A stretch of 64,000 nt of DNA. Source: an uncultured Pelagibacteraceae bacterium. GTDB taxonomy: Bacteria > Pseudomonadota > Alphaproteobacteria > Pelagibacterales > Pelagibacteraceae. Positions 1 through 64,000 of the stretch are shown in pieces (position 1 is the first letter of the stretch; each line of letters begins with the position of its first letter). Both the position numbers and the translations under genes were made by a program. The notes below the pieces were generated by a model. The model was given only the letters and a program-made list of their open reading frames with translations, had not been told where the DNA came from and made no database searches. The stretch lies in assembly GCA_902614835.1 (NCBI GenBank), contig CACMMU010000002.1, forward strand, positions 1-64,000, read 5' to 3'.

Positions 1-1
1 C

Positions 2-154
2 ATACCTCTTTTCATTCCATTGTATGTTGCATGGTTTTTTTATATGTTCAGATTTTATGCAATGCCATATATCTTGGGCTATGATGTAATGGGAATGCTA
101 TCTTTTCCATTAGAAAGTGATATTGCAAAAGAAATTTATCGTTTATTTAATTAA
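2..154 (+). CDS. C-terminal fragment of a small hydrophobic membrane protein (5' end outside window), possible partner of the downstream symporter
   Basis: Open frame from window edge: IPLFIPLYVAWFFYMFRFYAMPYILGYDVMGMLSFPLESDIAKEIYRLFN*; ends 2 nt before the symporter ATG. Confidence 0.5.
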   Translation: MPLFIPLYVAWFFYMFRFYAMPYILGYDVMGMLSFPLESDIAKEIYRLFN

Positions 155-156
155 AA

Positions 157-2082
157 ATGCAAACCAAAATTTACTTTTTAATATTTTTTTTATTACTTTT
201 TTGGACTTATTGTCTTTATTGGCCTTTTAAAAAACAAAAGAAAATTAATACCCCGGTTGAGTTTTTTATTTACGGTAGACAGATGCCAGGGTGGATATTT
301 ACCCTTGTCGCAACTACAACTATTTTCTCTGGTTGGTTTTTCATAGCTCATCCATCATTAATTTTTGTTAATGGACTTCCATACGCAATGACATCGCTAT
401 CGGTAATAATGATACCACTAGTTGGGGCATTTTTTATGAAAAGGCAATGGATGCTTTGTAAAAAATTTGGCTTTGTTACTCCAAGTGAAATGATTGCAGC
501 ATACTTTAGGAGTGAGATAATTAGAATTTTAGTTGTTATTGTTACCTTGCTTTTTGCAATACCTTTTCTATCACTTCAACTTGCATTCGCTGGAAAAATG
601 ATAAGTATAGTTTCTGATGGTATTATTGGATCTGGTTCCGCGTCATTATTAATGGGTTCTGTTGTTGTTATATATATTGGTTTAATGGGAATAAGATCGA
701 TTGTTTACATAGATACACTTCAATTTTTCCTTTTTTTATTTGGTATAATAGCTTTAGGATTTATTGTTTATGACCTTGTTGGTGGTTGGGGATTGCTGAA
801 TGAAAGCTTATCAAGAGTTTCAGCTATTAAAGAAAAAATGTTTAATTTAAACTTGAACTATTCTGCATATTTATCATCCCCGGGAACTATACAAACTTCT
901 GAAGTTTTAGATAAAGATATAATGTACAGTGGTAAATGGACTAGTTCTTTAATTTTCACTTTTACTTTTGCGCTAACAGGCATCTTGCTCTCTCCTAATT
1001 TCACAATGCTTACATTTGCAAGTAAGGAAATTGGACCCTTTGCACCACAACAAGCTTGGTTCTCATCACTGTTGATGGGTTTAGTGGTTATTTTTTTTTC
1101 ATTGGCAATAGGTTTAGGCTCAATATTTCTTGGTGCTAATAACATCATAAATAATGCAGGAAAAAATATTTCAAATGTTTTACCCGAAAGCATATTCCCT
1201 GAAAATATAGATACAATCATACCGCATTTAATTAACTTAATTGGAGAATATTCTCCAATTTTTTTCGCAATTTTAGTTGTTTGTGCTATTGCATCCTTCC
1301 AAGCTACTAGTAATTTTTATTTGAGCTCTAGCGCCATAGTAACTAGAGACATCATAAAGAAATACTTTTTACCAAATATGAAAGCAAGCGAGCAAATTTT
1401 TACATCAAGAATAATTGTAATGTTAATTTTTCTTGCATCATTATCATTATCACTCGGTTCTTCTGAAAAGATTTTAACTTTAGGAAGTTTTTCACTAAGC
1501 ATCGGTTGTCAAATGTTAGTTCCTTTAATTGCGTTATGTTATTTCCCCTGGTTTACTAAACAAGGAATTAGTTTTGGTTTAGTGGTAGGGATTTTTGTTG
1601 TATTTCTTACTGAAGAGCTCGGTCAATCAACTTTTGGGCATATTTTGCCATGGAATAAGTGGCCGTTTACAATTCATTCTTCCTTCTGGGGAGTGCTTTT
1701 GAATTTAGTAGCTGCATCAATTATCTCATTTATTACACAAGATTCTAAAGAGAATGCCAACAAACACAAATTTCATGACTTCATAGACGACTATAAGTCG
1801 GTGTCTTTTCTCAAAAGAAGCTTGAAACCTAGTGCATGGATTGTGACAGTTGTTTGGATGTTTTTTGCAGTTGGGCCAGGTTTAGTTTTAGGAAATGACT
1901 TCTTCGGAAGACCCAAAAGTGTTGAAAGTTGGTCTTTTGGAATGCCGTCTTTGTGGGTATGGCAAATTATTTTTTGGATTATTGGTGTTTTTATCGTATG
2001 GTTTCTTGCGTCAAAAATGGAAATGTCTACATCAACAAGTAAAAATATTATATCTCAAAGTGAAGATGCATCTGGATATTAA
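157..2082 (+). CDS. Sodium/solute symporter (SSS) family transporter
   Basis: 641 aa, many TM segments, SSS-like sequence (FFIYGRQMPGWIFTLVATTTIFSGWFF..., GLMGIRSIVYIDTLQFF). Confidence 0.75.
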   Translation: MQTKIYFLIFFLLLFWTYCLYWPFKKQKKINTPVEFFIYGRQMPGWIFTLVATTTIFSGWFFIAHPSLIFVNGLPYAMTSLSVIMIPLVGAFFMKRQWMLCKKFGFVTPSEMIAAYFRSEIIRILVVIVTLLFAIPFLSLQLAFAGKMISIVSDGIIGSGSASLLMGSVVVIYIGLMGIRSIVYIDTLQFFLFLFGIIALGFIVYDLVGGWGLLNESLSRVSAIKEKMFNLNLNYSAYLSSPGTIQTSEVLDKDIMYSGKWTSSLIFTFTFALTGILLSPNFTMLTFASKEIGPFAPQQAWFSSLLMGLVVIFFSLAIGLGSIFLGANNIINNAGKNISNVLPESIFPENIDTIIPHLINLIGEYSPIFFAILVVCAIASFQATSNFYLSSSAIVTRDIIKKYFLPNMKASEQIFTSRIIVMLIFLASLSLSLGSSEKILTLGSFSLSIGCQMLVPLIALCYFPWFTKQGISFGLVVGIFVVFLTEELGQSTFGHILPWNKWPFTIHSSFWGVLLNLVAASIISFITQDSKENANKHKFHDFIDDYKSVSFLKRSLKPSAWIVTVVWMFFAVGPGLVLGNDFFGRPKSVESWSFGMPSLWVWQIIFWIIGVFIVWFLASKMEMSTSTSKNIISQSEDASGY

Positions 2083-2083
2083 A

Positions 2084-2746
2084 ATGAGTAATTCTATTAA
2101 AATATCACCTTCTATTTTATCCGCAGATTTTAGTAAGTTAGGCGAAGAAATAATAAATTTAGATAAAGCTGGCGCAGATTATATTCATGTTGATGTAATG
2201 GATGGGCATTTTGTTCCAAATATAACAATAGGACCTGAAGTAATAAAAAAACTTAGACCATTAACAAAAAAAACTTTTGACGTTCATTTGATGATATCAC
2301 CTGTAAATAATTATATTGAGCAATTTGCTTTGGCTGGGGCAGATATTATTACTTTTCATCCAGAAGCTACTGAAGATACCAATGAAACAATCAAATTAAT
2401 AAAAAATCATAAAAAGAAAGTTGGAATTTCTCTTAAACCTAAATCAAGTATTGATTTAATAACTAAGCATTTAGAAAATATTGATCTTGTTCTTATCATG
2501 AGTGTTGAGCCCGGTTTTGGAGGACAGAAATTTATGCCAGAAGTTATTGAAAAGGTTAAAGAAATTAAAAAGATAGTTTCAGAAAAAAAATTAAACATTG
2601 ATATCGAAATAGATGGCGGAATTAATTTTGAGAATTGTAAAGTGGTAAAAAATGCTGGGGCTAATGTTTTGGTATCGGGTTCGACAATTTTCAAAGAAAA
2701 TAGTGGAAATATTAAAAAAAATATTAGTTTACTTCGTTCTAATTAA
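2084..2746 (+). CDS. rpe: Ribulose-phosphate 3-epimerase
   Basis: ISPSILSADFSKLGEE, VDVMDGHFVPNITIGP, SVEPGFGGQKF, EIDGGIN; real start is the internal ATG at 2084, right after the symporter stop. Confidence 0.95.
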   Translation: MSNSIKISPSILSADFSKLGEEIINLDKAGADYIHVDVMDGHFVPNITIGPEVIKKLRPLTKKTFDVHLMISPVNNYIEQFALAGADIITFHPEATEDTNETIKLIKNHKKKVGISLKPKSSIDLITKHLENIDLVLIMSVEPGFGGQKFMPEVIEKVKEIKKIVSEKKLNIDIEIDGGINFENCKVVKNAGANVLVSGSTIFKENSGNIKKNISLLRSN

Positions 2747-2749
2747 TAG

Positions 2750-4399
2750 ATGTTTAATCTAAAAAGTGTCTATCTTTATTTATTTTCAATTAAAAGGTTG
2801 ATATTAAAATCTCTAAAAGAATTTTTTTTTTTAACTAGCTTTTATAATAGATCTCTGAACTCTCAGACTCCATCAAGGCTTTTTTTTCAACCCAATCCCT
2901 ATCTTCTGTCTCCAATGTTCAACCATGAAAGCTTTATATTTAAAATTTCAAGAGAAAGTATTTATAATTTTTGGAATAAGAATCTAACTCAAAGAGAAAA
3001 AAAAAGTATTCATAATTTTTTATGGCTAAACTTAATTGATAGAAAAAATGAAAAAGTAATTATCCAAAAAATAATAAAAGACTGGATAAGTAAATTTAAT
3101 AATTATAAAAAAGAAGTTTGGGATGAAAAAATAATTTCTAAAAGAATAATATCGTGGTTATCAAATTCTGACATTATTTTAAGTAAAACGGAAAAAGATT
3201 TTGAAAAAAAATTTTTAAACTGTTTAATTAGACAAATTAATTTTCTTAAAAAGAATTTGACAACAAATACACATGAAACAAATAGGATTTTATCAATCAG
3301 TGCTATAATATTATCTGGCTTAGTATTTAAAGAATATTACAGCAATTATACGAATGGAATAAGAGAACTTAAAAAGTTTATTGATAATTTTTTTGATGAA
3401 GATGGATTCCCCAAAAACAGAAACTTAGAAAATCTGATTATCTTTCTTCAATATTTTGTGTTGATAAAAGAGTGGTCCAAGAATGCGCAAGAAAATGTTC
3501 CAGAATATCTCGATGAAATCATAGAAAAAAATATAACTTGTTTAAATTCTTTTAATAACTCCAATAAAAAAATTCCATTATTTAACGGTTGCACTGAAAG
3601 AGATATGGATAATTTTATTAAATATTTACAGAAATTAAACTATAAAGTTGAAGATAAACTTTCTTTTGTAGGTAAAATTCAAATAATTAAAAATAAAAAA
3701 ATGACTTTATATTTTGACTCGGGTGGTCCCCCTGATTATAAATTATCGAAAGACTATCAGTCTGGTCCTTTATCTTTCGAATATTTTTCTGATAATAATA
3801 AAATTATCACTAATTGTGGATATGGAAGAAAAATCTCAAAAAAAATTCGGCTCATAAGTAAACTTACCTCGGCTCAATCCACCTTGTGTTTGAATGATGT
3901 TTCGGTAGTTAAGTTCAAAAGAAATAGTTTAATTAATAAAGCATATGGTTCAACAATAGATGAAAGTTTTAAGATAATCGATATTCAAAGAGAAGAAAAT
4001 AAAAAAGAGACAATTGTATCGGCAACACATAACGCTTATTTAAGAAAATTTGGTTACTTACATAAAAGAGAAATAAAATTTTTAAAGAAAGAAAATATAT
4101 TGCAAGGAAAAGATTTTTTATTGAAAAAAAATAGTAATCAGGATAAAACAAATTTTAGTATTAGATTTCACATATATCCTGGGATAGAAGCTTTCAAAAC
4201 TGTTGGTGGAAATGATATACTTCTTCAAATAAGCAAAAATAATTCATTGATTTTTTCAGTTAAGAGTCAAGATATTCAGATTGAAAAAAGTTTGTTTTTA
4301 GGAAGAAGTAGAATATTGAATAATAATTGTATAGTTATTTATGGAAGTACACTGAATCAAGATAAAACAATTGAATGGGAATTAAAAGAAACTGTTTAA
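2750..4399 (+). CDS. Heparinase II/III family protein
   Basis: C-terminal heparinase-like region (YFDSGGPPDYKLSKDYQSGPLSFEY...), located between rpe and purH as in many alphaproteobacteria. Confidence 0.75.
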   Translation: MFNLKSVYLYLFSIKRLILKSLKEFFFLTSFYNRSLNSQTPSRLFFQPNPYLLSPMFNHESFIFKISRESIYNFWNKNLTQREKKSIHNFLWLNLIDRKNEKVIIQKIIKDWISKFNNYKKEVWDEKIISKRIISWLSNSDIILSKTEKDFEKKFLNCLIRQINFLKKNLTTNTHETNRILSISAIILSGLVFKEYYSNYTNGIRELKKFIDNFFDEDGFPKNRNLENLIIFLQYFVLIKEWSKNAQENVPEYLDEIIEKNITCLNSFNNSNKKIPLFNGCTERDMDNFIKYLQKLNYKVEDKLSFVGKIQIIKNKKMTLYFDSGGPPDYKLSKDYQSGPLSFEYFSDNNKIITNCGYGRKISKKIRLISKLTSAQSTLCLNDVSVVKFKRNSLINKAYGSTIDESFKIIDIQREENKKETIVSATHNAYLRKFGYLHKREIKFLKKENILQGKDFLLKKNSNQDKTNFSIRFHIYPGIEAFKTVGGNDILLQISKNNSLIFSVKSQDIQIEKSLFLGRSRILNNNCIVIYGSTLNQDKTIEWELKETV

Positions 4400-5938
4400 A
4401 TGAAAAACAAAAAAATAAATAATGCACTAATATCAGTGTCAGATAAAAGCGGTTTAGAAAAACTTCTTAAGAATTTATCTAAGTACAAAATTAATATTAT
4501 AAGCTCGGGGGGTACCTTTAAAAAAATAAAAAAGCTTGGATATAAATGTCAGGAAATTTCAAAGTATACTAAATTTAACGAAATGTTAGATGGAAGAGTT
4601 AAAACTCTACATCCCAAAATACATGCGGGTATACTTAATGATAGATCAAACAAAAAACACAGGCGGGAGATGTTGAAGAAAAATTTTAAAAATATAGACC
4701 TGGTAATTGTAAATTTTTATCCATTTCTCCAAGTTACAAAAAATAAAAATCAAAGAAGAATAATTGAAAATATTGATATAGGTGGTCCTACTATGGTTCG
4801 AGCTGCTGCAAAGAATTTTAAAAATGTATCCATTATAACTAATACTGGTGATTACGATGAGCTTATTAGGGAACTCAGAAGACACAATGGGGACACCAGT
4901 TTAAAATTTCGAGAAAATTTAGCTAGAAAAGCTTTTGGCCAGACTTCATATTATGATTCTATTATATCTAATTGGTTTAATAAAAAGCTAAATATCAAGT
5001 TTCCTGAAATAAGAACTATATACGGAAAAAAAATTTCACAATTAAGATATGGCGAAAACCCACATCAACAAGGAAGTTTGTATTTGATAGATGAAAATCT
5101 GGGTCTCAAAAAAATTAAAGGGAAGGCATTAAGTTTTAATAATTATAATGATATATTTACTGGATTAGAAATCTTAGGATCTTTCAAGAAACCAGGAACC
5201 GTTATAATCAAACATGCAAACCCATCTGGGGCATCGATTAATGGATCACCTATTAGGACATTTGAAGAGTCATTTGATTGTGATCCCGTGAGCGCATTTG
5301 GTGGTGTAGTTGTTTGTAATTTTAAAATAACCAAAAAAATTGCAAGAAAAATGTCATCTATATTCTTTGAAGTTATTTTGTTCAAAGGTATTGAAAAAGA
5401 AGCTCTTAAAGTCTTTGAAACTAAAAAAAATTTAATATTAATTGATATATCAAAATTTAAAAACCAAATTGGTCAACAAATTAAATATTTTAATAACTCA
5501 TTTTTAGTACAGGATCGAAACTCAAAAGTAATAGATAACAAAAAAATTAAGTTTGTAACAAAGTTAAAGCCTAATAAAAAAGAATTAAAATATGCAGAAT
5601 TTGCACTAAATATTTGTAAATATGTAAAATCAAATTCTATTGTTATCACAAAAGGATTTTCAACAATCGGTATTGGGGCTGGTCAACCCAGTAGATTGGA
5701 TAGCTGTAAAATAGCCACTCAGAAAGCAAGTAAATTTCAGATTAAAAAACTTAAAAATTCTATAGCTGCGTCAGACGCCTTTTTTCCTTTTACTGATGGA
5801 GTAAAAAAACTTATAAAGTCTGGGGTAAAATTAATTATTCAACCGGGTGGTTCAATTAGAGATAAAGAGTCTATAGAAGTCGCTAATAAAGCAAAAATTA
5901 AAATGATTTTTACAAATATTCGACACTTTAATCACTAG
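4400..5938 (+). CDS. purH: Bifunctional AICAR formyltransferase/IMP cyclohydrolase
   Basis: [58 protein letters not shown]. Confidence 0.97.
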
Positions 5939-7206
5939 CTTGGTTTGTTCATCGAAACAAAGAAATCAGCGTTATTTTTTGTATTTTTTAGTTTTGACAT
6001 TAAGAATTCTATACCGTCCATTGTTCCCATTGGACTGATTATTCTCCTTAGTACGTTTACTTTTGTTAAATCTTCTTTTTTAAATAAAAGTTCTTCTCTT
6101 CTTGTACCTGATCTTGTTATGTCGATTGCTGGATAAATTCTTTTATCAGCAATTTTTCTATCAAGTATTAACTCTGAATTCCCTGTTCCCTTAAACTCCT
6201 CGAAGATTACTTCGTCCATTCTACTACCTGTATCAACTAAAGCCGTGGATATAATTGTTAGAGAGCCACCTTGTTCAACGTTTCTTGCTGCTCCAAAAAA
6301 TCTTTTCGGACGCTGTAGTGCATTTGCATCCACACCTCCAGTTAAAACTTTACCAGAGCTTGGAACAACTGCGTTATATGCTCTTCCCAACCTAGTGATA
6401 GAGTCCAATAAAATAACAACATCTTTTTTATGTTCTACTAATCTTTTTGCTTTTTCTATTACCATTTCAGCTACTGCTACATGTCGCGCTGCTGGTTCAT
6501 CAAAGGTGGAACTGATTACCTCACCTTTAACGGTTCTTTGCATGTCAGTCACCTCTTCTGGCCTCTCATCTATTAGAAGAACCATCAAGTAACATTCGGG
6601 ATGATTAACTGCAAGAGAGTGGGCTATGTTTTGCAAGATAATAGTTTTTCCTGCTTTTGGAGGAGAGATAATAAGAGATCTTTGTCCTTTCCCTATAGGA
6701 CTAACCAAATCAATCAATCTAGCAGTTTGATCTGGTCTTTTTTCTTCAGTGTTTTTTTCAGTTTCCATTTTCAACTGATGATCGGGATAAAGCGGTGTTA
6801 AGTTATCAAAGGCAATTTTATTCCGTCCTTTTTCTGGATTCTCAAAATTTATTTGGTTTACTTTTAAAAGAGCGAAATATCTTTCTGCATCTTTAGGAGC
6901 TCTAATCTCTCCTTCAACTGAGTCACCTGTTCTTAAACCAAACCTTCTGATTTGACTCGGGCTCACATATATATCATCTGGGCCAGGCAGGTAATTTGAT
7001 TCGATCGCTCTTAAAAATCCAAAACCATCCTGTAAAACTTCTAGAACGCCCCCACCAGTGATTTGTTCATTTTTTTCTGCTAACTTTTTTAAGATAGAAA
7101 ATAATATCTCTTGTTTTCTGAGTGTGCTTGGATTTTCAATACCAAGCTTTTCTGCTTGTGAAATAAGCTCAGATGGCGATTGCTTTTTTAGTTCTTGTAA
7201 GTTCAT
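5935..7206 (-). CDS. rho: Transcription termination factor Rho
   Basis: [62 protein letters not shown]. Confidence 0.98.
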
Positions 7207-7287
7207 AAGGATTAATTATTAAAAGGTAAGTAGCATTAATATAGTTAATTAAATTTAATATTCAAGTGTAAATAGACCTAAAAATCA

Positions 7288-7719
7288 TTAAATTGGCTTA
7301 AAAACAACTAAAAATATTATAATTATAAGTAGGACTGTTGGGACTTCATTAATGATTCTAAAAAATTTTGGAGTATGACCATTTTCATTATTGCTAAACT
7401 TCTTGAGACAATTAAATAGAAAGAAATGATAGAAAGTTAATGAGATAACCAAAATAATTTTGGCTAATAACCAACTGTCTTTTAGTGAGTGTATTCCAAT
7501 CGAGTGAATTAATAGAAAACCGAACAGCCATGATAAGATCATCGCTGGGTTCATTATGTATAGAAATAATCTTCTTTCCATTATCTTAAAAACTTCTTTA
7601 ACTTCATCTTTATTAGTTTCTGCATGATAGACAAAAATTCTCGGTAAATACAATAGGCCTGCCATCCACGATATTACAGCTATTAGATGAAGCGCTTTAA
7701 AAGTTAAATATGCATTCAT
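7288..7719 (-). CDS. hemJ: Protoporphyrinogen IX oxidase HemJ-like membrane protein
   Basis: KALHLIAVISWMAGLLYLPRIFVYH; adjacent to hemH/hemE. Confidence 0.88.
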   Translation of the reverse strand: MNAYLTFKALHLIAVISWMAGLLYLPRIFVYHAETNKDEVKEVFKIMERRLFLYIMNPAMILSWLFGFLLIHSIGIHSLKDSWLLAKIILVISLTFYHFFLFNCLKKFSNNENGHTPKFFRIINEVPTVLLIIIIFLVVFKPI

Positions 7720-8714
7720 TTTACCATGTATTTTTTTGCCAAATGCTCAAGTAAATCAATATGATCTTTGCCGTCGTTGAGACATGGCACAACATCAAAA
7801 TTTTTTCCACCGCTGCTTAAGAAACTTTCCCTGCCCTGAATAGATATTTCCTCTAAAGTTTCAACGCAATCAGATGAAAAACCCGGGCATATTACTAAAA
7901 TATTTTTCTTTCCTTCTTTGGGTAAACTTTCCAAAGTTTTATCGGTGTAGGGCTTTAGCCATTCCTGAGGTCCAAATCGAGACTGGAAGGTTGTTTGGAT
8001 AGGGATTTTAGTAAATTTCTCTGACAAAAGTCTTGATGTTTTTTGGCAGTAGCAGTGATAAGGGTCTCCTTTGTCAAAATATTTTTTTGGTATACCGTGG
8101 TAAGAGGCCACTATTAAATCTGGTTTCCAATTTATCTCTGAAATTTTCTTATTCAAACTTTTTTCTAAAGCGGTGATGTAAAGTGGCTCAGACTCATAAT
8201 GAGGTATAATTTGCAGACTAGGTTGCCACCTCATGTCAATCAAAGATCTAAAAACTTCATCGCAAACAGTAGCGGTCGTTGCGGCTGCATATTGTGGGTA
8301 CAAGGGAATAACGATTATTCTTTCACAACCATTGTTTTGAAGTTTTTTCATCTTACTTCTTATGCTTGGTGAACCATATCTCATGGCAAAATCTGTTATA
8401 ACTTTGTCGTTGTCTAATTTTTCGCTAAGTTTTTTTGTTTGCATCTCGGTATAATGTCTAAGTGGAGATACATTTTTATCTTTCATCCATATTTCTTTAT
8501 AAGCTTTGGCAGTTTTTGAAGGACGAAAGTTTAAAATAAAAACATTTAAAATAATCTTCCATAAAATTGGGTTCAATTCTATAACTCTTTTATCAGATAA
8601 AAATTCTTTTAAATATTTTCTTATATCCCACCAGCTTGTGGAGTCCGGTGTTCCTAAATTTACTAGTAACAAGCCTGTTCTTCCATAATTAATTTTAGGA
8701 TGATCTTCTTTCAT
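7716..8714 (-). CDS. hemH: Ferrochelatase
   Basis: GLLLVNLGTPDS, MRYGSPSI, IPLYPQYAAATTATV, SYHGIPKKYFDKGDPYHCYCQKT, CPGFSSDCVETLEEI. Confidence 0.97.
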   Translation of the reverse strand: MKEDHPKINYGRTGLLLVNLGTPDSTSWWDIRKYLKEFLSDKRVIELNPILWKIILNVFILNFRPSKTAKAYKEIWMKDKNVSPLRHYTEMQTKKLSEKLDNDKVITDFAMRYGSPSIRSKMKKLQNNGCERIIVIPLYPQYAAATTATVCDEVFRSLIDMRWQPSLQIIPHYESEPLYITALEKSLNKKISEINWKPDLIVASYHGIPKKYFDKGDPYHCYCQKTSRLLSEKFTKIPIQTTFQSRFGPQEWLKPYTDKTLESLPKEGKKNILVICPGFSSDCVETLEEISIQGRESFLSSGGKNFDVVPCLNDGKDHIDLLEHLAKKYMVK

Positions 8715-9718
8715 TTGTTTCTTCTCACAAGTTCGGTTACATAAGTTATTGTCTCTGGCTTTGTCTCAGGAAGAACTCCATGACCCAGATTAAAAACATA
8801 AGGTGATCCTGAAAAAATTTCCAAATATTTTTTAACTTCTTTCTCGATAACCTCGTAATCTTTTAAAAGAATTTTTGGATCCAGGCCTCCTTGAACTGAA
8901 ACATTTTTTAAATTTTTTTTAATCCACATCGGATCTATATCATAATCTATATTAACACAGCTGGGTTTAACGGCTGAGCAGAAATCTAAATAATTTTTTC
9001 CTATACCTTTAGGAAAACATATTATGGGTATTTTTGACGATTTAAATTTATTTACTATTCTATAGGTTGGATCATAACAATATTTTTTTAAATAACTGTC
9101 TGGAAGCAAACCTGCCCAAGAATCAAAAATTTGGATAACAGTTGCACCAGATTTAATTTGATTTTCTATGTGTGAACAAATGGTTTCTTCTATTTTTTTT
9201 AATAATTTATCTCCAGAGTGCTGCTCGTTCATAATATTTTTTATATCAAAATCTTTTTTAGGTGATTTTTTATTCAACATGTAAACCAATATAGTCCATG
9301 GTGCCCCGACAAAACCGATTATATCTTTGCCTGTTGCTTCTTCTTTGACAGCTTGTATTGCGTTATATACGGGTTGCATGCTGGCTATAAATTCATTTTT
9401 TTTGGTTTTTATAACTTTATCTATATTTAGATTTCCTAGAACAGGTCCCTCACCTTTTATAAACTCTACGCTCTGCCCCAAACCATAAGGTATCATTAGT
9501 ATATCTGAGAAAATAATAGCTGCATCTAAATCAAATCTTTTAATTGGTTGTAAGGTAATTTCCTTAACAAGCTTAGTATCAAGACAGAGTTTAATAAAAT
9601 CTTGATTTTGCTTTCTTATTTCTCTGAATTCTGGCAAATATCTTCCAGCCTGTCTCATAAACCATATTGGTATATAAGATGAGTTTTTATTTATTATACA
9701 ATCAGATAGTTTATTCAT
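8711..9718 (-). CDS. hemE: Uroporphyrinogen decarboxylase
   Basis: PIWFMRQAGRYLPEFR, SDILMIPYGLGQSVEF, NLGHGVLPETKPE. Confidence 0.97.
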   Translation of the reverse strand: MNKLSDCIINKNSSYIPIWFMRQAGRYLPEFREIRKQNQDFIKLCLDTKLVKEITLQPIKRFDLDAAIIFSDILMIPYGLGQSVEFIKGEGPVLGNLNIDKVIKTKKNEFIASMQPVYNAIQAVKEEATGKDIIGFVGAPWTILVYMLNKKSPKKDFDIKNIMNEQHSGDKLLKKIEETICSHIENQIKSGATVIQIFDSWAGLLPDSYLKKYCYDPTYRIVNKFKSSKIPIICFPKGIGKNYLDFCSAVKPSCVNIDYDIDPMWIKKNLKNVSVQGGLDPKILLKDYEVIEKEVKKYLEIFSGSPYVFNLGHGVLPETKPETITYVTELVRRNK

Positions 9719-9990
9719 TTAATAATAGTATAAATTTATATTTTAATAGATGTAATAGGTCATGTTAGTTAGTGAAAATTGGACAAATTTCATTTTATTT
9801 ACAGCCTTAATGTATTAAAAAACCTTATAAAACTATCCTTTTCTTTGATATACACAATGTTAATTATTAAATATAAAATTATAAACATAATACAAACTGT
9901 TAAGTATTTGTTAATTAAAGTTAATAAAAAATCCATTTTATGATTATTCCTTGGTATTTATTAATTATACAAAACTAATTCACAGACTTA
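9719..9990. other. Candidate chromosomal replication origin (oriC) region
   Basis: 272-bp AT-rich gap between divergent hemE and ppsR; hemE-adjacent oriC is known in Caulobacter; three DnaA-box-like 9-mers with one mismatch (9795-9803 TTATTTACA, 9848-9856 ATATACACA, 9976-9984 TAATTCACA) and a TTAA-N7-TTAA (9900-9914). Confidence 0.45.
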
Positions 9991-10812
9991 ATGACAAATA
10001 AATATCAAATTTACTTAATATCAGATTCAACCGGTGAGACGCTTGATAGAACTTTTCTGGCACTACAATCTCAGTTTGCAAATTTTAATTATGAAAAGAA
10101 AGAATATGTTTTCATCAGAACCAATCAACAAATTGATAAAGTTATTAAAGAATGCGCAGGAAAAGAAAGTGTAATAATACTTTATACAATTGTTGATACT
10201 AAATTAGCTAAATTTTTAGACACAGAATGCAAAAAAAACAACATCCCTTGTTTTGGGGTTTTGGGAAATCTAATACTAAGTTTTTCAAAGCTCCTAAACC
10301 AAAAAGCAACCCACAAACCAAGCGCTCAACACGTTTTAGACGAAGATTATTATAAGAGGATCGAAGCCATACAATTTACAATGTCCCATGATGATGGAAA
10401 AAAAAATGAAGATATACCTAAGTCAGACATAGTTTTGCTGGGAGTTAGCAGAACAAGCAAAACACCCACTTCTATTTATCTGGCTAACCGAGGTTATAAA
10501 ACACTAAATATACCCCTTGTGTTAGAGCAAAATATTCCATTTCTTCTAGAGGAACCAAACATAAATTTGTGTGTGGTCGGTCTGTTCGCTGACGCTGAAA
10601 GATTAGCAGAAGTAAGAAAAACTAGAGTGAATGTAAACACATCTGTAGATCTGAAAACATATACTGATGTTGAAAAAATTAGAGCTGAGGTTGAAAGTTC
10701 AAAAAAAATGTTTAAAAAATTCAATTGGCCCTCAATAGATGTTACCAGAAGGTCTGTAGAGGAGACGGCCGCATCTATAATAAAAATATACGAGATTAAA
10801 AAAAACAAATGA
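9991..10812 (+). CDS. ppsR: Pyruvate, water dikinase/PPDK regulatory protein (kinase/pyrophosphorylase)
   Basis: YLISDSTGETLDRTFLALQSQF, GVSRTSKTPTSIYLANRGYKTLNIPLV. Confidence 0.93.
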   Translation: MTNKYQIYLISDSTGETLDRTFLALQSQFANFNYEKKEYVFIRTNQQIDKVIKECAGKESVIILYTIVDTKLAKFLDTECKKNNIPCFGVLGNLILSFSKLLNQKATHKPSAQHVLDEDYYKRIEAIQFTMSHDDGKKNEDIPKSDIVLLGVSRTSKTPTSIYLANRGYKTLNIPLVLEQNIPFLLEEPNINLCVVGLFADAERLAEVRKTRVNVNTSVDLKTYTDVEKIRAEVESSKKMFKKFNWPSIDVTRRSVEETAASIIKIYEIKKNK

Positions 10813-11390
10813 AGATTGTTTTAGCCTCCAAAAGTGGAGTTAGAAAAACTATTTTAGAAAAAAACCAAATTACTTGTGAGGTTGTTCCATCAAATGTAGA
10901 CGAAGACGAAATAAAAAATTCTCTGATATCAACAGGAGCTACCCCATTAATAATATCCAAAAATCTAGCAGAAGTGAAGGCAAATAAGGTAAGCATGAAA
11001 AAAGCAGATGAAATAGTTTTGGGGGCTGATAGTGTAATTGATTTGAATGGAAAGCTGATTTCAAAACCTAAAAACAGAAAAGAGGCTTTAAATATACTCG
11101 AGAAGATGAATGGAAAAAAACATAATTTGATAAGCTCAGTCTGTATATCAAAAAACGGAGCTATGATTTGGAACTATACTGATAGCTCTACTTTAACAAT
11201 GAAAAAACTTAATTTAGACGAAATTAAATCTTATCTTTCTAGAATAAAAGACAAAGAATTATATGCTTACGGTGTGTACCAAATCGAAGCAGACGGCAGA
11301 TCTTTGTTTTCAAAAATAGAAGGAGATGAGAATTCAATTATGGGACTACCAGTAAAAAAAATTAAGGAGTACTTAAAAAATTTTAAATGA
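10809..11390 (+). CDS. maf: Maf family nucleotide pyrophosphatase
   Basis: IVLASKSGVRKTIL, VLGADSVIDLNGKLISKP, GVYQIEADGRSLFSKIEGDENSIMGLP. Confidence 0.93.
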   Translation: MKIVLASKSGVRKTILEKNQITCEVVPSNVDEDEIKNSLISTGATPLIISKNLAEVKANKVSMKKADEIVLGADSVIDLNGKLISKPKNRKEALNILEKMNGKKHNLISSVCISKNGAMIWNYTDSSTLTMKKLNLDEIKSYLSRIKDKELYAYGVYQIEADGRSLFSKIEGDENSIMGLPVKKIKEYLKNFK

Positions 11391-12184
11391 AAAAATACTT
11401 AGTGATAGGAAATCCCATAGAACACTCGCTCTCCCCTAAACTGCATAATTATTGGATAAAAGAAAATAATTTAAATGCAAGTTACGAAAAAAAATTAATT
11501 GAAAAATCAGAAATTAAAGGAATCATTGATGATCTTAAAAATAATAAAATTTCAGGGGTTAATGTAACAGTCCCCTTTAAAGCACAAGTTATACCTTTTC
11601 TAAATAAACTTACCCCGGTTTCGCAAGAAACAGGATCTGTGAACACAATATATAAATTGAACGACGAAATAGTTGGAGACAATACGGACGTCGACGGTTT
11701 TTGTGCCGCTTTAAAAAAAACTCAATATAATTTTAAGAGCAAAAAAGCCTTTATACTTGGCGCCGGAGGAGTTGCGCCCTCTATTATTTGTGCCTTAAAA
11801 AAAGTGGGTATTTCAAACATATCATTAAGTAATAGAACCCATGAAAAATCAGAAATTTTGAAAAAAAAATTCACTGATTTGAAATTAGTAAATTGGGGTG
11901 AGACTACAAACGCAGATATAATAATCAATGCTACTAGTTTAGGCCTCAAGGAAAATGATGAAATAAAACTTGATTATTCAATAATAGGATCAAATAAGTT
12001 ATTCTATGATGTTATTTACAATCCCTCTGAAACAAAGTTTCTTTTAAATGCTAAAAAATTAAATAATAAGATTGAAAATGGAAAGTTAATGTTTATTTAT
12101 CAAGCTCAATTGGCCTTTAAGATCTGGCACAATGTTTTACCAAAGATTGATGATAATATACTAAATCTAATGGATCATGATTAA
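11387..12184 (+). CDS. aroE: Shikimate dehydrogenase
   Basis: VIGNPIEHSLSPKLHNYW, GVNVTVPFK, GDNTDVDGF, LGAGGVAPSI, NATSLGL. Confidence 0.96.
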   Translation: MKKYLVIGNPIEHSLSPKLHNYWIKENNLNASYEKKLIEKSEIKGIIDDLKNNKISGVNVTVPFKAQVIPFLNKLTPVSQETGSVNTIYKLNDEIVGDNTDVDGFCAALKKTQYNFKSKKAFILGAGGVAPSIICALKKVGISNISLSNRTHEKSEILKKKFTDLKLVNWGETTNADIIINATSLGLKENDEIKLDYSIIGSNKLFYDVIYNPSETKFLLNAKKLNNKIENGKLMFIYQAQLAFKIWHNVLPKIDDNILNLMDHD

Positions 12185-12740
12185 AATTGGAATTACTGGT
12201 TCAATAGCCTCTGGAAAAACTACAGTCGCAAGATTGCTATCGGGCCAGAAATATCCTTTGTTTAATGCTGATAAAGAGGTAAGAAAAATATATAAAAACA
12301 ATTTTTTTAGAAAAAAAATATGTAAAAAATTTAAAATTAAAAATAAAAAAAATCTTAAAAAAGAGATAAAAAAAATAATCTCGGCAAACAAGAAATCACT
12401 CAAATATTTAGAAAAAGTAATACATCCTCTGGTCAGAAAAGCTCACATTAGGTTTTGTGTAATAAATAAAAAAAGAAATTTTCTATTTTTTGAGGTACCA
12501 CTTTTAATTGAAGGTAAGCTAATGAGAAATTATGATAAAATCATTTTTGTAAACTCAAAAAAATCGTTAAGACTAAAAAGATACCTAAAAAGAGGCAAAA
12601 ACAGAAAATTTTTTAATCTTTTAGACAAAAGACAACTTGCACCTGAAAAAAAAATTAAACATTCCGACTTTGTTATCAACAATAACGGTTCATTAACAAA
12701 CTTGAAAAAAATTATAAAAATTATAAAAAATAAGTTATGA
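12177..12740 (+). CDS. coaE: Dephospho-CoA kinase
   Basis: IGITGSIASGKTTVARLL, FNADKEV, LFFEVPLLIEGKL. Confidence 0.93.
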   Translation: MIKIGITGSIASGKTTVARLLSGQKYPLFNADKEVRKIYKNNFFRKKICKKFKIKNKKNLKKEIKKIISANKKSLKYLEKVIHPLVRKAHIRFCVINKKRNFLFFEVPLLIEGKLMRNYDKIIFVNSKKSLRLKRYLKRGKNRKFFNLLDKRQLAPEKKIKHSDFVINNNGSLTNLKKIIKIIKNKL

Positions 12741-13408
12741 ATGAAATTATACTAGATACAGAAACAACAGGCCTTTCCGTCGAAAAAGGTGATAGGATTT
12801 TGGAGATAGCCTGTATAGAGACTAAAAATCTAATTCCTACAAATAATGTTTTCCACAAACTACTAAATCCAGAAAGAGAAGTTTCTGATGATGCTTTTAA
12901 AATTCATGGTTATTCCTATGAAAAACTGAAAAGTGAAAAAAAATTTGAAGAAATAGCTGATGAGTTTTTAAATTTTATAAAAGGGAAAGAAATAATAATT
13001 CACAATGCCCAATTTGATTTATCTTTTCTTAATAACGAGCTAAAAAAAATTTCAAGGGCACCGATCGAAGCTACAAATGTCATTGATAGCTTAGAAATTG
13101 CAAGATCTAAATTTCCTGGTACATCAAACACTCTTGATAACCTTTGTAAAAAATTCAATATCGATAATTCAGAACGAAAAAAGCATAATGCTCTCCTAGA
13201 TTGTGAATTACTAAGAGAAGTTTATATTAATTTAATTGGGCAAAAAGAACCTGTTCTTTCTTTGTATAACGAAGATGAAAATCAAATTGAGAAACTTAAC
13301 TCTGTTCTACCAAAAAGTAATCACAAGGTTATTATAAAGCCTAGCGAAAAAGAATTCTCTGATCATAAGACTTTTTTAAAAAGTGAAATTAAAAAAAACT
13401 TTTTTTAA
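12737..13408 (+). CDS. dnaQ: DNA polymerase III epsilon subunit
   Basis: EIILDTETTGLSVEKGDRILEIACIE, IHNAQFDLSFLN, HNALLDCELL. Confidence 0.95.
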   Translation: MNEIILDTETTGLSVEKGDRILEIACIETKNLIPTNNVFHKLLNPEREVSDDAFKIHGYSYEKLKSEKKFEEIADEFLNFIKGKEIIIHNAQFDLSFLNNELKKISRAPIEATNVIDSLEIARSKFPGTSNTLDNLCKKFNIDNSERKKHNALLDCELLREVYINLIGQKEPVLSLYNEDENQIEKLNSVLPKSNHKVIIKPSEKEFSDHKTFLKSEIKKNFF

Positions 13409-13818
13409 TTATTTTTTTCATACAAGCTTTTAAAATCTACACTTCTATCAATGCTAATCTGCTTAAAGCCAGATTTTTCAAATAGAAAAACTAGTATATT
13501 CCTTATATCCGGATAGATAGTTGTAGGCACATCAACGAGTATAATTTTCTCAAGTTCTTTTTTATCAGTAATAATTTTCTTAAAATTAATTAATGTAGAA
13601 AATAAAACAGAAACTTTAATCTCGTTTTCATTTGAAACTTGTGAAACCAACTTTAAATCTGTATCTATTTCTAAAATATCATCTTTGATTTTTCTACTCT
13701 TAATATCAAAATTAATTTTGTAATTTTTAATATTTTTTTCTATCATAAAATATGACTTTGCGTTTGGAACTTTAAAATTTATATCTTTGATGTATTTTGC
13801 AACAATATTATAACTCAT
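13405..13818 (-). CDS. secB: Protein-export chaperone SecB
   Basis: YIKDINFKVPNA...FSTLINF...LVDVPTTIYPDIRNILVFLFEKSGF; next to dnaQ. Confidence 0.85.
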   Translation of the reverse strand: MSYNIVAKYIKDINFKVPNAKSYFMIEKNIKNYKINFDIKSRKIKDDILEIDTDLKLVSQVSNENEIKVSVLFSTLINFKKIITDKKELEKIILVDVPTTIYPDIRNILVFLFEKSGFKQISIDRSVDFKSLYEKNN

Positions 13819-14230
13819 CTTTATCTTTTTTATCTTTGTTTAGAATTTCTCCTTCTATGAAATCTCTTTCATTATTTTTAATGTTTTTTCTTTTAAGAAA
13901 AGAGTTTATTATTATTTTTCTTGTTGGCGGGAACAACAATATAAAGCCAAAAAAATCAGTTATGAATCCCGGGATAATAAGTAAAATAGCAGCTAAAGCT
14001 ATAGTTGCTCCGGAAATCATTTCGTAAAGTGGAATTTTGTTTTTATAAAGATTATAGACACCTGACCTAAGAGTATTAAGACCCTCAAGCTTGGCAAAGT
14101 AAACGCCTATTATTGCCGTGATAAAAATCAGAGAAACAGTTGAAAAAGCTCCGATATTTTGGCCAATTTTAATCATCACATATATTTCAATGGCTGGAAT
14201 AGCAATTAAAAACATTAATATTGTGTTCAT
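13808..14230 (-). CDS. FxsA family membrane protein
   Basis: PAIEIYVMIKIGQNIGAFSTVSLIFITAIIGVYFAKLEGL...IPGFITDFFGFILLFPPTR. Confidence 0.88.
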   Translation of the reverse strand: MNTILMFLIAIPAIEIYVMIKIGQNIGAFSTVSLIFITAIIGVYFAKLEGLNTLRSGVYNLYKNKIPLYEMISGATIALAAILLIIPGFITDFFGFILLFPPTRKIIINSFLKRKNIKNNERDFIEGEILNKDKKDKDEL

Positions 14231-14274
14231 TTGTCAGTTTGAAAGTTATATTAATAAGATATATTTATCAAACT

Positions 14275-14880
14275 ATGAGTGGCAATTTTGGATATCTTGA
14301 CATAATTCTTTTAGCGATGATCGCTGGGTTTATTATATTAAGACTTAGAAACATACTTGGAAGAAAAACTGGGCATCAAGAAAAAGTCTTTACCAATTTC
14401 AGTGACAAAAAATTTGAGAAATTCAAGGAAGAGATAAACCAAAGAAATAAACAAAAAACAGAAGATCTCGATCCAACTCAAAAAAAACAGTTTTTAAAAG
14501 GAGCCGAAGTTGCATATGAAACAATCATCACTGCGTTTGCAAAAGGTGATAAAAATAGTTTAAAAAGTTTGCTTACTAAAGGAATGGCTGATAATTTTAA
14601 TTCGGCAATAGAGGATAGAAATTCTAAAAAGCTTAAGTCGGAACTCACTTTTGTAGGCATCAAATCATCTACAATAGAGAAGTTTGAAAAAACTGCAGGA
14701 GCACTTTTCTTTACCGTTAAATTTGTAAGTGAAATTATCTCTGTAAAAAAAGATATTGATAATAAGGTTGTAGAAGGCGATCCAGATAAAATTAAAACTG
14801 TGATTGATCACTGGAAATTTACAAAAAAAATATCAAGTTCTAATCCTAACTGGTATTTAGCAGAAATTAAAAATACTTGA
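14275..14880 (+). CDS. Tim44/TimA domain protein
   Basis: LDIILLAMIAGFIILRLRNILGRKTG, C-terminal Tim44-like domain; start taken at the internal ATG 14275. Confidence 0.85.
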   Translation: MSGNFGYLDIILLAMIAGFIILRLRNILGRKTGHQEKVFTNFSDKKFEKFKEEINQRNKQKTEDLDPTQKKQFLKGAEVAYETIITAFAKGDKNSLKSLLTKGMADNFNSAIEDRNSKKLKSELTFVGIKSSTIEKFEKTAGALFFTVKFVSEIISVKKDIDNKVVEGDPDKIKTVIDHWKFTKKISSSNPNWYLAEIKNT

Positions 14881-15299
14881 TCAAAAAAGATTTATCCAAC
14901 AAAGACAAAAAAGATTGGGAAAAATTTTTAGAAGAAACCTCACAAATCCCTGATAAAGATAGTAACGAATATACAAAAAATAAAAAAATTGAAAAATTCA
15001 AGTTTGATTTTCATGGATACTCGATTGAATCTGCCAATATAAAAGTCGCAGAAATAATTAATAAGTGTTTTGAGAACGGCTTTTCAGAATTATTATTTAT
15101 TACAGGAAAGGGCATACATTCAAAACCAGAGGAAAACGTTTATATCTCAGAAGAATTTAGTAAGTTGAAAAATACGATACCAGAGTTTATTAAAAACAAT
15201 CCAGATTTGAGTTCAAAGGTTGCGAAAATCATAGAGGCAGACTTGAAATCAGGCGGAGCAGGCGCCCTTATTATTAAATTAAAAAAAGTTATAAAATAA
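14877..15299 (+). CDS. Smr domain protein
   Basis: [41 protein letters not shown]...[15 protein letters not shown] start overlapping upstream TGA. Confidence 0.88.
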
Positions 15300-16659
15300 A
15301 TTTTGATAAATCTGTATCTTTTACAAGGTCACCTAGATTCTTTGTAACATAATCCCTGTCAATTTTGACTTTTTGTCCAGCTTTATCTGAAGCTGTAAAG
15401 CTTACCTCATCTAAAACTTTTTCTATTATGGTATGCAGTCTTCTTGCGCCAATATTTTCAACTGTAGAATTTATTTCAGTTGATAATTTTGCAAGCATAT
15501 CAATTCCATCATTAGAAAATTCAAGATCAACATCTTCGGTTTTTAACAGTGCTTTGTACTGTTTTATTAAACTATTGTCAGGCTCCTTTAAAATCCTTTT
15601 AAAATCCTCTTCAGTTAAAGCATTCAGCTCTACTCTGATTGGCAACCTACCTTGTAGCTCAGGGAGCAAGTCTGATGGTTTTGCCAATTGAAATGCACCA
15701 GATGCAATAAATAAAATATGGTCAGTTTTTACAGGACCATATTTTGTATTTACACTTGTACCTTCTATAAGCGGCAGAAGGTCTCTTTGTACACCCTCCC
15801 TAGACACATCTCCTCCAACTCTGTCACTTCTAGCCGATACCTTGTCTATTTCATCTAAAAATACTATTCCGTTATTTTCAGTCGAAGCTTTGGCTTCTTT
15901 AATTATTTTATCTTGTTCAATCATCTTATCAGACTCTTGTGCGATTAAAATTTCGTGGGACTCTTTTACGCTCATTTTCTTTTTTTTTCCTTTCGGGCCC
16001 ATTGATTTTCCTAACATCTCTCCTATATTCACCATTCCTATGTTGGCTCCTGGCATTCCTGGAATTTCAAAAGATGGCATTCCGGGAGAGGCATCACTTA
16101 CCTCAATCTCTATTTCATTAGTATCTAAATCACCTGATCTCAGTCTCTTTCGAAAACTTTCTCTTGTGGCTAAGCTAGCTTTCTTGCCGACCAAAGCATC
16201 TAAAACTTTTTCTTCTGCCGATAATTGGGCTTTAGCATGAACTTCTTTCCTTTTTTTCTCTCTCTCCATAGCAATAGCTATTTCAATTAAGTCTCTAATA
16301 ATTTGTTCAACATCTCTTCCAACATATCCCACTTCAGTAAATCTTGTAGCTTCAACTTTTATAAATGGTGCCTGTGCTAATTTTGAGAGTCTTCTTGAAA
16401 TTTCTGTCTTACCAACTCCAGTCGGGCCTATCATTAAAATATTTTTAGGCAAAACCTCATCTTTCATTTCATCCGATAATGCTTGTCTCCTCCATCGATT
16501 TCTTAATGCTACAGCAACAGCCCTTTTAGCTTGCTTTTGACCAATAACGTATCTGTCTAACTCAGATACAATTTCTCTTGGAGAAAGTGCACTTACTTTA
16601 GAATTTTCTTTTTTTGATCCATCCTTAACAATTTTAAGGTTAGTTGTTTTTGGTGACAT
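15289..16659 (-). CDS. hslU: HslUV protease ATPase subunit
   Basis: [58 protein letters not shown]. Confidence 0.98.
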
Positions 16660-17199
16660 TTAAACCTTTTCCATGGTTATGTTATTATTTGTAAAAACAC
16701 AAATTTCAGAAGCAACTTTTAAAGATTGTTTAGCAATTTCCTCAGCACTCATATTAGTGCCGATTAAGACTTTAGCAGCAGCGAGCGCGTAATTTCCACC
16801 CGAACCAATTCCAATAATTCCATCTTCAGGCTCTAGTACGTCACCGGTTCCAGAAATAATAAAACTTTTCTCTTTATCTGCGACTGCCATTAAAGCTTCC
16901 AATCTTCTTAAATATTTATCTGTTCTCCAATCTTTCGCAAGTTCTACCGCCGCTCTTGTCAAATTTCCCGCATGTTTTTCGAGCTTAGCTTCCAGTCTCT
17001 CAAAAAGAGTTAATGCATCAGCCGTGGAACCCGCAAATCCAGCAATCACATTTCTTTTCTCAATCTTTCTAACTTTTTTAGCTTTACTTTTGAGCACAGT
17101 ATTACCCAGACTGACCTGACCATCTCCCGCTACAATAGTTTGATTTCCCTTCCTAATAAGGACAATTGTTGTTCCATGCCAATTTTGGTTTGTATTCAT
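16660..17199 (-). CDS. hslV: HslUV protease peptidase subunit
   Basis: [48 protein letters not shown]. Confidence 0.98.
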
Positions 17200-17306
17200 A
17201 ACTATTATCTATGTGGAGATTTAAATTAAATGTTCAAGGGCCCATTTTAGCATTTATTGCTAAATGATAAATTTAGCTATATATCTTAATACTAAATCTC
17301 AAATGT

Positions 17307-17897
17307 ATGACTAGAAAAGCAAAAATATTGAGAAAAACCAAAGAGACCACCATTAGTGCCGAAGTCAATTTAGACGGCAAGGGTAGTTATAAGATTAAAA
17401 CCCAAATTGGATTTTTGGATCACATGCTCGAACAATTGTCAAAGCACTCTTTGATAGATATTAAGCTTAATGTAAAAGGAGATACACACATTGATCTTCA
17501 CCACAGCACTGAGGACACCGGTATAGCGTTGGGTGAGGCGATTAAAAAAGCAGCAGGCAAGTTCAAAGGAATAAAAAGATATTCTAGCGCACTTATCCCA
17601 ATGGATGAAACTTTGACTAGAGTTGCAATAGATATTTCAGGAAGGCCTTACTTAATTTGGAAAGTAAATTTAAAGGTAGAAAAATTGGGAGAAATGGATA
17701 CCGAACTTTTTAAAGAATGGTTTCAAGCTTTTTCTCAATCAGCAGGCATAACATTACATGTTGAAAATATTTATGGTGAAAACAGTCATCACAAAATTGA
17801 ATCTTGTTTTAAAGCTTTGGCCAAAACTCTCAAGGAAGCCTTGACAGTTGATAAGCGAATTAAAAATTCAATACCATCTACCAAGGGTTCTATTTAA
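17307..17897 (+). CDS. hisB: Imidazoleglycerol-phosphate dehydratase
   Basis: [46 protein letters not shown]. Confidence 0.97.
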
Positions 17898-17902
17898 GAT
17901 TA

Positions 17903-18628
17903 GTGAAAATATTTCCAGCTATAGATATCAGGGATCAAAAATGTGTAAGGTTGGTTAAAGGTAACTTTAAAAATAAAACTGAATATGAAATTTCACCTGT
18001 TGATCAGGCAGGAAAATATAAAGATCATGGTTTCAAAAATCTACATATAGTTGATCTAGACGGGGCATTAACTGGTAAGACAGTTAATTTAGATATTATA
18101 AGAGAAATTGTTAGTAAATATGACTTGAATGTTGAAATAGGTGGAGGAATTCGAACTTTTGATAGTATCAAAAAATATATTGATGCAGGTGTTGAAAAAG
18201 TAATTCTAGGAAGTGCTGCTATTAAAAATAAACAATTTTTAAAGGAAGCTTGTATAAAATTTGAAAAAAAAATTGCTTTGGCATTAGATGTAAAAAGTAA
18301 CAAACTTTCTGTCTCGGGTTGGAAAGAAAATTTGAATATTAACACCTTAGACTTTCTAAAAGAAGTAAATGATTTTGGTGTCAGCAGATTAATCTATACT
18401 GATATAAACAGAGATGGGACCAAATCAAGTCCAAACTTTAATGCAAGTATTAAAATTTCAGAAATTTCTAAATGTCCCGTGGTTATTTCTGGAGGTGTAT
18501 CTTCAATTGATGATATAAAAAAAGCCAAGAACTTAAATATTAATAATATTGAGGGCATAATAGTGGGAAAAGCAATTTATGATGGTGATATAAAACTTCA
18601 TGAGTTAGCAAAGGAGGTCAATGTATAA
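17903..18628 (+). CDS. hisA: ProFAR isomerase
   Basis: [40 protein letters not shown]. Confidence 0.96.
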
Positions 18629-19379
18629 AAAAAGAATTATTCCCTGTTTGGATATAAAGAACGGAAGAGTAGTAAAAGGTATAAATTTTGTAAATTTAGT
18701 TGATGCCGGGGATCCATCAGAACAAGCAAAGTTTTATAGCGAAAATGGAGCTGATGAAATTTGCTTTTTAGACATAACGGCATCAAATGAGAATAGGGAT
18801 ATTATTTTAGAAGTTGTTAGAAAAACTTCTCAAAATTGTTTTGTACCTTTAACTGTTGGAGGAGGTGTAAGAGAGCTTAAAGATATTTCAAATCTTCTTA
18901 ATTCAGGTGCCGACAAAGTTTCAATAAATACCGCCGCGGTAAACGATTCTAAAATTGTAAAGGAGGGTGCCCAAAAGTTTGGTTCACAATGTATTGTTGT
19001 AGCTGTCGATGCAAAAAAAGTTGATAACAACAAATGGGAAGTCTTCACACATGGTGGAAGAAATCCCTCTGGTAAAAATGTTATGGATTACGTGAAGGAA
19101 GTAGAAGATTTGGGCGCAGGAGAAATACTATTAACTTCTATGGACAGAGACGGTACAAAAAAAGGCTACGATTTAGATTTAACAAAAAAAGTATCGAATA
19201 TAGTAAATATACCTGTCATCGCTTCAGGAGGAGTGGGAAAGCCAGAACATCTCCACGAAGGTCTAAAAATAGGTAATGCAAGTGCCGTATTAGCAGCATC
19301 GATATTCCATTTTGGAGAGTTTTCAATCAAAGAGGTAAAGGAATATTTAAAATCAAAAAATATTTCGGTAAGATTATAA
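18621..19379 (+). CDS. hisF: Imidazole glycerol phosphate synthase cyclase subunit
   Basis: [57 protein letters not shown]. Confidence 0.97.
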
Positions 19380-19380
19380 G

Positions 19381-19656
19381 ATGTTAAAAAATTTAGAAGA
19401 TTTAATAAAAATTGTAAGGGATAGAAAAAAAAATCCTGAATTTTCTTCTTATACTAATAAATTATTAAATGATAAAAAACTAAATATTGAGAAAGTGAAA
19501 GAGGAAATCGCAGAGCTTATTGAAGGTATTGAAAAAGACGAGAACAAAATTCATGAATCCGCTGATGTTTTGTATCATTTGATTGTGCTTCTGGAGGGAA
19601 GTGGCATCAAAATAGAGGATGTTATGAATGAGCTTAAAAAAAGACAAAAAAAATAA
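19381..19656 (+). CDS. hisE: Phosphoribosyl-ATP pyrophosphatase
   Basis: Short his-operon protein with EEIAELIEG...ESADVLYHLIVLLEGSGI. Confidence 0.9.
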   Translation: MLKNLEDLIKIVRDRKKNPEFSSYTNKLLNDKKLNIEKVKEEIAELIEGIEKDENKIHESADVLYHLIVLLEGSGIKIEDVMNELKKRQKK

Positions 19657-20018
19657 TGACTTACGATAGAAATAATATTTTTGCGAAAATTTTGCGAGGT
19701 GAAATTCCTTGTAAGAAAATTTATGAAAATGAATATGTACTCTCTTTTCATGATATAAATCCCCAAAAGAAAATTCATGCTTTGGTAATACCCAAAGGAT
19801 CTTTTAAAGATTTAGATGATTTTGTCCAAAATGCGAAAGACAAAGAAATTTTAGAATTTTTCAAGGCAATACCCCACGTTGCTAAGCTTCTTAAAGTATC
19901 TAGTGTTGAGGGTGGTTATAGGGCTTTATCAAATATTGGTGAGAATGGTGGGCAAGAAGTACCCCATCTTCACTTTCATATTTTTGGCGGTGAAAAAGTT
20001 GGGAAAATGGTTTCCTAA
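19656..20018 (+). CDS. hinT: HIT family protein
   Basis: NIFAKILRGEIPCKKIYEN, HALVIPKG, GQEVPHLHFHIFGGEK. Confidence 0.95.
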   Translation: MTYDRNNIFAKILRGEIPCKKIYENEYVLSFHDINPQKKIHALVIPKGSFKDLDDFVQNAKDKEILEFFKAIPHVAKLLKVSSVEGGYRALSNIGENGGQEVPHLHFHIFGGEKVGKMVS

Positions 20019-20584
20019 TTTATATCGGGAATATTAAAAAAATCTTTTTTAATCTCTGAATTTTTTAAAGTATTTAATATTTTAAAACTAATTTTACTAT
20101 TATCTAAACTTATTAAATCCCAACCTTTTAAATCAAAACTGTCAATTGTAAAATAGAAAATGATTTGTCCCTTTTCTGAAATCAAGCAATCTACTAAAAG
20201 AGTTCCTTTTTCTTTTTTAATTGTTCCATTATTGATCAATTTTCCAAATTTTTCCTTATTTAAAATTTCACTGAAATATGATTTTGATAACGGATAATTA
20301 TAAATCTTATCGTATCTTTTGTGGTAAATAACCAATCGTTTTCTATTAACAATTAATTCTTTTTTATTTTTATCATTGTACTCACATTTTAAATAGTATG
20401 GTCTTTTTAAAAAACAAATTCCAGTTTCTTTTTTCTCATTTGCAATTTGAACAAAGTCGAACTTCAAACTCTCTGAATTGTTAATATTCTCTATAATGCT
20501 TTCCTTGATATCAGCTTTTAAAATTGAAAAATTATTAAATAAAAAGAAAATAAACGAAATTCTTATAAGTTTTATAATTAACAA
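20015..20584 (-). CDS. lolA: Outer-membrane lipoprotein carrier protein LolA
   Basis: Signal peptide, LKFDFVQIANEKKETGICFLKRPYYLKCEY..., neighbour of ftsK. Confidence 0.8.
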   Translation of the reverse strand: MLIIKLIRISFIFFLFNNFSILKADIKESIIENINNSESLKFDFVQIANEKKETGICFLKRPYYLKCEYNDKNKKELIVNRKRLVIYHKRYDKIYNYPLSKSYFSEILNKEKFGKLINNGTIKKEKGTLLVDCLISEKGQIIFYFTIDSFDLKGWDLISLDNSKISFKILNTLKNSEIKKDFFNIPDIN

Positions 20585-20587
20585 AAA

Positions 20588-22687
20588 TTATAAAACCTCT
20601 CTTTTACCTACATGGTTGGCTTTGCTAACAAGACCGTTTTCTTCCATTTTATCGATTATTCTTGCAGCCCTGTTGTATCCAATCTGTAGTTTTCTTTGGA
20701 GAAAACTAGTAGAAGCTTTTTTTTCACTTTTAATTATCTTTAACGCCGTTTGATATAAATCATCTTCTTCTCCAGTTGATGATATTTCATCTTTATCATA
20801 ATCATGTTTCTCAACAATATCCTCTATATAATCTGGATTTCCTTGAGACCTAATATGGCTTGTAACTTTCTCAATTTCATTTTCTGAAACATACGAACCA
20901 TGAATTCTAAATATTTTATTTGCAGATGACATAAATAGCATGTCACCTTTTCCTAAAAGTTGTTCGGCACCCTGTTCTCCTAAAATAGTTTTACTATCAA
21001 TTTTTGAACTTACTTGAAAAGATATTCTAGTTGGAAAATTTGCTTTAATAGTTCCCGTTATAACATCAACACTTGGTCTTTGAGTTGCCATGATAATATG
21101 TATCCCTGCTGCTCTTGCCATCGCCGAAAGTTTTTGAACGTAGTTCTCGATCTCCTTCCCAGAAACAAGCATAAGGTCTGACATTTCATCAACGGCTACA
21201 ACAATATATGGCATCTTAAGTTTATGTTTTTGGTTATAACCGTCGATATTTCTTACGCCTTCTGAACTCATTAATTTATATCTGTTCTCCATTTCTCGCA
21301 CAGTCCAACTTAATGCCGAAGTTGCTTTATTTGCATCTGTAATAACAGGAGTTAATAGGTGTGGTATACCTTCGTAAGAAGAAAGTTCTAACATCTTTGG
21401 ATCTATTAAAATTAATTTACATGTTTCCGGGCTATGTTTGTAAAGCAAAGACAATATTATGCTGTTAATGCAAACAGATTTTCCTGATCCAGTTGTCCCC
21501 GCTACTAATAAATGAGGCATTGATGCTAAATCAGCTACCAATGGTATTCCAGCTATACTTTTACCAAGCGTAATAGGAAGACTTATTTCTTTTTTTTGAA
21601 AATTTTCAGAAGATATTATTTCTGATAAAACCACACTTTCCCTTTTTGGATTGGGTATCTCTATTCCGATTGTATTTTTGCCCGGTATTCCAGAAACTCT
21701 TGCCGACATCGAACTGGTATTTCTTGCAATATCATCAGACAAATTAACAATTTTTGAAACTTTTACTCCAGGAGCAGGCTCAAATTCATATAGTGATACA
21801 ACTGGACCATTGCTGACTTTTTTTATTTTTCCTTTTATACCAAAATCCAAAAGAATTTTTTCTATAAAATCAGAAGAAGGTAGTTTGAAATTTATATCTT
21901 TATTAATTATGTTTGTTTTCTTTGACAGAAGGTTAATAGGCGGCAATTTATATTCTGTAGATTTTTTGTTATTATCTTTTTGAAATGTAAACGACTGTTG
22001 CTTGAGCAAATTAGTTTGATTTTCCTCATTTTGTACTTTTTCCTCAAAATTTAACTCCTCAACTTTTTCTAAATCAACTTTCTTACTTTTAAAAAATTCT
22101 TTTAAAAAAGGTATAGTTGAAGATAAAATTTTTATCAAATTTAAACCCGAGCTTAAAACAAAGAAAAATAAAAATAGAATAATAAGTGTTATTTTTGAAA
22201 TATTGCTCTCTATAAATGGAATATATTTATAAATTAGATTAAAACTTTTTTCTCCAACAAAACCTGAATTACCATGATGAACTAACCAGAAGGAATTATT
22301 ATTTACGATATAAATTAGTAAACACCCGCATGAAATATAAACTATTGTGTAAAAAAATTTGTTGATTACTTTATTAATTTTTTTATTTAAAATTAGATTT
22401 ATTCCCCAGAATAAAATACTCGCACCTATAAAGAAGGAAATTAACCCAAAACTTTGTAAAAAAATATCAGAAATAGCGTTCGATAGAGATCCAAAATAAT
22501 CATTAAAATTTATTTTTTCAGAATTTAAAATAAAACTTGGATTATCAGGAGAATACGTAGAAAGGGAAAAAATAAAGATAGCTGAGACAATTATTAATAA
22601 TAAACCGCTAAGCTCTGCAAACCTTTTTTTTAAAAAAATAATGCTGTTATTGACTATTTTATTATTTAGCTTCATTTCACGAATCAC
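20588..22687 (-). CDS. ftsK: DNA translocase FtsK
   Basis: N-terminal TM segments; [56 protein letters not shown]-like motor, C-terminal gamma domain. Confidence 0.97.
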   Translation of the reverse strand: [699 protein letters not shown]

Positions 22688-22716
22688 CTTATTTACTTTG
22701 TACCATTTATTATAAA

Positions 22717-23880
22717 TTGATAAAGTTATTAAAAATTATGAAAAAACATAAAATATGCATCCTAGGCGACGGATTGAGCGGTCTTATTACCGCTGAAGTG
22801 CTCGGAAAGTTAGATGTAAATATAGATTTGATTTCAAAAAAAATTCAAAAAAAAATAACAGATAACAGAACTACTGCAATTTCTCCCAATAATCATAAGT
22901 TTATCTCTAAGTTTTTAAGCTCAAAAAAAAATGAACTTTTTTTTGGATGTAAGAAAGTAAAACTTTATCATGAAAATGAAAATGGAGATCTTAATAATTT
23001 TATGAACTTTGAAAATTCACAAAAAAACTTAATGATGATAGCTGAAAATAAAAAACTAAAAAAAATATTACTTTCTGATATTAAAAAAAATTCAAAAATA
23101 AAAATTTTAAATAGAGAGATTGAAAAAATTGATATTACAAATACAAGTGTATCTTTCAAAAACAGAAAAATTTTTTATGATATGATAATATTATGTGTAG
23201 GGAAGAATTATGACTTCGTAGAAAAGTTAATAGGCAAAAGATATATTAAAGAGGATAAAAAAGAAATAGCATACACTTGCACCGTTAGTCATAATCAAGA
23301 AATTAGAGAGTCCAAACAATATTTTTTTAAAGAAGGTCCAATGGCCATTTTACCAATTAACGAAAGAAAATTTTCTTTAATATGGAGCATGCAAAAAAAA
23401 TACAGAGATTATAATCATAATGATATAAAGAATTTAATTATGTCAAAGTTAAAAATTATCTTTCAAAAAAGATCTAAATTTAATTTAAAAAAAGTTGATC
23501 GTTTTCCCATATATTTTAAATTTAATAGAAATCTTTTTAAAAAGAACGTATTAGCTATCGGAGAGAGTGTTTACACTGTTTATCCTATAGCAGGGCAAGG
23601 TTTTAACTTGGTTCTAAGAGATATAGAAATGCTCTATAAAAAAATCCAAGAAAATATTTCATTAGGTTTACAATTAAGAGATTCTTTGGTTTTAAATGAA
23701 TTGTATTTCAACAGAAAACCTGAGAATTTATTATATGGACTAGGAATAAATTTAACTCAAAATTTTTTCAAATATAATAAGTACACGCACAAAATCAAAA
23801 ATAATTTGTTGAAGGATATCGATAAATTTACATTTTTAAAAAAAATTGGATTAAAAATCGCTGATAAAGGATTAATTTAA
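22717..23880 (+). CDS. UbiH/Coq6-type FAD-dependent hydroxylase (ubiquinone biosynthesis)
   Basis: ICILGDGLSGLITAEVLGKL, NRTTAISPNN, AIGESVYTVYPIAGQGFNLVLRDIEML. Confidence 0.85.
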   Translation: MIKLLKIMKKHKICILGDGLSGLITAEVLGKLDVNIDLISKKIQKKITDNRTTAISPNNHKFISKFLSSKKNELFFGCKKVKLYHENENGDLNNFMNFENSQKNLMMIAENKKLKKILLSDIKKNSKIKILNREIEKIDITNTSVSFKNRKIFYDMIILCVGKNYDFVEKLIGKRYIKEDKKEIAYTCTVSHNQEIRESKQYFFKEGPMAILPINERKFSLIWSMQKKYRDYNHNDIKNLIMSKLKIIFQKRSKFNLKKVDRFPIYFKFNRNLFKKNVLAIGESVYTVYPIAGQGFNLVLRDIEMLYKKIQENISLGLQLRDSLVLNELYFNRKPENLLYGLGINLTQNFFKYNKYTHKIKNNLLKDIDKFTFLKKIGLKIADKGLI

Positions 23881-23945
23881 TAATTAATTTTTTCACTATC
23901 TTGCATTCTTTGTTTTATGTGTTTAAATTATTAATGAAAATTGAG

Positions 23946-24020
23946 GCGGGAGTAGCTCAGTGGTAGAGCGAAACGTTGCCAACGTTTAGGCCGAGGGTTC
24001 AATTCCCTTCTCCCGCTCCA
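23946..24020 (+). tRNA. tRNA-Gly(GCC)
   Basis: GCGGGAG...CTCCCGC acceptor stem, AAACG-TTGCCAA-CGTTT anticodon arm, GGGTTCAATTCCC T-arm, encoded CCA. Confidence 0.97.
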
Positions 24021-24073
24021 AAATGGGACAAATTGTTTATTTAAAATATTTTTTTTTGATTTAGAATTAATTA

Positions 24074-24412
24074 ATGTCAGATCTTCATACTAAAAAATGT
24101 ATACCATGCGATGGTGGAATTCCTGGTTTTGATATAACTGAAATTCATAAATATTTAAAAATGGTAGATGGTTGGGAGGTAAAAGCTGATGAAGATAAAG
24201 TTTATTACCTTATAAAAAATTTTAAATTTAAAAATTTTTTGGAAAGCCAAAATTTTGTAAATAAAGTTGGGGAAATTGCCGAAAAAGAAGGGCATCATCC
24301 TGACATATGGTTTGGTTGGGGTTATGCTAAAATTAAAATCTTTACTCATGCAATTAAAGGTCTTCACGAGAGCGATTTTGTACTAGCAGCAAAAGTAGAT
24401 AAAATTATTTAG
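24074..24412 (+). CDS. 4a-hydroxytetrahydrobiopterin dehydratase
   Basis: KIYYLIKNFKFKNFLESQNFVNKVGEIAEKEGHHPDIWFGWGYAKIKIFTHAIKGLHESDFVLAAKVD. Confidence 0.93.
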   Translation: MSDLHTKKCIPCDGGIPGFDITEIHKYLKMVDGWEVKADEDKVYYLIKNFKFKNFLESQNFVNKVGEIAEKEGHHPDIWFGWGYAKIKIFTHAIKGLHESDFVLAAKVDKII

Positions 24413-24863
24413 TCTTTCTCGACTCAAATTCTAACAATTTTTTTTTTAAAACTATCCCACCTTTTGCTGAAAAACCACCCATAGTACCATCAGATTTAAT
24501 TACTCTGTGACAGGGAATTACAATAATGTGTTTATTTTCCCCGCAAACTCTTCCCACATATCTTGGTGAAATATTAAGTTTTTTAGCAATTTCCCCATAA
24601 GTTTTAGTTCTACCTTTTTTGATTTTCTTTAATTCCCCCCATATTCTTTTTTGGATTTTATTACCTTTTATTTTAATGGGAATCTTTAAATATTCATTTT
24701 TGGATTTAAAGTAATTCATAAAATTCTTTTTTAGACGCCTAAGGTTTTTTGATGATTTGCCATTCCGTTTTTCTTTGTGAAAACGGATACATGATATTTT
24801 ATTGTTTAATTCAGTAGCAGAAATCCAGCCAAACTTTGTATTAAAAGAAATGGTATTTTCCAT
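24405..24863 (-). CDS. ogt: Methylated-DNA-[protein]-cysteine S-methyltransferase
   Basis: GRTKTYGEIAKKLN, VIPCHRVIKSDGTMGGFSAKGG. Confidence 0.93.
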   Translation of the reverse strand: MENTISFNTKFGWISATELNNKISCIRFHKEKRNGKSSKNLRRLKKNFMNYFKSKNEYLKIPIKIKGNKIQKRIWGELKKIKKGRTKTYGEIAKKLNISPRYVGRVCGENKHIIVIPCHRVIKSDGTMGGFSAKGGIVLKKKLLEFESRKTK

Positions 24864-24898
24864 ATATTCTATGCTATGAAAAAACTATAAAAATACAA

Positions 24899-26233
24899 AT
24901 GAATATATTTGCGTTATCCTCAGGAAAGGGCCCAAGCGGTATAGCTATAGTTCGAATATCAGGGCCACAAACCCTTGATATTTGTAAATCTCTTACTGGT
25001 GAAAAAAATATAAAATCTAACGAGATAAATTTGTGTAAATTTATTGATCCAAAAAATAAGAAAGTTATAGATCCAGAGGCAATACTTTTATGGTTTCCTA
25101 AGCCAAATAGTTTTACAGGGGATGATCTGGCAGAGCTACATATTCACGGAAGTAATGCTGTAATAAGCTACCTTTTAAAGGTTCTATCAGACCAAAAAAA
25201 TTGTCGATTAGCTGAACCAGGAGAATTCACTAAAATTGCTTTTCAGAATAATAAGATAGATCTTATCAAAGCAGAAAGTATTGGAGATTTAATACATGCT
25301 GAAACTGAGCTTCAAAGGGAACAAGCAGCAAATTTAGTTCAAGGACATGCATCCAAATATTATGAAAACTTAAGAGAAAAATTAGTTAAATCATTATCGT
25401 ATATAGAGGCTAAAATAGACTTTGCAGAAGATGATCTTCCTGGGAGCGTTTTAAAAGAAGTTCAGGAATCAATTAAACAAGTCCACACTGATATTAAACG
25501 AATTCTAGAGGACCAAAAAGTTGGGGAAAAAATAAGAGATGGTTTTAGAATATCTATCATAGGAGACGTTAACGCTGGAAAGTCGTCTTTACTAAATCTC
25601 CTTGCCAAAAGAGATGCTGCAATCGTTTCGGAGGAGGAAGGCACCACAAGAGATGTGGTTGAAACTTATTTAAATATAGATGGATATCCTGTTATTTTAT
25701 CTGATACAGCGGGTATAAGAAAAGCAAAAAACAAGGTCGAAAAAGAGGGTATCAAAAGAGCTATAAAAAAAGCAAAAGAAGCTGATTTAACTTTAGTCAT
25801 GTTCGATGTATCAAAAAAAACAATCAATAGTGACGTAAAAAAATTAATTAATAAAGACTGTATATTAGTTTTTAATAAATCCGATTTAAGCAAAAAAACT
25901 CCAAAAAATGATTTTAAGAAGAATGATCAAATTTTAATATCGGTAAAAAATAGTAAAAACATCGACAGGCTCATAAAGACAATAAAAGAGAAGCTAAGTA
26001 AAAAATTTATGAAAGCGAACAATATTCTAGTTACAAGAGAGAGGCATCGAGCTAAACTTAATGCAGCGTTAAAAGAAATAGAAAAATTTTTAAAGAAAGA
26101 TCAAAAAAAAGAGATAGAGACAGCCGCAGAAGACCTTAGACTTGCCACAAGATATCTTGGGAGCATAGTAGGCAAGGTTGATGTGGAAGAAATACTTGGA
26201 TCTATATTTCAGCACTTTTGTATCGGTAAATAA
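24899..26233 (+). CDS. mnmE: tRNA modification GTPase MnmE
   Basis: SSGKGPSGIAIVRISGP, GDVNAGKSSLLNLLAKRDAAIVSEEEGTTRDVVE, C-terminal FCIGK. Confidence 0.97.
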   Translation: MNIFALSSGKGPSGIAIVRISGPQTLDICKSLTGEKNIKSNEINLCKFIDPKNKKVIDPEAILLWFPKPNSFTGDDLAELHIHGSNAVISYLLKVLSDQKNCRLAEPGEFTKIAFQNNKIDLIKAESIGDLIHAETELQREQAANLVQGHASKYYENLREKLVKSLSYIEAKIDFAEDDLPGSVLKEVQESIKQVHTDIKRILEDQKVGEKIRDGFRISIIGDVNAGKSSLLNLLAKRDAAIVSEEEGTTRDVVETYLNIDGYPVILSDTAGIRKAKNKVEKEGIKRAIKKAKEADLTLVMFDVSKKTINSDVKKLINKDCILVFNKSDLSKKTPKNDFKKNDQILISVKNSKNIDRLIKTIKEKLSKKFMKANNILVTRERHRAKLNAALKEIEKFLKKDQKKEIETAAEDLRLATRYLGSIVGKVDVEEILGSIFQHFCIGK

Positions 26234-26280
26234 CTCATCTTTGAGCTTGTAAAATCATATTTCATCGATACATTCTCTAA

Positions 26281-28152
26281 ATGAACAATAAAATGACCTT
26301 TGATGTGGCTGTAATAGGCGGCGGACACGCAGGATGTGAGGCAGCAGCGGCATCAGCCAGAATGGGCGTAAATACTGGTCTTTTTACACATAAAATAGAG
26401 ACTATAGGTGAAATGTCGTGCAATCCGGCGATCGGAGGACTAGGCAAGGGTCACTTGGTTCGTGAAATTGATGCCTTGGATGGTGTCATGGGTGATGTAG
26501 CTGACAAATCAGGAATTCAATTCAGATTATTAAATAGAAGTAGAGGCCCTGCAGTCCGAGGACCAAGAACTCAATCAGACAGAAAGCTTTACAAGAAATA
26601 TATGCAGGAGCTATTGCTCAACTATGAAAATTTAGAGGTGATAGCTGATCCCGTTGTGAAATTCATCTTCGAAAAGGACAAAATTAAAGGCTTCATTTGT
26701 CAAAGTGGAAAAGAGGTAGAGTGTAGTCAGCTAATTCTTACCACCGGTACTTTTTTAAACGGTTTAATTCATATAGGTGAAAAACAAATACCCGCTGGAA
26801 GGTACGATGAAAAGCCTTCTACAGGACTGAGTGAGCAATTGGAAAAATTCAACATAAAAATTGGAAGGCTTAAAACAGGTACACCGCCACGTCTGGATGG
26901 AAGAACTATTAATTATGATGAATTAGAAATGCAGCCTGCTGATAAGGACCCATATTTTTTTTCATTCTTAACAACAAAGTGTATTAATAAGCAGATCAGC
27001 TGTGGCGTAACTTACACAAATGATACTGTACATAAAATTATAACTGATAACATTTCTAAAAGCGCAATGTACTCTGGTAATATTAAAGGAGTGGGCCCAA
27101 GGTATTGCCCCTCTATAGAGGACAAGATTGTTAAGTTTAAAGAAAAACAAAAACACCAAATATTTTTGGAACCCGAAGGACTGGAAGATCATACTGTTTA
27201 CCCCAATGGTATTTCTACATCTCTCCCTGAAGATGTTCAGTTTAAAATATTAAGCAAAATTAAGGGGTTAGAAGGCGTCAAAATGATAAGAGCCGGATAC
27301 GCTATAGAATACGATTATGTTGATCCAAGAGAGCTAAAAGCGAGTCTAGAAGCCAAAAAAATAGGGTCTTTGTTTTTAGCTGGTCAGATTAATGGAACTA
27401 CTGGTTACGAAGAAGCTGCAGCTCAAGGTTTGGTAGCTGGAATAAACGCTGCTCTAAAAGTTCAAAAAAGAGATGAGTTTATTTTGGATAGGGCCAGTTC
27501 TTACATAGGAGTTATGATTGATGATTTAATTACCAAAGGGGTAACTGAGCCTTACAGGATGTTCACTTCCCGAGCGGAATATAGATTGTCACTAAGAGCA
27601 GATAATGCAGATCAAAGACTTACCCCTGCCGGGATTAAAATTAATTTAGTTAAATCGCAAAGAAAAAAACTATTCGATGACAAGCAAAAGAAAATTAAAA
27701 GTTTAGAAATGTCTCTTTCTAAAAAATCTATGTCTCCAAACGTAGCAGCAAAGCATTCTATTAAGATTGCAATGGACGGAGTAAAAAGATCTGGTCTCGA
27801 GATTTTGGGAATGAAAGATGTTAAATTGAGTCATCTTAGATTTATTTGGGCAGATATACCCCATTATGAACACTATATTGATGATCAGGTTGAAATCAAT
27901 GCCCATTACTCGGGGTATTTACCTAAGCAAGAGAATGATATTAAAACATTCAAAAAAGACGAAGCCTTGATCATACCTCAAAGCCTCGACTATGACTCTT
28001 TTAGTGGTCTATCAAATGAAGTTAAGTCAAAATTGAAACTCATTAAACCAAAAACCTTAGGTCAAGCCCTTCGTATTGATGGAGTTACCCCTGCAGCTGC
28101 AATTATACTTCTTGGTGCAATAAAAAAAGCTAAATACAAGGTCTCAGCTTAG
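26281..28152 (+). CDS. mnmG: tRNA uridine 5-carboxymethylaminomethyl modification enzyme MnmG
   Basis: [51 protein letters not shown]. Confidence 0.98.
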
Positions 28153-28159
28153 AATCCTT

Positions 28160-28792
28160 ATGGATCCTAGCGAATCCAACGCTAAATCAAAGTTAATTTT
28201 AAGAGAAAAATTAAATTTTAACGAGGAAAAACTGAATAAAATAGATTTATTTGTAAATAATGTTTTAAATTATAATAAAAAGTATAATTTAATATCTAGT
28301 AGTACCGAAAATGATATTTGGTGCAGGCACGTTCTAGATTCTGCACAATTAGTAAAATACATCGATAGCAATAAATTTAAAAGTCTATCAGATTTAGGAA
28401 CAGGGGCAGGATTTCCTGGAATTATACTGTCTATTTTTTTTAGTGATGTTATCTCGTTTCACGTGAAACTTTATGAGAAGTCTAATGTTAAAATTGACTT
28501 TTTGAAGGAGCAGAAACAAAAACTGAACTTAAATAATGTTTCATTATATGATAATGATTATCAGTCGCATAAACTAAGTAGTGATTACTTTGTGTTCAGA
28601 GCTTTTAAAAAATTGCATGAAATACTGCGTATTTCACGTGAAACAATTACAGGACCCCATAAATTGATAGTCATGATGGGAAAGAGTGCACAGGATCAAT
28701 TAAATAAAGCTTCAAAGGCTGATATTAATAAGTATAAGCTTGTACCAAGTATTACTAGCAAAGATTCTAAAATACTTTTGTTAGATGCTTAA
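28160..28792 (+). CDS. rsmG: 16S rRNA (guanine527-N7)-methyltransferase
   Basis: YNKKYNLISSSTENDIWCRHVLDSAQL, SLSDLGTGAGFPGIILSI. Confidence 0.95.
   Translation: MDPSESNAKSKLILREKLNFNEEKLNKIDLFVNNVLNYNKKYNLISSSTENDIWCRHVLDSAQLVKYIDSNKFKSLSDLGTGAGFPGIILSIFFSDVISFHVKLYEKSNVKIDFLKEQKQKLNLNNVSLYDNDYQSHKLSSDYFVFRAFKKLHEILRISRETITGPHKLIVMMGKSAQDQLNKASKADINKYKLVPSITSKDSKILLLDA
28455..28470. promoter_or_regulatory. parS site 1 (cGTTTCACGTGAAACt)
   Basis: Perfect 14-bp palindrome GTTTCACGTGAAAC identical to the core of the consensus TGTTTCACGTGAAACA; next to parAB. Confidence 0.93.
28630..28645. promoter_or_regulatory. parS site 2 (TATTTCACGTGAAACA)
   Basis: 15/16 match to consensus TGTTTCACGTGAAACA, 175 bp from site 1. 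Confidence 0.9.
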
Positions 28793-28801
28793 AAATAAAT
28801 T

Positions 28802-29602
28802 GTGGATACAACTGTAATATCTGTAATAAATCAAAAGGGCGGAGTTGGCAAAACTACGACAGCGATTAATTTGGCCACCGCATTAGCTAAAAAAGGAAAA
28901 AAAATTTTAGTCATAGATCTTGATCCACAAGGCAATGCCACAACAGGATTAGGGAAGTCAAATAATGATGAAGAGAAAAGTATTTATAATGTTCTTATAG
29001 GCAAGACAAAGGTTGAAAATGCAATTCAAAAAAGTGCCGTTGCTGGATTGGATCTCATCGGGTCAAATGTCAATTTATCTGGCTTAGAGGTAGAGACGGC
29101 TAATGATGCCAACAGAGCATTTCTTTTGAGAGAAATTTTAACTAATAAAGACAAGTCACATTTTAATAAATACGAGAACATATTTATCGATTGCCCTCCT
29201 TCTTTAAGCTTGCTTACTGTTATGTCACTAGTTTCAGCTAATGAGCTATTAATACCACTCCAAACAGAGTTTTTTGCATTAGAGGGAATCACACAATTAG
29301 TAAAAACTATTGATCGTATTAAAGTAAATCTAAACCCAACCCTTAATATTAGGGGTGTCCTACTTACCATGTTTGACAAAAGAAATAAGCTGTCATCTCA
29401 GGTGGACTCCGAAGCAAGAAAACATTTTAAAGATAAGGTATATAAAACCGTTGTACCAAGAAATGTTAGACTATCCGAGGCTCCTTCACATGGTATGCCA
29501 TGTTTGATTTATGATAAAAATTGCTCAGGTAGTAAATCTTATCTAAATTTGGCAGATGAGTTTATCAAGCAAAGGGAACAATCAATAGGGAGCGCAGCAT
29601 GA
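28802..29602 (+). CDS. parA: Chromosome partitioning ATPase ParA
   Basis: VISVINQKGGVGKTTTAINLATALAKKGKKILVIDLDPQGNATTGLG. Confidence 0.97.
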   Translation: MDTTVISVINQKGGVGKTTTAINLATALAKKGKKILVIDLDPQGNATTGLGKSNNDEEKSIYNVLIGKTKVENAIQKSAVAGLDLIGSNVNLSGLEVETANDANRAFLLREILTNKDKSHFNKYENIFIDCPPSLSLLTVMSLVSANELLIPLQTEFFALEGITQLVKTIDRIKVNLNPTLNIRGVLLTMFDKRNKLSSQVDSEARKHFKDKVYKTVVPRNVRLSEAPSHGMPCLIYDKNCSGSKSYLNLADEFIKQREQSIGSAA

Positions 29603-30444
29603 GCGCAGCAAAAAAAGGTCTAGGTAGAGGATTGTCAGCATTGTTTGGTGATATTGAAAATAAGTCAACCTCTGTTGAAGTACAGATAAATAAAGTTCCC
29701 ATAGCAAACCTGCAACGCAACAAGTATCAGCCCAGAACCGTATTTGATGAGGAAAAAATTTCTGAGCTTTCATCGTCTATAAAAGAAAATGGTATGATAC
29801 AGCCAATTGCTGTTAGACCCAATAAGTACGAACCCGGGAATTATGAAATAGTTGCAGGTGAAAGAAGATGGTTAGCTGCACAAAGAGCCGGTTTGAACGA
29901 AGTACCGGTAATTCTTCTCAACATTGATGATCAAAAGAGTTTAGAAATTGCAATAGTTGAAAATATACAAAGAGAAAATTTGAATGTTATTGAAGAAGCC
30001 AAGGGTTACCAAAGATTAGTAAAAGAATTTGGCTATGATCACGAAAAGATTTCAAAATTCATGTCAAAAAGCAGAAGTCACGTAAGTAACACTTTAAGAT
30101 TGCTCAACCTACCAGAAGATATCATCGGACTGATCGAGGAAGGGAAATTAACTGCCGGTCAAGCTCGCCCTTTAATAGGAATGCCAAATGCTTCAGAAGT
30201 GGCGGAAAATATAGTTAAAAAGAAGGTCGCCGCAAGAGATGTAGAGTCTTTAGCAAGAAAAAAAAGCGGCAAAAATCAAAAAAAAATTGACGATCCAAAT
30301 ATCACCTTCGTAAGAAATGAACTTGAAAGCAAACTTGGTCTAAATGTTGAAATTTTAAATAAAAAAAATAATTCTGGAAAAATTATTATTAAGTATAAAT
30401 CTTTAGAACAGTTTGAGCTTATTTCAAAATTGCTTAAGAGGTAG
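29599..30444 (+). CDS. parB: Chromosome partitioning protein ParB
   Basis: KKGLGRGLSALFGD, IQPIAVRP, YEIVAGERRWLAAQRAGL, ENIQRENLNVIEEA. Confidence 0.97.
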   Translation: MSAAKKGLGRGLSALFGDIENKSTSVEVQINKVPIANLQRNKYQPRTVFDEEKISELSSSIKENGMIQPIAVRPNKYEPGNYEIVAGERRWLAAQRAGLNEVPVILLNIDDQKSLEIAIVENIQRENLNVIEEAKGYQRLVKEFGYDHEKISKFMSKSRSHVSNTLRLLNLPEDIIGLIEEGKLTAGQARPLIGMPNASEVAENIVKKKVAARDVESLARKKSGKNQKKIDDPNITFVRNELESKLGLNVEILNKKNNSGKIIIKYKSLEQFELISKLLKR

Positions 30445-31438
30445 GTTCAGCAAGACAGCATAATTCAACAAGAAGCTTTTTTATCAATACATCACTTAGT
30501 GAATTCAATTTAGTTTTTACAACAATTTCGGTTTGGAAAATTATTTTTTTTGCCTCCTCTAGCTTTCTAGAATTCCATATCTTTAGTTGTTTTTTAAAAT
30601 TAACTTTATCTTTCCAAAAAATTCTTGGCTTTGCAGTGTCAATAGTTAAGTCAATATCATTTTTTTCAGCTAAAAGTTTGTTTAAATCTATGAGTTTTTC
30701 TACTCTACTGTTTAAGCTCCCTAAGTATAAATATGCTTTTTCAGTACCGATTGAAATTTGCCCTAAATTTTTATTCAACTCTATTTTGTTACCCTCAAAA
30801 CAACAGTTCCTCAAATTATCAAAATCAATATTGTAGGCATTGTTAATTAATTGATTAACTTTATCATAATCAATTTTTTTAGTTATAAAGAGATCTTTTA
30901 TTTTTTCAATTTCTTGGCTTAAAACTTTTCGATCAACACCAGAATTTTTGATTAGCATGTTAACAAGATCTTGGCTAATTCCTTGGTAACCATTTAATTT
31001 ATTTCTCAAGTATATCGATAATGTTTTTTCGTTATCTTGATAGCAGGGAATAACAGCCAAATTTTTTTCTTTTTCAAAATGCGCACGTATTAATGATTTT
31101 TTGTCTAGATTCTCACTAAATAAAAAAATTTTTACATCATTTTGGGGTTTTTCAGTTATTTCAATTACTTGTTTTTTCAATTTTTCGCTTAGGTCGTTAA
31201 TAATTATTATTTTTTTCTGACTAAAAAGAGATGTATTTAAGACTTGCTCAGTTAGTAAATTAGGGTTTTTAAGTATATCATTTTGGTACAAAGAAACCTG
31301 TTCGTGATTTTTATTATGGTGCTTTATAAATCTTCTGAAATCGTCTTTTAAACCAATATTTTCTCCATAAAATAATACAGCCAAGTGCTCATCTATCAAA
31401 GAGATATTTTTTTCAACTATAAAACTTTTAAATATCAT
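30434..31438 (-). CDS. holA: DNA polymerase III delta subunit
   Basis: HolA-like length and FYGENIGLKDDFRR...; alphaproteobacterial synteny parB/holA/lptE/leuS. Confidence 0.88.
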   Translation of the reverse strand: MIFKSFIVEKNISLIDEHLAVLFYGENIGLKDDFRRFIKHHNKNHEQVSLYQNDILKNPNLLTEQVLNTSLFSQKKIIIINDLSEKLKKQVIEITEKPQNDVKIFLFSENLDKKSLIRAHFEKEKNLAVIPCYQDNEKTLSIYLRNKLNGYQGISQDLVNMLIKNSGVDRKVLSQEIEKIKDLFITKKIDYDKVNQLINNAYNIDFDNLRNCCFEGNKIELNKNLGQISIGTEKAYLYLGSLNSRVEKLIDLNKLLAEKNDIDLTIDTAKPRIFWKDKVNFKKQLKIWNSRKLEEAKKIIFQTEIVVKTKLNSLSDVLIKKLLVELCCLAEPTS

Positions 31439-31913
31439 TTCTTAAACTTAAGCTCATCTCGTTTATAATCTGCTTTGCCATTAAGCTAGACACATCTTCT
31501 ATAATTTTTTTTTCTTTACTTACTGTATCAGAATACATAGATGATGCTTTATAATTTTGAGAATTTGTAATTTTTTTGGTGTATAAAATTTTTCCTGATA
31601 AACTATTTTTAATTTCTACATCGCACTCTAGTGTGATGCTGTAATTTAGTATTTTTCCCGTCACACTTTTGTTAGCTATATCAACACTTTTTTTACCATT
31701 TACAGAAATAACAAAAACTCCCTTCTTGTCTTTAACAATATTTAACTTGTTAACAATTATTTGGGCTATTCTTTTATTACCACTTGTTTCTATTTGATGA
31801 AATTTTAGTTGTTTTAGCCGATCATTATTTAAGAGAGGTTTGTAATTACAATTGAATGTAAAAATAAAAATGATAATCAGAAAAAATTCTTTTTTTAAAT
31901 TCATATATCTCAT
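31428..31913 (-). CDS. lptE: LPS-assembly lipoprotein LptE-like
   Basis: Lipoprotein signal ([13 protein letters not shown]), between leuS and holA. Confidence 0.75.
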
Positions 31914-34417
31914 TTAATTATAAAATTGATAACCTTGTTTTTGACAAATACATTTTTAACAATCTTTTTATTTATTAGATTTTTTTTAATATTCTCAATA
32001 TTTTTTGCTTTTGCGATAGCTTCTTTTTCATCTGAATCTTTTTTGATCAAAAGCAGGCCTCTTTTTTTTCCATTTATTTGAACAACAATTGTCACTTCGC
32101 TGTCTTCTAAAAGGGTTTTATCGGCTTTTGGCCATTTATTATTTTGTAAAAAATTTTCTCCTTCCAGAGCAGCTAAACACTCACATGTTATATGGGGCAT
32201 AAAAGGCATCATTATTCTCATTATTTTTATCTGCGTCTCTTTCAAGCAATTTGTGCTTATATCTTTCGAAATGTAATCATTAACAACATGTATTAATTCG
32301 TAAAAATTTGCAACCACAACATTCAAATGAAATTTTTCAATCAAATTTGATATTTTAAATAGATATTTATTAAATTTTGAAAGAAATTTTTTTTCTTCAA
32401 TTTTACAAATTTTTGTTTCTTTTCTTTCAATAATTTTTTTATTTAGACTCCATAATTTTTGAACAAATTTGTGAGCACTAGACACACCTTCATTTGACCA
32501 CTGTATATCTCTATCAGGAGGGCTATCAGAAAGCATAAACCATCTTATTGCATCGGCACCATAAATGCCGATCATGCTTTCAGGGTCTACAACATTTTTT
32601 TTAGATTTTGACATTGCCTCAGATGGTCCAACAATTACTTTGGATTTTTTATATTTACTTGCTTCGTCAGGGCTTAGCCATTCACCTTTTTCGTTTTTGT
32701 ATGTTTCATGACAAACCATACCTTGTGTAAACAGTCCTTTAAATGGCTCTTTAATTTTAATCTTATCGTCCTTTAGTTTAATTGCTCTCATAAAAAATCT
32801 TGAATATAATAAGTGTAATATTGCGTGTTCAACACCTCCTATGTACTGATCAACCGGCATCCAATAATTGAAAGCATCTTTGTCAAAAGGTTTGTCGTTT
32901 AACTTTGGTGAGCAGAATCTTATAAAATACCATGAGGAATCGACAAAAGTATCCAATGTATCTGTTTCTCTAGTAGCCGGCTCACCAGTCTTTTTGTGTT
33001 TAGTTATTTTCCATGTAGGGTGGTTTGCTAACGGATTACCCTTAGAATTTAAATCAATATTTTCCGGAAGCTTAATTGGTAGTTCACTTTTTTCAACTGG
33101 TACCACCTTCCCGTCTTTTAAGTAAATCATTGGAATGGGACATCCCCAATATCTTTGTCTAGATATACCCCAGTCTTTAAGTCTAAAAGAAGTTTTCCTG
33201 TTTCCAATTTTTTTTCTTACAATTTCATCCATTATTTTTTCTTTTGCCTGATCCACACTAAGGCCGTTTAAAAAATTTGAGTTTATGATTTTACCATCGC
33301 CAGTATAGGCCCCATTATTTGTAGAGCTTTCCATGGACTTTACTACAGGAATTATTTTAAGTTTGTATTTAGTAGCAAAATCATAATCCCGCTGATCGTG
33401 AGCAGGACATCCAAAAATTGCTCCAGTTCCATAGTCCATCAAAATAAAATTTGCTACATAAATAGGTATTTTTTCATTTTCTTTAAAAGGATGTTTGGCT
33501 TCAAGACCTGAATTAAACCCAATTTTTTCTGCATTAGCTATCGCTTCCTCTGTTGTACCAACATGAGAACACTTTCTTTTAAATTCTTTGAAATCTTTTT
33601 GGGTTTCAAGCCCCTTACACAGAGGATGGTCCACTGATATTGCTAAAAAAGTCGCTCCAAATATAGTATCTGGACGAGTAGTAAAAATTTTTACTTTTTG
33701 CTTTGTTTTGTTGATTTCAAAGTCTATTTCACAACCAACAGATCTGCCAATCCAATTTTTCTGCATAAGCTTAACTTTCTCAGGCCACTCCTTGAGAGTA
33801 TCTAAATCTTCAAGTAGCTCATTTGAAAATTTTGAAATATTAAAAAACCACTGGGATAATTTTTTTCTTTCTACGACCGCGTTAGATCTCCATCCCTTTC
33901 CATCAATTACTTGTTCGTTTGCTAGAACGGTTTCGTCGACTGGATCCCAATTAACATATGTCTCTTTTCTCACTACTAAACCTTTATTATAAAAATCTAT
34001 AAATAACTCTTGTTGGTGTTTGTAATATTCTTCATCGCAGGTAGAAATTTCTAAGTTCCAATCGATCGAAAGGCCAAGGGACATAAGCTGCCTCTTCATA
34101 GTCGCGATGTTTTTTTGTGTCCAATCTTTTGGGCTTAGGTTATTTTCTCTTGCAGCATTTTCTGCGGGCATACCGAAAGAATCCCACCCCATAGGATGAA
34201 GAACGTCGAAACCATTCATTAGTTTATATCTCGCCAGGACATCTCCAATAGCATAATTTCTGACATGTCCCATGTGAATTTTACCCGAAGGGTATGGAAA
34301 CATTTCTAGACAATAAAATTTTTTCCCCTTTTTATCTTTTTTTGAAATAATTCTATTTTTGGACCAAAAATCCTGCCACTTTTTATCTATTTTTTGAATA
34401 CTTAACTGTTCCATCAA
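31910..34417 (-). CDS. leuS: Leucyl-tRNA synthetase
   Basis: [49 protein letters not shown]. Confidence 0.98.
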
Positions 34418-34434
34418 GCTTTTAAGATTTGAAT

Positions 34435-35070
34435 TTATTGACCAGAATCTCTTTTTGTCCTATCGCTTTTGGTTATCTCATCCGCCGTATCAGCGTTTCC
34501 AAAATTCCACCAGCCCTTTTTCTTCTTCTCACCTTTTTTTACCTTCTTATTTTCCTTCATATCTTTTTCAAAAGTTGCGGCCCTTTTAACAATTGCCGTT
34601 CTAATTTCGTCTTCAAGTTTTGATGAAATTTTCTTTATTACACAATTTGATTTTTCTGCACAAACTTTTTTGTGAATAATGATTTTAATACTATCAGCTC
34701 TTAGTTCGCTAGAAAGAAACCTAATGGTAAACTTTAAAGACTCGTTAGGTGCTCTATTGTCGGTATACCAATCTGTAATGATCGTTCCGCCTGAGTAATC
34801 TACGGTTACGAGTGGCATAAAATCAATTACATCAAAAGCAGCTCTCCACATTGGATTTGATGTACTAAATTCATAAGTTGTCGTTCCTCTCTTAGTAAAA
34901 TCTCTTAATGATACCCCCTTACCTTCTTTGACATTTTTTGCTGCTCTTTCTGGACCTTTAACGGGTACTTTACGTGCCGACTGAGGATCCCAACCGCCGC
35001 ATGATATCAGTAAAACCGAACTCATTACGATTAATATAAACTTTGTAAAAAGGCTTAAAAATTTTCTCAT
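34435..35070 (-). CDS. DUF3576 domain lipoprotein
   Basis: Lipoprotein signal [37 protein letters not shown]; directly upstream of leuS. Confidence 0.8.
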
Positions 35071-35325
35071 TTAATACTATTTTATAATTTAAATATCAGA
35101 TGTTCTATTTAGACAAAATTTATCGTATTAACTAACAACTGAAAGTAGAATATATCAACTAATCCACATAAAATAGGGTTTATTTAATGTTGCATAAATA
35201 TCACAAGATTCAAAAATATAAGGTTTAATAACGTTTTTTCGAGTTTTTGGCCCCTGATTTCGTTTAAAAATACGCTGTTAAGTTAAATGTTTAATTTAAA
35301 TAACAATAAATAAAAAGGAAGAAAC

Positions 35326-36342
35326 ATGAACATACTAAAAAAACTAGCATATTCTATCCTTGCTTCAGTATTTGTATTTGCAAATGCAAACGCTGGCGAA
35401 CTGTCTGTAACAGGTGCAGCTAAAGCTACATACACAATTTTGTCTGTAGATGGTAGTGAAACTGATGACAGCGCAGGTAAAGGAATAGGTATTGCTAACG
35501 AGTTTACACTAGGAGCTAGTGGTGAACTTGATAATGGATGGACTTGGTCAATGAATCAAGACATCGACGGTGCTACTGTTCAGGACGATAAATCTATCGT
35601 TATTGGAATGGGCGGCATGGGTTCAGTTAAAATTAATATCTCTGATGGTGGTTTACAGAAGAACTTCAGTTCATCTCAGTCAGTATATGGTACTCCAGTA
35701 GATAACGGTGAAGGTGGAACTTATACAGATGCAGGTGACACAGGAGCGATGAACACTGTTAGATATACTACTCCAAGTGGATTACCGTTGGACGCAGTTG
35801 TTGCAGTACAGTACGCGCCTTACACAGGTGCCGCTGATAATAACTCATCTAACGCAGCTGGAGCACTTGATGCATTACACGAAAGTGCATTTGAATATGC
35901 TGTAAGCATGTCACCAATCGAAGGACTTGAAGTTGGTGCTTCTTACTACGATCCAGATGACCCATCAAAAGGTCAACAAGAAGAAGGTGGAGCATACTAT
36001 GCTACATACGCTCTTGGTGCAGTTAGTTTTGGTTACGGTAAATCGTACAAAGCTACTTCTCTAGACAATGGAGACACTGGAACAGAAGCATACGACAATA
36101 CGCAAATGTCTATAGCGTTTAACGTTAATGATAATCTATCTGTATCATTCGAAGATATCGAATCAGAACAGCAAGATGTAACTAACTCTAACGACATAAC
36201 TATGGACGTACAGTCAGTTCAAGCTTCTTACACAGTTGCAGGAATGACGTTATCAATTTCTAACGAAGATTATGATAACCATGACTACACAACTGGTAAC
36301 AAGATGAAAGAGACTAACTTTGCAATGTCAATTGCGTTCTAA
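35326..36342 (+). CDS. Outer-membrane porin
   Basis: Signal peptide ILASVFVFANANAGELSVTGAAKATYT, alternating beta-strand pattern, C-terminal ETNFAMSIAF; aaggaag RBS. Confidence 0.88.
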   Translation: MNILKKLAYSILASVFVFANANAGELSVTGAAKATYTILSVDGSETDDSAGKGIGIANEFTLGASGELDNGWTWSMNQDIDGATVQDDKSIVIGMGGMGSVKINISDGGLQKNFSSSQSVYGTPVDNGEGGTYTDAGDTGAMNTVRYTTPSGLPLDAVVAVQYAPYTGAADNNSSNAAGALDALHESAFEYAVSMSPIEGLEVGASYYDPDDPSKGQQEEGGAYYATYALGAVSFGYGKSYKATSLDNGDTGTEAYDNTQMSIAFNVNDNLSVSFEDIESEQQDVTNSNDITMDVQSVQASYTVAGMTLSISNEDYDNHDYTTGNKMKETNFAMSIAF

Positions 36343-36360
36343 GTATAGTTAAAAATTATT

Positions 36361-36936
36361 TTAAAAAAGCCGGCGAATTATCGCCGGCTTTTTTTTTACC
36401 TCTGACAATAAAGCTATTCCTTCACAATTTAGTATATTAATTTTCATAAGGTTTTTTGATTTAATACCACCTAATGCAACAAAGTTTTTAAGTAAATTCT
36501 TTGTCATAAGATTAAATCTTGTAGTACCTAAAAAGGTGGACTTGTTTTTATAATCAGTTTTAAAGAGCCTTGATAAAATAACCGTTTCGCAGCCCTGCTT
36601 TCTTTTCATGTTAATTTCACTAAAATTGTGGGCTGAACCAATGATCTCAAAATTCTTTCGCAATGTTTTGCTAATGTTTAAAAATTTCTTATTATAAGAT
36701 GACAGGTATATTCCACTTGCATTTAACCTTAGAGCTTTAGAAAGATCATTTGCAACAAAAAATTTAATATTCTTCTTTTTACAGAGTTTCTGAAAGGCAA
36801 TAATCTCACTAAGCTTCTCTTTTTTAATATTATTTCTGTAAATTAGGTTAAATTTACTTCTATTTTTAACACGGTTTAAATTAATAGAACTTAAATTTTC
36901 TATATAAATGTAGTATTTGTTTTTTTTAATAAACAT
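36361..36936 (-). CDS. Thiamine-phosphate synthase (ThiE/TenI)-like protein
   Basis: ANDLSKALRLNASGIYLSS, IIGSAHNFSEI, VALGGIKSKNLMKINILNCEGIALLSEV. Confidence 0.75.
   Translation of the reverse strand: MFIKKNKYYIYIENLSSINLNRVKNRSKFNLIYRNNIKKEKLSEIIAFQKLCKKKNIKFFVANDLSKALRLNASGIYLSSYNKKFLNISKTLRKNFEIIGSAHNFSEINMKRKQGCETVILSRLFKTDYKNKSTFLGTTRFNLMTKNLLKNFVALGGIKSKNLMKINILNCEGIALLSEVKKKPAIIRRLF
36363..36397 (+). terminator. Intrinsic terminator downstream of porin
   Basis: AGCCGGCGA-ATTA-TCGCCGGCT stem, A-tract before and T-tract after. Confidence 0.93.
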
Positions 36937-36939
36937 ATT

Positions 36940-37605
36940 ATGCCTAGTGTATTAGAAAGAATTAAAAAAATCCAAAGTGATATTTCTCAGCAACAGACTG
37001 ACTTTGCAATATCCCCTAAAATTATAGCGGTAAGTAAAACTTTTCCTCTTGAACATATAAAGCCTCTAGTAGATTTAGGACATATTCATTTTGGCGAAAA
37101 TAAAGTTCAAGAAGCCGAACATAAATGGACAACTATTAAAAAAGAAAATAAAAATTTAAAGATCCACATGTTAGGCAAGCTCCAGACTAACAAAGTAAAA
37201 AAAGCCATCTCTATTTTTGATTTTATCCATTCAGTTGATAATAAAAAACTAGCAGAAATTTTAAAAAAATATGAACACGAATTAAATAAAAAATTGTCAT
37301 ATTTTATACAAGTGAATTTTGCTGATGAAAAACAAAAATCTGGTTTACCTGCATCGGATGTATTTTCTTTTTATGAATATTGTAAAAATGATTTAAAACT
37401 AAATGTTATCGGGCTTATGTGTTTTCCTCCTTTTGGTGTAGATCCAACAAATTTTTTTAAAGAAGCTTATCAGTTAAACCAAAAAATTGGACTTAAAGAA
37501 CTTAGTATGGGCATGTCTAATGACTATTTACAAGCTATAAAACTAGGGAGCACCTATGTCAGAGTTGGGAGCGCAATTTTTGGTGAGAGAAAATCTAACG
37601 AATAA
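36940..37605 (+). CDS. YggS family pyridoxal phosphate homeostasis protein
   Basis: IIAVSKTFPLEHIKPLVDLGHIHFGENKVQEAEHKW, HMLGKLQTNKVKKAI, GSTYVRVGSAIFGER. Confidence 0.95.
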   Translation: MPSVLERIKKIQSDISQQQTDFAISPKIIAVSKTFPLEHIKPLVDLGHIHFGENKVQEAEHKWTTIKKENKNLKIHMLGKLQTNKVKKAISIFDFIHSVDNKKLAEILKKYEHELNKKLSYFIQVNFADEKQKSGLPASDVFSFYEYCKNDLKLNVIGLMCFPPFGVDPTNFFKEAYQLNQKIGLKELSMGMSNDYLQAIKLGSTYVRVGSAIFGERKSNE

Positions 37606-38086
37606 TAATTTTTGTTTTTTTTTTTATCTTTGGAAGAATCTTTAAAAAATCATTTTTTTTAATTGCTACGCAACCTTTTGTTGGACTAAATTTTTTATCT
37701 GTCAAATGTAAAAAAATTGCACTTCCTTTATTTCGTATTATGGGGTTCCTATTATAATTCATAACAAGAACAAGATCATATACACTTTTTTTTAAAAAAA
37801 GTTTTTCTGCACCAAAGGAAAAAGGGAATTTAATTAATCTATTATACATCATCGAATGGGGATCATCACACCAGCCCATATTTTTTTTTATATTTTTTTT
37901 AGGAATAGAAGTTTTAAAATGTTTAACCCTGTCTTTTCTGTATAACAACGACTCGAATCTAAATTCTCCAGATGGAGTGCATAAATCTCCCTCCCTCTTG
38001 TTTTTTGAAATCCCCCTTTTACCTATGGTACATTTTATCTTATAATGACCAATACGTAAAAATTTATTTTTTAAAATTATATGCAT
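37595..38086 (-). CDS. L,D-transpeptidase (YkuD) family protein
   Basis: CTIGKRGISKNKREGDLCTPSGEF, GSAIFLHLTDKKFSPTKGCVAI catalytic Cys motif. Confidence 0.87.
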   Translation of the reverse strand: MHIILKNKFLRIGHYKIKCTIGKRGISKNKREGDLCTPSGEFRFESLLYRKDRVKHFKTSIPKKNIKKNMGWCDDPHSMMYNRLIKFPFSFGAEKLFLKKSVYDLVLVMNYNRNPIIRNKGSAIFLHLTDKKFSPTKGCVAIKKNDFLKILPKIKKKTKIIIR

Positions 38087-38716
38087 AAAAATTCTTATAA
38101 AATTAAAGTTGCTTTCTCATGTGATAAAAGTTTTAGCAATTCAATTGAAGAATTAAAGCCTTTTTTAGGTTTTGATTTACATGAAATTCAGCTTCCAGAA
38201 GCCTTAAATTCATTAAATACAGGGAATCATGTTTTAATTGTGGATTCTCTACATGCCGGGGAGCTTCCTTTTGATAAAGTAAAAATTCCTAAAATTTTAA
38301 TACTTAAACAAAACGAGAGAAACACTTTTAACCATAAATTTGAAAACATTTTAAAATTACCAATTCATTTTGAGCAATTTAACCAAACAATTATAGACTT
38401 GTCACAAAAATATAAATTTCACCAAAATTCCTTATTAAAGGTGAAAGATTATACACTTGATAAAAATACGAGATTTTTAAAAAAGAAAGAAAATTTTGTT
38501 AAAGTTACAGAGAAAGAAATGCATTTTATTGAGGAGTTAAATAGATACTCAAAGCCATTGACCAAGGACTATATACTAAAAAATATATGGGGATACTCGT
38601 CAGATACCGATACTCATACTGTAGAAACGCATATTTATAGATTAAGACAAAAAATCAAAAATAAGTTTAATGATGAAGATTTTATTAAACATACGCCCGA
38701 AGGTTATTCATTTTGA
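38081..38716 (+). CDS. Response regulator-like protein with atypical receiver and OmpR-type winged-helix domain
   Basis: C-terminal KPLTKDYILKNIWGYSSDTDTHTVETHIYRLRQKIKNKFNDEDFIKHTPEGYSF; N-terminal half weakly receiver-like. Confidence 0.82.
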   Translation: MHKNSYKIKVAFSCDKSFSNSIEELKPFLGFDLHEIQLPEALNSLNTGNHVLIVDSLHAGELPFDKVKIPKILILKQNERNTFNHKFENILKLPIHFEQFNQTIIDLSQKYKFHQNSLLKVKDYTLDKNTRFLKKKENFVKVTEKEMHFIEELNRYSKPLTKDYILKNIWGYSSDTDTHTVETHIYRLRQKIKNKFNDEDFIKHTPEGYSF

Positions 38717-38829
38717 AAAAAAGAAATATTTTTGCCAAGGATCTGTTTACAAAAAAGTATAAGAGAAGAATTGTTAAACCTAGAAAAGGCAAGGGCAGTT
38801 TTAGCCGAAAAAAATTTAAGAAGCCCTAG
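38713..38829 (+). CDS. Small ArfA-like alternative ribosome-rescue factor candidate
   Basis: TTG start overlapping upstream TGA; MKKRNIFAKDLFTKKYKRRIVKPRKGKGSFSRKKFKKP*; matches the ArfA core motif LF..R.(V/I)xKxxKGKGS(Y/F)xRK; not in the supplied ORF track. Confidence 0.72.
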   Translation: MKKRNIFAKDLFTKKYKRRIVKPRKGKGSFSRKKFKKP

Positions 38830-39745
38830 CTCCAATTACTTGAATAATCTTTGAGGACATCTCCGTTCCTTTTTCAAGACATTGTTTTAATGACTTATTG
38901 TTTATGTATCCATGTAAAAAACCCGCTGCAAAAAGATCTCCAGCACCAGTTAAATCTACAATTTTTAAATTTTTTTGAATTCCAAATTCGGCTACCTCTT
39001 CATTATTGATTGCTACACTACCTTTTTCACCTCTCGTTATTACAATTAGTTTTCCCAAGTTTTTCCCAAAAGCAATTACATCTTCAAAATTCTTTGTATC
39101 AATAAGAGACAAAATTTCTTGTTCATTTGCAAACGTAATATCTAAAGAATTTTTAACCAAATCTAAAAAATTTACTTTGTGTCTATCAACACAAAACTTG
39201 TCCGACAAAGACATTGCTGTCTTTTTTGAATTTTTAATTGCTTTCTCAAAAGCTTTTTTAGGATACCCTTCATCCCAAAGGTAACCTTCAAAAAAAGTCA
39301 TTTCACTTTCTTTAATTGCTTCAATATCAATATCATTTTCATTAATTTTTCCAGCAATACCTAAAAAGGTAACCATAGTTCTTTCCGAGTCCGGTGTTAT
39401 TAAAATTAAACATGTTCCAGTCGGTATCTTCTCTTTTTTTTTAGAATAAAAGTACTTAACCTTTTCTTTTTTTAAACCATCTTCATATTTATTTCCTAAT
39501 TCATCATCATTTACTTTTCCTATAAAACCAACGTCATTACCAAGCTGTGAAAGACCAACAACTGAATTTGCAACTGACCCCCCAGAAATAGTTTCCTCTA
39601 TTTTGAGATTTGATAATAATTTTTTGAACTCATTTTCATCAACAAGTTTCATTGTACTTTTGGTCAATTTATTTTCTAAGATAAAATCATCATTTACTTT
39701 GCAAATAACATCAACTATTGCGTTTCCTATTCCCAAGATTTTCAT
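38816..39745 (-). CDS. Adenosine kinase / PfkB family sugar kinase
   Basis: GIGNAIVDVICKV, SGGSVANSVVGLSQLG, DLTGAGDLFAAGFLHGY. Confidence 0.92.
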   Translation of the reverse strand: MKILGIGNAIVDVICKVNDDFILENKLTKSTMKLVDENEFKKLLSNLKIEETISGGSVANSVVGLSQLGNDVGFIGKVNDDELGNKYEDGLKKEKVKYFYSKKKEKIPTGTCLILITPDSERTMVTFLGIAGKINENDIDIEAIKESEMTFFEGYLWDEGYPKKAFEKAIKNSKKTAMSLSDKFCVDRHKVNFLDLVKNSLDITFANEQEILSLIDTKNFEDVIAFGKNLGKLIVITRGEKGSVAINNEEVAEFGIQKNLKIVDLTGAGDLFAAGFLHGYINNKSLKQCLEKGTEMSSKIIQVIGARAS

Positions 39746-39746
39746 A

Positions 39747-40400
39747 TTAAGCTTTTTTTGTTTTTATAGGTTTTTTTCTATTAGGATAACAAGTAGTACA
39801 GATTTTACAAGCAACACCGTAACATTCTCTGGCCTTACAATATTCCCTTCCATAATAAATTATTTGAAGATGAAGCTTATTCCACGATTTTTTAGGAAAT
39901 AATCTTTTCAGATCTTTTTCAGTTTGAACAACATTTTTGCCATTTGTTAAACCCCATCTTTGAGCCAAACGATGAATGTGCGTATCAACTGGAAAAGCAG
40001 GATAACCAAAACCTTGTGACATAACTACGCTGGCAGTTTTATGCCCAACTCCATGAAGCTTCTCAAGATCATTAAAATTTTTAGGAACCTTTCCCTTGTG
40101 CTTTTGCAATAATTGTTTTGAGAGCAAATATATACTTTTAGATTTATTTCTAAAAAAACCCAAACTCTTAATCAATCTTTCAATTTTTTTTCTTCCTAAT
40201 TTTACAAAATGTTCTGGTTTGTAATATTTAGGGTATATATTTTTAGTAGCTTTATTCACATTAATATCAGTTGTTTGCGCAGATAGAGCCACAGAGACCA
40301 ATAGAGTAAATATATTTTTATGTTTTAAAGGAATGGGTGTCTTTGGATAAATTTTATTAAGAAATTTTAGAACTATTTCAGCTCTTTTTTTCTGACTCAT
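39747..40400 (-). CDS. nth: Endonuclease III
   Basis: LVSVALSAQTTDINVNKAT, LHGVGHKTASVVMSQGFGYPAFPVDTHIHRLAQRWGL, C-terminal Fe-S Cys cluster. Confidence 0.96.
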   Translation of the reverse strand: MSQKKRAEIVLKFLNKIYPKTPIPLKHKNIFTLLVSVALSAQTTDINVNKATKNIYPKYYKPEHFVKLGRKKIERLIKSLGFFRNKSKSIYLLSKQLLQKHKGKVPKNFNDLEKLHGVGHKTASVVMSQGFGYPAFPVDTHIHRLAQRWGLTNGKNVVQTEKDLKRLFPKKSWNKLHLQIIYYGREYCKARECYGVACKICTTCYPNRKKPIKTKKA

Positions 40401-40429
40401 TGTTTTAAATTTATTTAAAATTTAAAACA
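40401..40429. repeat. Perfect 12-bp inverted repeat, 5-nt loop, at dapB stop/nth start
   Basis: TGTTTTAAATTT-ATTTA-AAATTTAAAACA. Confidence 0.85.
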
Positions 40430-41190
40430 TTTCTCATAGAGTATAAACCTGGTTTTTTATTTATTAACCATTTTGCTGCGGTTAAAGCACCTTCCGAGTA
40501 CAAAGCTCTATCAAAAGCCTCATGATTTAAAGTTATTATTTCTTTTCCACTGGAAAATCTAACCTCATGCTCGCCAACAGCTTTTCCCTTTCTGAGAGAA
40601 TTAAAGTTTATTTTTTTGCTGTATGGAAAAGATTTTTTATTAAAATATTTTTTTCCAATAATTGTACCAAAATTTTTATTTTTCCCATCCGCTATACCTT
40701 TTCCAAGCATTAATGCTGTACCTGAAGGGTGGTCTTTCTTGTGTCTATGATGTACTTCAAAAACTTTTGATAAAAAATTACCACCAAGAGATTTTGATGC
40801 AATCTCAGTTAAATAAACAAGAAGATTAACTCCCAAGCTCATATTTCCTGCTTTCAATATTGGTATTTTTCTAGAATATTTTCTTATTAATTTTTCTTCT
40901 TTTTTAGAAAAACCAGTTGTTCCAATAACCACTCTCTTTTTTAACTTTGATGCGATTTTGAGAACTTCTAGAGTGCATTTTGGTACTGTAAAATCAATAA
41001 TTACATTTACATTTTTAAATGCATTTTCTGAATTTAACTGAGGTTTTAAGCTTGATATCTTTTTATTAATAATTTCATTTTCTGTGATGGAAACAAGTTT
41101 AAAATTTTGTGAAACTTTTGAAGATTTTATAAGCTGTTGACCCATTCTTCCAAGACATCCAGTAATAGCCAAATTAATTTTTTTCATCAA
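40411..41190 (-). CDS. dapB: 4-hydroxy-tetrahydrodipicolinate reductase
   Basis: [65 protein letters not shown]. Confidence 0.96.
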
Positions 41191-42320
41191 TTTTTCCAGA
41201 ATTTTTTTGCTTTATCGAAGAAAGTTTTAATTAATGGATTTGATTTAGTATCTTCTAGAGTTTTAAATTCTGATAACAATTCTTTTTGTCTTTTAGTCAA
41301 AGATGTCGGCACTTCAGTTATAATCCTAATATAGAGATCTCCATTTATATTTCTTCTTAAAATTGGCATACCTTTTCCTTTAAGTCTTAACTGTTTTCCG
41401 CTTTGAGTTCCAGATGGAATTTTAATTTTTGTCTTGCCACCATCAATAGAGGGTACCTCAACTGTTGTTCCTAAAGCTGCATCAGCAATAGAGATCGGTA
41501 ACTCATAATATAGATTTTCCTCTGATCTTTTAAATATACTATGTGGTTCAACTGAAACAAATAAGTACAAATCTCCACTTCCACCACCCTTGTTACCTGC
41601 CTCACCTTTTCCTGATAGTCTTATTCTTGTTCCGTCATCTACTCCTTTAGGAATTTTTACAGAGATAGATTCACTAGATTGTGTTTTGCCCATTCCACTA
41701 CAGCTGCCACAAGGGTTTGTTATTTTTTCTCCCTCCCCACTGCACTGTGGGCAAGTTTGCTGTATCGTAAAAAATCCCTGACTAGATCTTACCTTTCCTT
41801 GACCTCCGCAATAGCTACATATAGAGGGTTTTGAACCGGGTTTGGCTCCATTTCCAGAACAAGTTTTACATTTCTTGTAAGTTGTATAATTTATTTTTTT
41901 TTCTGTTCCATTAAATGCATCGTCAAGATTTATCGACATATCATACCTGAGATCGTTTCCTCTGTTATTTGACCTTCCTCTTGCCCTTCCAGTTGCAAAA
42001 CCAAAATCGCCTAGATCACCAAAAACATCTTCAAAAATATCTGAAAAGGATGAAGAAAAATCAAAGTTACCAAAACCTCCCTGACCCCCCGCACCCTGGA
42101 AAGCCGCGTGTCCAAATTGATCGTAGTTTGTTTTTCTTTTGTCATCAGAAAGCACATGGTAGGCCTCACTTGCTTCTTTAAATTTTTCTTCTGCACCTTT
42201 ATCACCCTTATTTTTATCAGGATGATATTTAAGGGCTAATTTTCTGTAAGCTTTTTTAATTTCTTCTTTTTTGGCTGATTTATTTACGCCTAAGATTTCG
42301 TAATAATCTCTTTTTGACAT
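41187..42320 (-). CDS. dnaJ: Chaperone DnaJ
   Basis: [33 protein letters not shown], four CxxCxGxG-type zinc motifs. Confidence 0.98.
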
Positions 42321-42347
42321 AAGAAGCTTTACTCCTACTAATTAGTC

Positions 42348-44279
42348 TTAGGCTCTTTTCTCTTTATCTTCTTTTGCGTCTACAACTTCTGCATCAACAA
42401 CATTATCTTTATCTTTTTCTTTATTATCTTTTGCATCTTTATTGTTATTATTTGAGGCTTTATTATCAGGTTTTTGTTGGCTTTTATAAACTGCCTCTCC
42501 TAATTTCATTGATGCCTGTATTAAAGCTTGAGTTTTTTTCTTAACTTCCTCTGTGTCTGTACCCTTCAAAGCATTTCTTAGATCCGATACTGCTGTTTCT
42601 ATAGCTTTTTTTTCAGCCTCATTTATCTTTGATCCATGTTCCTTAAGATTCTTTTCGGTTGCATGGACTATAGTATCAGCTTGGTTTCTAGCATCTACAG
42701 ACTCTCTTTTTTTCTTGTCAGATTCTTTATTGGCCTCAGCTTCTTTAACCATTTTTTTAATTTCTTCATCAGATAATCCTCCAGAGGCTTGAATTTGAAT
42801 TTTTTGTTCTTTGCCAGTTCCTTTGTCTTTGGCAGATACATTTACTATTCCATTAGCATCAATATCAAAAGTTACTTCAATTTGCGGAACACCTCTTGGT
42901 GCAGGGGCGATTCCTACAAGTTCAAAGTTACCTAAAATTTTATTGTCAGCAGCCATCTCTCTTTCTCCCTGTAGCACTCTTATTGATACAGCTGGCTGAT
43001 TATCTTCAGCTGTAGAAAAAACCTGGCTTTTTTTAGTAGGTATAGTTGTGTTTTTATCAATTAATTTAGTAGAAACTCCACCCAGTGTTTCTATACCAAG
43101 CGACAAAGGAGTAACATCTAAAAGCAACACATCTTTAACATCCCCTTGTAAAACACCTGCTTGAATTGCCGCTCCCATAGCAACAACTTCATCTGGGTTA
43201 ACGCTTTTACTTGGATCTTTTCCAAAAAAATTTTTAACAGTTTCAACAATTTTTGGCATTCTTGTCATTCCGCCAACAAGAACCACTTCATTTATTTCTG
43301 CCGCTGAAAAACCAGAATCCTTTAAAGCAGTTTTGCATGGCTCTAAAGTTCTCTCTATTAAACCCTCGACCAAAGCTTCAAGCTTAGCCCTAGTAAATTT
43401 CAAATTAATATGTTTTGGTCCTGTTTTATCAGCTGTTATAAAAGGAAGATTAATTTCTGTTTGTGTTGCAGCAGATAATTCTATTTTAGCTTTTTCTGCA
43501 GCCTCCTTTAATCTTTGTAGTGCAAGCTTATCTGTCTTTAGATCAATTCCATTATCTTTTTTAAATTCTGATATTAAGTAATCAACAATAGTATCATCAA
43601 AATCTTCACCACCTAAAAAGGTATCACCATTTGTAGATTTTACCTCGAATACACCATCTCCTATTTCTAAGATTGAAACGTCAAAAGTACCACCACCCAA
43701 ATCGTAGACAGCAATTTTCTTTCCACCTTTTTTATCTAAGCCATATGCTAATGAAGCTGCAGTAGGCTCATTGATTATTCTTAAAACCTCAAGTCCAGCA
43801 ATTTTACCCGCATCTTTTGTTGCTTGCCTTTGAGCATCATTAAAATATGCCGGCACTGTTATCACAGCTTTTGTTACTGGTTGGCCGAGGTGTTTCTCAG
43901 CTGTCTCTTTCATTTTTTGAAGAATAAAAGCTGATATTTGTGACGGGGAATATTTTTTACCTTTTGCTTCTATCCAAGCATCATTTTTATCTGATTTAAT
44001 TATTTTAAAGGGAACTTTCTCAACATCTTTTTTTACCGAATGATCATCAAAGGTTCTTCCTATTAATCTTTTTGCTGCAAAAATTGTATTATTAGGATTT
44101 GTTACAGCTTGTCTTTTAGCTGGCTGACCAACTAATTTTTCATCTTTTTCAAGAAAAGCGACAACAGATGGTGTAGTTCTTTGGCCTTCAGCATTTTCAA
44201 TAACCTTAGCCTGCTTACCGTCCATTATTGCGACGCAAGAATTTGTCGTACCTAAATCTATTCCAATTACTCTGCTCAT
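42348..44279 (-). CDS. dnaK: Chaperone DnaK
   Basis: [56 protein letters not shown]. Confidence 0.99.
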
Positions 44280-44327
44280 TATGTTTGTTATATGGGTGTT
44301 ATTTCAATTTCTACAAGGTCAAAAATG

Positions 44328-44894
44328 TTAATTTTTCTCATCTTTATCCTTAATTTTATGGTCTTTTTTTACATTTTTTTTTGAAACACCAACCATGGAG
44401 GGTCTAAGCAGTCTTTCTCCAAACATGTATCCTGGTTGTATTTCCTGAACAATAGTTCCAGGGTCCACTTTATCGTTTTCTATTTCAGCCATAGCTTGAT
44501 GAAAATTCGGGTCAAATTTTTTATTTATGGCAATAATTTTTTCAATTTTATTTCTTTTGAAAATAGATAACAAATCCTTTTCAATTATTTCGATATTCTT
44601 TAAAAATTTATCTATATCTTTATTATCTTTTAAACCTGGATCATTTTTAATAGAGGCATGTGCTCTTTGTAAATTATCTAGTATTGAGAGATTTTCTCTA
44701 GCAAAATTGAAGCCTCCAAAGTCTATCGCTTCTTTAATTTCTTTCTCGAATCTTGTCCGTTGATTTTCAATCTCTGCTAAAGACCTTAGAAGTTTATCTT
44801 CCGTAATTTTAAGCTTTTCCTCAACGCTTAATTCTTTTTTATCTTCAGCTTTTGTCTCTTTTTTTTCTTTGTCTTGGTCGTTTAAATTGTCCAT
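44328..44894 (-). CDS. grpE: Nucleotide exchange factor GrpE
   Basis: RSLAEIENQRTRFEKEIKEA, FDPNFHQAMAEIENDKVDPGTIVQEIQPGYMFGERLLRPSMVGVSKK; start taken at MDNLND. Confidence 0.95.
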   Translation of the reverse strand: MDNLNDQDKEKKETKAEDKKELSVEEKLKITEDKLLRSLAEIENQRTRFEKEIKEAIDFGGFNFARENLSILDNLQRAHASIKNDPGLKDNKDIDKFLKNIEIIEKDLLSIFKRNKIEKIIAINKKFDPNFHQAMAEIENDKVDPGTIVQEIQPGYMFGERLLRPSMVGVSKKNVKKDHKIKDKDEKN

Positions 44895-44935
44895 ATCTGT
44901 TATATAGTACCTATACAATTGATTACTAGGGGTTT

Positions 44936-45541
44936 ATGAGCAAAATTAATAAAATTTTAATTGGGAGTAATAATAAGGGAAAATTTAAAGAGATTGCCGA
45001 TCTATTACCAAGTGAATTAAAAAAAATTTCACCAAATCAGTTTAAAATTGATAGCCCTGAAGAAAATGGCAAAACTTTTATAGAAAACTCAGAAATAAAA
45101 GCTGATTTTTACTGTAAAAAAACAAATATAGTAACAATAGCCGATGACTCTGGTTTGGAGATAGATTGCTTAAATGGAATGCCAGGAATCTTTTCGTCTA
45201 GGTGGGCTGATCAGTACGGAGGATTTGAAAATGCAATGGTAGAAATTTTAAAGAAGGTAAATAAGGTTAATGAGAACAAAGAGATTAAAAATACAAAGGC
45301 CAGATTTGTTTGCGCACTAACTGTAAAGTGGCCAAGTGGTAAAAAAATCTCTGAACAGGGTATTATAGAAGGTAACATATTATCAAAAAAAGGCGAAAAT
45401 GGATTTGGTTATGATGCTATTTTCACCCCAAAGAATTATTCAATAACATTTGGTGAGATGGATTTTAAAAAGAAAGTCTCTATAGACCATAGATTTTTAG
45501 CCTATAGAAAATTACAAAAGAAAATCAAAGATTACTTTTAA
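44936..45541 (+). CDS. rdgB: RdgB/HAM1 family non-canonical purine NTP pyrophosphatase
   Basis: ILIGSNNKGKFKEIADLL, ADDSGLEIDCLNGMPGIFSSRWA, GFGYDAIFTPKN. Confidence 0.96.
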   Translation: MSKINKILIGSNNKGKFKEIADLLPSELKKISPNQFKIDSPEENGKTFIENSEIKADFYCKKTNIVTIADDSGLEIDCLNGMPGIFSSRWADQYGGFENAMVEILKKVNKVNENKEIKNTKARFVCALTVKWPSGKKISEQGIIEGNILSKKGENGFGYDAIFTPKNYSITFGEMDFKKKVSIDHRFLAYRKLQKKIKDYF

Positions 45542-46697
45542 CAAAAGTATTTTGATCTAGTTGATAAATATTAAGTTTTTGAATTACTTTATTTTCAGAT
45601 ATTCTAAATTTACCGATTTTACCTTTAATATCATTTTTCATGTTAAAATCTTTAACTGAATTAATTTTAACATTTTTTTTCCAAAGGTAGTATATCAATC
45701 CAACAGAATCATAAGATAATATCGTTACATCATTTGGTTTATAATCAAATGTATCGTAAAATTTTTTTTTAAATCTATTAAAATTTTTTAAATCAACTGA
45801 AGGAAAATAAAAATTACTTATTGACGTTTCATTTAAAATGCTATCATCAAACCATTGATTTGCAGCTATTATTAAAACATCTTTCTCCAAAACATCAGTG
45901 TAGGCAAGAGATGTTAAAACACTTTTTAATCCACTGCCAAAGTCAATTATAATAATTGAGTCGAAATTTACTTTTCCAAGAGTATGTTTCTGCTTCAGCT
46001 TCTGCAATTCTCTTGAGTCTTGACTAAATTCTGACTCCTCCAGCTTTTTAATTCTAGTTTCCAGGTTAATTTTTCTTTGTTTATAATTTGTAAGTTTTTC
46101 TATTTGGTTTGTTAAGCTTTTTGGATCTGTACTGTATTTAAATAGTTTTTTATTGTTAAAATTTACTGATTTTATATTTTTTTCAACATATTTTGCATAA
46201 TCATTGTTTGGATAAAGTATTACGGTTTTTTTTCTCTTATTTTTCTGAATAAATTTTTTCATTGCTATTAATTGAGACTCTAAATTTACTCCTAACATGA
46301 TAATGTTATTCTTAAAATTAGAGTCAATATTTGATAGTGATAGAAATATCAAATCTTCAAAATTACTTAATTCATTTAAAAATTTTGAGTCCGTAGGTCC
46401 AATTATTATTTTTACACCTTCACTTTGAAATTCTTTGCATGCCTTTATAATTTTCTTTTTATCTGAGCCCGAATCCTTGGGATAAATCTTAATTGACTCG
46501 TCACCGATATCATTCAACGCGAGGTTAACAGCGTGCAATACTGTTTCACCAAAATCTTTGAATTCTCCAGAAAAAGGAGCTAAAACTCCAATTTTAAGGT
46601 GATTATCATTTTTCTCATTTGAATTTACATATGTATTAAAAGAAATTAACAAATAAGATAAAATTATATAAATAATTTTTTTCATTCTTATGAACAA
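45525..46697 (-). CDS. Penicillin-binding protein activator (LpoA-like periplasmic binding fold)
   Basis: LKIGVLAPFSGEFKDFGETVLHAVNLALNDIG, IIGPTDSKFLNELSN; divergent from rsmI, as with lpoA. Confidence 0.8.
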   Translation of the reverse strand: MFIRMKKIIYIILSYLLISFNTYVNSNEKNDNHLKIGVLAPFSGEFKDFGETVLHAVNLALNDIGDESIKIYPKDSGSDKKKIIKACKEFQSEGVKIIIGPTDSKFLNELSNFEDLIFLSLSNIDSNFKNNIIMLGVNLESQLIAMKKFIQKNKRKKTVILYPNNDYAKYVEKNIKSVNFNNKKLFKYSTDPKSLTNQIEKLTNYKQRKINLETRIKKLEESEFSQDSRELQKLKQKHTLGKVNFDSIIIIDFGSGLKSVLTSLAYTDVLEKDVLIIAANQWFDDSILNETSISNFYFPSVDLKNFNRFKKKFYDTFDYKPNDVTILSYDSVGLIYYLWKKNVKINSVKDFNMKNDIKGKIGKFRISENKVIQKLNIYQLDQNTFVKSNL

Positions 46698-47529
46698 TTT
46701 TTTACCAGGTTTATATATTGTTTCAACTCCAATAGGTAATTTAGAGGATATTACATTAAGAGCACTAAGTGTATTAAAAAAATCTGATCAAATTCTATGT
46801 GAGGATACAAGAAGGTCAATTAAGCTACTTAATCACTATAACATAAAAAAAAAATTAGTTTCAAATCACAAGTTTAATGAGAAGAAAAATATCAGATCGA
46901 TAATTCAGCTAATATCAAGTGGAAAAATAGTTTCACTTATTTCTGACGCTGGTACACCAGTAATTTCAGATCCTGGTCTTATATTAATTAAAGAATGTTT
47001 AAAACAAAATATAAATATATTCCCAATTCCGGGAGTATCCGCCGTCACAACAGCAATGAGCCTTTCAGCATTTGATGATAAGTATATCTTTTATGGATTT
47101 CTTCCTAAAAAAAATAAAGAATTAGAAAAAATATGTAGCCAGCTTAAAAATCTGGACTTTGCTCTGATTTTTTTTATCCCAGCTATAAAAATAAATTTTT
47201 ACATAAATTACTTTAAAAAATTTTTTCTTGAAAGAAGTATTTTTATTGCTAGAGAGATGACCAAAATTCATGAAACTTTCTACAGATCAGATCTAAAAAG
47301 TTTAGAAAATTTTAAAAAAGCCCTAAAAGGCGAAATAACAGTAATACTATCAAAAAAAAAATCAAATAATTCTGAACAAATTGTTTTGGATAATGAGGTA
47401 TTGAATAAAGAATTATCAAAATATTTGAAGAGATACTCTTTAAAAGATGTTGTAAAACTGGTATCAGAAAGAAACAATCTACCCAAAAAACTAATATATG
47501 ATTTATGTTTAAAACTTAAGAAAAAATGA
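46690..47529 (+). CDS. rsmI: 16S rRNA (cytidine1402-2'-O)-methyltransferase
   Basis: GLYIVSTPIGNLEDITLRALSVLKKSDQILCEDTRRSIKLLNHY, SDAGTPVISDPG. Confidence 0.97.
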   Translation: MNNFLPGLYIVSTPIGNLEDITLRALSVLKKSDQILCEDTRRSIKLLNHYNIKKKLVSNHKFNEKKNIRSIIQLISSGKIVSLISDAGTPVISDPGLILIKECLKQNINIFPIPGVSAVTTAMSLSAFDDKYIFYGFLPKKNKELEKICSQLKNLDFALIFFIPAIKINFYINYFKKFFLERSIFIAREMTKIHETFYRSDLKSLENFKKALKGEITVILSKKKSNNSEQIVLDNEVLNKELSKYLKRYSLKDVVKLVSERNNLPKKLIYDLCLKLKKK

Positions 47530-48116
47530 AAAAAAATATAATAATTATTTTAATATTTATTTTTTTTAGCTCTTGCGTGGGCAGTTCCTCTGTTGGAATT
47601 TTTGGTTCAGGTGTGAGTGTAGCCTATGATCCAAGAACAGTTGGTATGCAAATCGACGATTCAATAATGCAAAAAAATCTAACCGCTAGATTAGCCTTAA
47701 CAGAAAAGAAATATTTAATTTACATAAGCACAAAAGTTCTTGATGGAAATATATTTTTAACTGGAAAGGTTAGTGAACCAGAAGAAAAATTAAAAATTAT
47801 AAAATTAGCTTGGGAAACCAAAGGAGTAAGATCTGTAAAAACTGCAATTACGATAAAAGGAGAAACAAATTTTAAAAATTCCGCAAAAGATGCATTGATA
47901 ACTAGTCAATTAAAAGCAGCAATGATTTTTAGTAAAGATATAAAGGGAAAGAACTATAACATCGATACTATAAACGGAAAAATTTATATTTTTGGAATTT
48001 CTATGTCTCAAGATGAAAAAAGAAAAGTAATTGAGGAAGCAAAAGAAATTTATGGTGTCAAGGAAGTTGTTACTAGTATTTTACTTGTGGAAGAATTATC
48101 CAGAAATAAAATTTAA
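47526..48116 (+). CDS. BON-domain lipoprotein (DolP/YraP-like)
   Basis: Lipoprotein signal FFSSCVG; two BON-like repeats; follows rsmI. Confidence 0.85.
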   Translation: MKKNIIIILIFIFFSSCVGSSSVGIFGSGVSVAYDPRTVGMQIDDSIMQKNLTARLALTEKKYLIYISTKVLDGNIFLTGKVSEPEEKLKIIKLAWETKGVRSVKTAITIKGETNFKNSAKDALITSQLKAAMIFSKDIKGKNYNIDTINGKIYIFGISMSQDEKRKVIEEAKEIYGVKEVVTSILLVEELSRNKI

Positions 48117-48604
48117 TTTTTCTTATTTTTGTAGTCTATAACTTCAGATGAATATGCAGCGACCGATGCTAAATTTAATATGTCATTTGGAGAAGATCTA
48201 AGAGGCGCGATCTCTATAGGTAATCCTAATCCTATCAAAAGCGGACCAATTGTTTTGGCTCCACCAATAGTTCTCATAAGCTTTGTTGATATCGCTGCAC
48301 TGTGAAGCGCTGGCATTATCAAAATATTTGCATTACCTACAATTTTAGAAAATGGATATGTATCTTTATATTTTGGATTAAGAGCCACATCAGGCTGCAT
48401 TTCACCATCAAAATCGAAATCCACATTTTTATTTTTTAAAATTTCAATAGCTTCTCTAACGTGTTTTGTATTTCTTGATTTGGGTTTACCAAAAGTAGAA
48501 TGAGATAAAAATGCAACTTTTGGATCAAAACCAAATAATCTTGCTACTCTTACGCTAGACATTGCAATCTTTGTCAAATGCTCAGAAGACGGAAAATCAT
48601 TCAC
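48113..48604 (-). CDS. maeB: C-terminal part of the phosphotransacetylase domain of MaeB, separated by a frameshift
   Basis: MNDFPSSEHLTKIAMSSVRVARLFGFDPKVAFLSHSTFGKP, ILIMPALHSAAISTKLMRTIGGAKTIGPLLIGL; frame stays open upstream as TVFIADTQVNDFPSS. Confidence 0.9.
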   Translation of the reverse strand: MNDFPSSEHLTKIAMSSVRVARLFGFDPKVAFLSHSTFGKPKSRNTKHVREAIEILKNKNVDFDFDGEMQPDVALNPKYKDTYPFSKIVGNANILIMPALHSAAISTKLMRTIGGAKTIGPLLIGLGLPIEIAPLRSSPNDILNLASVAAYSSEVIDYKNKKN

Positions 48605-48611
48605 TTGTGTA

Positions 48612-50405
48612 TCAGCTATAAATACAGTTTTTTTTTTGTGTGATAACCATATTTAAACCAAATAAAATTTCTCCAGGTCTAGCATCTACAACTTTTTTAA
48701 GACTTTCGATAGACGCAGCGTAATGTCTAATATTTCCGGTAACCATTGCATCTGCATCACCACAATCGACCATAGACGAACCCCAAATAATTCTATCATT
48801 TCTTATTAATCTATCTACGTCTCTCTCTAAAAGACCCTGCCTCTGTAATTTGGAATATAATTTTTTGGTATACAAGTCTCTTTTTTCTTTATCAGTTGAA
48901 TTTACAATTTGTATTTTATAATTTTCATCTAATCCAATTTCTTTTAATTGCTCTTTTACTCTTTTTTCATTCCCAATAACTATTGGTGTTCCCAAGCGAC
49001 TATTTTTATAGGCAACTGCAGCTTTTAACATATTTTGATCTTCACCCTCAGCAAAAACAACCGTTTTAGGTCTTTTTTTAACTTGCGCATTAATACCTTG
49101 CATTATACTCATCGAAGGATCCAGTCTGTTTGCTAATTGATCTTTATAAGTTTCTATATCTGAAATTTTTCTTCTAGATACACCACTTTTCATTGCAGCT
49201 TCAGCAACCGCTGCTGGAATCCGACTTATTAGCCTCGGGTCAAAAGTTGAAGGAATAATATATTCTTTTCCGTAATGTGGTCTTTCTCCTCCATAAGCAT
49301 TAACAACTTCATCGGGCACTTCCTCTCTGGCAAGAGCAGCTATTGCTTTTGCTGCAGCAATTTTCATTTCTTCGTTAATTTCTTTAGACCTAACATCTAG
49401 CGCACCTCTAAAAATATAAGGAAAACCAATTAGGTTATTTACCTGATTAGGATAATCCGATCTTCCAGTAGCTACTATCGCATCAGATCTTACTTCATCA
49501 ACTAATTCTGGTTTTATTTCAGGGTCCGGGTTAGCACATGCAAATATAATTGGATTTTTTGCCATGGACTTAACCATATCTTTTGTTAAAACATTTTTTG
49601 CTGACAAACCTAAAAAAACATCTGCATTTTTAATTGCATCTTGAAGCGTTCTGAGATTAGTTTCTACTGCATAAGCAGATTTAAATTGATCTACATTATC
49701 TCTACCCTTGTATATTACTCCTTTTCTATCAAGCATAATTATATTTTGTGTTTTTATACCGATACTTTTAAAAAGATTTGCGCACGCTAAAGCAGAGGCG
49801 CCAGCACCATTTATAACAATCTTTACCTCTCCAGGTTTTTTCTTAGAAATATCTAAAGCGTTAATCAAAGCAGCAGATGTAATAATAGCAGTACCATGTT
49901 GGTCATCATGGAAAATAGGTATATCTAAAGTATCTCTAAGTTTTCTTTCTATAATAAAGCAGTCAGGTGCAGCTATATCTTCTAAATTTATTCCTCCAAA
50001 ACTATTTCCAATATTTTGTATACATTTGATTATCTCATCAGGGTCCTTGCTATCTATCTCAATATCTATTGCATCTATATCTGCAAATCTTTTGAATAAA
50101 ACAGCCTTACCTTCCATGACAGGCTTAGAAGCAAGAGCACCCAAATCTCCCAATCCCAAAATTGCTGAACCATTGCTAATTACAGCAACTAAATTTCCCT
50201 TACTTGTATATTCGTAAGCTGCGTCAGGATTTCTTGAAATCTCCTTAACAGGCACTGCTACTCCAGGAGAATAAGCTAAAGAAAGGTCTCTTTTTGTTGT
50301 TAAAGATTTTGAGGAAATGATCTCAATTTTGCCAGACTTTCCTCTATTATGAAAGTCTAATGCCTCTTTATCAGTGTAGTGATCAATTTTTGATTTTTTT
50401 GTCAT
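48612..50405 (-). CDS. maeB: NADP-dependent malic enzyme (malic enzyme domain plus partial phosphotransacetylase domain)
   Basis: YSPGVAVPVKEI, GDLGALASKPVMEGKAVLFKRFADIDAIDIEI, FHDDQHGTAIITSAAL; frame lost after A10 run. Confidence 0.95.
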   Translation of the reverse strand: MTKKSKIDHYTDKEALDFHNRGKSGKIEIISSKSLTTKRDLSLAYSPGVAVPVKEISRNPDAAYEYTSKGNLVAVISNGSAILGLGDLGALASKPVMEGKAVLFKRFADIDAIDIEIDSKDPDEIIKCIQNIGNSFGGINLEDIAAPDCFIIERKLRDTLDIPIFHDDQHGTAIITSAALINALDISKKKPGEVKIVINGAGASALACANLFKSIGIKTQNIIMLDRKGVIYKGRDNVDQFKSAYAVETNLRTLQDAIKNADVFLGLSAKNVLTKDMVKSMAKNPIIFACANPDPEIKPELVDEVRSDAIVATGRSDYPNQVNNLIGFPYIFRGALDVRSKEINEEMKIAAAKAIAALAREEVPDEVVNAYGGERPHYGKEYIIPSTFDPRLISRIPAAVAEAAMKSGVSRRKISDIETYKDQLANRLDPSMSIMQGINAQVKKRPKTVVFAEGEDQNMLKAAVAYKNSRLGTPIVIGNEKRVKEQLKEIGLDENYKIQIVNSTDKEKRDLYTKKLYSKLQRQGLLERDVDRLIRNDRIIWGSSMVDCGDADAMVTGNIRHYAASIESLKKVVDARPGEILFGLNMVITQKKNCIYS

Positions 50406-50462
50406 TAAATTTTAAGTATGTAATATAAATGATATTAAATCACTAATTATTTTGGCTTAATT

Positions 50463-51992
50463 ATGAATTTGTTGTCTTCAACATCAGTTTTTAGTTTTTA
50501 TACTTTGCTAAGCAGAGTTTTGGGGTATTTACGGGATATTTTAATCGCTTTTTTTCTGGGAACAAGTATTTATGCTGATGCTTTTTTTGTAGCTTTTAGA
50601 CTTCCCAATACATTTAGAAGGTTGTTTGCCGAGGGTACATTTAATGCTGCATTTATCCCAAGCTATGCAGAGGAGAAAATAAAAGGCAAAAAAGTTGGAA
50701 AAAAGTTTGCTGACGAAGTATTTAATTTACTATTATTCTTTCTAATTCTTTTAATTTTAATAATAGAAATTTTTACTCCATTTATAGTTTACCTAATTGC
50801 ACCTGGATTTTATAATGATCCTCAAAAATTTAATTTGGCCATTGAATTCGCTAGGATTACTTTTCCATTTTTACTCTTTGTAAGCCTATCCTCTTTTTTA
50901 TCAGGAGTGCTAAATACTAATAATAAATTTGCCGCAGCTGCCGCAGTACCAATTGTACTTAATATTGTGATGATATTGTCATTGTTAATATCTTATTTTT
51001 ATAATCTAGATTTTGCAAAAAATTTGTCAATCGGTGTTACTTTGGCAGGAATTATTCAGTTAATTTTTTTACTATTTTTTACAAGAAAATTTTATTTTCC
51101 CACTATTCAACTAAGCCTAAAAGCAGGTAAAGCATTTAAAAAATTTTTTAAAAAACTCTTACCAAGTATTTTTGCATCAGGAATTACACAAGTTAATATA
51201 CTTATTGGTACTATAATAGCGTCTTTCCAATCAGGCGCAGTTTCTTATTTGTACTATGCTGATAGAGTATATCAAATTAATTTAGCGATAGCAGGCATTG
51301 CCGTCGGTACAGTGGCCCTACCAAGTCTTTCCAAAAGTATAAAAATTAATGACGAAGCTTCTATAAATTTTATTCAAAATAAATCAATTGAGCTGTCTTT
51401 ATTACTTTCTTTGCCAGCAGCATTTGCTTTGCTAATTGCATCTGAATATATCGTGAGTTGTTTATTTGGTTATGGTTCTTTTGATATTGAAGACATTAAT
51501 TACACATCTTTGGCGTTAATATATTTCGCATTTGGGGTTCCAGCTTTTGCATTAATAAAAGTACTATCAAATTTTTATTTTGCCAGAGACAACACTAAAA
51601 CTCCATTCTATGTATCTTTCTTTACTATGATTTTAAATATCTTAATTAGCGTCTCCCTATTTAAAAAATATGGTTTTATAATAATACCTATAGCAACCTC
51701 AATCTCAACATGGGTAGCTGTTTTAATTTATTTTTATTTATTAAATCAAAAAAAACTTTTGAATTTTGGAAACAATATTATCTCAAATTTACTTAAAATA
51801 TCATTTGCTGTAATGCTAATGTGTTTTTTCCTTTATTTTTGTTTAGATTATTTTGAGGATAAGTTTGCATACAGTTATAATTTTAAATTAATTTATTTAC
51901 TAATTGTGATAGGCTTGTCAGGAGGTATATACCTTTTCGCAACAAATCTTTTAGGAGTGCTTAAGTTAAAAAGTTACAAGTTAAATGGTTAA
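50463..51992 (+). CDS. murJ: Lipid II flippase MurJ
   Basis: [60 protein letters not shown]. Confidence 0.96.
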
Positions 51993-52995
51993 AAAAAATC
52001 AAAAGTTGGTATTTTCAGGCGTACAACCAACCGGTAATTTACATTTAGGAAATTATTTAGGAGCAATGAAAAATTTTGTTGATTTACAAAAAACTATGTC
52101 CTGTATTTATTGTGTTGTTGATTTACACGCAATCACTACTTTTAAAAACCCAACAGAACTAAGAGGAAATATTTTAGATACAACGGCAGGTTTTTTAGCA
52201 TGTGGTTTGGATTTTAATAAAAGCATAATATTTAACCAATCTTCAGTAAGTGGTCATAGTGAATTATCATGGATATTAAATTGTGTATCGAGAGTTGGTT
52301 GGATGAATCGAATGACACAATTCAAAGAAAAAGCTGGAAAAAATAAGGAAAACGCAAGCGTTGGATTATATGTATATCCTAACTTGATGGCAGCAGATAT
52401 TCTTCTATACAAAGCTACACATGTTCCTGTTGGCGATGATCAAAAACAGCATTTAGAGCTTGCTAGAGACATAGCTCAAAAATTCAATAATGATTTTAAA
52501 AGTGTCAATTTTTTTCCTCTCCCAGAACCACTAATACAAAAAAAACTTTCTAGAGTCATGAGTTTAAGAGATGGAACAAAAAAAATGAGCAAGTCTGACG
52601 ATTCCAATTATTCAAGAATAGATTTAAAGGACACAAAAGATGAAATCAGAAAAAAAATAAAAAAAGCAAAAACAGATTCATCCCCAATACCTGAAAAAGT
52701 CTCAGATTTAAGCAACAGACCTGAAGCACTAAACCTCTTAAATATTTACTCTTTTTTAACAAACTCAAATTTAGAAGGCACTTTAAATTTAATGCAAGGC
52801 AAAGACTTTTCTAAATTTAAAGAGGCACTTTCAGATGTTATTATTTCATCTATTTGCCCGATTGGCGAAGAAATAAATAAACTTAAAAAAGATAAATCAT
52901 ATTTAATAAAAATTCTCAAAGAAGGAACGCTTAAAGCATCTGAAATTGCGTCAAAAAACCTGAAAGAAGTCAAAGAAATAGTAGGTTTTGTATAG
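51985..52995 (+). CDS. trpS: Tryptophanyl-tRNA synthetase
   Basis: [65 protein letters not shown]. Confidence 0.98.
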
Positions 52996-53040
52996 AAATA
53001 TTCTTATGATATTTTTTAAATGCTATGTTAAAATTTAAAT

Positions 53041-53604
53041 ATGATTCAAATTGAAAATACGCCAAATCCAAATGCACTAAAATTCCTTTCTGAAAATACA
53101 ATTTCAGAGATAGGAACAATTGAATTTCAAAAAGATAAAATAAGTGAAATAAAAAACAATTTTGTTAAGAATTTGCTGAACATTGAGGGCATTGAATTAA
53201 TCTTGCTATCAGATAATTTTCTAAGCGTTAAAAAACTTGAAAAGGCTAGCTGGGAAAGCATTAAGCCCTCTGTAATTTCACATTTAAATGATTATTTTCA
53301 GGCAAATAAAAAGCCAATACTAGAAAAAAAAGATAATGAAAATAATACATCAAAAGCAGATTTCAATAAGGACAATAATGAAGTGATAAATCAAATTAAT
53401 GAAGTATTGGAAACTAAGATAAGACCTGCTGTTGCAAAAGATGGAGGCGACATAAAATTCATTTCTTTTAAGAAGGGTGTGGTCACAGTTGAATTAAAAG
53501 GAAGTTGTTCTGGTTGTCCGAGCTCAACGATGACTTTGAAAAAAGGTGTGCAAAATTTACTAAAACATTACGTCAAAGGTGTAAACTCTGTAGAAGCAAT
53601 TTAA
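53041..53604 (+). CDS. NifU/Nfu family Fe-S scaffold protein
   Basis: N-terminal IENTPNPNALKFL Nfu_N; C-terminal VLETKIRPAVAKDGGDIKFISFKKGVVTVELKGSCSGCPSSTMTLKKGVQ. Confidence 0.96.
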   Translation: MIQIENTPNPNALKFLSENTISEIGTIEFQKDKISEIKNNFVKNLLNIEGIELILLSDNFLSVKKLEKASWESIKPSVISHLNDYFQANKKPILEKKDNENNTSKADFNKDNNEVINQINEVLETKIRPAVAKDGGDIKFISFKKGVVTVELKGSCSGCPSSTMTLKKGVQNLLKHYVKGVNSVEAI

Positions 53605-53605
53605 A

Positions 53606-54769
53606 ATGAAAAAAAATATAGCATATAGAGATCAATTACTTGAGTTATGCAAACTTTATAAAATCAATGAAGTGAGATCCTATATAAACTCCAAAAAGAA
53701 ACTTACCTCATCCCAGATAGAGCTAATTTTGCTTAAAAATAAAGTAAGGCTGCCTGAACATAGCTACAACAAAAAAAAAATAGCCGAGATAAGATTTAAG
53801 GAGCAAGTATTAACAAATGTTTTGATAACATGCTGTTTGATTGTTTTTTTAATTAGTTTAGTAAGTATCAGGCCATATATTAAAACCGTTACAAACGAAA
53901 TAAAATTTACGTATATTGCAAAGGAGTACAAGACCAACAAGAACACTTTTAAGGATGAAAAATTTAATACCAATGAAACCAGCAAGGATAATAAAATTAG
54001 TCTAGATACAAGAATAACCTTGAATCTATTCGAAAATTTAAAATATGATCTTAAAAGTATTAGATTAGGCGAAAGTGTTAAGCCAGTTTACCTTTCCAAG
54101 CTTCCACCTGATTTAAAAAACATCAAAAGTACATCTAAAAGAAAAGATACTTTTATAAAAATAATTTTACCTCTGATTATTGATGAAAATAACAAAATTT
54201 TAGAAAACAGGAAGAAACTTTTTAAGATTTTAGGAAAACCGTCAAATACAATGGGGGAAAAACGTTGGCTTAAGAGGCGTTTTGAGGATTACCAAATTAA
54301 AAATGAAGATATAGCTGAACTTAAATTAAGAATGGATATAGTTCCTGTTTCTTTAGCAATAGCTCAAGCGGCGAAAGAAAGTGGCTGGGGCACTTCTAGA
54401 TTTGCTCTAGAGGGAAACGCAATGTTTGGACAATGGACATATGGAAAAGATGGAATAAAACCGAAAGACAGCAAAGGGAAAGGTCATAAAGTCCTAAAGT
54501 TTCCGATGCTTCGCTCATCAATAGTGGCTTACCAAAAAAATTTAAATACTCATAAAGCATATGGAGAGTTAAGGGAAAAAAGAGCTAGTTTAAGAGAAGA
54601 AAATAAAAAAATAACTGGTCAAGATCTTGTAAAATATCTAGAAAGTTATGCAGCGACCGGAAAAGAATATGTTAAAATTCTATCAAGTATAATCTCTCAA
54701 AATCAATTAACTGATTTTGATAATTCGAACTTGATGAACACAAATAACGCCTCATCTCTAGTTTTATAA
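53606..54769 (+). CDS. Bax-like glucosaminidase domain protein
   Basis: VPVSLAIAQAAKESGWGTSRFALEGNAMFGQWTYG...LRSSIVAYQKNLNTHKAYGELR. Confidence 0.87.
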   Translation: MKKNIAYRDQLLELCKLYKINEVRSYINSKKKLTSSQIELILLKNKVRLPEHSYNKKKIAEIRFKEQVLTNVLITCCLIVFLISLVSIRPYIKTVTNEIKFTYIAKEYKTNKNTFKDEKFNTNETSKDNKISLDTRITLNLFENLKYDLKSIRLGESVKPVYLSKLPPDLKNIKSTSKRKDTFIKIILPLIIDENNKILENRKKLFKILGKPSNTMGEKRWLKRRFEDYQIKNEDIAELKLRMDIVPVSLAIAQAAKESGWGTSRFALEGNAMFGQWTYGKDGIKPKDSKGKGHKVLKFPMLRSSIVAYQKNLNTHKAYGELREKRASLREENKKITGQDLVKYLESYAATGKEYVKILSSIISQNQLTDFDNSNLMNTNNASSLVL

Positions 54770-55813
54770 TTCAGATATTACAAATTGGATTCCTAACCAT
54801 CTCCAGTCACCAGAAGCTTCTCTTAAAGAACAATTTATTCTTCCTCTTTCCGTAGTAAATTTTCCTTGTAAAATAACTTTGATTTCGTAATCATTAATAA
54901 ATTCAATCTTTGATTTTCTCCATTCGTTTTTTTCATTTGAATAACAATTGATATTTTTAATTTTTGGTCCATCTTTAAAAAAAATAATTTTAACTTTTGG
55001 GGGGTTATTGGGTTCAATTAAGTACTTTTCATCAGGAGCGATACTTTTATAAGCGAAAGGAATTGTTCTTAGCAATCTATTGAACCTTTTTATCTCACCA
55101 TACTTTTCATTAATTGGAAATCTGGGTAACTCGTATTTATCTTTTGTAGAGTCCATTACACCTGAGTGCTGTCCAAATCCATATTTAAAACCCAAATTTT
55201 CTACAATTTTTTTATAAGAATTTTTATATTCTCCAAAAGGATATGCAAAAAATTTAGTTTTATGTTTAAGTTTTTCCTCAAAAAGCTGCATCGAAATTTT
55301 GATATCTTTTTCTATCTCATCGTCTTTTTTATCGACCAGATAACCGTGGGAGTGACTATGGTTTCCGATATGAACAAAATCAAAATCAGAAATTTCTTTA
55401 AGTTGTTCCCAGCTCATATAGCCAGAGGACCCGACACTTTCTGTATTCACAAAAATTATAAACGGTATTTTTTCTTTTTTTAAAATGGGCCAGGCATTTT
55501 TATAAAAAGATAGAAAACCATCATCGATTGTTAATAAAATCTTTTTGGCATTGCTCTTAATATTTATATTTTCCTCAAATTCTTCGTGTGAAATAAATTT
55601 AAAATTCTGCTCTTTTATAAGACTTATATGTGTCTTGAAGTCATCTATTCTTATGTTTGTTGATGGATACTTATTTTCTTCAAATCTATGGTACATAATT
55701 GATATAATTCCACGGTCATATTGTTCTTTTGACGCAGAATAAGAATTGTTAGTGATAACAAAAAAAACTATAAGTAAATTTATGGTTAAAAACTTTTTAA
55801 TAATACATTTCAC
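54764..55813 (-). CDS. Polysaccharide deacetylase family protein
   Basis: GIISIMYHRFEENKYPSTNIRIDDFKTHI, KILLTIDDGFLSFYKNAWPIL, HIGNHSHSHGYL. Confidence 0.92.
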   Translation of the reverse strand: MKCIIKKFLTINLLIVFFVITNNSYSASKEQYDRGIISIMYHRFEENKYPSTNIRIDDFKTHISLIKEQNFKFISHEEFEENINIKSNAKKILLTIDDGFLSFYKNAWPILKKEKIPFIIFVNTESVGSSGYMSWEQLKEISDFDFVHIGNHSHSHGYLVDKKDDEIEKDIKISMQLFEEKLKHKTKFFAYPFGEYKNSYKKIVENLGFKYGFGQHSGVMDSTKDKYELPRFPINEKYGEIKRFNRLLRTIPFAYKSIAPDEKYLIEPNNPPKVKIIFFKDGPKIKNINCYSNEKNEWRKSKIEFINDYEIKVILQGKFTTERGRINCSLREASGDWRWLGIQFVISEL

Positions 55814-56168
55814 AGGTGCAAATAATTATCTTGGTTTAAAAATACATAATAATTTCTTTGTAAAAAAAATTCAAATGAATATAAAAAACCAAAAAAACAC
55901 ACTTGTGAATAATATATTTAAATTTATCGCGCAAAAGAATGCAAAAATTGACAAAAATTTTTCAATTATTGTCAATTTGGGCCCAGGCAGCTTCTCAAGC
56001 TTGAGAATTTCTTTAGCCACAGCAAAAGGAATAGTAATCTCTAAGGGTGCCAAGCTTTACGGATATAAAGACTCAAGTTTAGATGAATTTAACCCTAAAA
56101 ATATTGAATTATTAATTAAAAAAAATTTATTAGAAAATAATTTGATTAAACCGGTATACATGAGCTAA
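55782..56168 (+). CDS. tsaB: Short TsaB-like protein (t6A biosynthesis)
   Basis: IIVNLGPGSFSSLRISLATAKGIVISKGAKLYGYKDSS TsaB motif; terminal KPVYMS; position upstream of fur; only ~128 aa. Confidence 0.7.
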   Translation: MVKNFLIIHFTGANNYLGLKIHNNFFVKKIQMNIKNQKNTLVNNIFKFIAQKNAKIDKNFSIIVNLGPGSFSSLRISLATAKGIVISKGAKLYGYKDSSLDEFNPKNIELLIKKNLLENNLIKPVYMS

Positions 56169-56184
56169 ATTATATAAATATTAT

Positions 56185-56613
56185 ATGAGCAAAATAGAAG
56201 AAAAATGTAAAGAAAAAGGTGTCAGATTAACTGAGCAAAGAAAAATAATTGCAAAGGTTATATCAGACTCCAAAGAGACTTACGGTTCTAAAGATCATCC
56301 CGATGTTGACGAGCTTCACAAAAGAGCAACATCTATTGATAAAAAAATAAGTATCGCTACGGTTTATAGAACAATAAAACTTTTTGAAGAGTCAGGAATA
56401 TTAATTAGACATGATTTTAAGGAAGGCAAATCAAGATACGAACCTACAACGGAAGAGCATCACAATCATCTTATAGATATTAATACCGGGGAAATAGTCG
56501 AATTTGTTGATAAAGATGTAGAAGATCTTCAAAAAAAAATTGCTCAAAAATTGGGTTACAAATTAGTAGACCACAAACTAGAACTTTACGGATCAAAAAT
56601 TAAAAAAAACTAG
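56185..56613 (+). CDS. fur: Fur family transcriptional regulator
   Basis: GVRLTEQRKIIAKVI, ISIATVYRTIKLFEESGILIRHDF, EEHHNHLIDINTGEIVEF. Confidence 0.93.
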   Translation: MSKIEEKCKEKGVRLTEQRKIIAKVISDSKETYGSKDHPDVDELHKRATSIDKKISIATVYRTIKLFEESGILIRHDFKEGKSRYEPTTEEHHNHLIDINTGEIVEFVDKDVEDLQKKIAQKLGYKLVDHKLELYGSKIKKN

Positions 56614-56617
56614 AAAC

Positions 56618-57958
56618 TTGCAAAAAAACTTTTTTATCAAAACCTTTGGATGCCAGATGAATGAATACGATAGTAATCGTATTTCTGATTTAGTGCAAAA
56701 AATAGGTTATAAAAAAACAGAAAGTTTAGAAAGCGCTGATTGTTATATTCTAAATACATGCCATATAAGAGAGAAAGCCACAGAAAAAGTTTATCACGAT
56801 ATAGGAAGATTAAAAAAAAAATATAGAAATAAAAAAAAACCAATAGTTTTGATTACTGGATGTGTCGCACAGGCCGAAAACGACGAAATGCTTAAAAGAG
56901 AAAAATATATTGATGCGGTAGTGGGTCCTCAGTCTTATCATAATATCCCGGAAATTTTAAAAGGTATAGTTAAAAAAAAAACAAAAGTAAATTCAACGGA
57001 ATTTGATGTAATTGAAAAATTTGACAAATTAAATACTCTAGAAAACTCAGAGTCAAAAGTATCTTCTTATATAACTATACAAGAAGGATGCGATAAATTT
57101 TGTAATTTTTGTGTTGTTCCTTACACAAGAGGCACAGAGTACTCAAGATCATTAAAAGAAATAATTTATGAAGCTAAGAGTTTAGTTTCAAATGGAACTA
57201 AAGAGATCACACTGTTGGGTCAAAATGTAAATGCTTATAATTTTAAGCATAGCAAGAAAAGTTTTAGATTGTCTGACTTAATAAGAGAGCTAGATAAAAT
57301 TAAAAATTTAAAAAGAATAAGATATACGACGTCACATCCAAATGACATGTCTCCAGATTTAATTGAATGTTATAAAGATATAAAAAAACTCATGCCTTTT
57401 TTGCATTTACCTGTTCAAAGCGGATCTAACAATATTCTAAAAAAAATGAACCGAAAATATACAAGGGAGTATTATTTATCTATCGTTAATAAAATTCGAG
57501 AAGTTTCGAAAAATATCGAATTTTCCAGCGATTTTATAATTGGCTATCCCGGTGAGACTGAAAAAGATTTTTTGGATACAATTGATTTAATTAAAAAAGT
57601 TAATTTTATTAATTCCTATTCATTTATTTACAATAGGAGACCCGGCACTCCAGCTGCAAGCTTGGATTCAATAAAAAACGATGAACAAAAAAAGAGATTA
57701 ATTATTATCCAAAATTTACTTCAGGAAATTCAAATAAATAAAAATAAAAATTCTGTAGGAAAATTTAAAGAAGTTCTGGTTGAAAACAAATTAAAGAATC
57801 AAACCAAATATTTTGGAAGAACCCAAGAGCTAACCCCAGTAATATTTGATGCAAACAAAGAAGATGTGGGAAAGGTGATTTATGTAGAAATTAAAAAGTA
57901 CAATAGAAACACATTATTTGGATCTAAAATAACTTCAAAAAAAGAGGCAGCAGCATAA
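56618..57958 (+). CDS. miaB: tRNA-2-methylthio-N6-dimethylallyladenosine synthase
   Basis: KTFGCQMNEYDSNRISDLV, NTCHIREKATEKVYHDIGRLK, QEGCDKFCNFCVVPYTRGTEYSR; TTG start. Confidence 0.97.
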   Translation: MQKNFFIKTFGCQMNEYDSNRISDLVQKIGYKKTESLESADCYILNTCHIREKATEKVYHDIGRLKKKYRNKKKPIVLITGCVAQAENDEMLKREKYIDAVVGPQSYHNIPEILKGIVKKKTKVNSTEFDVIEKFDKLNTLENSESKVSSYITIQEGCDKFCNFCVVPYTRGTEYSRSLKEIIYEAKSLVSNGTKEITLLGQNVNAYNFKHSKKSFRLSDLIRELDKIKNLKRIRYTTSHPNDMSPDLIECYKDIKKLMPFLHLPVQSGSNNILKKMNRKYTREYYLSIVNKIREVSKNIEFSSDFIIGYPGETEKDFLDTIDLIKKVNFINSYSFIYNRRPGTPAASLDSIKNDEQKKRLIIIQNLLQEIQINKNKNSVGKFKEVLVENKLKNQTKYFGRTQELTPVIFDANKEDVGKVIYVEIKKYNRNTLFGSKITSKKEAAA

Positions 57959-58971
57959 TGTTAGAGGCAAAAAACTTAGAAAAGCAAATACTGTTAAAAA
58001 AAATTGATAATCAAACTTTAAATATAAAGATTTTTGACAACAAACTTCTCTTAGCAATTGTAGGAGAATTTAATAGTAATTTATCTGATTTAGAAAAGTT
58101 AACAAATACAAAGCTTTTTTTTAGAGGAAATTCTATAACTGCTAAAGGAGATGAAGATTCGATCTTAAAAGTTTCTGAGTCTTTTAAATTTTTAGTTAAT
58201 AAATTTCTAATTACCAATTCGATTGAAAATAGTGATATAATTTATTCAATAAAAAATAGTATGTCTAATACTGAGCAAAATAATAAAAACAATATAAGAC
58301 CTTTAGGTCAAATTATAAAGACTCCAAAAAAATCAGTTATACCCAGATCAAGAAAGCAGGCTGAATATTTGGAAGCATTAATTAACGAAAAGATAATCGT
58401 ATCCTTAGGACCTGCTGGAACTGGTAAAAGCTATTTGGCAGTATCAGTTGGAGTCAAAATGTTAATGGAAAAGAAAGTGGAGAGAGTAATATTATCAAGA
58501 CCAGCTGTAGAGGCTGGAGAAAGACTTGGTTTTTTACCTGGAGACATGAAAGATAAAGTAGACCCATATCTTAGACCTCTTTATGACGCATTATATGATT
58601 TGTTTGGATACGAGAAAATTCAGAAAAAAATTGAGACAGGGGAAATAGAAATAGCTCCATTAGCATTTATGCGTGGAAGAACTTTAAAAAATTCTTTTGC
58701 TATATTAGACGAGGCTCAAAATGCCTCTTTAACACAAATCAAAATGTTTCTTACGAGAATTGGAGAAAACTCAAAGTTGGTTGTTAACGGAGACCCTTCC
58801 CAAATAGATTTAATTAATAAAAACGATTCTGGTTTATTAAAAACAAAAAAGATTTTGGAAGATGTTGAGGAGATAAAGTTTGTAGAATTTGATCATAACG
58901 ATGTTGCACGACATCCACTAGTTTCAAAAATAGTCAAAGCTTATCAAAAAAAAATTGATGATAAAAATTGA
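57958..58971 (+). CDS. phoH: PhoH family ATPase
   Basis: VSLGPAGTGKSYLAVSVGVKML, RPAVEAGERLGFLPGDMKDKVDPYLRPLYDAL. Confidence 0.96.
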   Translation: MLEAKNLEKQILLKKIDNQTLNIKIFDNKLLLAIVGEFNSNLSDLEKLTNTKLFFRGNSITAKGDEDSILKVSESFKFLVNKFLITNSIENSDIIYSIKNSMSNTEQNNKNNIRPLGQIIKTPKKSVIPRSRKQAEYLEALINEKIIVSLGPAGTGKSYLAVSVGVKMLMEKKVERVILSRPAVEAGERLGFLPGDMKDKVDPYLRPLYDALYDLFGYEKIQKKIETGEIEIAPLAFMRGRTLKNSFAILDEAQNASLTQIKMFLTRIGENSKLVVNGDPSQIDLINKNDSGLLKTKKILEDVEEIKFVEFDHNDVARHPLVSKIVKAYQKKIDDKN

Positions 58972-59428
58972 TGTTCTCATTAATGAAAAAAAGTGGAAAA
59001 AATATATTACCAATCCTCAAAATTATTTAAAAAATAAAATAAATAAAATAAAAGGTTTAATTCCCGTACTAAAGAATAAAAAAGTAGTTTTCTCTGTCTT
59101 ATTGACCGGAAATTATCAGATAAAAAATTTAAATAAAAAATTTAGAAATAAAAATAAAACTACAGATGTTTTATCATTTCCTTTTTATCATGAGTGTGAA
59201 TTAAGAAAAAAAATAAAAAAAAATAATGATATTTACTTAGGAGATGTAATTTTAAATTATTATAAAATTAAAAAAGTGAAAAAAGAAGATTTTATTTATG
59301 AATTCAATAAACTATGGGTACATGGTCTCTTGCATTTAATCGGACATAAGCATTATAAAAATAAGGATTTTAAAAAAATGAATAAATTAGAAATTAAAAT
59401 AATAAATAAAATTCAAAATATAAAATGA
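58955..59428 (+). CDS. ybeY: Endoribonuclease YbeY
   Basis: NKKFRNKNKTTDVLSFPF, GDVILNYYKI, LWVHGLLHLIGHKHYKNKDFKKM. Confidence 0.93.
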   Translation: MMIKIDVLINEKKWKKYITNPQNYLKNKINKIKGLIPVLKNKKVVFSVLLTGNYQIKNLNKKFRNKNKTTDVLSFPFYHECELRKKIKKNNDIYLGDVILNYYKIKKVKKEDFIYEFNKLWVHGLLHLIGHKHYKNKDFKKMNKLEIKIINKIQNIK

Positions 59429-60999
59429 TAAATTATTTTAATAAAAGAATATTCATCTTGCTTGTCTTCCCTATAATATTAGGAGGTCTGTCAGTCTTAA
59501 GCTTTCAACCATTTAATTTATTCTTTATAAATTTTTTTTCATTACCATCTCTTTTCTGGTTAATATTATATGTAAAAAAGAAATCCAAAAGTATTTATCG
59601 AAAAAAACCTTTTACAAAAAATTTATTTTTATTAGGAACCTCCTTTGGTTTTGGCTTTTTTTTCTTTGGTCTTTATTGGATTATTTATTCTATGACCTTT
59701 GATGAAGCATTCAGGATTTTTATACCTTTTGGTCTTATCTTAATACCCATTTTTCTATCATTGTTTTTTTCTATACCAATCACACTCGCCGGATATTTAA
59801 TTGATGAAAAAATATCATCAATTTTTTTAATTAGTTTTTTTTTTGGTTTAAGTGATTTTGGACGAAGTGTAATTCTTACTGGTTTTCCGTGGAATCTATG
59901 GATTTATAGTTTATCTTATAATGTTGAAAGTTTACAGTTTATTAATATTCTAGGTTTCTTTTCATATAACTTAATTTTCATAACTATTTTCTTTTTTCCA
60001 GCAATTCTGTTTTTTAAAAATTCTAAAAAGTATTTTATTTTGGGTTCATTATTAACTTTAGCTTTATCCAACTACTTCTACGGCTCTTATAAAATAAATT
60101 CTTCAGAAAAAAATCTATATAATAATTTAGATAAAAAAATAAATTTTAAAATTGTTACCGCAGGATTAAGTTTATTTGAATTTAGTGACCCACTTAATGT
60201 ATCCTCAAGATTAATAAGATTGAGTGAACCACAAAAAGAAAAAAAAACTATATTTGTTTGGCCTGAAGGTACTTTTATGTCTGAAAACTTTTCTGTAATT
60301 AAAAATAATAAGGAAATTGTTTCCTTATTTAAAAAAAATTTCTCCAATAATCACCTGATAATTTTGGGTGTAAATACAATTAAAAAAAATAATCAAAAAG
60401 ACAGATATTTTAACAGCATGATAATAGTTGATAACAATTTAAATATAATTGCTCAATATGATAAAAAAAAACTTGTGCCATTTGGAGAGTTCCTTCCACT
60501 AGAAAAATTAATGAATAAGCTTGGAATGAAAAAAATTACACCTGGGTATACATCTTTTTCAACAGGAAAAAGGAATTCACTATTACAATTTAAATTTAAT
60601 ACAAATGAAATAAAAATATTACCACTTATATGTTATGAGATAATTTTCCCAAATTTAATAGAGGGTGGCGATAGTAAATATAACTTCATAGTCAATATTT
60701 CTGAAGACGCTTGGTTCGGTGAGAGCATAGGTCCTTATCAACACTTCTCAAAAGCAATTTTTAGGTCTATTGAGTCTAGGAGGTTTGTTGTTAGGTCTGC
60801 AAATAAGGGAAAAAGTGTATTTATAGATCCTAATGGAAAAGTTATTAAAGCTCTAAAACCTAGCGAAGCCGGAAACATTGAGCTTGAAATACCGTTGATT
60901 GAACCCACAAACAGCCAATATAAAAAAAGTTTGATATTTTTCTCGCTTTTAATTACATATATTTTCACATTTTTTGTATTACGAAAATTTAAAATTTAA
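59425..60999 (+). CDS. lnt: Apolipoprotein N-acyltransferase
   Basis: [77 protein letters not shown]. Confidence 0.95.
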
Positions 61000-62162
61000 T
61001 GAAATCTAATAATTATTTTTTTACTAGCGAGTCAGTTTCTGAGGGCCATCCTGATAAAGTTTGCGACCGGATTTCAGATATGGTTGTTGATACCTATATA
61101 TCTAAAGATCCATATTCTAGAGTTGCATGTGAAACCCTTACTACAACTAACAAAGTAGTTTTGGCGGGAGAAACAAGAGGACCTGATATAAAAAAAGATC
61201 ATTTAATAGAAAAAGTTAGAAATTGTATTAAGGACATAGGTTATGAGCAGAAAGGTTTTCATTGGAAAAATTGTGATGTAGACGTTCATCTTCACTCTCA
61301 ATCTTCTGATATTGCCATGGGAGTAGATTCAAAAGGAAATAAGGACGAGGGAGCAGGCGACCAGGGTATAATGTTTGGTTATGCCTGTGATGAGACGGAA
61401 GTTTTGATGCCAGCCCCGATTTACTATTCACATAAAATTTTAGAATTGATGGCAATAGATAGAAAAAAAGGTGTTGCTAACAAATTAGAACCAGACTCAA
61501 AGAGCCAAGTTACAATGAAATATGAGAATGGAAAACCGACGAAAATAACATCAGTAGTAATTTCCACTCAGCATTCATCAGACGTAAACCAGTCTCAGGT
61601 AAAAGAAATTGTAAGACCATATTTAGAAAAAGCAGTTCCAAAAAATCTACTTTCAGAATTAAAAGAAGAAGAATTTTATGTAAATCCAACTGGACAATTT
61701 ATAATTGGTGGTCCTGATGGGGATACAGGACTTACAGGAAGAAAAATTATAGTAGATACTTATGGTGGAGCAGCACCACATGGAGGGGGAGCTTTTTCAG
61801 GAAAGGATCCAAGTAAAGTTGATAGATCTGCAGCTTATGCAGCCAGATATGTTGCAAAAAATATTGTGGCCTCTCAAATTGCCAAAAGATGTCTAATACA
61901 ATTATCATACGCAATTGGGGTTTCAAAGCCATTATCGATTTATGTAGATCTTTTTGATGGCGATGATGAAAAAGCCAAACATGTAGAAAAGTTGATCAAA
62001 GATAATTTTGATTTGAGCCCAAGAGGAATAAGAGAAATGTTATCTTTGAATAAGCCAATATATGAGTGCACAGCAGCCTATGGACATTTTGGAAGAAAAC
62101 CTGATAACAAAGGCAGTTTTTCTTGGGAAAAAACTGACAAAAGTCAAATTTTTAAAAAGTAA
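60999..62162 (+). CDS. metK: S-adenosylmethionine synthetase
   Basis: [61 protein letters not shown]. Confidence 0.98.
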
Positions 62163-62217
62163 TTCTTGAAAATCATAAAAATTTAAATTATTACTTAGTT
62201 AAGTTACCTAAAAATAC

Positions 62218-62244
62218 AAAATGGGCTTTTGCCCATTTTTTTTT
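62218..62244 (+). terminator. Intrinsic terminator-like hairpin between metK and nusA
   Basis: AAAATGGGC-TTTT-GCCCATTTT followed by T-tract. Confidence 0.8.
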
Positions 62245-62262
62245 AGGCGAAAGGAAAATATT

Positions 62263-63816
62263 ATGTTGAATAGAGGCCTGGATAAACAAGAGCTTTTAAG
62301 AGTTGTTGACTCTGTAGCAAATGAAAAATCTATAGATAAAGAGCTAATATTAAATTCTATGGAAACAGCAATTCAAAGAGCAGCATACAGCAAGTTTGGA
62401 TCAGAAAATGAAATTGAAGCACAAATAGACAGAAAAAGTGGAAGTATTAAAATTCATAAAGTTTTAACTATCGTAGAAAAAGTCGAAGATCCAGCTAAAG
62501 AGATAACTTTAAAAGGAGCAAATTTAATTGATAAAAAAAATGAAAACCTAAAAGTAGGTGATAAAATTTATGAAGAGTTGCCACAAGTTGATTTTGGAAG
62601 AATAGCAGCACAAAGCGCCAAACAAGTTATTTCACAAAGAGTAAGAGAAGCAGAAAAAAGTAGGCAGTATGAGGATTTCAAAGATAAAAAAGGTCAAATT
62701 TTAAGTGGGGTTATAAAAAGACAAGAGTACAGCAACGTAATCGTTGATTTAGGTAGAGCTGAGGGAATTATCAGAAAAGAAGAATTAATACAAAGAGAGA
62801 TTCTTAAAAACGGTGATAGAGTAAAAGCTTATTGTTTTGATGTAAAAGAGGACGCAAAAGGACACCAAATATTTCTGTCAAGAGCCCACCCACAATTTTT
62901 AGCAAAATTATTTTTTCAGGAGGTTCCTGAAATTTACGAGGGGATAATTGAAATCAAATCAGTTTCTAGAGATCCAGGAAGTAGAGCAAAAATTTTGGTT
63001 TCCTCAAAAGACTCATCATTAGATCCTGTTGGAGCTTGTGTAGGTATGAGAGGAAGTCGAGTTCAAACAGTAGTTAATGAACTGCAAGGAGAAAAGATAG
63101 ATATTATTAAATGGACAGAAGATTTACCTACTTTAGTGGCAGAGTCCCTTTCACCTGCGGAAATTCAAAAAGTTTTGATCGACGAACAGAATAAGAGAAT
63201 GGAAGTTATCTTAACTGAAGAAAATCTTAGCAAGGCAATTGGAAGAAGAGGACAAAATGTAAGGCTTGCCTCTAAATTAATAGGATATGAAATTGATATT
63301 TTGACGGACAAAGAAGACTCGGAAAGAAGACAGATCGAGTTTAAGGAAAAAACAGAAAATTTCGTTAAAAATTTAGAGGTTGATGAAACCTTAGGACAAC
63401 TTCTTGTGTCAGAAAATTTTCAAAGTGTAGAAGAAATTGCACAGTGCAAACCGGATGATATTCATAAAATTGAAGGAATAGATGAAACAACTGCTAAAGA
63501 ACTGATATCTAGAGCAGCAGAAAGTATAGAAAAAGAAAAAATTGAAGTATCTAAAAAGCTTAAAGATCTTGGAGTTGAAGATGCTCTGCTTAATTTAGAT
63601 GGGATGACCCAAGGTATGCTTGTTGTTTTGGGTGAAAAAAATATTAAAAAACTCATAGATTTTGCTGAACTTTCATCAGATGAGTTAATTGGAGGTTTCG
63701 ATGAAATTAAGGGAAAAAGAATAAGAATAAATGGCTATCTAGAAGACTTTGCATTGTCAAAAGAAGAAGCAGATAACTTAATAATGGGAGCTAGAAAAAT
63801 TGTTTTTAAAGATTAA
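62263..63816 (+). CDS. nusA: Transcription termination/antitermination factor NusA
   Basis: RGLDKQELLRVVDSVANEKSIDKELILNSMETAIQRAA, GACVGMRGSRVQTVVNELQGEKIDII, KAIGRRGQNVRLASKL; start at ATG 62263. Confidence 0.97.
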   Translation: MLNRGLDKQELLRVVDSVANEKSIDKELILNSMETAIQRAAYSKFGSENEIEAQIDRKSGSIKIHKVLTIVEKVEDPAKEITLKGANLIDKKNENLKVGDKIYEELPQVDFGRIAAQSAKQVISQRVREAEKSRQYEDFKDKKGQILSGVIKRQEYSNVIVDLGRAEGIIRKEELIQREILKNGDRVKAYCFDVKEDAKGHQIFLSRAHPQFLAKLFFQEVPEIYEGIIEIKSVSRDPGSRAKILVSSKDSSLDPVGACVGMRGSRVQTVVNELQGEKIDIIKWTEDLPTLVAESLSPAEIQKVLIDEQNKRMEVILTEENLSKAIGRRGQNVRLASKLIGYEIDILTDKEDSERRQIEFKEKTENFVKNLEVDETLGQLLVSENFQSVEEIAQCKPDDIHKIEGIDETTAKELISRAAESIEKEKIEVSKKLKDLGVEDALLNLDGMTQGMLVVLGEKNIKKLIDFAELSSDELIGGFDEIKGKRIRINGYLEDFALSKEEADNLIMGARKIVFKD

Positions 63817-63821
63817 TTATT

Positions 63822-64000
63822 ATGGAGAAAGATAAAAATAAAAAGAAAACACTAACAATCTCTGGAGGCTTTACAAAAAGAATGCCACCTGAAATAGGGA
63901 AAAAGCCTGAAAAAAAACCATTTAATATATATAAAAAAAACCCCCAAGGCAGCTTTTTTAAAAAGTCTAGTCAAAATTTTATAAAACCAGTAGATAAGCC
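63822..64000 (+). CDS. infB: Translation initiation factor IF-2, N-terminal fragment (runs off window)
   Basis: MEKDKNKKKTLTISGGFTKRMPPEIGKKPEKKPFNIYKK...; IF-2 N-terminal style KKTLTISG and location after nusA. Confidence 0.75.
   Translation, partial: MEKDKNKKKTLTISGGFTKRMPPEIGKKPEKKPFNIYKKNPQGSFFKKSSQNFIKPVDK

Follow-up and report, generated by a model that had tools for sequence, protein, structure and literature searches.

Gene arrangement and coding evidence

The window is a 64,000-nt stretch of DNA from an uncultured Pelagibacteraceae bacterium. On its + strand, an arfA-type gene of 38 codons occupies positions 38713..38829, with a TTG start at 38713-38715 and a TAG stop at 38827-38829; it is identified by a Pfam ArfA match, by orthologues and by pN/pS. 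The original prediction of this ORF, made from the sequence alone, was correct in every coordinate and in its translation. Upstream on the same strand is a regulator gene (38081..38716), whose earlier name of winged-helix regulator holds for an OmpR-type DNA-binding domain only (PF00486, E 2.4e-12) and is looser than was stated. Downstream on the - strand is a convergent PfkB-family kinase gene (38816..39745; PF00294, E 1.6e-44), for which adenosine kinase, the name first given, is plausible but not proven. A gene with a YkuD-type L,D-transpeptidase domain (37595-38086, - strand) lies just upstream of the regulator and is divergent from it.

The genes overlap as had been claimed. The arfA start and the regulator stop share the tetranucleotide TTGA (38713..38716, + strand), and arfA and the 3' end of the kinase gene share 14 bp (38816-38829). 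A Shine-Dalgarno-like AAGG (38700..38703, + strand) lies 9 nt before the TTG, within the last codons of the regulator.

This arrangement is widespread in related genomes. Of 108 distinct arfA loci, 99 have the regulator upstream and 96 the convergent kinase downstream. Start codons in 98 loci are ATG (54), TTG (31) and GTG (13), and the start overlaps the regulator stop in 79 of these; the overlap is 4 nt at 68 loci and 1 nt at the other 11. Such an overlap in most relatives is expected for translational coupling, and AGG, GGA or GAG occurs at most 15 nt before the arfA start in 60 of 99 loci. From this layout we infer that arfA translation is coupled to that of the regulator through termination-reinitiation. 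One arfA frame (L042:1964-2095) has no ATG, GTG or TTG ahead of the core, which suggests that it uses a less common start codon or that the sequence contains an error.

Substitution patterns support a protein-coding gene. Third codon positions are the most variable in the orthologue loci (entropy 1.12, compared to 0.48 and 0.34), which fits coding on the + strand in the arfA frame. Across the 108 loci pN/pS is about 0.23, an approximate value because synonymous sites are near saturation. The ORF is under purifying selection. Together with its conservation behind the same regulator, this agrees with the gene originally predicted.

The seven-A run (AAAAAAA) after the overlap and the weak TTG start could be taken to mean that the ORF extends the C-terminus of the regulator through frameshifting at an A-rich slippery site, or that it arose by chance. 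We consider either scarcely credible. Purifying selection excludes a chance ORF, and the spacing between regulator and arfA varies among loci (-4, -1, 0, +3 and more), contrary to a frameshifted extension. Loci from other genera (L003, L010, L025) have ATG starts and neither the regulator nor the kinase as a neighbor, indicating that arfA is an independent unit.

Relationship to ArfA and other rescue factors

A profile HMM search of the ORF against Pfam-A matched a single family, ArfA (PF03889), with E 3.8e-5 and 23.5 bits. The window copy is 2 bits below the gathering cut-off of 25.5; orthologues at the same locus reach 31.5 bits. Within its own genome, the ORF is the sole PF03889 match (E 3e-4). 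Among 101 genomes comprising this one and its relatives, 56 match PF03889 at E<=1 and 38 exceed the cut-off, and the strong matches are short ORFs of the same family. An NCBIfam search of the ORF gave no match.

Searches in the reverse direction gave the same assignment. Profile A1, built from 22 SAR11 copies, detects the ORF in 167 of the 197 genomes of Pelagibacteraceae, and in 67 of the 77 that are of good quality, with E down to 1e-20; 10 of the 167 represent the DUF7230-type locus described below, leaving the form with the GKGS stretch in 157 of 197. Against the PDB, all significant A1 matches are E. coli ArfA (E 4e-6), and the next best match is unrelated (E 2.2). The broader profile A2 likewise matches only ArfA (E 1e-11). 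These scores should be read with caution, as short, basic, lysine-rich proteins can receive inflated scores. Homology to ArfA is shown, as are conservation of the ORF, its synteny and the purifying selection acting on it. Each of these, including the profile searches in either direction, supports an ArfA-type factor.

The ArfA core, residues N5-K33 (38725..38811, + strand), aligns without gaps to N14-K42 of E. coli ArfA (YhdL). Both proteins have the KGKGS[YF]xRK motif; here the KGKGSF part, residues 25-30 (38785..38802, + strand), is predicted to lie in the empty mRNA channel, the role described for E. coli (PMC5378476). Ten columns are invariant in 22 SAR11 sequences, including KGKGS, and R32 is also invariant. 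Tyr16 (38758..38760, + strand) aligns with E. coli F25, and this position is Y or F across the 22 SAR11 sequences. In E. coli, F25 contacts a pocket of RF2 formed by V198 and F217 (PMC6299226). The RF2 of the same genome (L245) retains both pocket residues. Its RF1 (L246), aligned by eye, has VHTSAAT at the matching place, with Ala at the F217 position and the Phe absent. An aromatic residue at F25, an intact pocket in RF2 and a missing Phe in RF1 together predict recruitment of RF2.

The SAR11 protein is shorter than E. coli ArfA (38 versus 72 aa): E. coli residues 1-9 and the 25 at the C-terminus are missing from it. Truncation of E. coli ArfA at Asn47 leaves it active, and shorter forms are inactive (PMC5378476). 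The last residue of the ORF aligns to position 47, and some relatives are 3 to 4 residues shorter. E. coli Ala18 aligns gaplessly with Lys9, and the invariant Ala8 is one residue off. Given this offset and the absence of a counterpart to residues 1-9, the N-terminal minidomain could activate RF2 in a different way. Off the ribosome, an ArfA of 38 aa would be expected to be disordered.

The original prediction described an ArfA/ArfT-like factor. Its ArfA part holds, given KGKGS and the aromatic residue at F25; its ArfT part does not, since the Francisella protein has neither (PMC6299226). An ArfT-like factor would account for the length (ArfT is also about 40 aa), the basic tail and the absence of a hairpin or other non-stop regulation element, as in arfT (PMC6299226). 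We nevertheless regard it as very unlikely. By its published description, ArfT reads KKGGSTNKK and a hydrophobic residue is missing at F25, whereas SAR11 has an invariant KGKGS and Y or F at that position; neither ArfT feature is present in our ORF. ArfT also works with both RF1 and RF2 (PMC6299226), and the organism's own RF1 lacks the pocket Phe.

BrfA of Bacillus subtilis is another small RF2-recruiting rescue factor. It is set apart by its published description: a different sequence, different N-terminal interactions and non-stop regulation (PMC8012679, PMC11633108). ArfA and BrfA both show species selectivity. ArfB is defined by a GGQ-containing RF-1 domain, and the 38-aa ORF has no GGQ. 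Another counterpart is gp30 of pelagiphage HTVC027P (NPVAKEVRTPKYKSQIIKPKKGRGSFKR), which has the same SAR11-type core and was named ArfA by PMC12753301. It differs in being phage-borne, in its longer N-terminus and in a KGRGS variant of the motif; its GenBank annotation is 'hypothetical protein'.

The comparisons establish homology, and the mRNA channel is also bound by small basic proteins of other kinds. The ORF could therefore encode a small, basic ArfA-family member that has a different ribosome or RNA role, such as hibernation or assembly, and takes no part in peptide release. This is highly improbable in our judgment, because the channel tail and the RF2-contacting aromatic residue are among the most conserved parts of the protein. 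Returning to an ArfA-type rescue factor, we infer both the rescue activity of SAR11 ArfA and its dependence on RF2 from these sequence comparisons.

Expression and predicted role in ribosome rescue

E. coli arfA likewise lies behind a regulator gene (zntR), with a convergent neighbor (mscL) overlapping it by 4 bp. This layout (L334:3932-4150) is the same as in SAR11, with unrelated neighbors. Only in SAR11 does the start overlap the regulator stop. The two genes also differ in that E. coli arfA has an in-frame hairpin, which makes its mRNA non-stop and places it under tmRNA control (PMC8012679). A fold scan of 45 SAR11 arfA loci found no hairpin (mean z about 0), and best-window fold energies averaged -5.3 over 40 loci. 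As a positive control, the same scan found the E. coli hairpin at -26.3 kcal/mol (z -6.1). The absence of a terminator or hairpin inside the ORF, noted in the original prediction, was thereby confirmed. Two candidate structures were rejected: a GGGC...GCCC hairpin in the window copy is not significant (z -0.46), and a weak terminator-like stem on the - strand (38833-38820) is no more than chance would give (1 found against 0.9 expected).

The non-stop mRNA typical of studied ArfAs is therefore not indicated here, with no ORF hairpin and no terminator on its strand. Non-stop expression is a regulatory hallmark and lies outside the definition of the ArfA sequence family. The ORF also lacks the hydrophobic tail of E. 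coli ArfA. As it has neither the C-terminal extension nor the hairpin, trans-translation probably does not shut it down, and it would be made at a steady low level. It is most likely a constitutive rescue factor without non-stop feedback.

A different form of control could arise from the convergent genes, if an RNA duplex of arfA and kinase transcripts were cleaved where the genes overlap. The two 3' ends overlap in loci related to the window, and antisense cross-talk has been described for the convergent E. coli arfA/mscL pair (PMC10070815). We think this regulatory variant unlikely: many relatives have no arfA/kinase overlap, with the kinase ending up to 54 nt past the arfA stop, and SAR11 has no hairpin of the E. 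coli type.

ArfA frees ribosomes stuck on broken messages. In the mechanism that we propose for SAR11, translation of the regulator mRNA would lead by termination-reinitiation to the ArfA peptide. When a ribosome stalls at the 3' end of an mRNA, the basic tail of this peptide (KPRKGKGSFSRKKFKKP) would insert into the empty mRNA channel. The segment around Y16, in the middle of the peptide, would pair with the beta-sheet in domain 2 of RF2 and recruit RF2, whose GGQ would hydrolyse the peptidyl-tRNA even though no stop codon is present.

The main rescue system is common in these genomes. An alpha-type tmRNA was found in 49 of 61 genomes and SmpB in 53 of 61; the assembly containing the window, which is 79% complete, has SmpB and no tmRNA match. 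A search for RF-1 domains in this genome and its relatives gave at most 2 matches per genome, all in frames of at least 223 aa, with no frame of ArfB size. This indicates that ArfB is absent, which would leave ArfA as the sole rescue backup in the lineage. We consider it very probable that the ORF is a translated, minimal ArfA, produced by termination-reinitiation and acting as an RF2-recruiting backup, or partner, to tmRNA-SmpB.

Distribution, DUF7230 and phage relatives

A 2021 review confines ArfA to some of the beta- and gammaproteobacteria (PMC8012679), and a census from 2024 found it in none of 2,376 Alphaproteobacteria (PMC11633108). The ArfA mechanism itself is known. New here are the alphaproteobacterial hosts, a form that is naturally minimal and seems to be unregulated, its predicted coupling to a regulator and its connection with DUF7230. 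Our literature search covered open-licence papers, and individual SAR11 copies may already carry the ArfA name somewhere.

Some Pelagibacteraceae genomes lack the gene. In four genomes of the same genus without the ORF, the kinase gene was likewise not found, which is consistent with missing assembly sequence. Five near-complete genomes of another genus and two of a third have the kinase and a regulator-like frame with nothing between them; these gaps are clean losses. Four near-complete genomes (G045, G053, G101, G134; L238, L235, L239, L240, respectively) have neither the GKGS nor the DUF7230-type form at E<=1, so arfA is not indispensable everywhere. They apparently rely on tmRNA-SmpB alone or on some other factor.

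Outside the family, relatives are sporadic: across the class, 36 of 385 genomes match profile A2, a count that includes this genome and other SAR11. ArfA-like ORFs occur in other Alphaproteobacteria (L218, L219, L223, L226, L227), some with longer tails. Possible hairpins were seen in L218, L223 and L227 (z about -3 to -3.5), and these genes could be non-stop regulated. In the sister SAR11 family, 13 of 14 genomes have a weaker candidate, about 44 aa long, that stays below Pfam significance. In these loci (L320-L332) a conserved basic ORF of 43-60 aa, for example NPIARxLRTxKFRPKKVxNKKK, gives a weak ArfA/DUF7230-like match; it sits behind an SDR-like gene in both loci inspected.

Some SAR11 genomes carry at another locus a relative without the GKGS stretch, for example MKRNPVAKALRTPKFKKRIIKDKKKYNRKK... 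(loci L253-L257, L233, L318 and L319 are DUF7230-like in this way). This form matches DUF7230 (PF23876) with E 8.5e-6 and 26.2 bits, just below the cut-off of 27, and a relative from another alphaproteobacterium scores 42.4. DUF7230 shares with the SAR11 ArfA the plan NPxAxxLRxPKYxxRVVKxKK...YxRK, lacks the GKGS stretch and is about 3 residues shorter there. A profile of the DUF7230-like form (A3) significantly matches nothing in the PDB but E. coli ArfA (E 4e-4), and it aligns with A1 at 98% probability.

The two forms exclude one another. Of the 197 genomes, the GKGS form is present in 157 and the short form in 13, with none having both, so that SAR11 relatives of DUF7230 appear only where the GKGS arfA is missing. 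The expected overlap is 10.4 (P 1.7e-10, which overstates the exclusion because the genomes are related), and the pattern spans at least two genera. That the forms never co-occur suggests that DUF7230 is a rescue factor too. We found no paper on DUF7230 among the open-licence literature.

Relatives also occur in viruses. A tblastn search of the ORF against phage records gave no match, possibly owing to the low-complexity filter, but a pattern scan of viral contigs found 169 stretches that encode relatives. At 80 viral loci (L135-L214), ArfA-like ORFs of about 35-90 aa have cores of the type NPxAKxVRTPKYKxRVVKPKKGKGS[YF]xR; in L200 and L202 the motif lies inside a protein of about 136 aa. One of the viral copies nearest to SAR11 (L136, 76%) also encodes a tail-fibre protein. 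The family phrog_20887, of unassigned function, matches the SAR11 type (E 1.1e-5).

A wider interpretation, to which we give about even chances, is that Alphaproteobacteria, SAR11 included, have a wide family of miniature rescue factors of the ArfA class. Its GKGS and DUF7230 forms would be interchangeable, DUF7230 would rescue ribosomes without the canonical channel motif, and marine phages would carry the GKGS form.

Few bacterial groups in the ocean are as abundant as SAR11. A family-wide ArfA that is hairpin-free, and natively about as short as the truncations still working in E. coli, is predicted to back up trans-translation in SAR11. This raises the question of why a streamlined genome retains a rescue factor that would be always on. 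It also offers a function that can be tested for DUF7230 and numerous small phage genes.
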